64,000 bases of DNA from Algoriphagus sp. GTDB taxonomy: Bacteria > Bacteroidota > Bacteroidia > Cytophagales > Cyclobacteriaceae. Each line of letters begins with the position of its first letter. Position 1 is the stretch's first letter. Where the stretch lies: positions 144,343-208,342 of the forward strand of contig NZ_JAMWZB010000003.1 in assembly GCF_024305035.1 (NCBI RefSeq). Direction: 5' to 3'. The notes under the pieces were generated by a model. It searched no databases and was not told the DNA's origin. It saw only the letters and a program-made list of their open reading frames with translations. Below are positions 1 to 64,000 of this stretch, piece after piece. The position numbers and the translations under genes are program-made.

Positions 1-851
1 ACTTCTGCTCCAGGTTTGTCAAATAGAATTCTCCAAACTTCTTTCAGACTCTTGGCTTTAGTCAAGTCCCTGACGATATCCCGCCATTCATGAAAAACCA
101 GATATACTGGATTGTAGGAGGTCACCGGTTTAGTAATGCCATAATTTGGTCGCTCTCCCTCCGGCATAAATGTACCAAACATCCGATCCCAAATAATAAA
201 GGTGGAACCATAATTTTTGTCCAAATAATGTGCGTCGCTGGCATGATGTACCCGGTGATGTGATGGGGTGGTAAAAATGTATTCGATCACAGGATGAAGC
301 TTGGTAATGTATTCTGTATGGATCCAAAATTGGTATAAAACTGCAATCTGATGACAGATAAAAAACACAAATGGATCAAATCCCATAAACATTACAGGGA
401 AGAAGAAAATGATCTTGATGTGCTGTGTCCAGCCTAGTCGAAAGGAAACTGAGAAGTTGTACTTGGCTGAATTGTGATGTGTAATATGGGTTGCCCACCA
501 AAATCGCTGCTCATGAGCGATGCGGTGTGCCCAATAGCGTGCAAAGTCAATGGCTATGAAACAAAGAACAAAAGACCACCAAGTGGCCGGAATCGTAAAG
601 GGTGAAATATTGTAGAAAAATAAGGCTGCTCCAAATATGATCAATTTAATGAGGGCACTGATGCCCACATTGACAAAACCAATGGTGGCTGCAGCAAAGA
701 AATCTTTGGCATCGTAAGTATCCTTTTTTTGGTACCAACTGATACCCCATTCAATGAATACCAACAAAAACATAATTGGGGCGGCCCAAAGAATAAGGTT
801 TGGCCAGGATTCCAGGTTTAAATCTTCTAGGCTTAAAGGCTTTTTGTCCAT
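1..851 (-). CDS. Sterol desaturase / fatty acid hydroxylase family protein (C-terminus runs off left edge)
   Basis: Minus-strand frame opens at 851 (MDKKPLSLEDLNLESWPNLILWAAPIMFLLVFIEWG...) and stays open to position 1. It contains a His-rich HHRVHHASDAHYLDKNYG motif typical of the family. Not in the ORF track because it is open at the edge. Confidence 0.85.
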   Translation of the reverse strand, partial: MDKKPLSLEDLNLESWPNLILWAAPIMFLLVFIEWGISWYQKKDTYDAKDFFAAATIGFVNVGISALIKLIIFGAALFFYNISPFTIPATWWSFVLCFIAIDFARYWAHRIAHEQRFWWATHITHHNSAKYNFSVSFRLGWTQHIKIIFFFPVMFMGFDPFVFFICHQIAVLYQFWIHTEYITKLHPVIEYIFTTPSHHRVHHASDAHYLDKNYGSTFIIWDRMFGTFMPEGERPNYGITKPVTSYNPVYLVFHEWRDIVRDLTKAKSLKEVWRILFDKPGAE

Positions 852-948
852 AAAATTTTAGTTGATTGCTTGGTTGTTTTCAATTACTTTTAACTAGAAC
901 GTAGATCGTTTCCTTTGTAATCTACCTATCCTCCTAAAATAAATAAAA

Positions 949-972
949 AAGTCCGCCTGTCTAGGGCGGACT
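949..972 (-). terminator. Rho-independent terminator downstream of secG
   Basis: AGTCCGCC-tgtcta-GGCGGACT hairpin; on the minus strand it is followed by a T-rich run (ttttttattt). Confidence 0.7.
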
Positions 973-1007
973 ACTATATTATTTATTTATTTTTCTTCAG
1001 CAATGAA

Positions 1008-1379
1008 TTATTCGTTTTCAGTGGTGTCCGGAATGACTGTTTCACTTTCTGGATCTGCCGGCAACATTCCCTCTTCTTGATTTTCACCAAAAGCAGGGGC
1101 CACTACTTGTTGTTTGGCACTTTCGATATTTGGTGAAGAAAATTGATTGGGTTGACTGTTGGTGTAAAACGCAGAAGAAACCAAGGAAAGCACCAAAATA
1201 GATACCGCTAAAACCCAGGTAGCTTTTTCCAGCACATTTCCGGTACGAGTAACACCCATGATTTGAGAGGCACTTCCGCCAAATGCAGCACCCACTCCTC
1301 CTTTGGAGTTTTGTCCTAAAATCACCAATATAAGCAATACGGCAAGAACTAAAATGATGCTGATTAATAGAGTAAACAT
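1008..1379 (-). CDS. secG: Preprotein translocase subunit SecG
   Basis: Two TM segments and the LILVILGQNSKGGVGAAFGG motif. Confidence 0.93.
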   Translation of the reverse strand: MFTLLISIILVLAVLLILVILGQNSKGGVGAAFGGSASQIMGVTRTGNVLEKATWVLAVSILVLSLVSSAFYTNSQPNQFSSPNIESAKQQVVAPAFGENQEEGMLPADPESETVIPDTTENE

Positions 1380-1383
1380 ACTG

Positions 1384-2136
1384 TTATTTATTAGAATTTT
1401 TCAGATTTTCAATCAAGTCCGCAAAGTAAGCCCTTTTATCTGGAAACTTCAAACCCAATTTTTTATATATTTCTATCGCTTTGGAGGTTTTTCCCTGCTT
1501 GAGTAGCAAATGTGCCAAAGATTCTGAGATTAGGTTATCGTTGATTTGAGTGCTGGATTCAGCTAGGTTCTCATTATTTTGATTGGCCTCAATTTCTTTA
1601 ATAGTGGCCAATTTGATTTCTTTTTTACTGAATGCTTTAATTAAGTCGATTTGTTCCTTTTTCTTATCATCCAGAATTTCTTTCTTTTCCTTCTTCTTAA
1701 TCGATTCGATCAGATCTTCTCCAGCTCCGGCTTTTCGGGTTCTTTTTTTCGGCTTTTCCTCCTGTGGGGCAGTTGTTTGGCTCAATTGTTCCCCCCTGAG
1801 GTTTTCACTCAGTTTGAGTAAGGATTGAGTTCTGGCGGCTGGATCTGGCTTGAAATTATTTTCTTCAGGTAAAAGATCTTCAGCATTTTTCGATTTCTGT
1901 ACTTTAAGCGGGGTTTCGATAAGGGTCTTTAAGTAGATCCGATCTGGACTAGTAATGGCCGCCATTCCTAAGCTCATCGGAAGTTCTCCATTTTTTTGGA
2001 ATTCATATCGCGCATGGAGAATGTGGGGGATATTGAAATAGGGAAAGTTTTCCTGGATTTTCTTCAATTGAAGAATTTCGGTTTTCCCGATGTCTGATTC
2101 CCGATTGAGGATGTCTTGAAATTGGCTAGCGTTCAC
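1384..2136 (-). CDS. Hypothetical protein with C-terminal TPR-like segment
   Basis: C-terminal SLAHLLLKQGKTSKAIEIYKKLGLKFPDKRAYFADLI is TPR-like; adjacent to secG/lptE. Confidence 0.7.
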   Translation of the reverse strand: MNASQFQDILNRESDIGKTEILQLKKIQENFPYFNIPHILHARYEFQKNGELPMSLGMAAITSPDRIYLKTLIETPLKVQKSKNAEDLLPEENNFKPDPAARTQSLLKLSENLRGEQLSQTTAPQEEKPKKRTRKAGAGEDLIESIKKKEKKEILDDKKKEQIDLIKAFSKKEIKLATIKEIEANQNNENLAESSTQINDNLISESLAHLLLKQGKTSKAIEIYKKLGLKFPDKRAYFADLIENLKNSNK

Positions 2137-2165
2137 AGTCTGTAGTTTGGGATTAAGATAGGAAA

Positions 2166-2705
2166 TTACCAGTTGGCAACAGTGGCCGTGAAGATGTCTT
2201 GAAGGATTTGATCGAAAATTTCGTCAATCAGTCGATTTTCTTCATCGAGAAGTGTGGTAGTACGAGGGTCATAATCACTAAAAAAGGAAAAGGTTTTAGT
2301 CAGGTTCTCTTCCTCATTACTTAAATTAATGTATTCAACTTCAATGCCTATGGTCAAACGCATTTGTCCTGCGCGGTCCGGTTGATTCGGATTCCCACTG
2401 GACACGGCCGCTTGAGGAGTTAAAGCATAACGCTTTATCGCCCCGGAAAATTGTAAATCACCATTGGTACGAATCAATTCCAACTGTGTATTTCGCTGAT
2501 AAAATTCTTTAAGTTCTTCGGTAAATCGCTGTTCAATATTAGCTGGGCCGGCCCCGGAATCATTAAAAAAATTGGCTACTGAAAAAGTACTCACCAAATC
2601 GTAATTGATATTTGTTCCCGTAAAGCTATAGCTGACTGAACAACCTGAAAAGGCTAAAAGAATCAACCCAAGTGGAAAAAATAACAGTTTATTGATCGAT
2701 TTCAT
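2166..2705 (-). CDS. lptE: LptE-family LPS assembly lipoprotein
   Basis: Signal/lipobox LLAFSGCSVSYSFTG, then NINYDLVSTFSVANFFN...FTEELKEFYQRNTQLELI. The ORF is longer (to 2762), but [10 protein letters not shown] at 2705 is the likely start. Confidence 0.75.
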   Translation of the reverse strand: MKSINKLLFFPLGLILLAFSGCSVSYSFTGTNINYDLVSTFSVANFFNDSGAGPANIEQRFTEELKEFYQRNTQLELIRTNGDLQFSGAIKRYALTPQAAVSSGNPNQPDRAGQMRLTIGIEVEYINLSNEEENLTKTFSFFSDYDPRTTTLLDEENRLIDEIFDQILQDIFTATVANW

Positions 2706-3981
2706 ATTGTTTGATTTTTCGATAAAGGGTGCGTTCTGAAATACCCAAATCGCTGGCAGCATATTTACGTTTATTGTTATGCTTTCGTAGTGCTTTTAGG
2801 ATCATTTCTTTTTCTTTCTTCTCTAAAGAAAGCGAATTATCATCTTCTTCGTGAATAATATCCTCGATTACTTCCTCTTCATACTCATCGGATCCTTGAT
2901 TGGAGGGCTTTTGAGACTCTAGCACCAAAGGCATGTAACTTGGATTACTGTCTTGTGATTCAGTTGGGGCCAAATTACTGTCCATGTCTTCGAAAAGCTC
3001 ACTGTGCTTTTGAATTATGCTCTGATTTAGCCCCCCACTTTTATAAGATTCCAACACCAGTTTTTTGAGCTCATTCATGTCCTTTTTCATATCAAAAAGA
3101 ACCTTGTATAAAATGTCCCGCTCAGAAAAATCCATGGTTTCCGAAGAGGTATTATTTCCCCCTGTCAAGGCAACTGGAAGCCGGGAATTGTCTGCCGGAA
3201 GGTATCGGGAAAGTGTTTGGCCATCCACTTCTCGTTCTTCTTCCAAAAGCGAAATTTGCTCGGCTAGATTTTTAAGCTGTCTGATATTTCCTGGAAAAGG
3301 ATAGCGCATCAAAACCGACTGGGCCTCTGGAGTCAAACTGATGGGTTTAACATGATATTTCTCTGAAAAATCAGAGGTGAATTTTCGGAAAAGGAGGACC
3401 ATATCCTCTCCTCTTTCCCGTAAGGGAGGTACAAAAATCGGAACGGTATTCAACCGGTAATAAAGATCTTCCCGAAATTTACCTTTCTCTACTGCCTTGA
3501 TCAAGTTGACATTAGTGGCCGTAATGACTCGAACATTTGTTTTTTGGACTTTAGAAGAACCTACCTTGATGAATTCACCATTTTCGAGAACTCGAAGTAA
3601 GCGGGCTTGGGTTCCTAAAGGCATTTCTCCGATTTCATCCAAAAAAATGGATCCTCCGTCAGTTACCTCAAAATAGCCTTTTCGGGCTTCATGAGCGCCG
3701 GTGAATGAGCCTTTTTCGTGTCCAAAGAGCTCAGAATCAATGGTGCCTTCAGGAATTGCCCCACAGTTAATGGCAATGAATTTTCCGTGCTTTCGAAGGG
3801 ATAGGGAATGGATAATTTTTGAAAAACTCTCTTTTCCACTTCCGCTTTCTCCAGTGATTAGAACCGTCATATCGGTGGGGGAAGCCTGCATGGCAACTTG
3901 AATGGCATGATTTAACAAAGGACTGTTTCCGATTATTCCAAATCGCTGTTTGACACTTTGTATTTCCTGTGGGCTAATCAT
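2689..3981 (-). CDS. Sigma-54-dependent transcriptional regulator (AAA+ and Fis-type HTH, no receiver domain)
   Basis: GESGSGKE Walker [14 protein letters not shown] (GAFTGA-type loop), C-terminal [36 protein letters not shown]. Confidence 0.93.
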
Positions 3982-5456
3982 GCTAAAGCAGGGTTGATTT
4001 CCAATACCTCTCCGAATAGGGTAGCAGGAGAACAGTCCGTGATTTTCACGGTCACGTAGTCCCCAAGCTTCAGCCCTTCTGCCGAAACGATGACCACCTT
4101 ATTGGCTGAATTTCTGCCTTTCAATTCTTCTTTGGATTTTTTGGATGTACCCTCGATGAGAATTAATTGTTCTTTGCCAATATCCAGCTTGTTTCGCTCC
4201 AGGGAAAGTTGATTTTGTTTTTCGATGATCTCGGCCAAACGTCTTTTTTTGACTTCCAGGGGGATATCATCTTCGTATTTTTTAGCAGCTAAAGTTCCGG
4301 GACGCTCAGAATAGAAGAACATGTAGGAAAAGTCATATTTGACTAAATCCATCATAGTCAGCGTATCCTGATGTTCCTCTTCGGTCTCGGTACAGAACCC
4401 GGCAATCATATCCGAAGAAATTCCGCATTCCTCTCCCAAAATCTCACGAATTGCCTTCACTCGATTGAGATACCATTCCCGATCGTAGGTGCGGTTCATG
4501 AGTTCGAGTACACGGCTGTTTCCTGACTGGACCGGAAGGTGGATGTATTTGCAGATGTTATCGTACGTTTTCATGGTATACAGTACTTCATCTGTAATGT
4601 CTTTGGGGTGTGAAGTCGAAAATCGAACGCGCAACAAAGGGCTGATTTTGGCGACTAGTTCCAACAAGTTGGCAAAATTGACTACTGTGGTGACTTCACC
4701 TTCTTTTTTATTGAGCCGAGCTTTGTTATTTTCTTCGGGTGACCATTTGTAGGAATCTACGTTTTGACCCAGAAGTGTGACTTCTCGATAACCTCTGTTG
4801 AAAAGGTCTTGAGCCTCGGCTACGATGGAATGCGGGTCCCGGCTTCTTTCCCGGCCACGGGTAAATGGCACCACGCAGAAAGAACACATATTGTCGCAAC
4901 CTCGCATGATGGAAATAAAGGCTGTAACCCCGTTGGAATTTAATCTTACCGGAGCGATATCGGCATAGGTTTCTTCTCGTGAAAGAAAGGTATTGACTCC
5001 TTTTCTGCCATCTTCGGCGCCATTGACCAGGTTAGGAAGATCACGGTAAGCATCGGGTCCGACCACGACATCTACAATTTTCTCTTCCTCAAGAAGCTTA
5101 TCTTTCAATCGCTCAGCCATACAACCCAGGACACCGATGGTCATTTCAGGCTTGTGCTTTTTGACTGCATTAAAGTGATTCAGTCGGTTTCGAACAGTTT
5201 GTTCTGCTTTTTCTCGTATCGAGCAAGTATTGAGAAATACCACGTCTGCCTGCTGAAAATCCGAGGTGGTATCATAGCCGTTTTTCTTCATGATCGAGGC
5301 GACGATTTCCGAATCCGAAAAATTCATCTGACAGCCATAGCTTTCAATGTATATTTTTTTGGATTTGCCGGTATTTTCTTCCACGGTGGTTTTATAATCC
5401 ACTGCCTGAGCCTCTTCTCCGGTGAGTATATCTATATCTTTTATTAGGTTGTTCAT
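3978..5456 (-). CDS. miaB: tRNA (N6-isopentenyl adenosine(37)-C2)-methylthiotransferase
   Basis: Radical-SAM [21 protein letters not shown]-terminal [18 protein letters not shown]-terminal TRAM-like domain. Confidence 0.95.
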
Positions 5457-5524
5457 TCAAGCTAAAATTATCGAGATGCAAAATTACTAAAAATCGGACA
5501 AAATGGCAGGGATAAGTCTGTTAT

Positions 5525-6625
5525 TTATTCTGAAAAAGGAATCCTCAATTGCTCCCCAAAATGAGCCTGTTCTTCGATTATATTTAGGTTGGAAAGGCCC
5601 AAGCCCAATAGGCGGACAGGTTTGGGGATCTCTTCTTGTCTGAGTAACTCGATCCCAACTTGCCAAATCTGATCTGCATCGGGATATTGCTCCAGGGTTT
5701 TACTCCGAGTTTGAAGGGTAAAGTCTGCGTATTTCAATTTCAAGGTTACGGTTCGGCCTTTGATCCCACTTTTTTCGATTCTTCGGATTACTTCTTCAAA
5801 AATAGGGTGGAGGCTTTTTTCCATTTCTGCCAAGGTGATTAAATCTTTTTCAAAGGTATTTTCCGCACTGAGGCTTTTTCTGACCCGATGAGGTTGTACT
5901 TCAGAAAGGTGGATTCCCCGGACAATATTAAAATAATGAAGGCCGGATTTTCCAAACTTTTTGGTTAGGAACTGAAGGGAAAATTCTTTTAAATCTTTTC
6001 CGGTATGTATCCCGAGATTTTGCATTTTTTCAGCTGTCACTTTTCCGATCCCGAAGAATTTTCCGATCGGAAGTTTTTCTAAAAAAGCCTCAGCTTCCTC
6101 AGGTAGAATTACGGCCTGGCCATTCGGTTTATTGAGATCAGAGGCAGTTTTGGCGAGAAACTTATTATAGCTAACCCCTGCCGAGGCATTTAGTCCGGTT
6201 TTTTCTTTGATTTTTTCTCGGATTTGACGGGCAATCAAAATGGCGGATTTCAGGCCCATTTTATTTTCAGTCACGTCCAGAAAAGCCTCATCCAGGGAAA
6301 GCGGCTCTACCAAATCGGTGTATTGGTAAAAAATTTCTCGGATTTGAGCGGAAATTTCCTTGTATCGATCAAATCGGGGTCTGGCAAAAATCAGTTGGGG
6401 GCATTTCCGTGCAGCGAGCACAGAGGACATGGCTGAGTGAATGCCGAATTTACGAGCTTCATAGCTGGCCGCTGCCACTACACCTCTGGCCTCATTTCCG
6501 CCAACCACCACTGGTTTTCCTCTCCATTCTGGATAATCAAGCTGTTCTACCGAGGCGTAAAATGCATCCATATCCACATGGATGATTTTTCGGATTTCTG
6601 GGGTCTCTTCAATTGATTTCTCCAC
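5525..6625 (-). CDS. dinB: DNA polymerase IV (Y-family)
   Basis: IIHVDMDAFYASVEQLD, PLSLDEAFLDVT, LNASAGVSYNKFLAKTASDLNKPNG. Confidence 0.95.
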   Translation of the reverse strand: MEKSIEETPEIRKIIHVDMDAFYASVEQLDYPEWRGKPVVVGGNEARGVVAAASYEARKFGIHSAMSSVLAARKCPQLIFARPRFDRYKEISAQIREIFYQYTDLVEPLSLDEAFLDVTENKMGLKSAILIARQIREKIKEKTGLNASAGVSYNKFLAKTASDLNKPNGQAVILPEEAEAFLEKLPIGKFFGIGKVTAEKMQNLGIHTGKDLKEFSLQFLTKKFGKSGLHYFNIVRGIHLSEVQPHRVRKSLSAENTFEKDLITLAEMEKSLHPIFEEVIRRIEKSGIKGRTVTLKLKYADFTLQTRSKTLEQYPDADQIWQVGIELLRQEEIPKPVRLLGLGLSNLNIIEEQAHFGEQLRIPFSE

Positions 6626-7850
6626 GGAGTGTTTTGAAAATAGCTTCGGCTTTTAGCAGGCATTCCTGGTATTCGGATTCTGCATCTGCATCGATAGTGA
6701 TCGCACTGCCCACTCCAAAATACAGTTTTTTTACCGCTAAATCGCAGATGATGCTGCGAATAATGACCGAAAAGTCAAAATTTCCATTGGGCTCTACATA
6801 ACCCAAGGCACCAGAAAACCAACCTCTTTTAAAAGATTCTTGTTCGTCAATAATCTCCATGGTTTTAATTTTTGGAGCCCCGGTCATACTTCCCATAGGG
6901 AATGTAGCTTCGATGATGTCTTTGAATGCCAGTTTGGGTTTCAGTTCCGAGGAAACAGTACTGATCATTTGAAATACTTTTGGAAAGGAATATATTCCAA
7001 AGAGCTCAGGAACTTGAACAGATCCGGTTTGGGAAACTTTGGATAAATCATTTCGCATCAAATCGGTAATCATCAGGTTTTCGGCTTGCTCTTTTTCAGA
7101 GCTTCTCAATTTTTCCCGATTTTGCTGGTCGAGGGTTGGATCCGAGTTTCTTCTTGCTGTTCCTTTGATGGGTTGGGCGATAAGTTGGGGGCCGATTTTT
7201 TTTAAAAAGCGTTCAGGTGAAGCAGAAACTACAAATTTTGAATTGGCTTTTACCAGGGCAGAGAAAGGCATGGGTGAAATCGAATTCAAATCCAAATACG
7301 CCTGAATAGGGTCAAAATACTCAAATATTCCCACAAATGCCTGACAGAAATTCAACTCGTAGGTATTGCCTTCAATGATTTCTTCTTGGATTTTTGCAAA
7401 TCGTTTTAGGTAAGTCTCCTGATCTAATTGGGGTAAAAAAGAGACGACATTTTTCTGCTTAATCTCAGGTTCCTTTTCCCAAATCCAATCTGGAATAGGT
7501 TGATTGGATTGAATTTGATTCTGTTCTAAGACCAATTCAAGTTCGGCTTCAAAAAAGCTTAAATCGGGTAAGGGAAAAAATTCTGGATTGTTGGATTTGA
7601 GTTTTTCGATGTGGTTCTTGAAATCATAGGAAATTATCCCGGCAATAGTTCTGCTGAAATTACCCCAAATTTCGCGCTGGGGTATCTCCCGGTTTCCAGC
7701 TAAAAGCTGCGTTCGGAAACTTCCCATCGGATAATCATAGGTATTTCCATCACTCCAGAAAAAATGACTATAGGTTTGATTAACCCAGTGAAGAAGATTG
7801 GTTTTCCAGCCAGAAGTCAGGGGGTGGTAGGTGTACCGGGAAATTTCCAT
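6609..7850 (-). CDS. pabB: Anthranilate/para-aminobenzoate synthase component I
   Basis: Chorismate-binding motifs: PIKGTARR, DLMRNDLSKV, FPMGSMTGAPKIKTMEIIDE, GVGSAITIDADAESEYQE. Confidence 0.88.
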   Translation of the reverse strand: MEISRYTYHPLTSGWKTNLLHWVNQTYSHFFWSDGNTYDYPMGSFRTQLLAGNREIPQREIWGNFSRTIAGIISYDFKNHIEKLKSNNPEFFPLPDLSFFEAELELVLEQNQIQSNQPIPDWIWEKEPEIKQKNVVSFLPQLDQETYLKRFAKIQEEIIEGNTYELNFCQAFVGIFEYFDPIQAYLDLNSISPMPFSALVKANSKFVVSASPERFLKKIGPQLIAQPIKGTARRNSDPTLDQQNREKLRSSEKEQAENLMITDLMRNDLSKVSQTGSVQVPELFGIYSFPKVFQMISTVSSELKPKLAFKDIIEATFPMGSMTGAPKIKTMEIIDEQESFKRGWFSGALGYVEPNGNFDFSVIIRSIICDLAVKKLYFGVGSAITIDADAESEYQECLLKAEAIFKTLRGEIN

Positions 7851-7863
7851 GAGTGCAAAAATA

Positions 7864-7893
7864 AAAAGAGGAATCCGAATGAATTCCTCTTTC
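7864..7893 (-). terminator. Rho-independent terminator downstream of the YceI gene
   Basis: AAAGAGGAAT-ccgaatga-ATTCCTCTTT perfect inverted repeat with A/T tracts. Confidence 0.6.
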
Positions 7894-7913
7894 TAAATTA
7901 AGTTTGGAAATAC

Positions 7914-8636
7914 TTAGTTTGCTTTGACGTTGAGTTGTAAAGAAACGGTATTATAAATGAACTGATCTTTGGCTTTGTCTACCGCATCGGATTCGTCTCC
8001 GTAAGAAAGTCCCCAAGCAGTTCTGTCGATATTAAAACCTGCCATAGCTGTCACGGTGCCATCTTCGATACTTACTGTAGCAGGGAATTTGATGTTTTTA
8101 GTGGTTCCTCTCATGGTCAAATTTCCACTGATCCAATGCGTGGGTGCTTGAGGAGAAAGCTCACTGTCTGCAGCTGGGGTGTACTCAGTTTCAAATTCTT
8201 CTTTGTCAGCAATGACATCATCGGCGCTAAAAGGCTCTGCCCCCGTGATTTCGAAGGTTGCGGTAGGATGATTTGCCGCGTCGAAGAAATCGTCAGACTG
8301 CAAATGTCCCCAAAGTTTACCGTAATCTTCACTTCCTTCCTCTAGGTCTTCGATTTTTAGACCGGTGATGTCAAAAGTGAAGGTTCCACCTGTGATCTGG
8401 TCTCCCTCTACCGCTAAAGTTCCGGTTGTGGCTGGAATTTTTCCGAAGTGCTTCCCAGCAGGCTTATAGCCAGTCCATGCAATCGTAGTTGCCGCTGGAT
8501 CTAGGGTTAAGGTCACTCCTGTTGCTTCGGCTACCTCCTGTGCATCAGAAGTTTCTACTGTTTCGGTTGGCGCTCCACATGCAACTAGAAGAAGTGCTGA
8601 AGCCAAGAAAAGACCAGTTTGAGTGATCAATTTCAT
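7914..8636 (-). CDS. YceI family protein (lipoprotein)
   Basis: Lipobox LLLVACGAP; YceI-type FTFDITGLKI...SDDFFDAANHPTATFEITG...GNLTMRGTTKNIKFPA. Start taken at MKLITQTG rather than ORF start 8681. Confidence 0.88.
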   Translation of the reverse strand: MKLITQTGLFLASALLLVACGAPTETVETSDAQEVAEATGVTLTLDPAATTIAWTGYKPAGKHFGKIPATTGTLAVEGDQITGGTFTFDITGLKIEDLEEGSEDYGKLWGHLQSDDFFDAANHPTATFEITGAEPFSADDVIADKEEFETEYTPAADSELSPQAPTHWISGNLTMRGTTKNIKFPATVSIEDGTVTAMAGFNIDRTAWGLSYGDESDAVDKAKDQFIYNTVSLQLNVKAN

Positions 8637-8750
8637 AATTTGTTGTGATTTAGTTTCAATAATAGATGTATATACACGCAAACTGCTTTTTCAGAAAAAA
8701 GTTCAGGTAACTCAAAAAAAATATCAAATTTGTTTTCTAGACAAAGAACG

Positions 8751-9266
8751 ATGCAAAGTCCATTAATTATAGAAGTAAGAGGGAATAGACCCAAGCTGGG
8801 AGAAAACTGTTGGATCGCCCCCAATGCCACCCTGGTTGGAGATGTATCTCTGGGTAAAAACTGCACGGTTTGGTTCAATGCAGTGATTCGTGGGGATGTC
8901 CATGAAATTCGAATTGGAGAGGATACCAATATCCAAGATGGGGCGGTAATCCATTGTACCTATCAAAAAGCTGGAACCTACATTGGGAACCAAGTTTCGA
9001 TTGCACACAATGCTGTGGTCCATGGTTGTACGATTCATGACCGGGTATTGGTCGGCATGGGAGCAATTATTATGGATGGGGCTGTAGTAAATTCGGGTGC
9101 AGTCATTGCTGCAGGAGCGGTTGTGCTGTCTAACACCATTGTAGAGGCAGATTCTATTTATGCCGGAACCCCTGCAAAGCGAATAAAGGCTACGGGAAAG
9201 GAAATGGAAGAAGTCATTATTCGGACTGCCAAAAACTATCCAATGTATGCCGAATGGTTTAAATAG
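8751..9266 (+). CDS. Gamma-carbonic anhydrase family / hexapeptide-repeat protein
   Basis: Left-handed beta-helix repeats (VWFNAVIRGDVHEIRIGEDTNIQDGAVIH...HNAVVHGCTI). Start likely MQSPLIIEVRG. Confidence 0.9.
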   Translation: MQSPLIIEVRGNRPKLGENCWIAPNATLVGDVSLGKNCTVWFNAVIRGDVHEIRIGEDTNIQDGAVIHCTYQKAGTYIGNQVSIAHNAVVHGCTIHDRVLVGMGAIIMDGAVVNSGAVIAAGAVVLSNTIVEADSIYAGTPAKRIKATGKEMEEVIIRTAKNYPMYAEWFK

Positions 9267-9344
9267 GTGCGAAAATACCTTTCAATTTTTTTTCTAAACG
9301 ACTCACTTTCATTATTTTCGTTCATAACTTTTAAGCTGATTTTT

Positions 9345-9866
9345 ATGAAGAAATTACTAAACTTTGTCTCTCAACCGGTGACCATTTTCACATTGGCTAT
9401 CTTGTTAATCCTATTTAATGGATTACTGATGTTATCCATGCCAAAGGAATATGCGCTGGATTTGAAATTTGCCTACACGGTCTCGGAGACTATTTTTGCT
9501 TTGGAAAGTATGGGGGCCCAATCGAGGATATTTTATCGGATCGGTATTTGGATTTTGGATTTCCCCTATATGGTCGTTTATATGCTCTTTTTTACGGGGG
9601 TGATTTTTAAACTTTGGGGAAATAACAAATTCCTACTCGTACCCCTACTAATTGGTTTTTTTGATTTGCTTGAAAATTTCTGTGTCTTGGCACTTCTGGA
9701 TTCTTTCCCTGACATTTCTCCGATTTTGGCTAAAACTGCTTCAGTTTTCACCACAATCAAGTGGATATTTGTTCTCTTTTTAATGGGGGCCATGGTGACT
9801 GGCTTGATCCGAATGATTGTCCAAAGGAAATATTCAACTGAGTCTGCTTCAAGATTTGAAGTTTGA
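9345..9866 (+). CDS. Hypothetical multi-pass membrane protein
   Basis: About four hydrophobic segments; start likely MKKLLNFVSQ. Confidence 0.65.
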   Translation: MKKLLNFVSQPVTIFTLAILLILFNGLLMLSMPKEYALDLKFAYTVSETIFALESMGAQSRIFYRIGIWILDFPYMVVYMLFFTGVIFKLWGNNKFLLVPLLIGFFDLLENFCVLALLDSFPDISPILAKTASVFTTIKWIFVLFLMGAMVTGLIRMIVQRKYSTESASRFEV

Positions 9867-9967
9867 TTTTTTCTTTGAATAAGTTCTCGTAATATTCTTT
9901 TATTTTTCGAAGGAATTTCATTAGTATTTCAAAGCGATGCGATCCAAAGCTTCCATTCTACTAAACT

Positions 9968-10681
9968 ATGAAAGAGGAATATTTTAAATGGTTTTCCAAC
10001 CACCTGCAGCGAGAGGTGCAAATGTTAGTTTTTGGGCATGCTGGGTACCCGGTGATTTTATTTCCCACTTCGAAAGGCTCCTTTCATGAAAATAAGGATA
10101 TGGGTTTGATCGGATCGGCGCATTGGTACCTTCAGCAGGGCTTGATTCAGATTTTTTGTCCAGAAAGCAATGATGCCCAAAGCTTTTATAATAAATCCCT
10201 GCATCCTCACCAACGAATTGAGAATCATGTGGCCTACGACAAAATGATTTGTCATGAACTTGTGGAACGGGTTCGTCTAAATACGGGTACAGCCAAAGTT
10301 GTGGTCGCCGGTTGTAGTTTTGGCGGATATCATGCAGCCAACTTTGCCTTTCGTCATCCTGGATACGTTAGTCATATGTTCAGCATGTCCGGGGCTTTTG
10401 ATATTAGGTCATTTATGGATGGCTATATTCATGATGATATTTATTATAACAGTCCATTGGAGTATTTACCGGGCCTACAAGATCGGGAACTCTGGAATAT
10501 GGATATCGTTTTAGGTACCTCTAATTGGGATATTTGTCTGGATTCCAATCTAAAACTTCACGATTGTCTCACTAAAAAGGAGCTCGCTCATTGGCTGGAT
10601 GTGAGGCATAATCAACGGCACGATTGGCCGGTTTGGCGAGAAATGTTCCCTCATTACTTAAGTAGAATCAAATTCAATTAA
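9968..10681 (+). CDS. Alpha/beta-fold esterase (esterase family)
   Basis: Nucleophile elbow VVAGCSFGGYHAANFAFRHP (GxSxG); first gene of a co-directional cassette. Confidence 0.85.
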   Translation: MKEEYFKWFSNHLQREVQMLVFGHAGYPVILFPTSKGSFHENKDMGLIGSAHWYLQQGLIQIFCPESNDAQSFYNKSLHPHQRIENHVAYDKMICHELVERVRLNTGTAKVVVAGCSFGGYHAANFAFRHPGYVSHMFSMSGAFDIRSFMDGYIHDDIYYNSPLEYLPGLQDRELWNMDIVLGTSNWDICLDSNLKLHDCLTKKELAHWLDVRHNQRHDWPVWREMFPHYLSRIKFN

Positions 10682-10703
10682 TCATCTTTTTACCCCTACA
10701 ACC

Positions 10704-11660
10704 ATGAAAAAAATAGGAATACTTTTCGGAATGGAGGATACCTTTCCGCAGGCTTTTATTGACCGCGTCAATCAGAAAGCCGAAAAGGGCATCCTTGCGG
10801 AAGCTGTCAAAATCGACAAAGTCATTCAAAATGAGTTGACTGAATATGCGGTGATTATAGATCGGATTTCTCAGGATGTACCATTTTACAGAGCCTACCT
10901 TAAAAATGCCGCCCTGACTGGTACCGCAGTAATTAATAATCCCTTTTGGTGGAGTGCCGACGATAAATTTTTTAACAATTGCCTTGCGGATCAATTAGGC
11001 GTTCCTTTGCCGAAAACCGTGATGTTGCCCTCTGCCGAGCACCCCACTGATACCACATCGAAGTCGTTTCGAAACCTTCAAGCTCCACTGGACTGGGAGG
11101 GAATATTTAATTATGTCGGATTTCCGGCATACATGAAGCCTTATGCGGGTGGAGGTTGGAAAAATGTTTATCGCTTGGAAAATAAAGCGGAATTTTTTCA
11201 AATCCATCCTCAAACTGGCCAACTCGTCATGCTGCTGCAAGAAGAAATTGTGTTTGATGATTATTTCAGGGTGTATTGCCTGGGAGGTAAAGCCGTACGA
11301 GTCATGGCCTATGAACCCCGAAATCCCCATCATCTCCGCTATGTGGTGGATAAGGCTCCCGCTTCAAAAAAGTTACTAGCTACCGTAAAAGATTACACCC
11401 TCAGACTTTGCAAAGGCTTGGGTTATGATTTCAATACCGTGGAGTTTGCTGTTCGGAATGGGATTCCTTATGCCATAGACTTTGGTAATCCGGCACCTGA
11501 TGCAGATGTGAATTCGGTAGGACAAGAAAATTTCGACTGGGTGGTTGAGCAGGCTGCAGATATGGCAATTCGCTATGCAAAAGCTCAAAAGCCCGGCAAA
11601 ATGAACCTTACCTGGGGGACCTTTATGAAGGAGTCGGTGGAAATGGCAAAACGATTTTGA
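10704..11660 (+). CDS. ATP-grasp domain protein (RimK/Ddl-like ligase)
   Basis: ATP-grasp-like elements: FPAYMKPYAGGGWKNV, LLQEEIVFDDYFRVYCLGGKAVRVMAYEP, TVEFAVRNGIPYAIDFGNPAPDAD. Confidence 0.8.
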   Translation: MKKIGILFGMEDTFPQAFIDRVNQKAEKGILAEAVKIDKVIQNELTEYAVIIDRISQDVPFYRAYLKNAALTGTAVINNPFWWSADDKFFNNCLADQLGVPLPKTVMLPSAEHPTDTTSKSFRNLQAPLDWEGIFNYVGFPAYMKPYAGGGWKNVYRLENKAEFFQIHPQTGQLVMLLQEEIVFDDYFRVYCLGGKAVRVMAYEPRNPHHLRYVVDKAPASKKLLATVKDYTLRLCKGLGYDFNTVEFAVRNGIPYAIDFGNPAPDADVNSVGQENFDWVVEQAADMAIRYAKAQKPGKMNLTWGTFMKESVEMAKRF

Positions 11661-11678
11661 CCCCATTTATAGCTAATT

Positions 11679-12797
11679 ATGTGCGCTTTAATTAAAAAGT
11701 TGCCCAACTTCACCTTAGGGGTAGAGGAGGAATATCAAATCATTGATCCAGATACAAGGGATCTTCGCTCCCACATGTCTAAGATCGTCGAGGGTGGTAA
11801 AATTCAGCTAAGAGAACAAGTCAAGGCTGAGATGCATCAATCTGTTGTAGAAGTAGGAACCAACATCTGCCAAAATGTAGCAGAAGCAAGAAAAGAAGTA
11901 GCTTTCCTGAGAAATAAAATTTCGGAATTGGCCGGTAAACAAAACCTGGTAGTGGGAGCGGCAAGTACCCATCCTTTTGCCAAATGGCAGGATCAGGAAA
12001 TCACCGACGATCCTCGCTATCACACCATAGTCAACGAGCTTAAAGACATTGCCCGGTCAAATTTAATTTTTGGAATGCATGTACATGTGGGCATTGAAAG
12101 CAGGGAAATTGCCTTACAACTGATGAATCAAGCTTGCTATTTTCTTCCCCATATTTATGCGTTGACTACCAATTCCCCCTTTTGGGAAGGTAGAAATACG
12201 GGGTTCAAAGCTTTTCGCGCCAAAGTTTTCGCCAAGTTTCCCCGAACAGGTTTGCCAGAATATTTTGATTCTGTTCAGTCCTATGACAATTTTTTGGAGA
12301 TTTTGGTCAAAACCAATTGCATAGATAATCCCAAAAAAATCTGGTGGGATCTTCGGATGCATCCTTTTTTCAGTACCATTGAGTTTAGAATTTGCGACAT
12401 GTGTTTGACTGTCAATGAAACGATTTGTGTGGTAGCCTTGATTCAGGCAGTAGTGGCCAAGCTGTATAAACTTTTGATGAGTAATACGAGCTTTAATATT
12501 TACCGAATTGCCTTGATCCGAGAAAATAAATTTCGTGCCGCGCGAAATGGCCTAGAAGGAATGTTGATCGATTTTGGGAAAAGAATTGAAGTACCCACGA
12601 CGGATTTAATCATGGAATTATTGGATTTTGTAGATGATGTAGTTGATGAGTTGGGAAGTCGAGAGGAAATCAATTACGTTCATACCATTCTCAAAAGTGG
12701 AACAGGTGCTGATCAGCAACTTATGGTTTTTGACCAGACCAATGATTTAAAGCAAGTGGTGGATTTTATTACCAGTAAGTTTAACGAGGGGATATAG
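11679..12797 (+). CDS. Carboxylate-amine ligase, GCS2 (YbdK-like) family
   Basis: FTLGVEEEYQIIDPDTRDL, GMHVHVGI, LTTNSPFWEGRNTGFKAFRAKVF, DLRMHPFFSTIEFRICDMCLTVNETI. Confidence 0.92.
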   Translation: MCALIKKLPNFTLGVEEEYQIIDPDTRDLRSHMSKIVEGGKIQLREQVKAEMHQSVVEVGTNICQNVAEARKEVAFLRNKISELAGKQNLVVGAASTHPFAKWQDQEITDDPRYHTIVNELKDIARSNLIFGMHVHVGIESREIALQLMNQACYFLPHIYALTTNSPFWEGRNTGFKAFRAKVFAKFPRTGLPEYFDSVQSYDNFLEILVKTNCIDNPKKIWWDLRMHPFFSTIEFRICDMCLTVNETICVVALIQAVVAKLYKLLMSNTSFNIYRIALIRENKFRAARNGLEGMLIDFGKRIEVPTTDLIMELLDFVDDVVDELGSREEINYVHTILKSGTGADQQLMVFDQTNDLKQVVDFITSKFNEGI

Positions 12798-12840
12798 GCA
12801 ATTGCTTACCTTTGTGCTAGAAAAGTAAATTCAATAGAAC

Positions 12841-13671
12841 GTGGGAAAGAAGAAGTTGCAATTGGCCGTTTTAGACATGTATGACGGGGAGCCTAACCAA
12901 GGTATGCGCTGCATTAAAGACATCCTTGAACGCTTTACCCGGGAAATCAGCTATCGCGTCTTTGATGTTCGGGGGAAAGCCGAAATTCCCGAAATCCGTG
13001 ACTTCGATATTTTTATTTCCACCGGAGGTCCCGGTGACCCTTTGGAAGGGGATGGAAATTGGGATTTGAAATACTTTGACTTTTTGGATCAAGTATGGAT
13101 ATGGAATCAAAATCACTCACGCAAAAAGCAGCTTCTTCTTATATGCCATTCGTTTCAAATGGCATGTAAGCATTTTGGCCTAGGACAGATTACGAAGCGA
13201 AAATCCACCTCCTTTGGGGTGATGACTGTCCACAAAACAGTGGAAGGAAAGCAGGATTCTCTTTTTAGAAATTTGGAGAATCCCTTTTGGGCTGTGGATA
13301 GCCGAGATTATCAAGTGGTTCAACCGAATAGAAGAAAGTTTAGCTTATTGGGTTCAAAAATCATTGCTTTAGAAAAAATCCGATCACATGTGGAATATGA
13401 GCGGGCAATCATGGGGATTCGGTTTTCGGATGAAATCGTCGGAACCCAATTTCATCCCGAGGCGGATCCCGTTTCTTTTTTGGCCCATCTCAAAAAACCA
13501 GAGGTGCGGGAGAAAATCATCGCAATAAAGGGAAAAGCAAAATTTAGAACCATGCTCGAAAATCTAGTGGATGAGGAGAAAATCTATAAAACCAACGAGA
13601 CGCTGATTCCCAATTTTATAGAAAATGCCATCAAAAAAGGACAGGTAGAAACAGTGAAAATGTTGACTTAG
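12841..13671 (+). CDS. Type 1 glutamine amidotransferase, stand-alone
   Basis: FISTGGPGDP, nucleophile LLLICHSFQMACKHFG, catalytic GTQFHPEADP. GTG start. Confidence 0.88.
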   Translation: MGKKKLQLAVLDMYDGEPNQGMRCIKDILERFTREISYRVFDVRGKAEIPEIRDFDIFISTGGPGDPLEGDGNWDLKYFDFLDQVWIWNQNHSRKKQLLLICHSFQMACKHFGLGQITKRKSTSFGVMTVHKTVEGKQDSLFRNLENPFWAVDSRDYQVVQPNRRKFSLLGSKIIALEKIRSHVEYERAIMGIRFSDEIVGTQFHPEADPVSFLAHLKKPEVREKIIAIKGKAKFRTMLENLVDEEKIYKTNETLIPNFIENAIKKGQVETVKMLT

Positions 13672-13676
13672 AACTC

Positions 13677-14870
13677 ATGATCGAGCGCGTAAGGAGTAAG
13701 TTTAATGCAGAATTTTCTCATGAAAAGTATGCACATTTTTTAGAGGATATCGAAAAAGATTTTGGCTATCGGCCGACCTTTCGTATTGCAGAAACTCCCT
13801 TTTTTATTCCTAAAAGTTTGGAGCATCAGCTCATCGAAGCTTCCCAGCACCTTATCGAGTTTATCCAGAGACCCGATTTCAAGCAATTAACGCAAAGGGC
13901 GTTGAACTTAACTACCCAGGTGCCCAATGAAGACAGTCACACTCAATTTTTGGCCATCGATTTTGGCATTTGTGAAGAAGCGGGAGTCCTTGTTCCCAAG
14001 CTGATCGAAGTTCAGGGCTTTGCTTCCATTTTTAATTTTCAGCTTCATCTTTTCCAGAAACTCCAGGCAACGTATCCTTTCTTGACCGAGTGGTCTCCCT
14101 ACTTGAGCGGCTTGGATGAAAAAGGCTATTTGCAAAAATTGAAACAGGTGGTCCTGAACGGTCATCAACCTGAAGAAGTGGTTTTGTTGGATATTCAGCC
14201 CGAAAAACAAAACACCAAAATTGACTTTTATTATTGTCATCAGGATTTAGGAATTCCCATTTGCTGTGTGACCGATATTAGTAAGGAAGGAAAACAGCTG
14301 TATTATATCAATCAAAGGGGAGAGAAAATCAACATTAAGCGAATCTACAATCGGGTGATTTTTGATGAACTCGAATCCCGAAAGGATTTGAAATTAAACT
14401 TTAGCTTTACTGATGTATTGGAAGTGGAGTGGGCTGGACATCCCAACTGGTACTCTCGGATTTCCAAGTTTATTTTACCCTATTTGAAAGGGCCTTACTT
14501 TATCGAAAGCACCTTGTTGAGCGAAGTGAAATCTATTCCGAAAGATCTGGAAAATTACGTATTGAAGCCCTTATTTTCATTTTCAGGATCAGGGGTAGTT
14601 TTTAACCTAAGCCCCAGAGACATCGAATTGGTCCGGGAAAAGGATTTATTCATCCTGCAAAAGAAAGTAAACTATTTACCCCTTATTCAATCTCCAGATG
14701 GCAAAGTCAAGGTGGAAGTGAGAATCTTGGCTTTGTGGCCTGAGCAGGATGATCAACCCACCCTGGTAGGGAATTTGGTGAGATTGAGTCGCGGAGAAAT
14801 GATTGGTGTTAAGTTTAACCAAGACAAAGATTGGGTGGGTGGTTCCATTGGTTTGTTTCAAAGACCCTAA
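13677..14870 (+). CDS. Uncharacterised ATP-grasp-like protein
   Basis: C-terminal NYVLKPLFSFSGSGVVFNLS...DLFILQKKVNYLP...VEVRILALWP...LVGNLVRLSRGEMIGVKFNQDKDWVGGSIGLF resembles an ATP-grasp/glutathionylspermidine-synthase-like nucleotide-binding region. Confidence 0.6.
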   Translation: MIERVRSKFNAEFSHEKYAHFLEDIEKDFGYRPTFRIAETPFFIPKSLEHQLIEASQHLIEFIQRPDFKQLTQRALNLTTQVPNEDSHTQFLAIDFGICEEAGVLVPKLIEVQGFASIFNFQLHLFQKLQATYPFLTEWSPYLSGLDEKGYLQKLKQVVLNGHQPEEVVLLDIQPEKQNTKIDFYYCHQDLGIPICCVTDISKEGKQLYYINQRGEKINIKRIYNRVIFDELESRKDLKLNFSFTDVLEVEWAGHPNWYSRISKFILPYLKGPYFIESTLLSEVKSIPKDLENYVLKPLFSFSGSGVVFNLSPRDIELVREKDLFILQKKVNYLPLIQSPDGKVKVEVRILALWPEQDDQPTLVGNLVRLSRGEMIGVKFNQDKDWVGGSIGLFQRP

Positions 14871-14872
14871 AG

Positions 14873-14907
14873 AAAAATAACCGGACTTGCCGGCTATTTT
14901 TGATTTT
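14873..14907 (+). terminator. Rho-independent terminator ending the amidoligase cassette
   Basis: AAAAATAACCGG-acttg-CCGGCTATTTTT stem (one mismatch) followed by T-rich sequence. Confidence 0.7.
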
Positions 14908-14915
14908 TAAATTAG

Positions 14916-15134
14916 GTGGAAGTGAACTACCCATTTGCTAAAGACAAATGTGCTTCGTGCTTCACTGCAACTTACTTACTGCTTCGAAGAGTTAGAAGTC
15001 TCACTGTTGCTCCACACGTGTACTGGCAAGTCCCTTACGAGGTTTTAATGTCTTATACTGACAATGCAAATACTAAATTTGTTGCTTACATCCAAACCAC
15101 TAAAGATGGTTTGGTTTTACGCTCCGTTCTATAA
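14916..15134 (+). CDS. Small hypothetical ORF (72 aa)
   Basis: Only non-overlapping ORF between two convergent genes; no recognised family. Confidence 0.3.
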   Translation: MEVNYPFAKDKCASCFTATYLLLRRVRSLTVAPHVYWQVPYEVLMSYTDNANTKFVAYIQTTKDGLVLRSVL

Positions 15135-15140
15135 ATAGGA

Positions 15141-15785
15141 TTACCTCTTCCAATTCTCAGGATCTTTTCGCCATTCGGTCAGTGAATCCAGGGCAGATTG
15201 ATTGATGTAATTTCGCTCTACTGCTTTGGGTAACATGGCTTCATAATGGGAAAGGACAATCAATTTTACGTCGGCATTTTTAAAATTCTCCTCAGCCACT
15301 GAAAAGCCATAGCTAAAAATGGCCACCATGCCCAAAACCTCAAACCCAGCATTTCGAAGGTCCTCTACAGCTTTCAGGGAGCTTCCGCCGGTGGAAACCA
15401 AATCCTCTACAACGACCACTTTTTGACCGGGAACGACCTTTCCTTCAATTCTATTTTCCATCCCATGGTCTTTGGGTTTGGATCGGACATAGATAAAAGG
15501 AAGCCCTAGATCATTTGCTAAAAGGGCTCCTTGTGGGATTCCTGCTGTTGCTACTCCCGCAATAGCCGCAACATCAGGGAAGTAATGCTGGATGCTTTTC
15601 ACCAGATTTTCCTTAATCAGAGTACGAACTTTTGGATAGGAAAGGGAAAGGCGATTGTCGCAATAGATAGGAGATTTCCATCCCGAGGCCCAAGTAAATG
15701 GCTTTTCTGGCTGTAAACGAATGGCTTGTATTTCGAGTAACTGATCAGCAATTTCTGCTGCTACACTTTGATCTAAAATTTCCAT
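15141..15785 (-). CDS. pyrE: Orotate phosphoribosyltransferase
   Basis: PRPP loop VVVVEDLVSTGGSSLKAVEDLR; FTWASGWKSPIYCDNR. Start likely MEILDQSVAAE. Confidence 0.95.
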   Translation of the reverse strand: MEILDQSVAAEIADQLLEIQAIRLQPEKPFTWASGWKSPIYCDNRLSLSYPKVRTLIKENLVKSIQHYFPDVAAIAGVATAGIPQGALLANDLGLPFIYVRSKPKDHGMENRIEGKVVPGQKVVVVEDLVSTGGSSLKAVEDLRNAGFEVLGMVAIFSYGFSVAEENFKNADVKLIVLSHYEAMLPKAVERNYINQSALDSLTEWRKDPENWKR

Positions 15786-15876
15786 AATCAAAAATAAGCG
15801 ATAATGTTTGCCGGAGGTTGCTGTCCCCCGATTTTTTGTGCATTTTTGGCCAAAACCCATCCCACCTGATTCCCTT

Positions 15877-16545
15877 ATGAGAATCTTTATCAACGATAAA
15901 CCACTGGATTTACTCAGCTATGAGGATGTAAATGCCAGTAAAAAATACGATGCTACTTTTTACGACACCGATGTGCTTCCAGCCATTGGTCGATGGAAAG
16001 ATGATATTATTTTTTACGAACCGTCTCATGATCTGATCATTCGGATTTTGTACCAATTGCGGACTCGAAAACTGAGGGATTTGGATTCGATTACCTTAGT
16101 GTCAGCTGATAAATCTTCGTTAAAACAATTTGTGAAAAGCCGGTTTTCAATTATTAAAGCGGCAGGGGGAATTGTTACCAAAAAAAAACAGATCTTATTG
16201 ATTTACCGTTTGGGGAAATGGGATTTTCCGAAAGGAAAATTTGATAAAGGAGAAACCCCTTCCCAATGTGCGGTCCGAGAAGTAGAGGAGGAATGTGCGA
16301 TTAAGGTAAAACTTGGCGATCACCTTTGCAATACTTGGCATACCTATACCCAAAACCGAAAAAGTATTCTCAAAAAGACGTATTGGTATGTAATGGAAAG
16401 CGTTTCCGATGATGGCATGAAACCTCAACGGGAGGAGGGAATAGTTGATATCCGGTGGTTTAGGGAAGCTGAGGCAAAAATCGCCCTGATCAATTCCTAT
16501 CCTTCCATGAGATGGCTATTCAAGCAGTTTTTGAAAACTTTTTGA
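15877..16545 (+). CDS. NUDIX hydrolase with ~85-aa N-terminal extension
   Basis: Nudix box GKFDKGETPSQCAVREVEEECAI; start likely MRIFINDKPLD. Confidence 0.88.
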   Translation: MRIFINDKPLDLLSYEDVNASKKYDATFYDTDVLPAIGRWKDDIIFYEPSHDLIIRILYQLRTRKLRDLDSITLVSADKSSLKQFVKSRFSIIKAAGGIVTKKKQILLIYRLGKWDFPKGKFDKGETPSQCAVREVEEECAIKVKLGDHLCNTWHTYTQNRKSILKKTYWYVMESVSDDGMKPQREEGIVDIRWFREAEAKIALINSYPSMRWLFKQFLKTF

Positions 16546-17001
16546 TTAAATTGTGTAAGGCAAAAATTCACTCACATTTCCCCCATATCGGTGAACTTCA
16601 CGGATCACCGTTGAGCTTATTGCCGCGTAATGAGGGGAAGTGATGAGAAATACCGTTTCCAGATTTTCATTGAGATATCGGTTCATCTGGCTAATCGTGT
16701 TTTCGTATTCAAAGTCGGTGGTATTTCGTAAACCTCTGATTAAAAAACCGGCTTCATGCTTTTTTGCCAGTGTGGAGGTCAGTTCATTGTATACAATGAC
16801 TTTTACTCTAGGCTCTTCAGAATAAACAGATTTGATTTTCTCCACCATCAAGTCGATATCAAAATATCGGTTCTTTTTTGTGGAATTGTAGCCGATACCA
16901 ATGAGGACTTCATCAAAAATCTCCAGACTTCTCATCACAATATCGTGGTGCCCCATGGTGTAGGGGTCGAATGAACCGGGAAATATTGCCGTTTTTTTCA
17001 T
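16546..17001 (-). CDS. coaD: Phosphopantetheine adenylyltransferase
   Basis: AIFPGSFDPYTMGHHDIVMRS, FLIRGLRNTTDFEYE, ISSTVIREVHRYGGNVSEFLP. Confidence 0.96.
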   Translation of the reverse strand: MKKTAIFPGSFDPYTMGHHDIVMRSLEIFDEVLIGIGYNSTKKNRYFDIDLMVEKIKSVYSEEPRVKVIVYNELTSTLAKKHEAGFLIRGLRNTTDFEYENTISQMNRYLNENLETVFLITSPHYAAISSTVIREVHRYGGNVSEFLPYTI

Positions 17002-17006
17002 CTGAT

Positions 17007-17230
17007 TATAATTTGTTCTTCAGCGGTCAGATGGAATCTCGCAATTCTAATCATCCCTCTGTGTGTCGCTTTAGTCATGCTCGATTTCATCTGTATATAA
17101 TTTGTTCTTCAGCGGTCATATGAAATCTCGCAATTCTAATCATCCCGGTGTGTGACGGGTACGTCGTGCTCGATTTCATAGGTTTATAATTGTTTTTCAG
17201 AGGTCAATTGAAATCTCAAAGACTTGATGG
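17007..17230. repeat. Tandem repeat, 89-bp period, about 2.5 units, between the DUF3822 gene and coaD
   Basis: TATAATTTGTTCTTCAGCGGTCA begins at 17007 and 17096; a degenerate third copy begins at 17185. Both spacings are 89 nt. Confidence 0.9.
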
Positions 17231-17274
17231 TCAACCCCATATTTGAAATTTTTTTTGTCCCAGCCTTTGCTGAA

Positions 17275-18093
17275 TTAGTCAAATTGCCAATAAACTTCAA
17301 AAAATCCCAAGTCCTTTAAATGCTTAAATCCATGTGAATAATTTTGATTAGCATGAGGAGTTAGAATACGGAAATTATGAAAGTAAGCTTTCCCCCATTC
17401 TTCGGTAATAGCGGATTTAGTGGGGACACCAAAGATCGTAACTCGCACATGGTTTCGATCATAGTTTAATTGCTTGATCAGGATCATCGCGTATTTTAGA
17501 ATATCTTCTTTCTGATCAATTTCAAAAAGGTTAAAAGTACTCAGCTCCTGGTCTGTGAAGGCGGCAAGGTAGCAGTGGTTTCCGATTAAGTTGATTAAAA
17601 TTTCCTGTCCAATAAGATTGAAGCGCTCTTTAAATAAATACGATAAAAAGGAACAGGCTCCATGATGAAAGCTTAAATCACTGAACCGGGCTTGCAGGTG
17701 CTTTTTGATTTTCTCCTCGACGAAGGAGACGATTTGCAAGTTGTTGCTATCTAATGGGGTATTAAAGTAGTGTGGGTTTTCCGGGAGTTCGGTTGAAAAT
17801 CGGAGAAAATTTGATTCATTTCCTGCTGAGAAAAGTACTCCGGGAACAAGACTGAATTCCTTTCGATGGAGGTAGATTTTACAGGGTACGTCCACTTTCA
17901 TGAGCGGGTCTGTAAAAATCATTTCATCGACCACCTGGTTTTTGAATTCAGGGTAAAAATGGATTCCAATGTTTGCCTGATTTTTATCTTTTGCAAAAAT
18001 GATTAATGAATCGGGATATAAAAAAAGTGATAAGCTCGCTGTATCTTCTACATCAAACTTATCACTTTTAAATACGTTGAGTCGGTTTTCCAA
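17275..18093 (-). CDS. DUF3822-like protein
   Basis: SLSLFLYPDSLIIFAKDKNQ..., upstream of coaD, a neighbourhood often seen for this family in Bacteroidota. Confidence 0.7.
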   Translation of the reverse strand: MENRLNVFKSDKFDVEDTASLSLFLYPDSLIIFAKDKNQANIGIHFYPEFKNQVVDEMIFTDPLMKVDVPCKIYLHRKEFSLVPGVLFSAGNESNFLRFSTELPENPHYFNTPLDSNNLQIVSFVEEKIKKHLQARFSDLSFHHGACSFLSYLFKERFNLIGQEILINLIGNHCYLAAFTDQELSTFNLFEIDQKEDILKYAMILIKQLNYDRNHVRVTIFGVPTKSAITEEWGKAYFHNFRILTPHANQNYSHGFKHLKDLGFFEVYWQFD

Positions 18094-18106
18094 AATCGGA
18101 AAGGGG

Positions 18107-18688
18107 TTATTTCCAGTTACCTTCGGTGGAGGCGTCTGTTCTAGACCCTACTCTCAAGGCCTTCTCATTATTATTCAGTCTTCTTTCAGGATTGATCGGA
18201 GAAGGGTCTCTGATTTCGAAAACATTCACCTCATAGCTATTGCGCTCAATTCTATCGGCAAAGAATTCAAACATTTTCCCACCAGAACCGGGGACTACCG
18301 CTAATCGCTCCAGATCAAAATCTGGATATTTTCGCTCATTGAAAAGTGAATCAATTACCGAAACCGAACCTAAGGTGTCAAAAGTTACCGTAGTCTCTTC
18401 TTTTCCATAATCCAAAAGCTTGGTGGTTTCAAGACGCTCGACTAACCAGATTTCACCTTCTTGAATAAAGTTTTTCAGCGAATCCCAGTTGTCGGCGTAT
18501 TTTCCATTAGAGGCTTCGTACGCTAGCTGAGCATCTCTAAGCATTTGAAGCTTTTCGATAATGGCACTTTCTATCAATGCAATTCTCTTTTCTTTCTCTA
18601 CTACATCATCTACACCTTTCCATAGGAAGTAGCCAAGGCCTATTGCGACCAGAAAGAATACAATGGATAATACTTTTGATAAATTCAT
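18107..18688 (-). CDS. Hypothetical single-TM protein
   Basis: N-terminal TM helix, then coiled/soluble region LRDAQLAYEASNGKYADNWDSLKNFI. Confidence 0.65.
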   Translation of the reverse strand: MNLSKVLSIVFFLVAIGLGYFLWKGVDDVVEKEKRIALIESAIIEKLQMLRDAQLAYEASNGKYADNWDSLKNFIQEGEIWLVERLETTKLLDYGKEETTVTFDTLGSVSVIDSLFNERKYPDFDLERLAVVPGSGGKMFEFFADRIERNSYEVNVFEIRDPSPINPERRLNNNEKALRVGSRTDASTEGNWK

Positions 18689-18737
18689 TTTGTTGGATTT
18701 TTTAAATCTGGGTAAGGTTGAAGGTTTTTAAAACGTG

Positions 18738-19247
18738 CTATTTTAGGTATTTATTTTCAAAATTAAAATATCCTTTCCACATTCCTAAGTCTTCAAAGGA
18801 ATTTATTCCCCAAAAGATTTGATGAACTGACGCATTTGGCAATGAACGGAGCTCTTCAAGTGACATCCATTTTAGTTCCCGTAATATTTGCTCATTTTTG
18901 GTAAACTCCGGATCCCATCCCAAATGAGGTTCACCCACGGACCGTTCCACTTCAAAAAATAGCTCAATGGCATGGAGAGGTGATTCTAAAAATTCATGTA
19001 CGAACAGGAGTTTGCCTATTTGGATTTCGAGCCCTATTTCCTCTTGAAACTCCCGCTTTAAATTTTGTTTTGCGTTGCTTCCAAATTTCATTCCTCCGCC
19101 GGGGACGGACCAAAAATCACTTTGATCACCCATTTGGTGATTGATCATGAGAATTTTCTCCTCCTGAATCAACACTCCGTTTACACGGGTTCGAAGTCGA
19201 TTACCGAATTTTGCGGCGATTTTATTGCCAATTTTGTCTGGGGACAT
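18738..19247 (-). CDS. NUDIX hydrolase
   Basis: GGGMKFGSNAKQNLKREFQEEIGLEI Nudix box. Confidence 0.88.
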   Translation of the reverse strand: MSPDKIGNKIAAKFGNRLRTRVNGVLIQEEKILMINHQMGDQSDFWSVPGGGMKFGSNAKQNLKREFQEEIGLEIQIGKLLFVHEFLESPLHAIELFFEVERSVGEPHLGWDPEFTKNEQILRELKWMSLEELRSLPNASVHQIFWGINSFEDLGMWKGYFNFENKYLK

Positions 19248-19261
19248 GTACTTTCGTTGCT

Positions 19262-20686
19262 ATGGGTAAAGATAGGAAGCTCGTCGTGAAGCCGTGTGAA
19301 TTGATGCGGAAATATTTTCCCTTTCAGCCAACACTCGGTCAATCTACATTTTTTGATCAGATGAATGACTTTTTGGCACTCAAACCTGAAGATAAACCCA
19401 CTTTTGTATTACGGGGTTATGCCGGTACAGGGAAAACTTCGGTGATTTCTGCTTTGGTTCAGACCTTGCCCAAACTTGACCTTCGATCATTGCTTCTTGC
19501 TCCTACAGGCCGTGCAGCTAAAGTAATGAGCAATTACAGCGGGAGAGGAGCCTATACGATTCATAAAATCATCTATAAACCTAAAGGAGATCCAGGGACT
19601 TTAGGTGGTGGATTTATTCTTCAACGCAATTACTATAAAAACACCGTTTTTATAATAGATGAATCTTCCATGCTGGCCGATGACGGTGGAATGTCGGGAA
19701 ATTTGCTAGGAGATGTGATCCAGTTTGTTTTTGGAGGGGAAAATAATAAGCTTTTATTTGTAGGAGATACCGCACAGCTCCCTCCTGTGGGTAGTGAATA
19801 TAGTCCGGCCTTAGAAGCGGGATATTTGTTGCGGCACTTTCGGCTCAAAGCAGAACAGGTAGAGCTAACCGAGGTGATGCGACAGCGACTGGAGTCTGGA
19901 ATTCTTTTTAATGCGACAGCACTGAGGTCACTTTTACTTCAGGAAAATCCTAGCATCAAATTTAAAACTGCCGGATTCAACGATGTGTATAAAATGACGG
20001 GGGAACGGCTGGAGGATGGTTTGCGCTATGCTTACGATAAATTTGGTACAGATAACACGGTCATTATCACTCGGTCCAATAAGACTGCAGTGCAGTACAA
20101 CCTCTATATCCGTAGAGTGATTCACTTTTTTGAGGATGAAATCAGTACAGCAGATTTGTTGATGATTGTAAAAAATAACTATACCTACATGGCGGATTCA
20201 GAAAAGGTGAATTTCCTTGCCAATGGGGACATGGTGGAGGTGATGAAAATTCGGAATTTTGAAGAGCTCTACGGACTTCGGTTTGCAACCTTGGAACTTC
20301 GTCTACTCGATTATCCTCAAGAAGCTCACTTTGAAGCCAAAGTGATATTGGACACGCTGTATTCATCAAGCCCCGCATTGAGCCGTGAGCAGTACCGGAA
20401 TTTGTATGAGCAAGTCGCTCAGGATTATGCGGATGTAGAGAAAAAGACCGAGCGATTGGAGCTCATTCGGAAAGATCCCTATTTGAATGCCCTTCAGGTT
20501 AAATTTGCCTATGCACTCACTTGCCATAAAGCCCAAGGTGGACAGTGGCAGGCAGTTTTTGTAGACCAAGGCTATTTACCGGAAGATCAGCTGGATCGAG
20601 ATTTTATCCGATGGCTTTACACCGCGGTGACTCGCTCTTCTGAAGAGCTTTATTTGCTCAATTTCTCTCCGCAGTTTTTTGGTTAG
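19262..20686 (+). CDS. RecD-like ATP-dependent helicase (AAA family)
   Basis: Walker A GYAGTGKTSVISA, FIIDESSMLAD, VGDTAQLPPVG, C-terminal YALTCHKAQGGQW and WLYTAVTRSSEELYLL. Start uncertain (19262 or 19304). Confidence 0.88.
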   Translation: MGKDRKLVVKPCELMRKYFPFQPTLGQSTFFDQMNDFLALKPEDKPTFVLRGYAGTGKTSVISALVQTLPKLDLRSLLLAPTGRAAKVMSNYSGRGAYTIHKIIYKPKGDPGTLGGGFILQRNYYKNTVFIIDESSMLADDGGMSGNLLGDVIQFVFGGENNKLLFVGDTAQLPPVGSEYSPALEAGYLLRHFRLKAEQVELTEVMRQRLESGILFNATALRSLLLQENPSIKFKTAGFNDVYKMTGERLEDGLRYAYDKFGTDNTVIITRSNKTAVQYNLYIRRVIHFFEDEISTADLLMIVKNNYTYMADSEKVNFLANGDMVEVMKIRNFEELYGLRFATLELRLLDYPQEAHFEAKVILDTLYSSSPALSREQYRNLYEQVAQDYADVEKKTERLELIRKDPYLNALQVKFAYALTCHKAQGGQWQAVFVDQGYLPEDQLDRDFIRWLYTAVTRSSEELYLLNFSPQFFG

Positions 20687-20837
20687 GAAGGGTACAGACC
20701 TACCTAATTAAAATTTTTGATAAGTTTACCAAGACGAAAAAGTAACCTTGGCAAGGTATTTTCAGTATAGCTACTGAATTTGAGTTTTGAACTTGATTGA
20801 AAAAATTCAATATTTGAAATCAGTAACCAACAAGACC

Positions 20838-21233
20838 ATGAAAAAAATAGGATTAATCTTCGGTGTTTTGATGATGATGTTCTCTGTACAGGCTTTTGCC
20901 CAGACAGAAAATAGTGCAGAAATCACATTTAAAGAAAAGTCGGTGGACTTTGGAGACATCAAGCAAGGCGATAAGGTATCCCATACCTTTGAATTGACCA
21001 ATACGGGAAAAGTACCCTTGGTGATTTCCAACGTAGCAGCTACTTGCGGTTGTACGGTGCCGAGCTGGCCAAAGGAGCCCGTCGCTCCTGGAGCGAAAGC
21101 TGAAATTCAAGTTTCCTTTAATTCGGCAGGAAAAATGGGTAAGCAAAATTCGGTGGTAAGAATTTATTCCAATGCTTCCGAGCCAATCGAAAAAGTCTCA
21201 TTGATTTCAAACGTTTTACCCAAAACAAAATAA
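20838..21233 (+). CDS. DUF1573 domain-containing protein (exported)
   Basis: Signal peptide, VDFGDIKQGDKVSHTFELTNTGKVPLVISNVAATCGCTVPSWPKEPVAPG. Confidence 0.92.
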   Translation: MKKIGLIFGVLMMMFSVQAFAQTENSAEITFKEKSVDFGDIKQGDKVSHTFELTNTGKVPLVISNVAATCGCTVPSWPKEPVAPGAKAEIQVSFNSAGKMGKQNSVVRIYSNASEPIEKVSLISNVLPKTK

Positions 21234-21256
21234 GTTAAAACAGCATGATATGCGAT

Positions 21257-21287
21257 AAACCTGTCTTAACCTTGGCAGGTTTTTTTT
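21257..21287 (+). terminator. Rho-independent terminator
   Basis: AAACCTGTC-ttaacctt-GGCAGGTTTTTTTT. Confidence 0.75.
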
Positions 21288-21309
21288 ATAACCTAAATTC
21301 TTAAATCAG

Positions 21310-22056
21310 ATGGAAATATTTCTCCTTTCAGAAACTTGGATTGCCTTATTGACACTGACCTTTTTAGAGATCGTCCTTGGGGTGGATAATATTATTTTTA
21401 TTTCGATTGTGTCCAATAAGCTCCCGGAGGTTGAGCAGCCCAAAGCACGAAATTTAGGGTTGGCTTTGGCATTACTATTTAGAATTGGGCTGTTGTTAGG
21501 AATTTCCTTCATTGTGAAGTTTACCAATCCCCTGTTTAGCGTTTTTGAACATGATTTTAGCGGAAGGGATTTAATTCTTTTGGTGGGCGGAGTTTTTTTA
21601 TTGTTTAAGTCCACCTTGGAAATTCACCATAAAATGGAAGGAGATCCGCAGGAGATCAAGGCCAATTCTACCAAAAGTTTTAAATCCGTTATTCTTCAAA
21701 TCGTTATGTTGGATATCATTTTTTCATTTGACAGTATCCTCACCGCAGTTGGGTTAGTGGATCATGTCCTGATCATGATTATAGCGGTAGTGATTTCTTT
21801 GGGAATCATGATGGCTTTTGCAGGTAAAATCAGTCGATTTATCAACCAAAATCCAACTTTGCAGATTTTGGCACTTTCCTTCTTGATCTTGATCGGTTTT
21901 ATGCTCATGATCGAAGGCTTCCATTTTGAAGTGCCCAAAGGTTACATTTATTTCGCCGTGTTCTTTTCGCTTGCCGTAGAGTTGATCAATATGCGAGTCC
22001 GAAAGAAATCTGCCCATCCGGTGGAATTAAAACCAAGAATAAAGGAAGAAGATTAA
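21310..22056 (+). CDS. TerC family integral membrane protein
   Basis: WIALLTLTFLEIVLGVDNIIFISIVSNKLP; MLDIIFSFDSILTAVGL. Confidence 0.92.
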   Translation: MEIFLLSETWIALLTLTFLEIVLGVDNIIFISIVSNKLPEVEQPKARNLGLALALLFRIGLLLGISFIVKFTNPLFSVFEHDFSGRDLILLVGGVFLLFKSTLEIHHKMEGDPQEIKANSTKSFKSVILQIVMLDIIFSFDSILTAVGLVDHVLIMIIAVVISLGIMMAFAGKISRFINQNPTLQILALSFLILIGFMLMIEGFHFEVPKGYIYFAVFFSLAVELINMRVRKKSAHPVELKPRIKEED

Positions 22057-22060
22057 AATT

Positions 22061-22089
22061 GAACCCCGGGTTAGTATTCGGGGTTTTTT
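22061..22089 (+). terminator. Rho-independent terminator downstream of terC-like gene
   Basis: GAACCCCG-ggttagtatt-CGGGGTTTTTTC. Confidence 0.7.
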
Positions 22090-22103
22090 CATTTTTAAGA
22101 CTT

Positions 22104-23849
22104 ATGGAAAAAAGAAAAGAAGGAAAAGTAAGCATAGGCCAAGTTTTCCAGACGATTATCTGGCCTAGGCGAAAGCAATTATTGCTTGGATTGTTTTTGA
22201 TCATCATCAGCCGCATGGCGGGGTTAATTTTGCCTGGAGCCAGTAAATATTTGGTAGATGATGTCATTCCCTCCAATGATCTGGATTTACTCAAATGGCT
22301 GATACTTGCTGTGGTTTTGGCTATCGTGATTCAATCGGTTACCTCGTATGCTCTGACTCAGATTCTTTCTGTGGAGGCTCAAAATCTTATTGCCAAGCTT
22401 CGTTCTCGGGTTCAAAGTCACATCATCAAGCTTCCAATTCGGTTTTTTGATAATACCAAGACCGGGGAGTTGGTTTCAAGGATCATGACAGATGTGGAGG
22501 GAGTTCGGAATTTGGTGGGGACAGGGTTTGCTCAAATGATTGGAGGAATTATAACGGCGGTGATTTCTTTGGTTTTGTTGATCAGTATTAGTCCGATGAT
22601 GACGCTGTACGTGTTGGTACCGGTGGCAATTTTTGGATTGGTTTCACTCAAAGCCTTTGGGAAAATTCGGCCCATCTTTCGTGAGCGCGGAAAAATCAAT
22701 GCGCAAGTGACCGGAAGATTGACCGAGACCTTGGGGGGGATTCGCGTTATCAAAGGATTCAATGCGGAGGATCAAGAGATCAAAACTTTTGAGAAAGGAG
22801 TCGATGAGCTTTTCCAAAATGTCAAATCAAGTTTGACAGCTACCTCTTTTGTAACCTCGGCAGGTACACTGCTGCTGGGATTGGCATCGGCCGGCATCAT
22901 GGGCATCGGCGGCTGGATGATTATGCGTGGTGAAATGACCTTTGGGGATTTTTTGGCCTTTACGCTTTATTTAGGTTTTATGATTGCTCCCATCGTCCAA
23001 ATGTCGAATATCGGTTCTCAACTCACCGAGGCTTTTGCCGGTCTGGACCGAACAGAAGAAATTATGAATACGCCGCTCGAATCCGATGACCGGGAGCGAA
23101 GCATAGAGTTGCGGGAGATTAAGGGGGCAATCAAATTTGATCAAGTATCCTTTGCCTACGAATCTGGAAAGGAGGTAATTCGTGAAGTGAGTTTTGAAGC
23201 TCCTGCCGGCTCGGTGACTGCTTTGGTTGGGACCTCAGGGTCGGGAAAGACGACGATTGCTGGACTAGCAGCTACCTTTTTAAATCCAGATTCGGGCCAA
23301 ATTACCCTTGATGGTATTGATCTTCAAAAAGTTACCTTAGAGTCCTTTCGGGCTCAGTTAGGAGTAGTGTTGCAGGATGACTTTCTTTTTGAGGGAACGA
23401 TTCGCGAGAATATTTTATTTCCACGTCCTAATGCTGGCGAGGAGCTATTGCAGCAAGCGGTACACGCAGCTCACGTCCAAGAGTTTACCGATCGGTTTGA
23501 AGATGGACTGGATACGCTGATTGGAGAGCGAGGGGTAAAACTCTCAGGGGGACAGCGGCAACGAATAGCCATTGCACGGGCGATTCTAGCAGATCCTCGG
23601 ATATTGATTTTAGATGAGGCTACCTCTAATTTGGATACGGAGTCCGAAACGTTGATTCAGGCAAGTTTGAAAGAGCTAATGAAAGGGCGAACTACCTTTG
23701 TCATCGCTCACCGCTTAAGTACCATTAGACAGGCTGATCAGATTTTGGTTATTGAACAGGGGAAGGTCGTTGAAAGAGGCAAGCACGAAGACCTCATTGC
23801 CAAGCAGGGGCGGTATTTTCAATTGTATACCTATCAAGCTCGTATCTAA
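22104..23849 (+). CDS. ABC transporter, permease-ATPase fusion (MsbA-like exporter)
   Basis: Walker A VGTSGSGKTTIAGL, signature LSGGQRQRIAIARAILADPRILILDEATSNLD; N-terminal 6-TM. Start likely MEKRKEGKV. Confidence 0.93.
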   Translation: MEKRKEGKVSIGQVFQTIIWPRRKQLLLGLFLIIISRMAGLILPGASKYLVDDVIPSNDLDLLKWLILAVVLAIVIQSVTSYALTQILSVEAQNLIAKLRSRVQSHIIKLPIRFFDNTKTGELVSRIMTDVEGVRNLVGTGFAQMIGGIITAVISLVLLISISPMMTLYVLVPVAIFGLVSLKAFGKIRPIFRERGKINAQVTGRLTETLGGIRVIKGFNAEDQEIKTFEKGVDELFQNVKSSLTATSFVTSAGTLLLGLASAGIMGIGGWMIMRGEMTFGDFLAFTLYLGFMIAPIVQMSNIGSQLTEAFAGLDRTEEIMNTPLESDDRERSIELREIKGAIKFDQVSFAYESGKEVIREVSFEAPAGSVTALVGTSGSGKTTIAGLAATFLNPDSGQITLDGIDLQKVTLESFRAQLGVVLQDDFLFEGTIRENILFPRPNAGEELLQQAVHAAHVQEFTDRFEDGLDTLIGERGVKLSGGQRQRIAIARAILADPRILILDEATSNLDTESETLIQASLKELMKGRTTFVIAHRLSTIRQADQILVIEQGKVVERGKHEDLIAKQGRYFQLYTYQARI

Positions 23850-23940
23850 GGACTTGAAAGTTTTGGAAAGCAAATTGGCTTTATCCACCAATTTTGGTGT
23901 AGGATTTGTAATTTTAATGTCCCAAATATAAAAATGGAGC

Positions 23941-24456
23941 ATGAGTGAATTGAAATGGTACGTGATGTACACTTCATCTAGATCTGAGAAGAAAGTAGCC
24001 AAACGATTGAAGGAAAAAGGCTGGGAGGTTTATCTTCCATTGGTCACAGAACTTCGTCAATGGTCGGATCGCAAAAAGAAAGTGGAACGTCCACTATTTA
24101 ATGGATATGTGTTTGTTAAAACTCAACGTAATCAACTCTGGGAGTGCCTTCAAGAACCTGGAGCAGTTAAGTTTGTTCACTTTTCTGGCCAACATGCGAC
24201 CGTCCGAGAGGAAGATTTGGATACCATAAAGCGTATTGTAGAAACAGGGGTGGCCGTAGAAACTGACGGGAGTGAAATCGAGCCAGGAGAATTTGTAAAA
24301 GTGATTGGTGGACCTTTACAAAACATGGAAGGTGAGGTGATTGAAAAAGGAAACAAAGATTACTTTATGATCCGTATTCCGGGAATCTATCAAAATATGC
24401 TAATGAGCATTCCCAGGAAATTTTTGGAAGTCTTTCCCAATAAGGTGGAGCCTTGA
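23941..24456 (+). CDS. NusG-like transcription antiterminator, UpxY type
   Basis: WYVMYTSSRSEKKVAKRLKEKGWEVYLPLVTELRQWSDRKKKVERPLFNGYVFVK; KOW-like C-terminus. Confidence 0.9.
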   Translation: MSELKWYVMYTSSRSEKKVAKRLKEKGWEVYLPLVTELRQWSDRKKKVERPLFNGYVFVKTQRNQLWECLQEPGAVKFVHFSGQHATVREEDLDTIKRIVETGVAVETDGSEIEPGEFVKVIGGPLQNMEGEVIEKGNKDYFMIRIPGIYQNMLMSIPRKFLEVFPNKVEP

Positions 24457-24466
24457 AAATTGCATC

Positions 24467-24506
24467 AAAACTATCCCCTATTCACTTCTGTATCGGGGAT
24501 AGTTTT
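24467..24506. terminator. Bidirectional intrinsic terminator between convergent genes
   Basis: AAAACTATCCCC-tattcacttctgtat-CGGGGATAGTTTT. Confidence 0.75.
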
Positions 24507-25209
24507 ATTGGTTCGACTTAGGAGCTAAAAATTTTCGAATGACGATTTGAGCTTGGGCCAGGTGGTCTCCATAGCGATTGAAACCTATATTTCCATCCAA
24601 ATTATCACTAAAAGTCAGCAGCATGGTTCCTTCTCCTGCAATATCCAAATAAGGACCGATCCGATAACTCAAGCCTGCACGAATGGGCACATAGCCAGTA
24701 ACTGTGTTATTTTTGATTGGAGTTTCTTCTGAATTAAACGATTTGGTCTGTTTGGTATTGACCCGCATAACCCCAAGTCCAAATCCCCCATAAATATTAA
24801 ATCGGGTACGGTGCATGTGATTAGAAAATGGGATTAAATTCATGCTGGGCATCAGGTCTATATAAGCCGCATTCCCTTTTGCGGTAAATGAGGCATTTTC
24901 TGCAAACCAGGCATCTTGAAGGAGCGGACCGGGATCTCCCCCACTTTGAATCCATTGTACTCCAGTAGTGGCGCGCAGGTCAACCCTCGAACTGAGCCGC
25001 TTGGTCATGGAAAGGGAAAAAGAGGGCTTAATTTCAAAGTTGAACGAACGGTATTGTCCACCATTGTCTAAATAGGCAAAAGAAGGCCCAAGACCCAACG
25101 AAACAAGATGATCTCTTGATATTCGCTCTTTGTAAAAGTTCTGCGAAAATGAGGAAAAACTGACTAAAAGAGCGCCAAGAATCATAGAAAATGGAAGGAG
25201 ATTTTTCAT
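24505..25209 (-). CDS. Outer-membrane beta-barrel protein (porin-like)
   Basis: Signal peptide MKNLLPFSMILGALLVSFSSFSQ; alternating beta-strand pattern. Confidence 0.65.
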   Translation of the reverse strand: MKNLLPFSMILGALLVSFSSFSQNFYKERISRDHLVSLGLGPSFAYLDNGGQYRSFNFEIKPSFSLSMTKRLSSRVDLRATTGVQWIQSGGDPGPLLQDAWFAENASFTAKGNAAYIDLMPSMNLIPFSNHMHRTRFNIYGGFGLGVMRVNTKQTKSFNSEETPIKNNTVTGYVPIRAGLSYRIGPYLDIAGEGTMLLTFSDNLDGNIGFNRYGDHLAQAQIVIRKFLAPKSNQ

Positions 25210-25426
25210 AGTTTTCAGCTTTATTACTGTTGAAATTCGGAATATGAAATCAAACAAGATTAAAAAGTCACACACTGCGATGAGTATCAACCCTTCCAGA
25301 CTCCATGTGACCTGTGAAAATCAATTATAGACGCATGAAAATTTGCAACAAGCATGCCAAGGAGTCTGGTATTCTGAATATAAAAACTTTAAAAGGTTAA
25401 AAATAAATGTTTTAATAGTTTTATAA

Positions 25427-25615
25427 TCAGCTAGTTTCAAAAACTTTTTGAATGCTTGCTTCGGTGTTCTTTAATTTTTCACGACATATATTAACCAATT
25501 CTGAAGCTTCATTAACTAATTGAGAAAGTTCATCCACGCTCTTTTTTCCTTCTTCGAGTTGGGTGACGATCAGTTCTAGTCGCTGCATGGCATCGGTATA
25601 ATTTAATTCCTTCAT
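25427..25615 (-). CDS. xseB: Exodeoxyribonuclease VII small subunit
   Basis: YTDAMQRLELIVTQLEEGKKSVDELSQLVNEASELV; directly downstream of xseA. Confidence 0.9.
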   Translation of the reverse strand: MKELNYTDAMQRLELIVTQLEEGKKSVDELSQLVNEASELVNICREKLKNTEASIQKVFETS

Positions 25616-26922
25616 AGCGTTTCGATTTCAGTAATTTTGCTTTTGATTTTTTGGCTTTGGCTGTAGGTGATCATATCGTCTTGAAGCTTTGGATTAGCGA
25701 GTTGAATCGGTTTTCCGCCGATTTCACTGCGGGTGTAGCCTCGAGATAGAATGGCGTGCGGATTGAGTTGTTCCAGTTGTTTTTCTAAAAAATCAAGCTG
25801 AGAACTAGAGTTTTTCAAAACTGACATGGAAGCTCGAACCAAACGCTGATTAAATTGATTCAATTTTTCATGTTGATTTTGGAGGTTATAGTTACTGCTT
25901 TGTAAAACTCGGTGCTGCTGAGATTTTAGTTTTTCAGTTTCTATATTCAATTTTGATTGAACCGCACTTTTTAAGCGGAGGTGGATTTGGGAAAGTTCTT
26001 CGGCTGTAGTTTTAAGTTGCTGCTGACTGAGTCGCTCAATTCGATTAATCAATAACTTGATATTTTCCTCAAAAATCCGAAATGCAGAGAGTAGAAACTC
26101 AGCGACGGCCGTTGGGGTCTTCAGACGAGTGTGTGCTACCAGATCTGCTATTGTTTCATCCCGCTCATGTCCTATTCCTGTCAATACTGGGAGGGATGCT
26201 TGGGCTATTTTTGCAGCTAATCGATAATCATCAAAGCAATCTAAATCCAGCTGCGCTCCACCTCCCCGGATTAAAACAATGGCTTCAAACCCCATTTTGG
26301 TTTGATCTTTTTCAATAGCTTCGAAAGCTTTGATTAGACCATTTACAGCTTCATTTCCCTGCATTGGCGCAGCATACAAACGATGGTAAACTTTATACCC
26401 AGCAGCGTTTTGTTCCAGCTGATGGATGAAGTCTCCGTAACCCGCGGCAGTTGGGCTGGAAATAATAGCGATTTTTTGGATGATCTGAGGAAAAGGCCGG
26501 CTTGCATTCATTCGAAGTAAACCTTCCCTTGTCAATTGGTCCACCGTCTCTTGTCGAACTCTTGCCCGTTCCCCCAAAGAAAAAGAGGCATCAACATCCT
26601 TGATGGTTAAGCTAAATCCATAAATGGGATGAAAAGTAGCTTGAACTTGAGCGAGGATTTTCATGCCGTTTTTCAATCCCGAACCGGTGATACTTTCAAA
26701 CCTGGAAGCAATCCCCCGAAAGGTGAATTGCCAACAGTTGGATCGCATTTTGGCTAGAACTTGGTTGCCTTGCTTCTCGACTAATTCAAAGTAAGCATGG
26801 CCCTGAGGAGCTTGCCTAAAATCGGCAATTTCTCCAATTACCCAATAGTTCGGCTCTAGCTCATTTTCAAAGGTAAGTTTGATCAGTTCGCCCAGTTGGG
26901 ATATGGAATAGGCATTTTCCAC
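25612..26922 (-). CDS. xseA: Exodeoxyribonuclease VII large subunit
   Basis: YSISQLGELIKLTFE, IAIISSPTAAGYGDF, VLIRGGGAQLDLDCFDDYRLA, TGIGHERDETIADLVAHTRLKTPTAVAEFL. Confidence 0.95.
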   Translation of the reverse strand: MENAYSISQLGELIKLTFENELEPNYWVIGEIADFRQAPQGHAYFELVEKQGNQVLAKMRSNCWQFTFRGIASRFESITGSGLKNGMKILAQVQATFHPIYGFSLTIKDVDASFSLGERARVRQETVDQLTREGLLRMNASRPFPQIIQKIAIISSPTAAGYGDFIHQLEQNAAGYKVYHRLYAAPMQGNEAVNGLIKAFEAIEKDQTKMGFEAIVLIRGGGAQLDLDCFDDYRLAAKIAQASLPVLTGIGHERDETIADLVAHTRLKTPTAVAEFLLSAFRIFEENIKLLINRIERLSQQQLKTTAEELSQIHLRLKSAVQSKLNIETEKLKSQQHRVLQSSNYNLQNQHEKLNQFNQRLVRASMSVLKNSSSQLDFLEKQLEQLNPHAILSRGYTRSEIGGKPIQLANPKLQDDMITYSQSQKIKSKITEIETL

Positions 26923-26925
26923 CTT

Positions 26926-27789
26926 TTAATTCATTTTTTTGTGAACTTCCTGGATTTGTAAATTCAGGTCAATACTTGCTCTGAGCATGGGTAGGCGGAC
27001 TTGATCACCACAAATTCCTAAGTGGGAAAGCAAGTTCTTGATTCCTACCGGATTTCCTTCGACATACATTAAATCATTGTAAGGAATTAAGGAAAAAGCG
27101 GAAATTAAACGCTCTTCTTCAGACCCATGGCATAAATCGCGGAAATTGGAGGGTAGCGCATTTGCCAGGACAGAAATCACTCCGACTCCTCCAATGCTCA
27201 AAATTGATTTGGTCAAAATATCATCTCCGGAGATCAATAAAAAATCTTTTGGCTTATTGGCAGCAATTCGCATACATTGTTCTAAATTCCCGCTGGCTTC
27301 TTTCATTCCTATAATGTTGGGATGCTGGGCAAGGGCCAGTGTGGTATCCGCTGTCATATTAGACATGGTACGACCGGGAACATTATAAAGAATGACCGGA
27401 ACAGGACAGGCATCTGCAATGGCTCTGTAATGAGCGATGATTCCGGCCTGACTAGGTTTGTTGTAATAAGGGCTGACCGATAGAATTGCGTCGATTCCTT
27501 TGAAATCCGTTTGAGCAATTTGATCTAATACGGCTTGTGTATTATTTCCGCCAATTCCATAGACCAGCGGAACTCTTCCTCTGTTATGTTCAATGCAGGT
27601 GTTCAGTACCAGTTTCTTTTCAGCTGGAGAGAGGGTGGCTGACTCACCCGTAGTTCCCAAGACTACCAAATAATCAACTCCCCCTGCCAAGGTGAAATCA
27701 ATCAGTCTTTTTAAGGATTGAAAATCGATGCTATAATCGTCATGAAATGGAGTTACTAGCGCCACTCCCGTACCCGTAAATGGATTCAT
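26926..27789 (-). CDS. dapA: 4-hydroxy-tetrahydrodipicolinate synthase
   Basis: GTGVALVTPFHDD, VVLGTTGESATLSPAEK, VSPYYNKPSQAGIIAHYRAIAD, GMKEASGNLEQ. Confidence 0.95.
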   Translation of the reverse strand: MNPFTGTGVALVTPFHDDYSIDFQSLKRLIDFTLAGGVDYLVVLGTTGESATLSPAEKKLVLNTCIEHNRGRVPLVYGIGGNNTQAVLDQIAQTDFKGIDAILSVSPYYNKPSQAGIIAHYRAIADACPVPVILYNVPGRTMSNMTADTTLALAQHPNIIGMKEASGNLEQCMRIAANKPKDFLLISGDDILTKSILSIGGVGVISVLANALPSNFRDLCHGSEEERLISAFSLIPYNDLMYVEGNPVGIKNLLSHLGICGDQVRLPMLRASIDLNLQIQEVHKKMN

Positions 27790-28063
27790 TCGTTAAGTTA
27801 ATTGTGGGATTCAAAGATAAAGCCTTCCAGTCGGAAAGTCAGGTGATGTATGTTATTTCGTACAAATCTGGGTTGGAAATAGCAGGATGAAAGTGAACCT
27901 AATGATTGGTCCACTTTACTTTTTTATGGGTTGGATTCAAGCAAATGAACAAGCCTCCTGCATTTTACCAGCAGATTTTTTTGAACAGAGCTATTCAAAT
28001 AAGTCTAAATTCATGCTTTTAGTTTCTTAAACTAGCGATTTTTAGCCACTGCTGGATGACTGA

Positions 28064-30583
<2,520 letters not shown>

Positions 30584-30661
30584 TCACAAGTACAAAAAGG
30601 ACAAACAAAAATCAGCGACTGCATAGGATTCCTTGGTTATATTTGTTTTAAAAATTAATTA

Positions 30662-31294
30662 ATGGGATCTAAAGCCACCACTGAGAATAAGATTTTAGAC
30701 GTTGCCCTCCATTTTTTTTTGAAAAAGGGCTTCCGCAAAACTACTATGGAGGAAATAGCTCAGGATTTGGGAATGAGTAAAAAGACCTTGTATAAATTTT
30801 ACCCTGGCAAACTTGATCTTCTTTCAGCAGCATTTGAAAGGTTGAAAACCAGACTGACGGCTAAAACAGAAGCAATTCTAGATAATCGCTACATCAGTTT
30901 TCCCCTCAAACTCAAGTCTACCCTCTCAGTAGTTGCAACCTATTTGGCACCGATCAGTCCAGAGCTGTTCGATGATTTAAAAACCCTTGCCCCTGAGGTT
31001 TGGGAAGATTTGCGAAGCTACATCAATGAATCTGCGTATTTGCGATTTCAAAAACTAATTGCCGAAGGAGTCGAACTAGGCTTGGTCAAGGCCAATCTAA
31101 ATGTCAGCTTGGTGGTTATGCTCTATGCGGCGGCGGTCCAGTGCTTACTTGACCCCAACTATCGCTCGCAGTTTCCGGAAAGTATTCAGAAGGGAGTGGA
31201 CATCCCGGCATCGGATATTTACGATCAGGCGATTTCAATCTTGTATGAAGGCATTTTGACCGAAGAAGCCCGAAATGAATTTACCAACGCATAA
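30662..31294 (+). CDS. TetR/AcrR family transcriptional regulator
   Basis: ALHFFLKKGFRKTTMEEIAQDLGMSKKTLYKFYPGKLDLL. Confidence 0.92.
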   Translation: MGSKATTENKILDVALHFFLKKGFRKTTMEEIAQDLGMSKKTLYKFYPGKLDLLSAAFERLKTRLTAKTEAILDNRYISFPLKLKSTLSVVATYLAPISPELFDDLKTLAPEVWEDLRSYINESAYLRFQKLIAEGVELGLVKANLNVSLVVMLYAAAVQCLLDPNYRSQFPESIQKGVDIPASDIYDQAISILYEGILTEEARNEFTNA

Positions 31295-31316
31295 AGCTAG
31301 CTTCTGTTGATTTCCT

Positions 31317-31324
31317 TATCTTTG
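31317..31324 (+). promoter_or_regulatory. Candidate Bacteroidota -7 element (TAnnTTTG) upstream of metG
   Basis: TATCTTTG, 34 nt before the metG ATG. No clear matching -33 element, so weak. Confidence 0.35.
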
Positions 31325-31357
31325 CCCTTTGTAATTTTCTAGAAAAATCGATCCTCC

Positions 31358-33418
31358 ATGACGAGCAAAAATTTCAAACGCTATACCATTACTTCTGCCT
31401 TACCTTATGCCAATGGGCCGCTTCACATCGGTCATTTGGCGGGTTGTTATATTCCATCAGATATTTATGTGCGATACCTTCGCTCGTTGAAAAAAGACGT
31501 GCTCTATGTCTGTGGCTCCGATGAACATGGGGTAGCCATTACCATCAAAGCACGAAAGGAAGGTAAAAGCCCTCAGGAAGTGGTCGATTTTTATCATGGA
31601 TTGATGAAGCAAAGCTTTGAGAAATTCGGGATTAGTTTTGATCATTATTCCCGTACTTCAGCTCAAATTCATCATGAAACTGCTCAGGGATTTTTTAAAG
31701 ATTTGTACGAAAAAGGCGAGTTTTTGGAGCAGCGAAATGATCAATATTACGATGAAGAGGCAGGGCAGTTTTTGGCCGATCGATACATTGAAGGGACTTG
31801 CCCAAAATGCGGTTTTGAACATGCTTATGGGGATCAATGCGAAAAATGCGGGTCCTCGCTCAGTCCTTCAGAGCTAATTAACCCCCGGTCTAAACTTAGT
31901 GGAAGAACACCGGTATTGAAAGAAACCAAACACTGGTTTTTAGATTTGGCTCGTTACCAGGATTTTCTCAAAAAGTGGATACTGGAAGAGCATGCTGCCG
32001 ATTGGAAAAATAATGTGCTTGGGCAGTGTCGCTCTTGGCTTGAAGCAGGAGATGGGCTTCAAGCTCGATCGATGACCAGAGATTTGGATTGGGGCATCCC
32101 AGTCCCACTTCAGGATGCAGAAGGGAAGGTGCTTTACGTGTGGTTTGATGCACCGATTGGATATATCTCTTCAACCAAAGAATGGGCAGCAGCTCACCGA
32201 AAAGATTGGAGGCCGTACTGGCAAAGTGAAGATACGAAGTTGGTTCACTTTATCGGAAAGGATAATATTGTATTTCATTGTATCATTTTCCCGGCAATTT
32301 TAAAGACTCACGGTGGATATGTACTCCCAGACAATGTGCCTGCTAATGAATTTTTAAATTTGGAAGGCGAGAAAATCTCGACCTCACGAAATTGGGCCGT
32401 TTGGCTTCACGAATACCTGGAGGAGTTTCCAGGAAAAGAGGATGTTCTTCGGTACGTATTGACTGCCAATGCTCCCGAAACTAAAGATAATGACTTTAGT
32501 TGGAAAGATTTTCAAGCGAGAAATAATTCCGAATTGGTGGCTATTTATGGCAATTTTGTCAATCGAGCCGTCGTCTTGACCCATAAATATTACGAGGGCA
32601 AAATTCCAGAAAAAGGAGCACTCACGGGCTATGATCAAGAGATTTTAGGTGTTTTATTGGACTTTCCAGCTAAAATTTCCGCTTCACTTGAGCGATACCG
32701 ATTTCGTGAAGCACTGGGCTTCATGATGGATTTAGCTCGCTTGGGTAACAAATATCTGGCAGATACTGAACCATGGAAAATGATCAAAACCGATCCTGTT
32801 CGGACCGCCACGATCATGAATATCGCCTTGAATATTGCTGCTAGCTTGGCGATTGTTTCTGAACCATTTTTGCCCTTTACCGCCCGAAAACTATTCGATT
32901 TGTTTGGAATGAAGGATAATGAATGGAAACAGGCTGGCCAGGCGGATTTGCTTCAGGAAGGAAAGTTTATTGGTCAGTTGGGACTTCTTTTTGAAAAAAT
33001 CGAAGATGAGCTCGTAGAAAATCAAGTACAAAAATTACTCCATGCAAAAAAAATGAATGAAGCTGCTAATCTCCCCATCACTCCGATGAAAGAGCTCATC
33101 AGTTACGATGACTTTGCAAAATTGGATATGCGAGTTGTGACTGTTTTGGAAGCTGAAAAAATGCCAAAGTCAAAAAAATTGCTCAAGTTGAAAATCGATG
33201 CGGGTGTGGGAGAGCGAACCGTGCTTAGTGGGGTTTCTGAGCATTTCGAGCCCGAATATTTGATCGGCAAGCAGGTGGTCATGTTGATCAACCTGGCTCC
33301 ACGGAAAATGATGGGAATAGATTCAGAAGGTATGATTTTGATGGCCGAAGATAAAGATGGAAAACTGAAATTGCTGCAGCCTCACGAGGTGACTGCAGCA
33401 GGATCAACTATTAGTTGA
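31358..33418 (+). CDS. metG: Methionine--tRNA ligase with C-terminal tRNA-binding domain
   Basis: [28 protein letters not shown], Zn-binding [31 protein letters not shown] (KMSKS variant), C-terminal [30 protein letters not shown]. Confidence 0.96.
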
Positions 33419-33458
33419 ACTGTTAGGGTCGAATTCAAAAAGAAAAACCCTTTTCCTA

Positions 33459-33498
33459 TAAAAAAACCTGTTAAATAAAGATTTGACAGGTTTTTTTT
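33459..33498 (+). terminator. Rho-independent terminator downstream of metG
   Basis: AAAAAACCTGT-taaataaagatttg-ACAGGTTTTTTTT. Confidence 0.75.
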
Positions 33499-33808
33499 AT
33501 GGAGTATTATTAGTAGCCTAAGCCGACGGACCTTGTACTTTCAAGTTGAATTTCAACAATTTATTTGCTGGTCAGACTGCAGGGAATCAGGTAAGATTTC
33601 TAGTTCAAAAGCACTGAATTGTGACAAAAGTCACCGAGGAATAATGCCTATTAGATTAAATTAATGTTAATTTGAAATTGCTTGTAATTCGGTCTTATCA
33701 CCCATTATCCAAAAGCCGAATAGGTCTAGTCAGCGCTTAACGTATTCAGAAGGCTTGTCTCACCGATACAGCTTCCAGTAACACCCACACACACCCAAAA
33801 TAATTTCC

Positions 33809-35299
33809 ATGGCAAAGAAGCTAATGGCCGTAAAAGAGGTTAAGCAGACCATTGAATTAAATTCTGAATTTGGAAATACCTTTCAATTTGCCGCTATCGG
33901 CATGGCCTTGGTAAATCAAGAAGGTCGATGGATCGCAGTGAATAAGAGCTTGTGTAAAATCCTGGGCTTTACCGAGGAAGAGCTCCAGTCCTTGAGTTTT
34001 CAAGATATTACCCATCCAGAGGACTTAGAAAAAGATTTGGAGTTTACTTCACAGCTATTTAATCGGAAAATTGAATCCTTTCAAATAGACAAGCGATACA
34101 TCAAAAAATCAGGTGAACCGATTTGGATTACTTTGACCGGATCGGCTATCTGGAATGATGACGGGAGTTTTCGGTACTTCATCGCCCAAATTCAGGATAT
34201 TTCCCTGCGGAAAGAAGCCCTTGAACGCTTGGCTGATCGGGAGCGACTCTTTCGAAGTATTTTTAATTCTACCTTTCAATTTATTGGGTTTTTGGACAAG
34301 AATGGGATTTTACAAGAAGCCAACCAAACTGCACTTGATTTTGCAGGCATCAAGTTGGAGGATGTGGGCGGAAAATATTTTTGGGATTGCTACTGGTGGC
34401 AGATTTCCCCGGAAACGCAACAGAAGCTGAAATCCAGCGTGGCAAGAGCTGCCCGGGGGGAATTTGTGGCGTATGAAGTGGAAGTCTGGGGAAGAGATCA
34501 AATCCCCTCCACGATTGTTTTTAACCTAAAGCCGGTTTTCAATACCAATAATCAAGTTTTGGCCTTGATTGCAGAAGGAAGATTGATTCAGGACATTGTA
34601 GAGGCAAGAAATGAGTTGATCCAAAAAAATCAGGAATTGGAGCAATTTACCTCCATTGCTTCCCATGACTTGCGTGAGCCTTTGCGCATGGTAAAAAGTT
34701 TTGGGGAATTGTTGCAGCGTAATTATTCCCAAAAGGTAGATGAAAAGGGAAAGAAATACATTGAGTTGATGGTCAGCGCTTCACAAAGAATGGGGAATTT
34801 GATCGAGGATTTACTCCGCTACAGCAGGGTAGGCAATGATCTGACCCCTGTGGAGGAGATCTCCTTAGCCGAATTGCTAGGTGAAATTAAAGGCCTTTTT
34901 GCAGAATTAATCGATGAAAAAAAAGCCAGGCTGCGTTTCAAAAAGCTACCTGTAATTCGGGCTAGAAAAGTTCCACTTCAATTGCTGTTTCAGAATCTTA
35001 TTGGAAATGCACTAAAATATCAAGCTCCGGGTAACTTTCCTGTAATTTCTTTAGAAGTTGAAGATGTGGGGAGTTTTTGGAAATTCCGTATTACAGATAA
35101 TGGAATAGGAATAGAGAAAAAATACCTGGAGGATGTTTTTAGTCTCTTTAAGAGGTTGCACACCAATCAGGAATACCCCGGTACTGGACTGGGGCTTTCC
35201 TTATGTAAAAAAATTATTCAACAGCATGGTGGAAACATTTGGATTGAATCCGAGTTGGGCAAGGGGTCTACGGTTTATTTTACAATTAAAAAAAATTGA
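33809..35299 (+). CDS. PAS-domain sensor histidine kinase
   Basis: Two PAS regions (FQFAAIGMALVNQEGRWIAVN; FQFIGFLDKNGILQEANQTALDFAG), H-box FTSIASHDLREPLRMVKSF, ATPase NALKYQ, GTGLGLSLCKKIIQQHGG. Confidence 0.93.
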   Translation: MAKKLMAVKEVKQTIELNSEFGNTFQFAAIGMALVNQEGRWIAVNKSLCKILGFTEEELQSLSFQDITHPEDLEKDLEFTSQLFNRKIESFQIDKRYIKKSGEPIWITLTGSAIWNDDGSFRYFIAQIQDISLRKEALERLADRERLFRSIFNSTFQFIGFLDKNGILQEANQTALDFAGIKLEDVGGKYFWDCYWWQISPETQQKLKSSVARAARGEFVAYEVEVWGRDQIPSTIVFNLKPVFNTNNQVLALIAEGRLIQDIVEARNELIQKNQELEQFTSIASHDLREPLRMVKSFGELLQRNYSQKVDEKGKKYIELMVSASQRMGNLIEDLLRYSRVGNDLTPVEEISLAELLGEIKGLFAELIDEKKARLRFKKLPVIRARKVPLQLLFQNLIGNALKYQAPGNFPVISLEVEDVGSFWKFRITDNGIGIEKKYLEDVFSLFKRLHTNQEYPGTGLGLSLCKKIIQQHGGNIWIESELGKGSTVYFTIKKN

Positions 35300-35456
35300 A
35301 AATTTCTTAGAAAAGGTTACTTTCCAGTGGTGATTTAGTTTCTTTACCTGAAAAAAGGCACAAAAAGTAAGAAAAATTGCTTGGTTAAAGTGAGGCGATG
35401 ATGCCAACTAAGGGAAGGGCAGAAGGTGATGCTCCCATAATTCGTAATGACATAAA

Positions 35457-35867
35457 ATGAAAACCTATACTTTTCTTTTGGTGGAGGATAATGAAGGAGA
35501 TGTACTTTTACTTTCGGAAGCTTTGGAGGATTCGGGTATTCCATTTCAATTGATGGCCCTACAAACTGGGCAAGAGGCTATCGATAAAATCAAGGAATTT
35601 AATCAGGATGAATTGCCTGATTTGGTGATTCTTGATATCAATCTCCCGGTAAAAAACGGGTTTGAGGTGATGAAGGAAATCCGAAAGAATCCCAAAACTG
35701 CGGATTTGCCGGTGATGATTCTTTCGACTTCCTCCACTATGGAGGATAGGCGAAAAGCTGATCCATTTCAGCCTAAACTTTTTTACACCAAACCTTCAGA
35801 TTTTGGTGAATTTCCGGCTTTAGTCGAGGCGATTTTTGCTATTTTATCCACTGATTTTGAGAAATAG
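35457..35867 (+). CDS. Single-domain response regulator (Rcp1-like)
   Basis: FLLVEDNEGDVLLLSEALED, PDLVILDINLPVKNGFEVMKEIRK, VMILSTSS. Confidence 0.92.
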   Translation: MKTYTFLLVEDNEGDVLLLSEALEDSGIPFQLMALQTGQEAIDKIKEFNQDELPDLVILDINLPVKNGFEVMKEIRKNPKTADLPVMILSTSSTMEDRRKADPFQPKLFYTKPSDFGEFPALVEAIFAILSTDFEK

Positions 35868-35886
35868 GGGATAGCTCATGGATTAA

Positions 35887-36789
35887 TTAATGTAGGGGAC
35901 GCTTTTTAATCATGCCGCCTTTGGTGTCTTTGATGGGGTATTGAATGACAAAAGCCTTGGGATCGATTTTATCGATTTCGGTTTGGATTTTAGTAATTTC
36001 CAGACGGGTAATCACACAAAAAAGGACATTGCGATCAGGGTTTTTAGCTTTCTCTCCAAACCCTCCATCGGCTTTAAACGCAGTTACCCCACGGCCTAAG
36101 TCGTAGGTAATTTTGGTTTTGATTTCATCTGAATAATTGGAAATAATCATCACACCGATGTATTCTTCCACGCCATTGATCAGGAAATCTACCATTTTTG
36201 ATGCCGAGAAATAGGTTAGCATAGAATACATCGCAGTTTCTAAATTCACAAAAATGGCGGCTACGATAAAAAGCAACACGTTGAAAACGGTTATAAAATC
36301 ACCTACGGTGAGACTGGATTTCCGAGAAACCTGAATCGCCAAAACCTCAGTTCCGTCAATAACCGCTCCTCCTCGGATCGCAAAGCCAATTCCACTTCCT
36401 AAGAAGAATCCTCCAAAAACGGCAATCAACAATTTGTCAGCAGTGATCGCGGGGATTTCGATGTAGTGGACCAGCAGTGCCAAGGCAAAAATGGCTAAGG
36501 TGCTTTTGATCGCAAACCAAAGCGAAACTTGTCGGTATCCTAAGTAAATAAAAGGTAAATTGACTAAAATAATCAATACGGATAAATTGAGTGGGGTGAG
36601 GATTTCCAATAAAAGAGAAACCCCCATGGCACCCCCGTCAAAAAAACCGTTAGGCAATAGAAACCCTTTTAATCCAATACTTGCCATGACAACACCGATG
36701 CCAATAAAAATCACATCTTTGACCTGTCTCCATACCGTCACTCGCTGTGCCCAAGCCGCATCTGGAATAGTTAATATTCGTTTTACCAT
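35887..36789 (-). CDS. YitT family membrane protein with DUF2179 domain
   Basis: GVVMASIGLKGFLLPNGFFDGGAMGVSLLL; C-terminal GRGVTAFKADGGFGEKAKNPDRNVLFCVITRLE. Confidence 0.9.
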   Translation of the reverse strand: MVKRILTIPDAAWAQRVTVWRQVKDVIFIGIGVVMASIGLKGFLLPNGFFDGGAMGVSLLLEILTPLNLSVLIILVNLPFIYLGYRQVSLWFAIKSTLAIFALALLVHYIEIPAITADKLLIAVFGGFFLGSGIGFAIRGGAVIDGTEVLAIQVSRKSSLTVGDFITVFNVLLFIVAAIFVNLETAMYSMLTYFSASKMVDFLINGVEEYIGVMIISNYSDEIKTKITYDLGRGVTAFKADGGFGEKAKNPDRNVLFCVITRLEITKIQTEIDKIDPKAFVIQYPIKDTKGGMIKKRPLH

Positions 36790-37030
36790 AGCTCAAAAAT
36801 ACGATTTCTTAGTTTAGAAGTGGTTTCAATTTTTGTTAGTGGGAAATTCATTTGCTGTAGGGGTGAAATAGCAGGTAAAAAACCATTCCTTAACTGGGAA
36901 TAAAGGGTTTTGAGCTTTTTATTGAAAAACGTTTATTGAGTTTGTTTTGAACCTAAATAAACCATTTTCTCAAAAAAATTTGAAATCCAAGTTAATTTTT
37001 TATCTTAAAGATGATTTTTAATTAAAAAAT

Positions 37031-38458
37031 ATGAAGACAGAAGGGTATTTGAACGGTGAGCACTTTGATGAGATGTTTAGCTCAGAAGGAAAAGCAAGAC
37101 CGCATTATCAGGAGTATTATAATTACCTTAAAAAAGCCTCTAGTAAAAAAATGAGGCAGCTGCAGCACGCTGCAAATAAGGCGCAGAAGGCGATGGGGAT
37201 GACCTTTAATGTTTATCATGACAATCAGGGGGTGGAGAAAATCCTCCACCTAGACATTGTCCCCCGCATCATTTCCAATACCGAATGGAAGAAACTCGAG
37301 GCAGGGTTGAAGCAACGAATCCATGCACTTAATCTTTTTTTACAGGACATTTACAATGAGCAAAAGATTCTAAAAGATGGAGTTGTCCCGTCCGAATTGA
37401 TTTTAGGTTCGAAGGACTTTTTGAAACCCTGCATCGGATTGACACCCCCAAAAGGGATTTGGTGTCATATAACTGGGACAGATTTGATTCGGGATAAAAA
37501 TGGGGAGTACTACATTTTAGAGGATAATCTTCGTTGTCCGTCAGGTGTTTCTTACATGCTAGAGAGTCGGGAAATCATTAAGCGAGCCTATCCTCAACTG
37601 TTCAATGATGAAGGTGTTATGCCTGTTTCTGATTATCCCGCTAAGCTTCTTAGGATGCTTCAATACTTGTCAGACAAGCCCAAACCCGTGGTAGGTGTAT
37701 TAACTCCGGGAATTTATAACTCAGCTTATTTTGAACATTCCTACTTGGCTCTTCAAATGGGGGTAGAGTTGGTCAATGGGGTGGATTTGATTGTTAAGGA
37801 CAAAATTGTCTACATGCAGACCACTAAAGGTCTGGAACAGATAGACGTACTCTATCGCAGGATTGATGACTCATTTTTGGATCCCTTAGCCTTCAATCCC
37901 GAATCGATGCTGGGGATTCCGGGAATTTTTGAGGCATATCAGGCTGGAAATATTGCTTTTGCCAATGCCCCGGGCACGGGAGTAGCTGACGACAAAGCTG
38001 TCTATGCCTACGTGCCAAGAATTATCAAGTATTATTTGGGTGAAGAGCCGATTTTAAATAATGTACCCACTTATCTCTGCCGAGAAGAAGAGGACAGAAC
38101 GTATGTTTTGGATCATATGGAGGAATTGGTGGTTAAACAGACCAATGCAGCAGGTGGATACGGGATGCTGATCGGCCCAAAATCAACTCCAGCCGAGCAC
38201 GAGAAATTCCGTCAACTGATTATGGATAATCCAAATAACTACATCGCTCAACCGACTTTATCGCTCTCGACCGTACCCTGTCTCACTGAGGATGGAATCG
38301 ATGGAAGACATGTCGATTTGAGACCCTATATTTTGTATGGGAATGAAATCGAAGTGATCCCCGGCGCCCTTACCCGAGTGGCGTTGAAAAAGGGGTCTTT
38401 GGTGGTGAATAGTTCTCAAGGCGGAGGAAGTAAAGATACTTGGGTATTATATAATTAA
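37031..38458 (+). CDS. Circularly permuted type 2 ATP-grasp protein
   Basis: RIISNTEWKKLEAGLKQRIHALNLFLQDIYNEQKIL, EYYILEDNLRCPSGVSYMLESREI, VKQTNAAGGYGMLIGP, HVDLRPYILYG, VVNSSQGGGSKDTWVL. Confidence 0.92.
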   Translation: MKTEGYLNGEHFDEMFSSEGKARPHYQEYYNYLKKASSKKMRQLQHAANKAQKAMGMTFNVYHDNQGVEKILHLDIVPRIISNTEWKKLEAGLKQRIHALNLFLQDIYNEQKILKDGVVPSELILGSKDFLKPCIGLTPPKGIWCHITGTDLIRDKNGEYYILEDNLRCPSGVSYMLESREIIKRAYPQLFNDEGVMPVSDYPAKLLRMLQYLSDKPKPVVGVLTPGIYNSAYFEHSYLALQMGVELVNGVDLIVKDKIVYMQTTKGLEQIDVLYRRIDDSFLDPLAFNPESMLGIPGIFEAYQAGNIAFANAPGTGVADDKAVYAYVPRIIKYYLGEEPILNNVPTYLCREEEDRTYVLDHMEELVVKQTNAAGGYGMLIGPKSTPAEHEKFRQLIMDNPNNYIAQPTLSLSTVPCLTEDGIDGRHVDLRPYILYGNEIEVIPGALTRVALKKGSLVVNSSQGGGSKDTWVLYN

Positions 38459-38468
38459 TTTAACCAAC

Positions 38469-39449
38469 ATGCTGAGTAGAGTAGCAAGTCATATTTATTG
38501 GCTAGGAAGGTATCTGGAAAGAGCCGAAAACTATGCCCGATTCATCGATGTCAATTTTAACCTCATGCAGGACCTTCCTGCCGGTCTTAAGGAGCAATGG
38601 GAGCCTTTGGTCATGGCAACGGGAGATTTGGAATTGTACCAAAAAAATTATGAAGGCTTTGAGCGGCATCAAGTGATGTTTTTTTTAACGTTTGATGCGA
38701 ACAATCCCAATTCCATGCTTTCGGCAGTTACCCATGCGCGGGAAAATGCTCGAATTATACGTGAAAACCTAAGTAAAGAAACCTGGGAAAAAGCCAATGA
38801 ACTGTACTACATGCTCCAATCGGGCTTGGAAAGGAAAATTTGGAAAAAGGAGGACCCTAGAGAATTTTATGAGCAAGTAAAAAACCAAATACTCTTACTT
38901 TATGGGTTAGCCGATGCGACCGTGGCCCGAACCGAAGGTTGGTATTTTAGGCAATTGGGACAGTTGCTGGAGCGTGCAGATAAGACTTCCCGGATCCTTG
39001 ATGTCAAGTACCATATCTTATTGCCCTCAGTTTTTGAAGTAGGAACCCCGATGGATTTTTTGCATTGGATGGCTTTGCTTAAATCGGTTACGGGATTCAA
39101 TACCTACCGCAGGTTGTACGGCAATATTGATCCCTCCGGGGTGGTCGAGTTTTTGATGCTCAATAAATATTTTCCAAGGTCCATTTTCTTTTGCATCAAA
39201 GAAGCCGAGCGTTGCCTTCATTGTATTTCAGGGAGCAGCTCTGAGGGATTTAACAATTCAGCAGAGAAAGCCATGGGCGAACTTCGCTCCCGATTGGAAT
39301 ATTCGGAGGTCGATGAAATAATTTCTGTGGGGCTCCATGAATATTTAGATAAACTTCAGCTAAAAATCAACCATATTTCAGATCTCATTGACATCAATTA
39401 CTTCCGAATTAAGGATAATTACGTCTCACAATCTCAATCTCAATCATGA
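38469..39449 (+). CDS. Alpha-E domain-containing protein
   Basis: MLSRVASHIYWLGRYLERAENYARFIDVNFNLM; all-alpha; next to the permuted ATP-grasp gene. Confidence 0.92.
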   Translation: MLSRVASHIYWLGRYLERAENYARFIDVNFNLMQDLPAGLKEQWEPLVMATGDLELYQKNYEGFERHQVMFFLTFDANNPNSMLSAVTHARENARIIRENLSKETWEKANELYYMLQSGLERKIWKKEDPREFYEQVKNQILLLYGLADATVARTEGWYFRQLGQLLERADKTSRILDVKYHILLPSVFEVGTPMDFLHWMALLKSVTGFNTYRRLYGNIDPSGVVEFLMLNKYFPRSIFFCIKEAERCLHCISGSSSEGFNNSAEKAMGELRSRLEYSEVDEIISVGLHEYLDKLQLKINHISDLIDINYFRIKDNYVSQSQSQS

Positions 39450-40192
39450 CTTTCTGTCTCGGAATTAAGACCAAATATGGTCTCATTGGCTTATCTGACA
39501 CTCGGATTACCTCTGGAAGTGAAACTACCACGTCCAAAAAAGTATACGTAGTCAACAAGCAAAAACATTCTTTTTTTATCATGACTTCCGGTCTTAGGTC
39601 CGTCCGTGACAAGGCGATCACCTATTTCTCTGAAGTAATTGAGCGAAAAGATGATTCTTTTTCAAAGTTGTATCAGGCCGTGAATGAATTTGGAAATCAA
39701 GTAAAAATCGTCGCTCAAGAAGACAAGGTTCATTTGGAAGAGGCGGGATTGAATTTCAATCTCTACTCCATCATCGGAGGACAGCTCAATGAGGATGCTG
39801 AACCCAAATTGTATTTACTTTATCCCCAGGGCAACTGGATTGAAATCCGGAGAGGAACTCCATTTGTGATTATCGGAAACTCGGGTTTCGGCAATCCCGT
39901 ATTAAGGCGTTCCCTTCAATTTGACGATTCGATGGAATACGCTTTAAAATGTGCCTTTTTAGCTTTTGATGCAACTCGGATTTCTGCAAATGATGTGGAT
40001 TTTCCTATAGATACGGTCATTTTAAGAAATGATGACTATCACCTTAAAGAAAAGCGATTCGAACAAAAAGAGCTGGAACATGTGTCCGCTTTTTGGAATG
40101 AGCGGTTAAAAAGCGCCATTGCCGAGCTTCCTTCTGATGTATTGAGTAGTGCTTTGGTGGAGGATTTGCCTAGTTATTCTAAGGAAAATTAA
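39446..40192 (+). CDS. Proteasome-type protease (Anbu-like)
   Basis: N-terminal MTFCLGIKTKYGLIGLSDTRITSG with Thr2 and the SDTR motif; flanked by the usual Anbu-operon partners. Confidence 0.88.
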   Translation: MTFCLGIKTKYGLIGLSDTRITSGSETTTSKKVYVVNKQKHSFFIMTSGLRSVRDKAITYFSEVIERKDDSFSKLYQAVNEFGNQVKIVAQEDKVHLEEAGLNFNLYSIIGGQLNEDAEPKLYLLYPQGNWIEIRRGTPFVIIGNSGFGNPVLRRSLQFDDSMEYALKCAFLAFDATRISANDVDFPIDTVILRNDDYHLKEKRFEQKELEHVSAFWNERLKSAIAELPSDVLSSALVEDLPSYSKEN

Positions 40193-41050
40193 ATGATACG
40201 CGTTCAGGTAAGCCATCTTAGTCTTTACGAATACAGCACCGAAGTCCAGCTTGGAATACATCACCTTTTCCTCTTGCCTCAAGACAGACCCTATTTACAT
40301 TTGGAGAAGGAGAATTGGCATATATCTCCCCTGACCCAGGGTCAAAATTATAGGCAGGACCTGTTTGGAAATTGGTTTAAACAAGTTTGGTTTTCTATTC
40401 CCACCCGAACATTAGAAATCGAAACCGATTGGGTATTCTCGCTTCATCCCTATAATCCCTTTGGATTTATTATCGAGCCCAATTTTGAAAAAATAGGTTG
40501 GGAAGGTCTTGATTTTCAATATTCCTATCTGGAGAATCCCAGTTTTTTGGCTCCATTTTTAGCGGTGCCGAACCCAATGATTTACCAGTCTTTTCTTTTG
40601 GGGATTCAGGAAAGATCAACTGGATTGACAGATTTTTTGGTCAATTTGACTCAGGAGATTTATCAAAACTGGACCCATGAAGTTCGGCATGAACAAAACG
40701 TTTGGGAAGGAGACTTCACCTTTTCAAGAAAGAGTGGATCCTGTAGGGATCTTTCCCTTATGCAGATGCAGATGTTGGGTTCGGTAGGTCTGGCCACACG
40801 TTTTATCAGTGGTTATGCGTTTAATCCGGATTTGGAAGATGGTCATGAACTGCACGCCTGGCTGGAGGTTTTTCTTCCAGGAGCAGGTTGGGTTGGTTTG
40901 GATCCTAGTTTGGGGCTGCTGACTGATCATCGATACATTCCTTTGGCCTGCCATCCTAATCCAGCATCCACTTTGCCTGTTCAAGGGACCTTTGGAGGAA
41001 AAGCCGACTCAGAATTAAAGACCTTCGTTGATTTGAAGTTATCAAATTAA
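40193..41050 (+). CDS. Transglutaminase-like family protein
   Basis: SGSCRDLSLMQMQMLGSVGLATRFISGY, GHELHAWLEVFLPGAGWVGLDPSLGL (Cys-His-Asp triad). Confidence 0.92.
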   Translation: MIRVQVSHLSLYEYSTEVQLGIHHLFLLPQDRPYLHLEKENWHISPLTQGQNYRQDLFGNWFKQVWFSIPTRTLEIETDWVFSLHPYNPFGFIIEPNFEKIGWEGLDFQYSYLENPSFLAPFLAVPNPMIYQSFLLGIQERSTGLTDFLVNLTQEIYQNWTHEVRHEQNVWEGDFTFSRKSGSCRDLSLMQMQMLGSVGLATRFISGYAFNPDLEDGHELHAWLEVFLPGAGWVGLDPSLGLLTDHRYIPLACHPNPASTLPVQGTFGGKADSELKTFVDLKLSN

Positions 41051-41056
41051 CCCTTT

Positions 41057-41830
41057 TCAATTGGCTCTGACAGCCGCTTTTTCGGGCATTTCGAAAATAT
41101 CCTCATCCAATTCATCTTTGGTGAGTGTGACTCCGGCTAAGCTTACCTGATTTTGAACCCGAACCACTGTATCGCCCTCAATTAGATATCCAGTCAACAA
41201 CCGGGGGAATTTCATGCCATCAGTTTCCCTGTAATCCTCATACTTCATGCCGCTGAGGATTGAATTGGACGGGTTGAAAAAGGTTACTCGATAAAGCACC
41301 CATTCAAGTAAGTGAGTCTCCGGATCGATCAATAATTCATAGGAATTTGATGGACTTCGATAGCTGGCTTGGGTGGATTTTGCTTCCAATCGCTCGTATT
41401 CTTTTCCATTAAATCTTCGGTTTTTCATCGTGGTGACTTCAATGGATGTATCGGTGAGAATATAAGGCATGCTATAAAAATAAAAATAGAGGTTATGATA
41501 ATAATCCACTGACTGACCTCCAAATGATTGTCGGTTTGGAGCAACCCAAACCCCTTCTCCATCCTTTCCTACCTGAAAGCTTGCCGCATCAATTCTAGCT
41601 TTTCGATCTGTCAAGTTGAAAAAGTGATTTTCCTGCTGAAGGTTACTTTCGTGAAAAAGCGTGTAAGACATACCTTTGGATTCGATCCATTTTTTCCAGT
41701 TTCCGTGAGCTTCCAGCAGGTTCAAAAATTCTTGCGGCTGCTCCAATCGCGGATCTGGACCTACTTTTCCACAGGCAATCAAAATCAACAGAAGGAGGGA
41801 ATAAATGGTGCTTTGGGTTCGGTATTTCAT
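41057..41830 (-). CDS. Hypothetical lipoprotein (DUF6503-like)
   Basis: Lipobox LILIACGKV; beta-rich secreted protein, SFGGQSVDYYHNLYFYFYSMPYIL. Confidence 0.6.
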   Translation of the reverse strand: MKYRTQSTIYSLLLLILIACGKVGPDPRLEQPQEFLNLLEAHGNWKKWIESKGMSYTLFHESNLQQENHFFNLTDRKARIDAASFQVGKDGEGVWVAPNRQSFGGQSVDYYHNLYFYFYSMPYILTDTSIEVTTMKNRRFNGKEYERLEAKSTQASYRSPSNSYELLIDPETHLLEWVLYRVTFFNPSNSILSGMKYEDYRETDGMKFPRLLTGYLIEGDTVVRVQNQVSLAGVTLTKDELDEDIFEMPEKAAVRAN

Positions 41831-41993
41831 AGCTTAGGTGATTGGCAAGGTTGAAGATAGGAATTGAGATGGGTTTTAAGTGAAATCGCTGTCAACTCGG
41901 CTTAAAATTTAGCCGTTCTTGTATTTTTTTAGAATTGATCTTAATAATAAGCATCTTTTCTCTTAATTTTGACCAAGTCTAAATAAGAAGTAT

Positions 41994-43220
41994 ATGACCA
42001 CCCGCTCTTCTGCCTGGAAAATCACACGAAAAGTTTTCGATAAGATTCATTTGTATGCTGGATTGATTTCAGGATTGATTGTAATTGCTGTTTGCTTCAG
42101 CGGGACTATCTACGTTTACAATACAGAAATCAAAGAATGGGCGGATTCTGAGCGGTATTTTGTGGAGCCGTCAGGCGCTCGTCTTTCTCTTGATGAATTG
42201 AAGAAAACGTTGGAAAAGGATCTTCAAGGGTCGGTAACAGGAATTTTTGTTCCAAACGGGCAGGACCGGTCTGTTCAAATAACTTTGCTTAAGGATGCTG
42301 AAAAGGGCAGAGGGACAACTTATTTTGTAAATCCGTATTCCGGAGAACTATTGGCTGACAATTCCGAGCAAACCGCAACCGAAAAATTTATGCGGACACA
42401 GTTCTCCCTTCACCGTTGGTTGCTTTTGGATCGAATTGAGGAACCCATTTTTGAAAACATGACCAACATGCAATTGGGAAGGCTGATCAATGGAATAGCT
42501 ACCTCCTTGTTTTTGCTTGGGGTAATCACGGGTATTGTAATCTGGGTCCCTCAAAAAGCCAAAACATGGAAACAAGGACTTCAAGTTAAATGGTCTGGTA
42601 ATTGGAAACGGATCAATCATGATTTGCACAATACCATGGCTTTTTATTCTTTGATCGCGCTTTTCTTGATGTCTGCCACGGGTTTATTTTGGTCGTTTGA
42701 ATGGTATCGAGAGGGCTGGCAAAAAACTTGGGATACCTACCAGGCTCCAAGTGCTAAAAATGAGGTAAAAGAGCAAACTCCTGTTGTCGAGCCAGGTCCT
42801 GTCCAAGATTTTTCGTTGGAGGCAGCCCTTGCCAAAGGAAACGAGATTTTGGTTTATCAGGGAAATTGGCGGATTTCTCTTCCAAAGGATGGGGCAAGTC
42901 CCATTGGTTTAACCAAATACAGAACCGGTTTTTTTGCCCGATCTGGAGCTGATCAGGTTTCTTTGAACCAAGCGGATCTCTCGGTAGTGGAGACAAAACT
43001 TTTTTCGGATTTGTCGGTAAGGCAACAAATCGGCCGCTCGGTCAAAAGTTTACACATGGGGGATATTTTTGGACCATTCACCAAATTCCTTTGGTTTTTG
43101 GCTTGCTTGATTGCCACTTCACTTCCCATCACCGGTACCTTGATTTGGTGGAATAAGCGTAAAAAGAAAAAACGTCCTGCTTCATCCAAATTAAAAAGGC
43201 GGGTTGCTGAGATAGCTTGA
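41994..43220 (+). CDS. PepSY-associated TM helix protein
   Basis: RKVFDKIHLYAGLISGLIVIAVCFSGTIYVYNTEI, NHDLHNTMAFYSLIALFLMSATGLFWSFEWYR. Confidence 0.9.
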   Translation: MTTRSSAWKITRKVFDKIHLYAGLISGLIVIAVCFSGTIYVYNTEIKEWADSERYFVEPSGARLSLDELKKTLEKDLQGSVTGIFVPNGQDRSVQITLLKDAEKGRGTTYFVNPYSGELLADNSEQTATEKFMRTQFSLHRWLLLDRIEEPIFENMTNMQLGRLINGIATSLFLLGVITGIVIWVPQKAKTWKQGLQVKWSGNWKRINHDLHNTMAFYSLIALFLMSATGLFWSFEWYREGWQKTWDTYQAPSAKNEVKEQTPVVEPGPVQDFSLEAALAKGNEILVYQGNWRISLPKDGASPIGLTKYRTGFFARSGADQVSLNQADLSVVETKLFSDLSVRQQIGRSVKSLHMGDIFGPFTKFLWFLACLIATSLPITGTLIWWNKRKKKKRPASSKLKRRVAEIA

Positions 43221-43426
43221 TTTAAAAGTAAGGGATGGGTAATCTCATTCCCCAATTCCGGATAATGGATTCGAATCCGGGTATAGGAAAATTACTGAAG
43301 GGAATGAGCTCAGCGCGTTGCTTTATTTTCTTCGACACTTAAACACGCATTTTCAACACTTCATTTCAAAAAAATCTGAGCGGCGAATTATTGGTTTAGC
43401 TTGAATTCAATTTCAAACTAAAACAA

Positions 43427-44032
43427 GTGATAATGGGTTTTAATCTTAGATTATTTTCAATTTTGGTGCTTCGTATTTTAGGCTTTTTTAGTATCGGATG
43501 CCAAAATCAGGAAAAAGCCGAAACCGTATCAGGCGGCATCGAAAAGCAGCCTTCGCGGAAAGAGCTTGTAGAAAGAGGAAAGTATTTGGTAGAAATAATG
43601 GGATGCAATGACTGCCATTCTCCCAAAAGAATGGGAGCGATGGGGCCTGAGATCATCCCAGAACTTGCTTTATCGGGCTTTCCGGCTGACAGACCTATTT
43701 TAAAATTCGATGATCCCCTGATTAAAGAAGGTTTTGGAATGATGTATCCCGACTTGACGGGAGCCGCAGGTCCTTGGGGGCTTTCCTTTGCTGCCAATCT
43801 TACTCCGCACCAGACCGGATTAGGCAATTGGACCTTAGAGCAGTTTACAATCGCCCTAAAAGAAGGCAAGTCGAAGGGAATTCGATCTAATCGAATGCTT
43901 TTGCCTCCGATGCCTTGGCAAAATTATGTCGGAATGTCCGATATGGATATTCGGGTTGTTTTTGAATATCTTCAAAGTATAACCCCAGTGGACAATGTAG
44001 TGCCCCGCCCCATTGCACCTGATCAACTGTGA
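43427..44032 (+). CDS. Cytochrome c-like protein (single CxxCH)
   Basis: Lipobox-like FFSIGCQN; heme motif GRGKYLVEIMGCNDCHSP region (CNDCH), later MPWQNYVGMSDMDIRVVFEYLQSI. Confidence 0.8.
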   Translation: MIMGFNLRLFSILVLRILGFFSIGCQNQEKAETVSGGIEKQPSRKELVERGKYLVEIMGCNDCHSPKRMGAMGPEIIPELALSGFPADRPILKFDDPLIKEGFGMMYPDLTGAAGPWGLSFAANLTPHQTGLGNWTLEQFTIALKEGKSKGIRSNRMLLPPMPWQNYVGMSDMDIRVVFEYLQSITPVDNVVPRPIAPDQL

Positions 44033-44175
44033 TGTAAATGGCAGTCAATAAAGTAGTTTCTTCCCGCTTTCAAAATAAGTCGAAGCTTCTCCTTTCGGCT
44101 CGCTGATGGCTCCGTCTTAGCTAGAAACGTGGTGGGGTTCCAATCCTACAACCTAACCTCAGAATTTTACTTTCA

Positions 44176-44259
44176 ATGACCAGTTCGATCCACCTCAACA
44201 TCCATTGCCTTGCTGCACTTTGTTCAATCATTGTCATCCTGCTATGGCTTGTTGGCTAA
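44176..44259 (+). CDS. Possible 27-aa membrane microprotein
   Basis: MTSSIHLNIHCLAALCSIIVILLWLVG*, one hydrophobic segment; no independent support. Confidence 0.15.
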   Translation: MTSSIHLNIHCLAALCSIIVILLWLVG

Positions 44260-44422
44260 CGGTTTAATTTTACTCGGCTTGACTGCTTGTTACAAGTGTT
44301 AGGGAATTATCCGGGTCTTAGAAAAGCGTTCCCTGAGTGAGGGAAATGGGCTTTTGAAAAAAATAAGAAAGATTTAAGCTTTAATTTTTTTAGCTGTCGC
44401 GGAGAAAAGTTTACTTTATTCC

Positions 44423-45091
44423 ATGCGAATTCTAATTGTAGAAGATGAAGTAGGGATTTCTAATTTTCTGAAGCAGGGATTGGAGGAGGAGAACTATGCT
44501 GTTGATGTAGAGGAAAATGGTAAATCCGGCCTTGAACTTGCTCTTTCGGGGGAATACGATCTTTTACTTTTGGATTGGATGCTGCCTGGAATCAGTGGAA
44601 TTGAGCTGACTAGACAATTTCGGGTGAGTTTTCCAGACACCCCAATCATTTTCCTCACCGCAAAAGATACCGTTGATGAGACCGTTTTTGGTTTACAATC
44701 CGGTGCCAACGATTACATCAAGAAACCCTTTCATTTCGAAGAATTACTTGAGCGGATTCGCGTCCAACTTAGAAATCGCTCCAAAGAAAATGAGTCCCTT
44801 ACTTTAGGACCTATTCGGCTGATTCCTCAAAGTTTTCAAGTGTTCAAAAATTCGGAAGAAATTCCGCTTACCCAAAAGGAGTTTGCTTTATTGGAGTTTT
44901 TGATTCGAAACAAAAATAAGGTTTGTCGAAGGACTCGAATCATCGAATCGGTTTGGGATATTCATTTTGAATACAACACTGGGGTGATTGACGTTTTTAT
45001 CAATTCGCTGAGAAAAAAGCTGAACCTTCAAAAGGATGAAGACTATATTCAGACGATCAGAGGAGTGGGCTATATGGCAAAAGAACTATGA
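44423..45091 (+). CDS. OmpR-family response regulator (CusR-like)
   Basis: MRILIVEDEVGISNFLKQGLEEENYAVDVEENG, DLLLLDWMLPGISG, winged helix QTIRGVGYMAKEL. Confidence 0.93.
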   Translation: MRILIVEDEVGISNFLKQGLEEENYAVDVEENGKSGLELALSGEYDLLLLDWMLPGISGIELTRQFRVSFPDTPIIFLTAKDTVDETVFGLQSGANDYIKKPFHFEELLERIRVQLRNRSKENESLTLGPIRLIPQSFQVFKNSEEIPLTQKEFALLEFLIRNKNKVCRRTRIIESVWDIHFEYNTGVIDVFINSLRKKLNLQKDEDYIQTIRGVGYMAKEL

Positions 45092-46470
45092 ATCTTTCCT
45101 ATAAAGAACGTATTGCACGCCGATTGACCGCAGTGACCGCTCTGATTATTTTGTTGGTTTTTGGAATTATTTACGGAGTGGTGTATTTGACGGTCATTCA
45201 TGCGATTGATCGTGATCTGAAATTAGAAACCGATAAGCACAGAAATCAGATTTTTTTGGTCGATGGGGAAATTCGATTTGCCCATAAAGACGAATGGGAG
45301 GAGCAAGAACACACGCAACTCCAAATCAATCCAATATTTATCGAAATTGTGGACTTGGAGGGCAATAGCATGGACCGCTCACCAAATCTGCAAAACAACC
45401 ATTTGAGTTTTTATCCGGATCGAGCAGTGAGCGGAGAAGCTTGGACTTTAAAGGCTGGTTCAAGGGAGCTTCGACAAATGCAGATTCCCCTGATCAATCA
45501 GGGTGCCAAGGAGGGCTACCTGCTGGTAGCCAAATCCTTTGAAGACCCAAGAAACACTCTTTCCAATCTGCGCAGTACGTTATTGCTGCTTTACCCTCTA
45601 ATTTTGATTTCGCTTTTTCTGACTATGCGGTATCATGCCGATCAAAGTATTCAACCCATCAGGCGGATCATTCAAAAAGCAAATCAAATTACCCAATCGA
45701 ATTTAAATGAACGGATCCCTCCAACTGAATTGAACGATGAAATTGGGCAGCTCACCGACTCCATTAATGGACTGTTGAGTCGATTGGAGCAAGCCTTACT
45801 CCGCGAGAAACAATTTACTTCTGATGCCTCACATGAATTGCGCACTCCCTTGGCAGTATTGCGGGGAACTTTGGAAGTGCTCATCCGAAAAATGAGAACC
45901 CCGGCCGAATATGAAGGCAAAATTCAGGAATCACTCAAGTCCATCGATCGGATGACAGCAATTATCAATCAGCTTTTGGCTTTGGCTCGGACTGAAAATG
46001 GAATTAGCCAAATTAAAGAAGAAGTGGAGTTGATTACATTTTGTGAGGAAATCGCAGACGAATTGACCCAACAGAAGGATCGAAAAGTGCGCTTTGAATC
46101 AGAGGTCAGTGCACCGATTTTTGTACCATGCAATGAAAAGTCTCTGAGGATGATTGTCCAAAATTTGCTCGAAAACGCCATTAAATATTCTTCCACAGGA
46201 ACGGATGTGATTTTGAAAATTGCTAATCAAGATGCCGGAGCAGTAATTCAGGTAATTGACCAAGGGGTGGGGATTTCTCCAGAAAATCTGAGTAAAATTT
46301 TTGATCCATTCTATAGACAGAAAAGTGCAGTCGAGTCCATGATCCCTGGGTCGGGTTTGGGTTTGGCCATTGTCAAAAAACTCGTAGAAGAAGGAGGTTT
46401 AAAAATCACGGTCGAAAGCGCTTTGGGCAAAGGAAGTACCTTTTCAGTTATTTTTCCCCTGAGATCTTAA
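45088..46470 (+). CDS. Sensor histidine kinase (CusS-like)
   Basis: HAMP region, FTSDASHELRTPLAVLRGTLEVL, NLLENAIKYS, GSGLGLAIVKKLVEEGG. Confidence 0.93.
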   Translation: MNLSYKERIARRLTAVTALIILLVFGIIYGVVYLTVIHAIDRDLKLETDKHRNQIFLVDGEIRFAHKDEWEEQEHTQLQINPIFIEIVDLEGNSMDRSPNLQNNHLSFYPDRAVSGEAWTLKAGSRELRQMQIPLINQGAKEGYLLVAKSFEDPRNTLSNLRSTLLLLYPLILISLFLTMRYHADQSIQPIRRIIQKANQITQSNLNERIPPTELNDEIGQLTDSINGLLSRLEQALLREKQFTSDASHELRTPLAVLRGTLEVLIRKMRTPAEYEGKIQESLKSIDRMTAIINQLLALARTENGISQIKEEVELITFCEEIADELTQQKDRKVRFESEVSAPIFVPCNEKSLRMIVQNLLENAIKYSSTGTDVILKIANQDAGAVIQVIDQGVGISPENLSKIFDPFYRQKSAVESMIPGSGLGLAIVKKLVEEGGLKITVESALGKGSTFSVIFPLRS

Positions 46471-46519
46471 GGTAATCTTAAGGTAGAACTAAGATGGGTT
46501 TAAGACAAGGTTAAGACCT

Positions 46520-49500
46520 TTGGGCAAAACATCCCCTCTTATGCTTGACCGGATTATCCACTGGAGTATTTCCAATAAACTTATCGTAGGAATTTTCACC
46601 TTGATCTGGATAGGATTTGGAATTTATTCCTTGATGAATATCCAGATCGGTGCTGTACCTGATATTACCAATAATCAGGTTCAAGTCATCACCACTTCAC
46701 GAAATCTGGCTACTGAGGATGTAGAGAAATACTTGACCTACCCAGTTGAATTGGAAATGGCTAACCTTCCTGGAGTCAAAGAAATCAGATCCATTTCAAA
46801 ATTTGGGCTTTCGGTTGTGACCATTGTTTTTGAGGATGACATGGGGACATATCTGCCCAGGCAGTTAATTGCCGAACGGATCAAAATCGCCGAGGAACGG
46901 ATTCCTGCCGGATTTGGAAAGCCATTTATGGGGCCCATATCCACAGGTCTTGGAGAAATCTACCAATATATCATTGATGTGGAGCCTGGCTACCAAGACC
47001 AATATTCCATTACCGATTTGCGGACTATTCAAGATTGGTTGGTGCGTCGTCAGCTCTCTGGCATTCCAGGGGTAGTAGAGGTCAATACTTGGGGAGGGTT
47101 TCTCAAGCAATATGAAGTAGCAATCAATCCAGAGCGACTTCGCGCCATGGAAATCAGTATCCAAGAAGTATATGAAGCACTTCAAAAAAACAATTCTGTA
47201 GCAGGGGGTTCCTATATAGAAAAGAGCAAGTTAAGTTATTTTATCCGAGGAGAAGGGCTTGCTGAAAACCTTCAAGATATTGAAAATATAGTAGTCACAA
47301 ATCGTGCAGGAACTCCTGTTTACATACGGGATATTGCAAAAGTGGGCTTTGGTGCGGCCAATCGGTTTGGGGCCATTACTGCCAATGGGGAAGGTGAAAA
47401 AGTCCTAGGTCAAATCATGATGCTTCGGGGGGCAGATTCAAAAAGGACGATAGATGAGGTTCGGGAGCGGATTGCCGAAATCGAAAGTTCGCTCCCAGAG
47501 GGAGTTTTTATCAATGGATTTTTGGATCGGTCCGAGTTGATTGGTCGGACCACTTTTACCATTGCTGAGAATTTGATTTTGGGATGTTTAATTGTGGTTT
47601 TTGTGGTGGTTTTGCTTTTGGGGAATTTCCGCTCTGGCTTGGTCGTTGCATCGGTCATTCCCTTGAGTTTACTTTTTGCCTTATCGCTCATGTTTATTTT
47701 TGGAGTAGATGCCAATCTTATGAGTATGGGAGCTATTGATTTTGGGATTATTATCGATGGGGCGGTAATTATCGTGGAGTTTATAGCCTATCGGTTTGCC
47801 AAATCTTCGCAAAGACTCTCTGCGCTTACCCAAACCGAGCGCAAAGAGGAACGAAATAAAATAGCCTTCGAAGGAGCTTCCAAAATGATGCACTCGGCGG
47901 TTTTTGGTCAGATTATCATCATCATAGTCTTTATTCCTATTCTTTCCCTTTCGGGAGTGGAAGGAAAGATGTTTCGACCTATGGCTGAGGTATTCAGCTT
48001 TGCATTAATTGGAACTATGATATTGGGAATGACCTACGTACCGGTAGTTTCTTCCATTTTTCTCAAATCCACAGTCCCCGGTCCCAAGAATATTTCGGTA
48101 AGGATTATCACTACCCTAAACCGTTTTTATGACCCAACGATTCGATGGGCTTTAAAACATGCCAACCTGGTTTTGGGATTTGCTGCCGCTTCTTTGGTGG
48201 CAGCCGCTTTGATTTTTTCACAGATGGGATCTGAGTTTGTTCCTACCTTGGATGAAGGTGATTTTGTAATTCAACCGGTCTTAAAAACGGGAACTTCCTT
48301 AAGCAGCACGGTAGAAACCATCACACAAATGGAGCAACTTTTATTGGATTTTCCTGAGGTAAAGCAGGTGGTTACTCGTATTGGTGCCGCCGAAATACCC
48401 ACTGACCCCATGTCTATGGAGGAGAGTGATGTGATTGTCACCTTGCATCCACCTTCGGAATGGACCGTTGGTTCCAAAGATGACTTGGCAGAAAAGTTTA
48501 AGGAAGCTTTGGCAGTCATTCCTGGCTTGAATTATGAATTTACGCAGCCTATTGAGATGAGATTTAATGAATTGATTACGGGAGTAAGGGCTGATTTGGC
48601 GATTAAGATTTTTGGGGAGGATTTGGATGAGTTACGTCGTTTAGGCGAAGAAGTTAGCGCTGCTATTCAGGGGGTAGAAGGAGCCGCTGATATTATTTTG
48701 GAAAAAGTAGATGGGCTTCCTCAAATGAAAATCGAATATGATCGGGTCAAAATCGCAAAATACGGATTGAATACGGCCGATCTTAATGCGATCCTTACGA
48801 TGGGATTTGCCGGAGAAACCGCCGGAAATATTTTTGAAGGAGAGCGACAGTTTGACTTGGTGGTACGATTTGATAAGCCCTTCAGAGCGGATCTCCAAAG
48901 TCTAGAAAATACTTCAGTAAAACTTCCCGGCGGAGGATCTGTTCCTTTTTCGGAGTTGGCTAAAATCAGTTATACCCAAGGTCCAGCTAAAATTTCCCGA
49001 GACGATACCCAACGGAGAATTGTGGTGAGTGTCAATGTGAGAAATCGGGACCTTCAGTCAGTAGTAGACGATATTCAGGACATTATTGCCCAGAAAATCA
49101 ACCTTCCTGAAGGATACCGAGTCGATTACGGTGGCCAATTTGAAAACCTCCGTCAAGCGCGAAACCGACTACTTTTGGCTGTGCCGGTGGCGCTGATTTT
49201 GATTTTTGTTCTCTTGTATTTTGCCTTTTCATCTGCTCGGGATGCAGTGATGATTTACTCTGCGATTCCTCTCTCCGCCATTGGTGGAGTCCTATTGCTT
49301 TGGATAAGGGGTATGCCTTTTAGTATTTCAGCGGGCGTTGGGTTTATTGCACTTTTTGGGATTGCTGTACTCAATGGGATCGTATTGATTGAACATTTTA
49401 AATCCATGGAAAATAAATTTAAGTCGATTCAGGATTTGGTGATTTCCGGTGCCAAAGAACGCTTGAGACCTGTACTTTTGACGGCCTCAGCTGCTGCCTT

Positions 49501-50857
49501 GGGATTTTTGCCCATGGCCATATCCAGTTCAGCAGGGGCGGAAGTTCAGCGTCCTTTGGCCACCGTGGTCGTAGGTGGATTGATTTCAGCAACCTTATTG
49601 ACATTGGTGGTTTTGCCGGTCTTGTATGTTTTTTTTCATGATAGAAAGCCAAATACCAAAGGGTTAGGAAAAAAAATGGCACTAGGTCTAGTTTTTTTAG
49701 TGTGGGCCTTTCCAGTGAGGGCGCAAAGCTCAAATCCCATTTCACTTTCAGATGCTCTAGTGATTGCCAAGGCGAGAAACTTACAAATTCAATCCGTGGA
49801 AAAATCGCTCAAAGCAGCTGAGGAACTCAGAAAATCGGGTTTTGACTTGGAAAAAACTCAGGTGTTTTATGGCTATGATAAAAATGACTTGGCAGAAAAC
49901 GGTGAATTCAACCGGGTGGTGGGTATCAGGCAAAGCTTTGCTTTTCCATCACTCTACCTGGCCAACCGTGGGGTGTATGCTGCCCAGGCTGAAAAATCTC
50001 AAGCTAATTTTCAACTCGCTGCCAGAAATCTGGAAAAAGAGGTCAGTCTTGCCTTTGTAGAAGCAGCCTTCTGGGGAGAATCTCTTCAGAATTTGGAGTT
50101 TTTGGATAGTTTGTATGGGGCATTTGCACAGGCAGCTCATCGCAGATTTGAGCTGGGGGAAAGTAATCTTCTGGAAAAATTGACTGCAGAAAGCAAGCAG
50201 CGAGAAATTCAACTGCGAAAAAGTGAATCAGAGCAAGAATACCACATTGTCCTACTTCGATTAAAAGAATTACTTAATTGGGAGGGTGAATTGGTCATTT
50301 CGTCCGAAGCAATCGAATTGCCTATACCAGAAACAGCGGCCATTCACCCTCTATCACAATGGTATCAGGCAGGAAAAGAGGAAGCTGAACTATTGACCAA
50401 ACAGGACCGAAGAAAGCTGCTTCCAGATGTTAGTTTGGAGGTTTTTAGAGGGACCAATCCGGGACCAAATGCTCAAGTTTACCCGGGGTTTCAGGTAGGA
50501 GTAGGAATTCCTTTGTTTTTTGGAGCGCAAAAAGCAAGAATTTCTTCGGGACAATATCGCCAAGAACAGGTCGCGTTTGAAGCTGATGCTTTTGAGCTGA
50601 AACTAGAACGAAAAAAGCTGGAATTAAATAAAAGGCTTGCCCAAAGTCAACAGGTACTCGATTATTATCGCCAAGAGGGGAAGGAGTTAGCAGATCAACT
50701 TCAAATTCAGGCTCACCGCTCCTTCAAGGAGGGCGAACTGGATTTTCTCCAATTCGTCCAATTGATCGAAAATGCACGCAACATCACTCTTCACTATTTG
50801 AAGAGTAAGTTAGAAAATCAACAAAACCTTCTCGAACTCACTTATCTCACCTTCTAA
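46520..50857 (+). CDS. CusA/CzcA-type RND efflux pump fused to a TolC-family outer-membrane factor (1445 aa)
   Basis: RND N-terminus VGIFTLIWIGFGIYSLMNIQIGAVPDITNNQVQVITTS; ~1050-aa RND domain, then signal-peptide-like MALGLVFLVWAFPVRAQ and a TolC-like coiled-coil domain. TTG at 46520; alternative ATG at 46541. Confidence 0.92.
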   Translation: MGKTSPLMLDRIIHWSISNKLIVGIFTLIWIGFGIYSLMNIQIGAVPDITNNQVQVITTSRNLATEDVEKYLTYPVELEMANLPGVKEIRSISKFGLSVVTIVFEDDMGTYLPRQLIAERIKIAEERIPAGFGKPFMGPISTGLGEIYQYIIDVEPGYQDQYSITDLRTIQDWLVRRQLSGIPGVVEVNTWGGFLKQYEVAINPERLRAMEISIQEVYEALQKNNSVAGGSYIEKSKLSYFIRGEGLAENLQDIENIVVTNRAGTPVYIRDIAKVGFGAANRFGAITANGEGEKVLGQIMMLRGADSKRTIDEVRERIAEIESSLPEGVFINGFLDRSELIGRTTFTIAENLILGCLIVVFVVVLLLGNFRSGLVVASVIPLSLLFALSLMFIFGVDANLMSMGAIDFGIIIDGAVIIVEFIAYRFAKSSQRLSALTQTERKEERNKIAFEGASKMMHSAVFGQIIIIIVFIPILSLSGVEGKMFRPMAEVFSFALIGTMILGMTYVPVVSSIFLKSTVPGPKNISVRIITTLNRFYDPTIRWALKHANLVLGFAAASLVAAALIFSQMGSEFVPTLDEGDFVIQPVLKTGTSLSSTVETITQMEQLLLDFPEVKQVVTRIGAAEIPTDPMSMEESDVIVTLHPPSEWTVGSKDDLAEKFKEALAVIPGLNYEFTQPIEMRFNELITGVRADLAIKIFGEDLDELRRLGEEVSAAIQGVEGAADIILEKVDGLPQMKIEYDRVKIAKYGLNTADLNAILTMGFAGETAGNIFEGERQFDLVVRFDKPFRADLQSLENTSVKLPGGGSVPFSELAKISYTQGPAKISRDDTQRRIVVSVNVRNRDLQSVVDDIQDIIAQKINLPEGYRVDYGGQFENLRQARNRLLLAVPVALILIFVLLYFAFSSARDAVMIYSAIPLSAIGGVLLLWIRGMPFSISAGVGFIALFGIAVLNGIVLIEHFKSMENKFKSIQDLVISGAKERLRPVLLTASAAALGFLPMAISSSAGAEVQRPLATVVVGGLISATLLTLVVLPVLYVFFHDRKPNTKGLGKKMALGLVFLVWAFPVRAQSSNPISLSDALVIAKARNLQIQSVEKSLKAAEELRKSGFDLEKTQVFYGYDKNDLAENGEFNRVVGIRQSFAFPSLYLANRGVYAAQAEKSQANFQLAARNLEKEVSLAFVEAAFWGESLQNLEFLDSLYGAFAQAAHRRFELGESNLLEKLTAESKQREIQLRKSESEQEYHIVLLRLKELLNWEGELVISSEAIELPIPETAAIHPLSQWYQAGKEEAELLTKQDRRKLLPDVSLEVFRGTNPGPNAQVYPGFQVGVGIPLFFGAQKARISSGQYRQEQVAFEADAFELKLERKKLELNKRLAQSQQVLDYYRQEGKELADQLQIQAHRSFKEGELDFLQFVQLIENARNITLHYLKSKLENQQNLLELTYLTF

Positions 50858-52008
50858 TGAATACTCGATTTATTCCTTTAATACCCTATATTTTCTTTAT
50901 TCTTGGGCTTGTCTTCTGGTCTGGTTGCGGTGAAGATTCGGAATCAGAGGCAATTGAGGTTTCAGCATCTTCTTTGGAAAATCCCGGGATTTTTTTAACC
51001 AAGGGTCAGTTTGAAATCATGGAAATGGAATGGGGAACCTTACAAAAGCGTACATTTTCGGATGAACTTTCAATTCAAGGGACAATACGAGTTCCGGTAG
51101 AAGGAATGCAGGATGTTTCTGCATTTTTTGGAGGGAATGTTTCTGGACTTAAATTGATCGAGGGAGAGAAAGTTAGTCGAGGACAGGTGCTCTTTTATTT
51201 AGAGAATCCCGAGTTTGTTCGATTGCAACAGGAGTATCTTGAAGTAAAAAGTCAAATTGAATTTTTAAAGGCAGAATTTGAGCGTCAAGAGACTTTGTAT
51301 TCAGAGCAAATTACTTCCCAAAAGAATTGGCTCAAAACTAAAGCAGATTACCATTCTGCACTTGCTAAGGAAGCCAGTCTTAAGCAGCAGCTGCGAATGA
51401 TCCACATCAATGCCGAGGAACTCAAGCCGGAAAATATCCGATCTCGAGCTCCCATTGTTGCGCCAATTTCAGGGTTTGTAGAGGAGATTTTTGTGGTGCC
51501 AGGTGCCTTTCTTCCCGCCTCCGATCCTGCTCTTTCCTTGCTGAACAAAGATCACCTTCATGTAGAATTTAAGTTATTTGAAAAGGATGCATTAAAAATT
51601 CAGGTAGGCCAAACCATCAAAGTGAGAATTCCTGAACAAGTGGAATCCATAGTTGATGCTCAGGTGTATGTGATTGGCCAAGCGGTTAATCCGGACCGGC
51701 AGATTTTGGTCCATGCGCATTTGTTGGATCAAGCGGACCAAGAAAAGTTTGTCCCCGGGATGTACGTGGAAGGAAGGCTTCAACTAGCTTCACAAATGGG
51801 GATGAGTTTACCCGAATCGGCTGTGCTAAGTGAAGGGGATAAACGTTTTATTTTGATTTTAGCTCAAGAAAATGGAAAGGGATACGAACTTGAAAAAATC
51901 GAAGTAAGCGTTGGTCAGACTCAAGAGGGCTATACGCAGGTTTTGCCGAAAAGGGACTTGAAAGCCGATCAAAAAGTTTTGGTAAAAGGAGGGTTTTCAT
52001 TGATTTGA
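50857..52008 (+). CDS. RND efflux periplasmic adaptor (MFP/HlyD family)
   Basis: Lipoprotein-like N-terminus WSGCGED; GGNVSGLKLIEGEKVSRGQVLFYLENPEFV; RSRAPIVAPISGFVEEIFVVPGAFL. Confidence 0.92.
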   Translation: MNTRFIPLIPYIFFILGLVFWSGCGEDSESEAIEVSASSLENPGIFLTKGQFEIMEMEWGTLQKRTFSDELSIQGTIRVPVEGMQDVSAFFGGNVSGLKLIEGEKVSRGQVLFYLENPEFVRLQQEYLEVKSQIEFLKAEFERQETLYSEQITSQKNWLKTKADYHSALAKEASLKQQLRMIHINAEELKPENIRSRAPIVAPISGFVEEIFVVPGAFLPASDPALSLLNKDHLHVEFKLFEKDALKIQVGQTIKVRIPEQVESIVDAQVYVIGQAVNPDRQILVHAHLLDQADQEKFVPGMYVEGRLQLASQMGMSLPESAVLSEGDKRFILILAQENGKGYELEKIEVSVGQTQEGYTQVLPKRDLKADQKVLVKGGFSLI

Positions 52009-52012
52009 AAAA

Positions 52013-52054
52013 GAGTACGACTCATCCCAAAAAAAGAAGGGATGAGCCGTACTA
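52013..52054 (-). terminator. Intrinsic terminator of ssb (possibly bidirectional)
   Basis: AGTACGACTCATCCC / GGGATGAGCCGTACT 15-bp stem with one mismatch; followed by CTTTTTC on the minus strand. Confidence 0.75.
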
Positions 52055-52057
52055 AGT

Positions 52058-52399
52058 TCAGTCTCTTTTTTTGCCAAGCAGCAGAAAATTGGAAACGACC
52101 ACTTCAGAGATATAGCGCTTGAGGCCATCTTTGTCTGTGAAGTCTCGATGGGTAAGTTTCCCCTCAATGGCGATTTCAGATCCTTTAGTGGTGTATTTTT
52201 CCAGAATTTCGGCATCCTTATTCCAGAGAACAAGGTTGTGCCAGGTGGTTTCTTCCACCTTTTCGCCATTTTTGTTTTTGTAGGTCTCATGGGTGGCCAA
52301 GCTAACCCGACCGACTTTTTTGCCCGTGTCAAAGGTGGTGATTTCAATTTTATCACCGAGGTTTCCGATGAGTTGAACTCTGTTTCTTAAAGCATTCAT
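52058..52399 (-). CDS. ssb: Single-stranded DNA-binding protein
   Basis: MNALRNRVQLIGNLGDKIEI, KNGEKVEETTWHNLVLWNKDAEILEKYTTKGSEIAIEGKLTHRDFTDKDGLKRYISEVVV. Track ORF start at 52561 is probably too far upstream. Confidence 0.93.
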   Translation of the reverse strand: MNALRNRVQLIGNLGDKIEITTFDTGKKVGRVSLATHETYKNKNGEKVEETTWHNLVLWNKDAEILEKYTTKGSEIAIEGKLTHRDFTDKDGLKRYISEVVVSNFLLLGKKRD

Positions 52400-52480
52400 A
52401 CTAACTAGATTAATGTGAGAAATTGATTTTTGTTTTCTGCTTTTGAAAACGCGATGGTCAAAGTTGAGACTGAGCCTAGG

Positions 52481-52530
52481 CAACAGTCGGGTACTAGTCG
52501 ATAGTATCCGATAATAGTCGTTTGCTGTCG
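52481..52530. repeat. Degenerate ~10-nt direct repeats, 5 units
   Basis: AGTCG at 52485, 52496 and 52516, with ATCCG at 52506 and TGTCG at 52526 (steps 11, 10, 10, 10). Confidence 0.6.
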
Positions 52531-52682
52531 GGCAAACCGCCTTCATGTATTTTGAGGGCAAATTTTATCCTTGTTTTTGGGTCGATGGGTATACGTAAAA
52601 ACTTTAGATGCGAGATTTTTACCAACGGTTCTTCCTTTCGTCTACATTTTGAGGATATTAGAGTCTTAACCATTCACCCAAA

Positions 52683-54005
52683 ATGAAAAATTTGCTCATT
52701 ATTATTCTCGGTGTCTTGCTGGGAGTTTCCTGTAAGTCAAAAGATCCTCAGATCGGTCAAACCGAAATCATGAAATGGTCTGGAAATAAAACCGGAGCGA
52801 TTTCCATCACCTTTGATGACGGGATTGTCAATCAGCTGACCATAGCCAAACCGATTTTGGACAGTCTGGATTTACTGGCCACTTTTTATATTATTACCGG
52901 TAAAGTTCCGGGTTCTGGGGAAGGGAAATTTATCGGCAGAGATCCTAATGAAATCATCGAGGAAACAGCTGCTGTGCCGACCGATTCCACTAATTTTTTT
53001 GAACGGGCATCTCTGATTGCTTTTACGGGTACTTCCGAAGCTGAAAACTATCATGCCCAAGCAGGAGCACTTTTTGAGCAGGGGAGAATAGCGGATGCCT
53101 ACAGTCTGATAGATGAAGGCTTTGAGAAAATCCGAAACGGGACCATGCGTGATACCGATGAGGTAGTTTTTCACAATAATTTGGAGGATACAACCACGTG
53201 GGAACAGTACAAATCGTATGCTGCTCAGGGACATGAAATCGCCTCTCATACGGTAACTCATCCGAGGTTGGCCGTGCTAGATGAAGTAAATATGCGATAC
53301 GAGCTGGAGCAGAGTAAAGCTGATTTATTGAAATTTATCGGACCAGAATCCACCTTTACTGCTGAAGGACCCTACGGAACCGAGGATGAGCGAGTGATGG
53401 AAATTGCTCATCAAATCTATCCTGCGCTTCGAAACCGCATGCCTGAGGCTTGGCTTGAGGAAATTAATCGAGGTAGTGAGATGACTCCGGGAGAGACGAA
53501 AAAGGAATATGTGCAGTGGCAACGTGGTCCAGTGACTCGGACCGAAATGGAACGGATGAAAAGTTGGGTAGATACCTTAGGAAATCACGACCATACCTGG
53601 TTGGTTTTGGTATTTCATGGGGTTGAAAATTTAGGATGGGAACCCAAAACACGACAGGAGTTGGTTGAATATTTTTCATTTATTAAATCTCAGGAAGATC
53701 GGGTTTGGGTAGCTCCTTTTCGCGAAGTGACCAAGTACCTTCGCCAGCGAAAGGGAACTGAAGTAGTAACCGAACTTAACGAAACTCAAATTCAGATTCG
53801 GTTCAAATCTGATCTTGATCCCTCAATCTATCAAGTGCCTTTGACCCTTAAAACCTATCTTCCCAACGAATGGGATCAGCCGAAAATCAATCAGGGAGGG
53901 GAAAAAATTGAATTTCAAAGAAGCCAGGATGAAAAAGGGGATTTTATTCTGTATGAAGCATTTTTAGGCAAAGGGGAAATTGTAATCAAGGAGGGAGGGG
54001 ATTAA
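52683..54005 (+). CDS. Polysaccharide deacetylase family protein (lipoprotein)
   Basis: Lipobox LLGVSCKS; GAISITFDDGIVNQLTIAKPILDSL; HEIASHTVTHPRLA. Confidence 0.9.
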   Translation: MKNLLIIILGVLLGVSCKSKDPQIGQTEIMKWSGNKTGAISITFDDGIVNQLTIAKPILDSLDLLATFYIITGKVPGSGEGKFIGRDPNEIIEETAAVPTDSTNFFERASLIAFTGTSEAENYHAQAGALFEQGRIADAYSLIDEGFEKIRNGTMRDTDEVVFHNNLEDTTTWEQYKSYAAQGHEIASHTVTHPRLAVLDEVNMRYELEQSKADLLKFIGPESTFTAEGPYGTEDERVMEIAHQIYPALRNRMPEAWLEEINRGSEMTPGETKKEYVQWQRGPVTRTEMERMKSWVDTLGNHDHTWLVLVFHGVENLGWEPKTRQELVEYFSFIKSQEDRVWVAPFREVTKYLRQRKGTEVVTELNETQIQIRFKSDLDPSIYQVPLTLKTYLPNEWDQPKINQGGEKIEFQRSQDEKGDFILYEAFLGKGEIVIKEGGD

Positions 54006-54136
54006 GAGAATTTCCCTATACGCTCAACCCAAATCGACCCGAAGGAACCTCAGATTTTGGAACTGTAAATAGGAAGATAAAGCGTAACTATATAAATTAG
54101 GTTAAACGTTGATGGGAATGGCTAAGTAAAAGGAAG

Positions 54137-54394
54137 ATGGAGCAATCGTATTATCAGAAAAATAAAGAAAAGATCCTCAAACGCATGAAAGAGCGGTATC
54201 AGGAGGATAAAGCGTTTCGCAATAAAGCGCAACAAGTCTACCGTGAGCGCTATCAATCCGATCCGGATTACCGAGAAAAAACATTGGAGCGGGCAAAAAG
54301 TCGATACCATACTGATGAAAAATATCGGCAGGCAACGATCGATCGGGCAAAATTGAGACATCAAAAATTGAAACAAACTAAAAAGGATAACTAA
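54137..54394 (+). CDS. Small highly charged repeat protein (85 aa)
   Basis: Repeats of ~18-19 aa: ERYQEDKAFRNKAQQVYR / ERYQSDPDYREKTLERAKS / RYHTDEKYRQATIDRAKL. Confidence 0.6.
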   Translation: MEQSYYQKNKEKILKRMKERYQEDKAFRNKAQQVYRERYQSDPDYREKTLERAKSRYHTDEKYRQATIDRAKLRHQKLKQTKKDN

Positions 54395-54441
54395 TTCCCA
54401 GCGTTCGTAAGCCCCTTAACTGATCGTTATTTTCCTTCAAA

Positions 54442-54822
54442 ATGGAAACGCCTTCTAAAATTCCGCCCCTAGTTAACGCGTATATTTTTAAACTGGAGGA
54501 GCCTGCCAAATCCAAAATTTTGGAGCTCCGAACAGTTTTGAAAAGTATCGCGCCCAATGCTTCAGAGTTATTAAAATGGGGAAAGCCGGTTTTTCAATCC
54601 ACCACAATTTTGTTTGCCTATGCGGCTCATCGCCATTAGTTAAGTTTTGTGCCGACTTCTCCGGCAATTCTTCCATTTTTAGAGGAGTTAGATGGGTTTG
54701 TGCTTAAAAAAGATTCCATTCAGTTTCGGTATGATCAAGCATTACCTAGGGAATTAATCAAAAAGATAGCTGCCTATCGGAAAAGGGATGTGGAAAGGAA
54801 TGGAGCTAAATGGAAGTATTGA
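54442..54822 (+). pseudogene. DUF1801-like protein interrupted by an in-frame TAG (54637-54639)
   Basis: METPSKIPPLVNAYIFKLEEPAKSKILELRTVLKSIAPNASELLKWGKPVF...FAYAAHRH* continues in the same frame as LSFVPTSPAILPFLEELDGFVLKKDSIQFRYDQALPRELIKKIAAYRKRDVERNGAKWKY*. Confidence 0.75.
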
Positions 54823-54982
54823 GGAGGGACATTTTTTTTCGGAATTGAGTGCTAGCTTCTTTTTTAATTTATTGATTTTCATTATATTAGACTTGATGTG
54901 TGGTTGATGGGAGTAGCCTGAACTTGGGTGTCCCTGAATTCTGGTGGAAATAATTTTCGTTTACAAAAATTCACCTTTCCTG

Positions 54983-55432
54983 ATGTCAACTTCCGAGCTC
55001 TCATTTCGTCAATCCGATCGGCTGGTGTTTCTGGGCATATTTCTAGTGACACTTGGACTTGTAGTTGGTCTGATCATTCCTTTTTTTGCCAATCCACGCA
55101 TGGGACTTTCCAGTCATTTGGAGGGGATTATGAACGGAATCTTTTTGGTGATTTTAGGATTAATTTGGCCTAGGGTAAAGCTGTCTAAAAAGTGGATGAC
55201 CCTAACTTTTTGGCTTGCGGTCTATGGTTCATTTGCCAATTGGTTTGGGGTTCTTCTTGCGGCTATTTTCAATGCTGGAGGACAGCTGACGGTGGCTGCA
55301 CAAGGGAAAAAAGGATCAGACCTGGCTGAACTGAGTGTTAACTTTTTTCTAGTTACGCTGACGCTGGCTATGCTGTTGGTTTGTACGGTACTCTTAGTGG
55401 GATTGTGGCACGGAAGACATCGGTCATTTTAA
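54983..55432 (+). CDS. Small membrane protein, possibly hydroxylaminobenzene-mutase-like
   Basis: About four TM segments; LGIFLVTLGLVVGLIIPFFANPRMGLSSHLEGIMNGIFLVILGLIWPRVKLS. Confidence 0.65.
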   Translation: MSTSELSFRQSDRLVFLGIFLVTLGLVVGLIIPFFANPRMGLSSHLEGIMNGIFLVILGLIWPRVKLSKKWMTLTFWLAVYGSFANWFGVLLAAIFNAGGQLTVAAQGKKGSDLAELSVNFFLVTLTLAMLLVCTVLLVGLWHGRHRSF

Positions 55433-55538
55433 GGGATTCCGGAGGCCAAAAATTGGGATTTCCACTACTAATTTTAGCTTTGCTTTCTTTGAAATGACTA
55501 AATTTAACATTTAGAAACCTTATTTAACCACAACTTCT

Positions 55539-56090
55539 ATGGACGCAGCTACTCAAACGATGATAGCCAATTTGGAGAAAAATACCGGGAAAAATCTTGA
55601 GTATTGGATCAAACTGGTGAAAGATCAGAATTTTTCGAAGCACAAGGAAATGATCGATTGGCTGAAACAATCCCATGGCCTGACTTATGGTTTTGCTAAC
55701 CTGATTGCTCATAAATCCAAAGGAAGTGACGCGGGGTCTGTGGATGATCAAGCGGAATTAATTAAAAAACAATATCAAGGTAAGGAGCATCTCAAGGCCA
55801 TCTATGATTATTTGATAGTTAAAATCAAGGCTTTTGGAGCCGATGTGGAAATTGCCCCAAAGGTATCCTATGTAAGCCTTCGGCGTAAGAAACAGTTTGC
55901 CATGCTTAGCCCAGCGACAAAAACCCGATTTGAGATTGGGTTAAATTTAAAAGGAATTGAGGCAACTGATCGCCTTTTAGCTGAGAAACCCAAGGGAATG
56001 TGTTCTCATAAAATTCAGCTTTCCGAACTTAATCAAATTGATGAAGAAGTCTTGAAATGGCTTCAGTTGGCGTACCAAAAGGCAGGATAA
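55539..56090 (+). CDS. DUF4287 / DUF5655 domain-containing protein
   Basis: MIANLEKNTGKNLEYWIKLVKDQNFSKHKEMIDWLKQSHGLTYGFANLIAHKS; C-terminal YVSLRRKKQFAMLSPATKTRFEIGLNLK. Confidence 0.85.
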   Translation: MDAATQTMIANLEKNTGKNLEYWIKLVKDQNFSKHKEMIDWLKQSHGLTYGFANLIAHKSKGSDAGSVDDQAELIKKQYQGKEHLKAIYDYLIVKIKAFGADVEIAPKVSYVSLRRKKQFAMLSPATKTRFEIGLNLKGIEATDRLLAEKPKGMCSHKIQLSELNQIDEEVLKWLQLAYQKAG

Positions 56091-56091
56091 A

Positions 56092-56571
56092 ATGTTGGAA
56101 GAAAAATTAACGTTGATCGAAACGATTCCCAGCTTTGAGGTGATTGGCTTGAAACTCCCTTTCAAAACTCAAAACCGGAACGGCCAATCCAATCGCGATG
56201 GAGGGCAACTTTGGCAGAAATTTGAACAGGAACAAGTGGCCTCCAAAATCCCCAGAAAGTTAAGTGAGGATATTTTTGCCGTTTATTTTGACTATGAAGG
56301 AAATCATACAGACCCATTTTCTTACTTTGTAGGTTGCCAGGTAGTGCCAGGTTCACCGATGCCTGAGGGGCTTGATCGATTGATTATTCCTGCACAAACC
56401 TACCAGAAAATAAGGGTAAGGGGACCGATGCCTGATTGCATCTCAGGGTTTTGGAGAGAAGTATGGAAGTCCAAGATTCCTCGAGCCTATCGGGTAGACT
56501 TTGAACGGTATGGGGAGAAAAGTAAGAACTGGGATTTGGCTGAAATTGAGGTGTTTCTATCCATAAACTAA
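56092..56571 (+). CDS. GyrI-like / effector-binding domain protein
   Basis: VYFDYEGNHTDPFSYFVGCQVV...IIPAQTYQKIRVRGPMPDCISGFWREVW. Confidence 0.85.
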   Translation: MLEEKLTLIETIPSFEVIGLKLPFKTQNRNGQSNRDGGQLWQKFEQEQVASKIPRKLSEDIFAVYFDYEGNHTDPFSYFVGCQVVPGSPMPEGLDRLIIPAQTYQKIRVRGPMPDCISGFWREVWKSKIPRAYRVDFERYGEKSKNWDLAEIEVFLSIN

Positions 56572-56575
56572 TCTA

Positions 56576-57127
56576 ATGAGTAATTTTAAACTACAAGAAA
56601 GCGAACTGATCGCTTTGCTTCGATTTCGTTTTGAGGAAAACAAAACTCATTACGCAGATTTTTCCTGGGATGCAGTTGAAAGAAAATTAGGGAGCCAACC
56701 CGAAAAGTTACAAACCCTTCTTTACATGGAAGAATCGGGTGGTGAGCCTGCTATTCTTACCTATGACAAGGTAAATGATACCTTTGATTTTTATGATTGT
56801 AGTCCGGAAAGCCCAAAGGGGAGGAGGAGTGTCTGTTATGATCTGGAGGCTCGGGTGAACCGCAAGAAATTTCCGCCCGATCATTCTGCAGAGGAACTAG
56901 CCCAAAGATGGGGTGGAAGATTATTGAGTGAAGAGCAATACCAATTCTTGCAGCAATTCGGTGAGTTTGATCTTAAAACATCTTCTTGGCTAAAAACACC
57001 CGACTCAATTCGGAAACTTGGCGGAGCACTTTTTGGAGACCGAAGGTTTGGGCGAGTATTCACTTACCACAATGGGGCAGATTCCTACTATGGAGCCAGA
57101 GGGTTTCGCATGATGTTAAAACTGTAA
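56576..57127 (+). CDS. DUF4256 domain-containing protein
   Basis: LIALLRFRFEENKTHYADFSWDAVERKL...YDCSPESPKGRRSVCYDLEA...DRRFGRVFTYHNGADSYYGARGFR. Confidence 0.85.
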   Translation: MSNFKLQESELIALLRFRFEENKTHYADFSWDAVERKLGSQPEKLQTLLYMEESGGEPAILTYDKVNDTFDFYDCSPESPKGRRSVCYDLEARVNRKKFPPDHSAEELAQRWGGRLLSEEQYQFLQQFGEFDLKTSSWLKTPDSIRKLGGALFGDRRFGRVFTYHNGADSYYGARGFRMMLKL

Positions 57128-57215
57128 TTTTTTCTACTTCCCAAGAAGGTGAAAAACGTGAGCTTGATCAAACCCCCATGCAGTTGGTTAATTTGAGTGT
57201 TGTGTTGTTATCAGC

Positions 57216-57908
57216 TTACATTTTTCGAATTAAATCGGCAGCTTGGGTGATATTTTCCACAGAATTAAACCGTTCATGACTGACTTCATGTTGGATTTCC
57301 TCGTGTGCCCAGGTAATATGAAAGGGAATATGAATCGCATGTCCCCCAAGCTCAAGTACCGGGAGAATATCGGATTTTAAACTGTTGCCAAGCATCACAA
57401 ATTTCTCAGGAGCAACATCCAAATGTTGAATTAGCTTTGCAAAATCATCCACCCGCTTTTCACTCATGATTTCGATATGATGAAAATACTGTTCGAGTCC
57501 CGATTTTTTGAGCTTTCGCTCCTGGTCGACCAAGTCTCCTTTGGTGGCTAAGACCATCCGATAATCCCCGTTCAGTTTTTGGAGGACTTCTTCAACGCCC
57601 GGTAAAAGATCTACTGGTTTTTCGAGCATTTCTTGCCCGATTCCTATGATTTTTTCGATTAAGGAAATCGGAATTTTCTTGTCTGAAACCCGAAGGGCTG
57701 TTTCGATCATCGAAAGCATAAATCCTTTAATTCCATACCCATAAAGCTTTAAATTGCTAATTTCGGTATGGTAAAGTTCCTTCATAATGGCATGCGAGGG
57801 CATGAAATCTTCCAGTAGTGAAGAGAATTTTTCTTCCGCTTCACGAAAAAAAGGTTCATTGACCCAGAGCGTATCATCGGCATCAAAGGCAATTACTTGG
57901 ATTGACAT
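57216..57908 (-). CDS. HAD family hydrolase
   Basis: VIAFDADDTLWVNEP, MVLATKGD, FVMLGNSLKSDILPVLELGGHAIHIP. Confidence 0.9.
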   Translation of the reverse strand: MSIQVIAFDADDTLWVNEPFFREAEEKFSSLLEDFMPSHAIMKELYHTEISNLKLYGYGIKGFMLSMIETALRVSDKKIPISLIEKIIGIGQEMLEKPVDLLPGVEEVLQKLNGDYRMVLATKGDLVDQERKLKKSGLEQYFHHIEIMSEKRVDDFAKLIQHLDVAPEKFVMLGNSLKSDILPVLELGGHAIHIPFHITWAHEEIQHEVSHERFNSVENITQAADLIRKM

Positions 57909-58823
57909 TTATTCTAAATTTTTGATCCAGTCTAACACTACTTCAGTCCAGTTTTCTACTGCACCCCGATTTCTTCCAAAAGCGAAGCCATGTCCACCTT
58001 TGGGATAAATATGAAGCGAAGCCTTCACTCCAGCGGAATGAAGTGCTTGGTAATAGAATAGGCTGTTTTCAATCGGGACGGCCTGGTCATCTTGGGCATG
58101 AACCAGGAAAGTAGGCGGTGTGTTTTCATTCACATTCAATTCATTGGAAAAGCGAGTGACCAAACCTTGTGTTGGATTTTCACCGATCAAGTTTTTCTTT
58201 GACCCTTGGTGAGTGATTCTTTCCGAAAAGCTGGTTACCGGATAGACCAATATCGAAAAATCCGGTCTGGCACTGAGCTGATCGATGGGGTCGTTTTCTC
58301 GCTCCAGCTCATAATCAAACTGGGTGCTCAAGGTAGAGGCTAAATGACCGCCGGCCGAAAAACCCATAACCCCGATTTGCTTTGGGTCGATATTCCAATT
58401 CGCTGCATGATGACGAACCAATCTCATTGCACGCTGTGCATCCAGTAGCGGAACTTCTTTGGGATCTGTCAATGATTTGGAAATCGGAAGACGGTATTTG
58501 ACGACTATTCCTGCAATCCCTTGTGAGTTGAGCCATTTGGCAAAGTCCGTTCCTTCCCAGTCGTAGGCCAAAATCCCATACCCACCCCCTGGAAATATCA
58601 AAACTGCTTGCTGGGTTGCCACTTGGGCAGTGGGAAGAAATACCTCCATTAGGGGTACTTGTACATTCGAAATGCGAAGAATACCTTCCTGTACTGCTTC
58701 TTCTTGTAAATTCATTTCTTTTTGAAGTGGAGGTGTGCCGGGCCAAAGGTTTAGCCTATGGTTTTGGGCAAAGCTCAGACTATGGAAACAACACAAGATT
58801 GCTATGAATAAAGATTTTTTCAT
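57909..58823 (-). CDS. Secreted alpha/beta hydrolase (acetylesterase-like)
   Basis: Signal peptide; IFPGGGYGILAYDWEG, IGVMGFSAGGHLASTLS, PTFLVHAQDDQAVPIENSL, PKGGHGFAFG. Start MKKSLFIA at 58823. Confidence 0.88.
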   Translation of the reverse strand: MKKSLFIAILCCFHSLSFAQNHRLNLWPGTPPLQKEMNLQEEAVQEGILRISNVQVPLMEVFLPTAQVATQQAVLIFPGGGYGILAYDWEGTDFAKWLNSQGIAGIVVKYRLPISKSLTDPKEVPLLDAQRAMRLVRHHAANWNIDPKQIGVMGFSAGGHLASTLSTQFDYELERENDPIDQLSARPDFSILVYPVTSFSERITHQGSKKNLIGENPTQGLVTRFSNELNVNENTPPTFLVHAQDDQAVPIENSLFYYQALHSAGVKASLHIYPKGGHGFAFGRNRGAVENWTEVVLDWIKNLE

Positions 58824-58970
58824 GATCAGCAAGTTTTTAAATTGATGGGGCTGGATTAGGATCTTGCCAAGAAACGATTTTAAAAAAAAGAATCGCATAA
58901 ATACCTTATAAATTCAACTATTTCTTCATGGAATGATCTCTTTTCCCAGTGACTTGTTTTACAACGTCCA

Positions 58971-59321
58971 TCAGGGTAGATTCTTTTCTGCTTTATATTC
59001 AAAGATCTGCTCAGTCAAGGCCCAGCGCCAAGTTGGAGGAGTACCGGGTAAATGGGTTTGAAACTGACCCAGAAACTTTTCCCATTCCTGAACTTTAGGA
59101 TTGGCGAGATCTAGTTTGGCTTTTTTCTCAAAATTGAATTCGTCGGTGGTATTGATCAACATTGTCAGACGATTTTGCCAGCGATAAATGCTCATGTTGA
59201 GTATTCCGCTGACGCGGATACTTTCCAAAATTTCCGGTGACACGTTTCGATGACAAGTTACATAGGCCTCAATTGCCTCGGGTTCATTTTTTAAATCACA
59301 GATCAAAACAAATGTTTGCAT
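58971..59321 (-). CDS. L-rhamnose/L-fucose mutarotase family protein
   Basis: LKNEPEAIEAYVTCHRNVSPEILESIRVSGILNMSIYRWQNRLTMLINT; next to fucP. Confidence 0.88.
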   Translation of the reverse strand: MQTFVLICDLKNEPEAIEAYVTCHRNVSPEILESIRVSGILNMSIYRWQNRLTMLINTTDEFNFEKKAKLDLANPKVQEWEKFLGQFQTHLPGTPPTWRWALTEQIFEYKAEKNLP

Positions 59322-59324
59322 GGC

Positions 59325-60638
59325 CTAAGGGGTGTTTTGAGTTTTTGATCTGATCGAAAATAGCCAAACGAAAAAGAAACAAATAAACGGAAGAATAAAA
59401 GAAAACTTGACTTCGGACACTCCAAGTATCCTCAAATCGGTATATCCACTTCCGCCCCAATCCAGGATCATGCCCTGTAAAGTCGGCATAATTGCACCAC
59501 CAACGATGGCCATAACCAAAAAGGCCGCGGCAAATTTCGAATCTTCACCCAACCCCTCGAGCGCCATGCCATAGATGGTCGGAAACATCAAAGACATTGC
59601 AAAACTTATTGCCACTAAGCTGTAAAGCCCCAGCATTCCAGGAAGGAAAATAGCTCCCAGGGTAAAGAGCATGGCCAAAACTGAAAAAATCCCCAGTAAT
59701 CTTGCTGCAAAAACAACTCGAAGGAGTGCAGTACAAACCCATCTCCCGATTAAAAACACAAGTAAGGCAGCATAGCCATAGTTTACCGCAGACACATTAT
59801 CGATTTGGATTGCTTCGGCATATTGATAAATGTAAGTCCAGACCATGATCTGAGCTCCCACATAAACTAACTGAGCTAGTGTTCCTTCAACAAAATTTCG
59901 ATTTGAAAAAAGGCGCTTCATGGTTGGTCCAAAGTCAATTTTGCCCGTTTTGTCTTTGCTTTCCGGCATATTGACCCAGGCGATCACCACCATTACCCCG
60001 ATCACCACTACTCCCAATAGAACATATGGGTTTCGGATGACCATGAGGTCATTGGTTCGGATAAAGGCCTTGGCTGACTCGTCTAAGGAAGCATAGGCCA
60101 ACCTGCCATTTTCATCGGTGGTGTTGGATTGGAGTGCGTTGAGAATAAATTGTTTGGCTACAAATAAGCCAGCCAAGGCCCCCATAGGGTTGAAAGCTTG
60201 GGCTAAATTAAGTCGCTGAGTGGCTGTTTGCTCGGGTCCCATGGACAGGATGTAGGGATTGGCTGTCGTTTCCAAAAAAGCTAGACCAAAAGTCAAAATG
60301 TAAAGGGAAGCCAGAAAGAACCCATAGCTTTCCCAAGAAGCTGCAGGGTAAAACAATAAAGCTCCGAAAGCATATAAACCCAGGCCTAAAAGAACGCCTG
60401 TTTTGTAAGAATATTTCTTGATAAAAAATGCTGCAGGTAGGGCCATGGTAAAATAGCCTCCGTAAAAGGCTAGCTGAACGAAGGAGGCTTGAACATTATT
60501 TAGTTCCAAAACCCGCTTGAAGGCTGCGACCATGGGGTTAGTAATGTCATTGGCGAACCCCCAAAGTGCAAAAAGCGAGGTAATCAACATAAATGGTATC
60601 AGTAGCTTTTTGGGTACTATTGGGACCTTTGTTTTCAT
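59325..60638 (-). CDS. fucP: L-fucose:H+ symporter permease
   Basis: MFS, ALWGFANDITNPMVAAFKRVLELNNVQASFVQLAFYGGYFTMALPAAFFIKKYSYKTGVLLGLGLYAFGALLF. Confidence 0.93.
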   Translation of the reverse strand: MKTKVPIVPKKLLIPFMLITSLFALWGFANDITNPMVAAFKRVLELNNVQASFVQLAFYGGYFTMALPAAFFIKKYSYKTGVLLGLGLYAFGALLFYPAASWESYGFFLASLYILTFGLAFLETTANPYILSMGPEQTATQRLNLAQAFNPMGALAGLFVAKQFILNALQSNTTDENGRLAYASLDESAKAFIRTNDLMVIRNPYVLLGVVVIGVMVVIAWVNMPESKDKTGKIDFGPTMKRLFSNRNFVEGTLAQLVYVGAQIMVWTYIYQYAEAIQIDNVSAVNYGYAALLVFLIGRWVCTALLRVVFAARLLGIFSVLAMLFTLGAIFLPGMLGLYSLVAISFAMSLMFPTIYGMALEGLGEDSKFAAAFLVMAIVGGAIMPTLQGMILDWGGSGYTDLRILGVSEVKFSFILPFICFFFVWLFSIRSKTQNTP

Positions 60639-61399
60639 AGTGCTCGGTCAAGATGAGTGTAGCCACCATCCACAAACAACTGTTGACCAGTGATGTGAGA
60701 TGCTTTTTCTGAGAGGAGAAAAACAACCATATTTGCGATTTCCTGCGGAGTAGTCATTCGTTTTCCCAGAGGAATCCTATGGGTGATTTCATTTAGTTTT
60801 TCTTCAGGTTGTGAGAAAGAATTCAGCCAGTTTTCATATAAAGGAGTAAATACTTCAGCAGGGATTACTGCATTGACCCGGATTTGGTAGGGGAGAAGTT
60901 CTGCTGCCCATTCCCGAGTGAGTGCGAGTTGAGCGCCTTTCGCAGCTACGTAGCCAGAGGTCCCCCCTTGGCCCGTTATGGCCGTTTTCGATGAAATATT
61001 GACGATGCTTCCTTTGGATTTTTTCAAATATGGAAGGGAAAAATGCGCCAATTCATAATAATGCATCAGGTTTTTTTGAACCGACCGGGCAAAAGCTTCG
61101 GGGTTTCCCTGTTCCAAACCTACTCGGTCATTGGTTCCGGCATTATTGACCAATCCATCAATTCGGCCAAAAGTAGAAAAAGCATGATTTACAGCGCTTT
61201 CCGAATCTGCAGGTGTTTCAAGACGAAGGGGGATATGAAGACCGCATCCTTTTCCCAAAACTAATTTGCCTACTTCCTTGGAAGGATCGATGATGACCGG
61301 AATGGCACCTTCCAGTTGAAGCGTTTCAGAAATAGCCCTGCCGATGCCCTTGGCACCACCGGAAATGAGGAATACTTTATTCTTGAGTGAAAGGTCCAT
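60635..61399 (-). CDS. SDR family oxidoreductase (candidate L-fucose dehydrogenase)
   Basis: FLISGGAKGIGRAIS, LVNNAGTND, SGYVAAKGAQLALTREWAAEL, TGQQLFVDGGYTHLD; fucose operon context. Confidence 0.85.
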   Translation of the reverse strand: MDLSLKNKVFLISGGAKGIGRAISETLQLEGAIPVIIDPSKEVGKLVLGKGCGLHIPLRLETPADSESAVNHAFSTFGRIDGLVNNAGTNDRVGLEQGNPEAFARSVQKNLMHYYELAHFSLPYLKKSKGSIVNISSKTAITGQGGTSGYVAAKGAQLALTREWAAELLPYQIRVNAVIPAEVFTPLYENWLNSFSQPEEKLNEITHRIPLGKRMTTPQEIANMVVFLLSEKASHITGQQLFVDGGYTHLDRAL

Positions 61400-62240
61400 G
61401 GCTTGTCCTAAGTGGAGAAATCTGATAAAATTCTTCGGCGCTTTGTCCTAATAGTTGAGCTTTTTCAGCCTTGGAAAGGGAGTTGGTAAAGACTTCTATC
61501 GTTTCATAAACCTGCTCATATTCACCCGCCAAAAGACAAACCGGCCAGTCACTCCCAAACATTAATCGATCCGGGCCAAAAAGTTCAAGAGCAATTTCCA
61601 GGTAGGGAATGAAGTCTTCAAGGGTCCAGTTTTTCCAATCTGCCTCGGTAACCAACCCGGATAATTTACAGTAAATATATTCTCGTTCAGAAATGGGTTT
61701 CAACTGCTTTTTCCATTCCCGCCAGATCCCAGATTTGATTTTGGGCTTGGCCAGATGATCAATCACTATCCGATGTTCTCCACATTGTTTAATTAAGGTT
61801 AAGGCATCTTCCAGTTGATGTGCATAAACCAACAAATCATAAGTATAGCCCTTTTTGTAAATGGTTTTTAACCCTTGAATAAACTCCGGTCGGTGAAAGT
61901 ATTTGGAATCTTTGGATTGAAGAACTTCTCGAAACCCTTTCAATTTTGACTGCTTGGAATAGCGATCCAAAATCAAATCCAACTCAGCAGAAGCCAAGTC
62001 TGCCCAACCGACCACGCCAACAATCCAATTGTTTTCCTCAGCCAGCTCCAGTAGGAAATCAGTTTCAGCTAGGCTTTCCTCAGCCTGAACTACCATGCTG
62101 CCATCGATTTGACAACCGTCCAGTTTAGGCTTTAGGTCCTGGGGAAGAAAGTCTTTTCGGATTTGTTCCATCCCACTATCAATCCATTCCTGACGTTTGG
62201 GGTCATACTTCCAAAAGTGCTGATGGGCGTCGATTTTCAT
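61377..62240 (-). CDS. Amidohydrolase family protein (candidate L-fuconolactonase)
   Basis: MKIDAHQHFWKYDPKRQEWID, VIDHLAKPKIKSG, LMFGSDWPVCLLAGEYEQV. Confidence 0.9.
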   Translation of the reverse strand: MKIDAHQHFWKYDPKRQEWIDSGMEQIRKDFLPQDLKPKLDGCQIDGSMVVQAEESLAETDFLLELAEENNWIVGVVGWADLASAELDLILDRYSKQSKLKGFREVLQSKDSKYFHRPEFIQGLKTIYKKGYTYDLLVYAHQLEDALTLIKQCGEHRIVIDHLAKPKIKSGIWREWKKQLKPISEREYIYCKLSGLVTEADWKNWTLEDFIPYLEIALELFGPDRLMFGSDWPVCLLAGEYEQVYETIEVFTNSLSKAEKAQLLGQSAEEFYQISPLRTSHGPFTQE

Positions 62241-63100
62241 GCCTCCGGATCATTCAAAGCTACCTGTCTGGACATTCCTAAGCCGTCTATTCCTAGCTCG
62301 ACTACGTCACCGTGCTTGAGGTATCTGGGTTCGGGTTTTAGTCCCATTCCTACACCTGCAGGTGTCCCGGTACTGATGAGATCACCCGGTAGGAGGGTCA
62401 TGTATTGCGAAACATGGGAAATGAGGGTAGGGATATCAAAAATCATGTCTGAAGTATCACTGTCTTGGAGGAGCTTTCCATTGAGTTTGAGCCAAAGTCG
62501 AAGGGCATGCGGGTTTGGGACTTCGTCTTGTGTGACTAAAAAGGGTCCCAAAGGAGCAAAGTGGTCAGCACTTTTTCCTTTGACCCATTGGCCTCCATGG
62601 CGGAGTTGAAAATCCCGTTCACTGACATCATTGTGCAGTACGTACCCCGCAACATAATCCATAGCCTGTTCGGTTTTGACATACTTCGCTCGCTTTCCGA
62701 TCACCACACCGAGTTCTACTTCCCAGTCTGTTTGTTTTGAATCTTTGGGAATAAAAATCGGGTCAAAGGGCCCGCAAAGAGAAGAGGTAGCTTTCATAAA
62801 AATAATCGGGACTTCGGGAACTGACATGCCTGCCTCCTGAGCATGTTTGAGGTAATTGAGTCCAATGCAAATGATTTTGGAAGGGCGGACAATGGGGGAG
62901 CCAATTCTACTATTTTTCGGAACAGAAGGAAGCTTGGTTTGATTGGCCTGGAGCCAAATTTCAAGTCGCTCCAAGCCCCCTTTTGTAAAAAACTGCTCAT
63001 CCCAATCTTCTCCAAACGAACTGCAATCGAGCATGTTACCTGTTGAGGTTTGGATTCCGGGTTTTTCTTGGTCTTTTGGACCAAATCGTATTAGTTTCAT
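62237..63100 (-). CDS. Fumarylacetoacetate hydrolase family protein (candidate 2,4-diketo-3-deoxy-L-fuconate hydrolase)
   Basis: IICIGLNYLKHAQEAGMSVPEVPIIFMKATSSL, VELGVVIGKRAKYV, GYVLHNDVSERDFQ, GDLISTGTPAGVGMG. Confidence 0.9.
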   Translation of the reverse strand: MKLIRFGPKDQEKPGIQTSTGNMLDCSSFGEDWDEQFFTKGGLERLEIWLQANQTKLPSVPKNSRIGSPIVRPSKIICIGLNYLKHAQEAGMSVPEVPIIFMKATSSLCGPFDPIFIPKDSKQTDWEVELGVVIGKRAKYVKTEQAMDYVAGYVLHNDVSERDFQLRHGGQWVKGKSADHFAPLGPFLVTQDEVPNPHALRLWLKLNGKLLQDSDTSDMIFDIPTLISHVSQYMTLLPGDLISTGTPAGVGMGLKPEPRYLKHGDVVELGIDGLGMSRQVALNDPEA

Positions 63101-63126
63101 GATTTTAGGTTTAGGTTTGTGGGGAT

Positions 63127-63885
63127 TTACATTTTTAATCCCATAAATCCACCATCAATGGTGTAATTGGCTCCGGTAATAAATCCACCGGAATCACTGG
63201 AAATGAAATAGGCAAGCTCCGCAATTTCCTCAGGACTGCCCATTCGGCCTAGGGGTTGAGTTGCAGCTAGTTTTTCAAACATTTCTTTTTCTTTCCCTGG
63301 ATAGTTTTTAGCCAAAAACCCATCCACAAAAGGGGTGTGGACTCTTCCGGGAGAAATACAATTACAACGGATGTTTTTGTCTACGTAATCTCGGGCGATA
63401 CTCAAGCTTAAAGATAAAACCGCTCCTTTGGACATGCTATAGGCAAAGCGGTCTGGTATTCCTATGGTAGCAGCGACCGAACACATGTTGAGGATGGAAC
63501 CTCCTCCATCAGCAATTAACCGGCCTATGGCTGCCTGGGTGCAGTTGAAGATTCCTTTGACATTTACTCGAAAAATTTTATCAAAATCTTCCTCAGAAGT
63601 ATGTTCCAAATTACCGATATGGGATATTCCGGCATTATTAATTAGGACATCAAGTTTTCCTGGGATTTGGCTTATCAGACTTTTGATAGCGGCGAAATCA
63701 GAAATATCACCAGCTAAAAAGTGTACGGAATTCTCAGTTTGATTTAATTCTTCGGTAATCTGATCGGCAGCTTCTTGATTGGTATCAATGAAGTAAACAG
63801 TACTTTTTTCACAGGCAAATTTCCGAACAATTGCAGCACCAATTCCACTGGCACCTCCGGTTACGAGAATGGTTTTGTTTTTCAT
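63127..63885 (-). CDS. SDR family oxidoreductase (candidate 2-keto-3-deoxy-L-fuconate dehydrogenase)
   Basis: ILVTGGASGIGAAIVRKFA, LINNAGISHIGNLEHT, FAYSMSKGAVLSLSLSIARDY, TGANYTIDGGFMGLK. Confidence 0.88.
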   Translation of the reverse strand: MKNKTILVTGGASGIGAAIVRKFACEKSTVYFIDTNQEAADQITEELNQTENSVHFLAGDISDFAAIKSLISQIPGKLDVLINNAGISHIGNLEHTSEEDFDKIFRVNVKGIFNCTQAAIGRLIADGGGSILNMCSVAATIGIPDRFAYSMSKGAVLSLSLSIARDYVDKNIRCNCISPGRVHTPFVDGFLAKNYPGKEKEMFEKLAATQPLGRMGSPEEIAELAYFISSDSGGFITGANYTIDGGFMGLKM

Positions 63886-64000
63886 GAGCTTGATTCTAGT
63901 CTAAATTAACCGATTCTCAAATTAAAAAATGATAAGCGGAATCTACAGGGAAATCGCTTTTGAATTTTTTTTAAATCAAATTTTTTTTGGTATTTTAGGT

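Follow-up and report, generated by a model that had tools for sequence, protein, structure and literature searches.

A co-inherited ligase and hydrolase cassette of Bacteroidota with a possible role in synthesis and turnover of a small gamma-glutamyl-type peptide

A five-gene cassette was analysed in a 64,000-nucleotide window, the whole stretch of DNA studied, from an Algoriphagus genome (Table 1), and it is a single co-inherited, horizontally transferred unit. We put at about even the chance that this cassette serves both the NRPS-free synthesis and the trimming or recycling of an intracellular small molecule, a gamma-glutamyl-type peptide or peptide-amine. The pathway exceeds five genes, and a satellite operon co-occurs with the cassette. 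The gene layout given by the sequence-only reading was confirmed on the window: E, A, G, T and B are co-directional, are separated by 22, 18, 43 and 5 nt, and are followed by a clear intrinsic terminator. The terminator hairpin, at 14873-14901, had an MFE of -10.1 kcal/mol (z = -3.86), and 0 of 200 shuffles were as stable. It was absent from the output of a generic terminator scan, probably because of a mismatch in the stem.

Table 1. Features of the cassette, in window positions.
Feature	Position	Strand	Assignment
E	9968..10681	+	Alpha/beta-hydrolase, PF00756 "putative esterase" family; GCSFGG nucleophile motif
A	10704..11660	+	Predicted Ddl/ArgX/RimK-type ATP-grasp ligase; K145, E180, E247, D259, N262 invariant
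G	11679..12797	+	GCS2/YbdK-type carboxylate-amine (predicted gamma-glutamyl) ligase
T	12841..13671	+	Stand-alone class-I glutamine-amidotransferase fold; C102, H205, E207 conserved
B	13677..14870	+	Predicted circularly permuted ATP-grasp, glutathione synthetase/glutathionylspermidine synthetase fold
Intrinsic terminator	14873..14910	+	11-pair hairpin and U-rich tail

Of 80 related loci, 77 had the genes in the order E-A-G-T-B, so the five-gene linkage is far beyond chance. Among 393 sampled Bacteroidota genomes, the core pair of A and B was complete in 114, wholly absent from 251 and discordant in 28, and the co-occurrence held even where the two genes were unlinked. Gene order, which the sequence-only reading had proposed to check, is conserved in these relatives, and the amide-bond-forming unit that it envisaged, for a small metabolite or a polymer, stands as a co-evolving ligase unit. 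Within Bacteroidota, the cassette reaches at least 27 families. The five gene trees agreed with one another (distance r 0.90-0.96), and in every one of them Flavobacterium joined the Algoriphagus group, in conflict with taxonomy (AU p <= 0.003 each); all five genes moved together between these two groups. Plasmid searches with A and B gave zero matches.

Elsewhere in the host genome, the satellite operon carries a second esterase (E'), an M17 aminopeptidase and a third ATP-grasp (C). Satellite ATP-grasp C was present in 30 of 61 cassette genomes vs 0 of 18 cassette-less genomes, and in some Flavobacteriia the satellite M17 and ATP-grasp genes sit within the cassette itself. No carrier, NRPS, transporter or precursor is adjacent, as had been remarked, and none recurs beside the cassette in relatives either. 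Gfo/Idh oxidoreductases, an amidohydrolase-like cluster and other nearby genes recurred at only a handful of loci and were left out of the gene set.

G matched GCS2 (PF04107) over its full length (E 2.6e-55; 188 bits vs a cut-off of 21) and the NCBIfam carboxylate-amine ligase family NF010039 (520.7 bits vs 371), and it also matched YbdK (1r8g, 7e-67). Among the genomes tested, close G homologues were found in 37 of 39 with both A and B vs 0 of 17 with neither. Substrates of YbdK-type enzymes vary, so the gamma-glutamyl step is predicted for G from its family only. Gamma-glutamyl:cysteine ligase activity of YbdK is named in the title of Lehmann 2004, as cited in PMC2588565. For E, a profile search gave a match to the PF00756 esterase family over the cut-off (E 5.8e-7), and its closest solved relatives by profile were esterases and CE1 feruloyl esterases. 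In the alignment, two relatives (L148 and L155) had lost the nucleophile serine, which counts against the best reading. A role for E as S-formylglutathione hydrolase was not adopted, the nearest solved structures being general and feruloyl esterases.

B of the window matched no family, including GSP_synth, over the cut-off; GSP_synth was matched by 17 of 35 B homologues (best E 5e-5). Foldseek searches with the AF2 model (pLDDT 87) returned 1m0w (2.0e-13), 3n6x (2.3e-13) and YjfC (3e-11), and the structure matches included glutathione and glutathionylspermidine synthetases, YgiC/YjfC, trypanothione synthetase and a GspS-like protein. The fifth protein, which had been called divergent ATP-grasp-like, has, according to this confident model, more exactly the circularly permuted glutathione-synthetase/GspS fold. 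Its invariant residues in the alignment were D95, E111-x-Q113, K297 and G304/G306, with the acidic metal motif (D95..E111-x-Q113) lying N-terminal to the ATP-binding K297..G304-x-G306; the structure and ATP residues that had been singled out for inspection are accordingly those of a permuted ATP-grasp in the model. Canonical enzymes have E-x-N whereas B has E-x-Q, which counts against the best reading; an HMM comparison aligned this E-x-Q with the E-x-N of another permuted ATP-grasp (E 0.0037, with a low reported probability).

B can be substituted. Among B-less genomes, 12 with both A and T were examined, and in all 12 the position between A and T was occupied by another ATP-grasp of the circularly permuted type. 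G was not found beside this variant operon, and it was missing from one family, genome-wide in G206 and from the cassettes in G065 and G092, indicating that gamma-glutamylation is not essential everywhere. Since G is dispensable there, the core reduces to A and a circularly permuted ATP-grasp.

The folds nearest to B also suggest peptidyl-polyamine synthesis, in which B, like YgiC/YjfC/GspS, would attach a polyamine or other diamine to a short peptide, itself the product of G and A, and T, M29 or M17 would cleave the conjugate. E. coli YgiC and YjfC are described as peptidyl-polyamine synthetases, or peptide-spermidine ligases (PMC12568646), and YgiC was the sole PDB sequence match of the B profile. 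However, amino-acid-using glutathione synthetases and the Cp1B fold match B at least equally well, and neither a GspS amidase domain nor a polyamine gene was recurrent nearby in 60 distant neighbourhoods. We regard this scheme as unlikely, though the best placed of the alternatives; it is a special case of the gamma-glutamyl-type product, with an amine end-cap.

T matched GATase class I (PF00117; 6e-10, 39.5 bits vs a cut-off of 22.8), and C102 and H205-P206-E207 were invariant in an alignment of 23 homologues, in agreement with the earlier description of a stand-alone class-I GATase with Cys and His-Pro-Glu intact. The GGPGSP oxyanion segment was conserved as well, and A was present in 86 of 88 T-bearing genomes. 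This catalytic equipment and the near confinement of T to A-bearing genomes are what a true glutaminase feeding ammonia to A or B would show, with a primary amide or aminated metabolite as the product. Such a role is nonetheless improbable: the nucleophile elbow is ICHSF and not GxCxG, T was wholly missing from 44 A+B genomes, and in T-less genomes an M29 metallopeptidase takes its place. The M29 gene was found in 11 genomes, all T-negative, and was cassette-linked in 10, usually at the slot of T (p 0.005, uncorrected for relatedness). M29 metallopeptidases are not known to release ammonia from glutamine. Because of this replacement, T is more likely a peptide or amide hydrolase than an ammonia donor, and of the ammonia- or gamma-glutamyl-handling role once suggested for it the ammonia part is disfavoured.

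Sequence matches of A were weak (RimK family, 1.2e-6). Its AF2 model, with a pLDDT of only 72, gave DdlA (2.4e-12), ArgX (1e-11) and RimK (1e-10) as best Foldseek matches, with a TM of 0.6 against RimK, and the five residues listed in Table 1 were invariant in 23 homologues. The check on structure and ATP/Mg residues thus points to a Ddl/RimK-type ATP-grasp. Assignment to the R2K/CDC123 clade was not adopted, as matches were sub-threshold only; GCS, GATase, hydrolase and Bacteroidetes gave no hit in a word search of the R2K/CDC123 paper. The matches of A to RimK and to the carrier-protein ligases ArgX/LysX would suit ligases that modify a protein or cell-envelope polymer, by RimK-like tailing or as a peptidoglycan or polysaccharide peptide, with the hydrolases as erasers, and tagging systems likewise use sets of ligases and peptidases. 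Yet 60 distant neighbourhoods of the cassette showed no recurrent gene for a carrier protein, a small tag or the envelope, and known enzymes of the B and G folds act mostly on small molecules, making a polymer target a poor prospect.

A compatible solute or stress metabolite made by NAGGN-like logic, with ligases and a dedicated peptidase, is very improbable: the organisation is similar and numerous carriers are, by their names, marine or freshwater Bacteroidota, but the NAGGN-defining NCBIfam families matched 0 of the five proteins and the cassette is in many freshwater Flavobacterium. The NAGGN osmolyte system itself was rejected, its GNAT-ATP-grasp fusion, AsnB-type amidotransferase and M42 peptidase models being unmatched by all five. 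Also rejected were a graspetide (ATP-grasp RiPP), there being no precursor peptide gene within the internal gaps of 5-43 nt or the flanks (a 101-nt gap upstream, a dispersed repeat downstream); a carrier-peptide or tRNA-dependent system, with neither a carrier peptide nor a tRNA gene found; and anti-phage defence, with PADLOC models matched by 0 of the five proteins. The host bacillithiol enzyme BshC was matched over the cut-off, which leaves no obvious need for a substitute for glutathione in bulk, a point against the best reading, and a role as the bulk low-molecular-weight thiol of the host is weakened.

For the gamma-glutamyl-type peptide or peptide-amine, we infer the step order, the gamma-glutamyl linkage and all substrates as follows. 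The first amide, probably a gamma-glutamyl one, would be made by G from glutamate and an amine or amino acid at the expense of ATP. B would then phosphorylate the G product on its carboxylate and couple it to an amino acid or amine, and A, plus satellite ATP-grasp C in this genome, may add or supply further units. T, as a GATase-fold thiol hydrolase, the M17/M29 aminopeptidases and esterases E and E' would strip off terminal or protecting groups, or else break the product down.

On a wider scale, it is conceivable, though somewhat doubtful, that many Bacteroidota have a full synthesis-and-turnover set in one or two operons (ligases A, B, C and G, two esterases, M17/M29 aminopeptidases and a GATase-fold peptidase) dedicated to a small molecule resembling glutathione, either a gamma-glutamyl peptide or a peptide-polyamine. 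No paper on this gene set, and no biochemical product for the arrangement, was found in the literature searched, which did not extend to the 2009 amidoligase survey; the present analysis established the replacements, the co-occurrence, the transfer and the satellite operon. Through the replacements and the satellite operon, what was a vague cassette becomes a defined list of enzymes whose roles can be tested. With the core pair spread block-wise and horizontally through so common a phylum, a conserved small metabolite, if real, would bear on the physiology of redox, stress or nitrogen; the pathway is also a source of stand-alone amide ligases for biocatalysis.

Several known systems resemble the cassette in part. 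Glutathione synthesis and turnover (GCL, eukaryote-type glutathione synthetase, gamma-glutamyl peptidase and Cys-Gly aminopeptidase) uses the same set of folds as G, B, T and the satellite M17, whereas the cassette adds the Ddl/RimK-type A and the third ATP-grasp C, lacks G in some lineages and sits in a host that also has BshC. E. coli YgiC/YjfC and GspS share with B the fold and the lysine and Gly-rich ATP loop, and YgiC the profile match, but B differs in its ~15% identity, E-x-Q for E-x-N, lack of a fused amidase and other operon context. NRPS-independent ATP-grasp pathways (E-64, dapdiamides and tabtoxin) likewise join acids, amino acids and amines stepwise by stand-alone ligases, and their Cp1B has a fold in common with B; they are biosynthetic clusters of limited distribution, whereas the cassette spans at least 27 families and comes with peptidases. 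Comparative genomics by Iyer, Aravind et al. (2008-2009) described amidoligase/peptidase neighbourhoods; in these, GS-fold ligases are linked to GATase-like thiol peptidases, with glutathione-like peptide metabolites predicted (PMC2588565), and the pairing of a GS-fold ligase with a GATase-like protein found there is also present in the cassette.

The E-A-G-T-B cassette, whose five genes lie exactly where the sequence-only reading placed them, is conserved as one unit. Among 80 loci collected by similarity to B, 77 contained all five genes in unchanged order; the exceptions were two short contigs ending at G (L019 and L081) and L086, where neither E nor A was present within 7 kb. Genomes of other genera supplied 60 further neighbourhoods, in which G-type (35), A-type (32), T-type (27) and E-type (24) genes were found and no gene for a transporter, regulator, carrier or precursor was conspicuously recurrent, in agreement with the lack of carrier, transporter and precursor noted earlier. 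Across 393 Bacteroidota genomes, B was present in 118 and A in 138, with both in 114 and neither in 251 (Fisher p-values for co-occurrence carry no correction for relatedness), and in many genomes A and B co-occurred even when far apart or on separate contigs. Presence was patchy inside families, for example those of the window and of Flavobacterium, indicating that co-occurrence does not merely reflect one old split. The distance matrices of the five genes correlated at 0.90-0.96. All five gene trees, like the concatenated one, placed Flavobacterium with the Algoriphagus group, apart from other Flavobacteriaceae and from distant members of the window's family, and holding the latter family together was rejected for every gene (AU p 0.003 or less). 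The simplest reading of these trees is that the whole cassette moved as a block between lineages.

E is a PF00756 family esterase, and G is a GCS2/YbdK ligase over its full length. T has the class-I GATase fold; its Cys-His-Glu triad, described earlier as intact, was invariant among the homologues aligned, and its nucleophile elbow is ICHSF, not GxCxG. The sequence of A resembles named families only slightly, and its model (pLDDT 72) matched Ddl, ArgX/LysX and RimK. The residues that we take, by analogy with Ddl/RimK, to bind ATP and Mg were invariant in the alignment. B by itself matched no family, and 17 of 35 B homologues matched the glutathionylspermidine synthase family. The B profile picked up E. 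coli YgiC, and the model (pLDDT 87) matched yeast glutathione synthetase, a GspS-like protein, YjfC/YgiC and trypanothione synthetase. The motif order, D95...E111-x-Q113 followed by K297 and a glycine loop, marks B as a predicted ATP-grasp of the circularly permuted type. HMM comparison aligned E111-x-Q113 to the E-x-N of another permuted ATP-grasp (E 0.0037, reported probability low), a mapping that is supportive, not proven. The earlier label of divergent ATP-grasp-like is sharpened to circularly permuted and glutathione-synthetase-like. In one genus B appears doubled, as two adjacent B-like ORFs of 368 and 488 aa (L147) or one 867-aa ORF (L151).

An M29 metallopeptidase lies between G and B in six cassettes. 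In genome searches, 11 genomes had close M29 homologues, each of them lacking T and 10 with the homologue at the cassette, against 0 of 28 T-positive genomes tested (Fisher p 0.005, without relatedness correction). Six genomes with T-less A-G-B cassettes carried T elsewhere. Since a peptidase can replace a hydrolase but not an ammonia donor, thiol-dependent peptide/amide hydrolysis is the likelier role for T, and ammonia handling, one of the two roles first suggested for it, is less likely. A GATase-like thiol peptidase next to GS-fold ligases was earlier proposed for glutathione-like metabolites (PMC2588565).

B is also replaced. Sixteen genomes contained A and T without B, and in all 12 examined a ~460-residue protein sits between A and T. 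One member matched circularly permuted ATP-grasp in Pfam (E 2.8e-5, sub-cut-off), and the protein was absent from all 60 B loci, indicating that a permuted ATP-grasp fills this position in every case examined. These variant operons (L180, L181, L184 and L187-L191, for example) run E, A, permuted ATP-grasp, T, with no adjacent G, and often continue with a second PF00756 esterase of ~315 aa.

A third ATP-grasp, C, is encoded by 30 of the 61 genomes that carry the cassette and by 0 of the 18 that lack it. At L159 and L161, from one Flavobacteriia family, C and an M17 aminopeptidase lie 5' of E, co-directional; in two Flavobacterium-genus genomes C lies ~15 kb from the cassette. The host carries them with a second esterase, E', in a tight satellite operon with gaps of few nucleotides, beyond the window and new relative to the first reading. 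In two Algoriphagus-type genomes this operon is directly 3' of a 574-aa gene, by eye a putative aceK.

Coordinates of the cassette, its flanking features and the satellite operon in the host genome (G000)
Feature	Location	Strand	Context
Cassette E-A-G-T-B	window 9968-14870	+	
Small protein gene	window 9333-9866		5' of cassette
~210 bp dispersed repeat	window 14915-15130		just 3' of cassette terminator
Further repeat copies	contigs C39, C56, C45, C24, C34		
Satellite operon	C45 150396-154210	minus	L222
Esterase E'	C45 153044-154210	minus	L222
M17 aminopeptidase	C45 151616-153034	minus	L222
ATP-grasp C	C45 150396-151610	minus	L222

The host is an Algoriphagus-like Cyclobacteriaceae (the highest-identity named loci are Algoriphagus), with G and B each in single copy. 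The terminator recognized at the cassette end was recovered as a hairpin of 11 pairs followed by a U-rich tail, much more stable than shuffled sequence (z -3.9). The repeat beyond it is apparently non-coding, had no Rfam match and has 5 further near-full copies in the host (91-94% identity) plus at least 5 fragments. The small upstream gene, weakly conserved (30-49% identity) and unassigned to a family, precedes the cassette in most Algoriphagus loci and was not found at Flavobacterium cassettes; we do not count it as part of the cassette.

G, B, A and C all have carboxylate-activating ligase folds, and three to four ligases imply a short chain of amide bonds. G206 has no G anywhere in its genome, the A-T-B cassettes of G065 and G092 contain none, and none lies beside the variant operon, which argues against a universal gamma-glutamyl step, and the presence of BshC in the host argues against a bulk thiol role. 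The arrangement was possibly mentioned in a 2009 amidoligase survey. What the comparisons themselves show is the unit, its folds (from models), the two replacements, the co-occurrence and the transfer. The GCS-family ligase G and the glutathione-synthetase-fold B recall glutathione/glutathionylspermidine synthesis, and the GATase-fold hydrolase T and the M17/M29 aminopeptidases recall glutathione breakdown. Together, these synthesis-like ligases and breakdown-like hydrolases make a small gamma-glutamyl-type peptide or peptide-amine the favoured product, which would be built and recycled within the cell; its substrates, step order and gamma-linkage are inferred.
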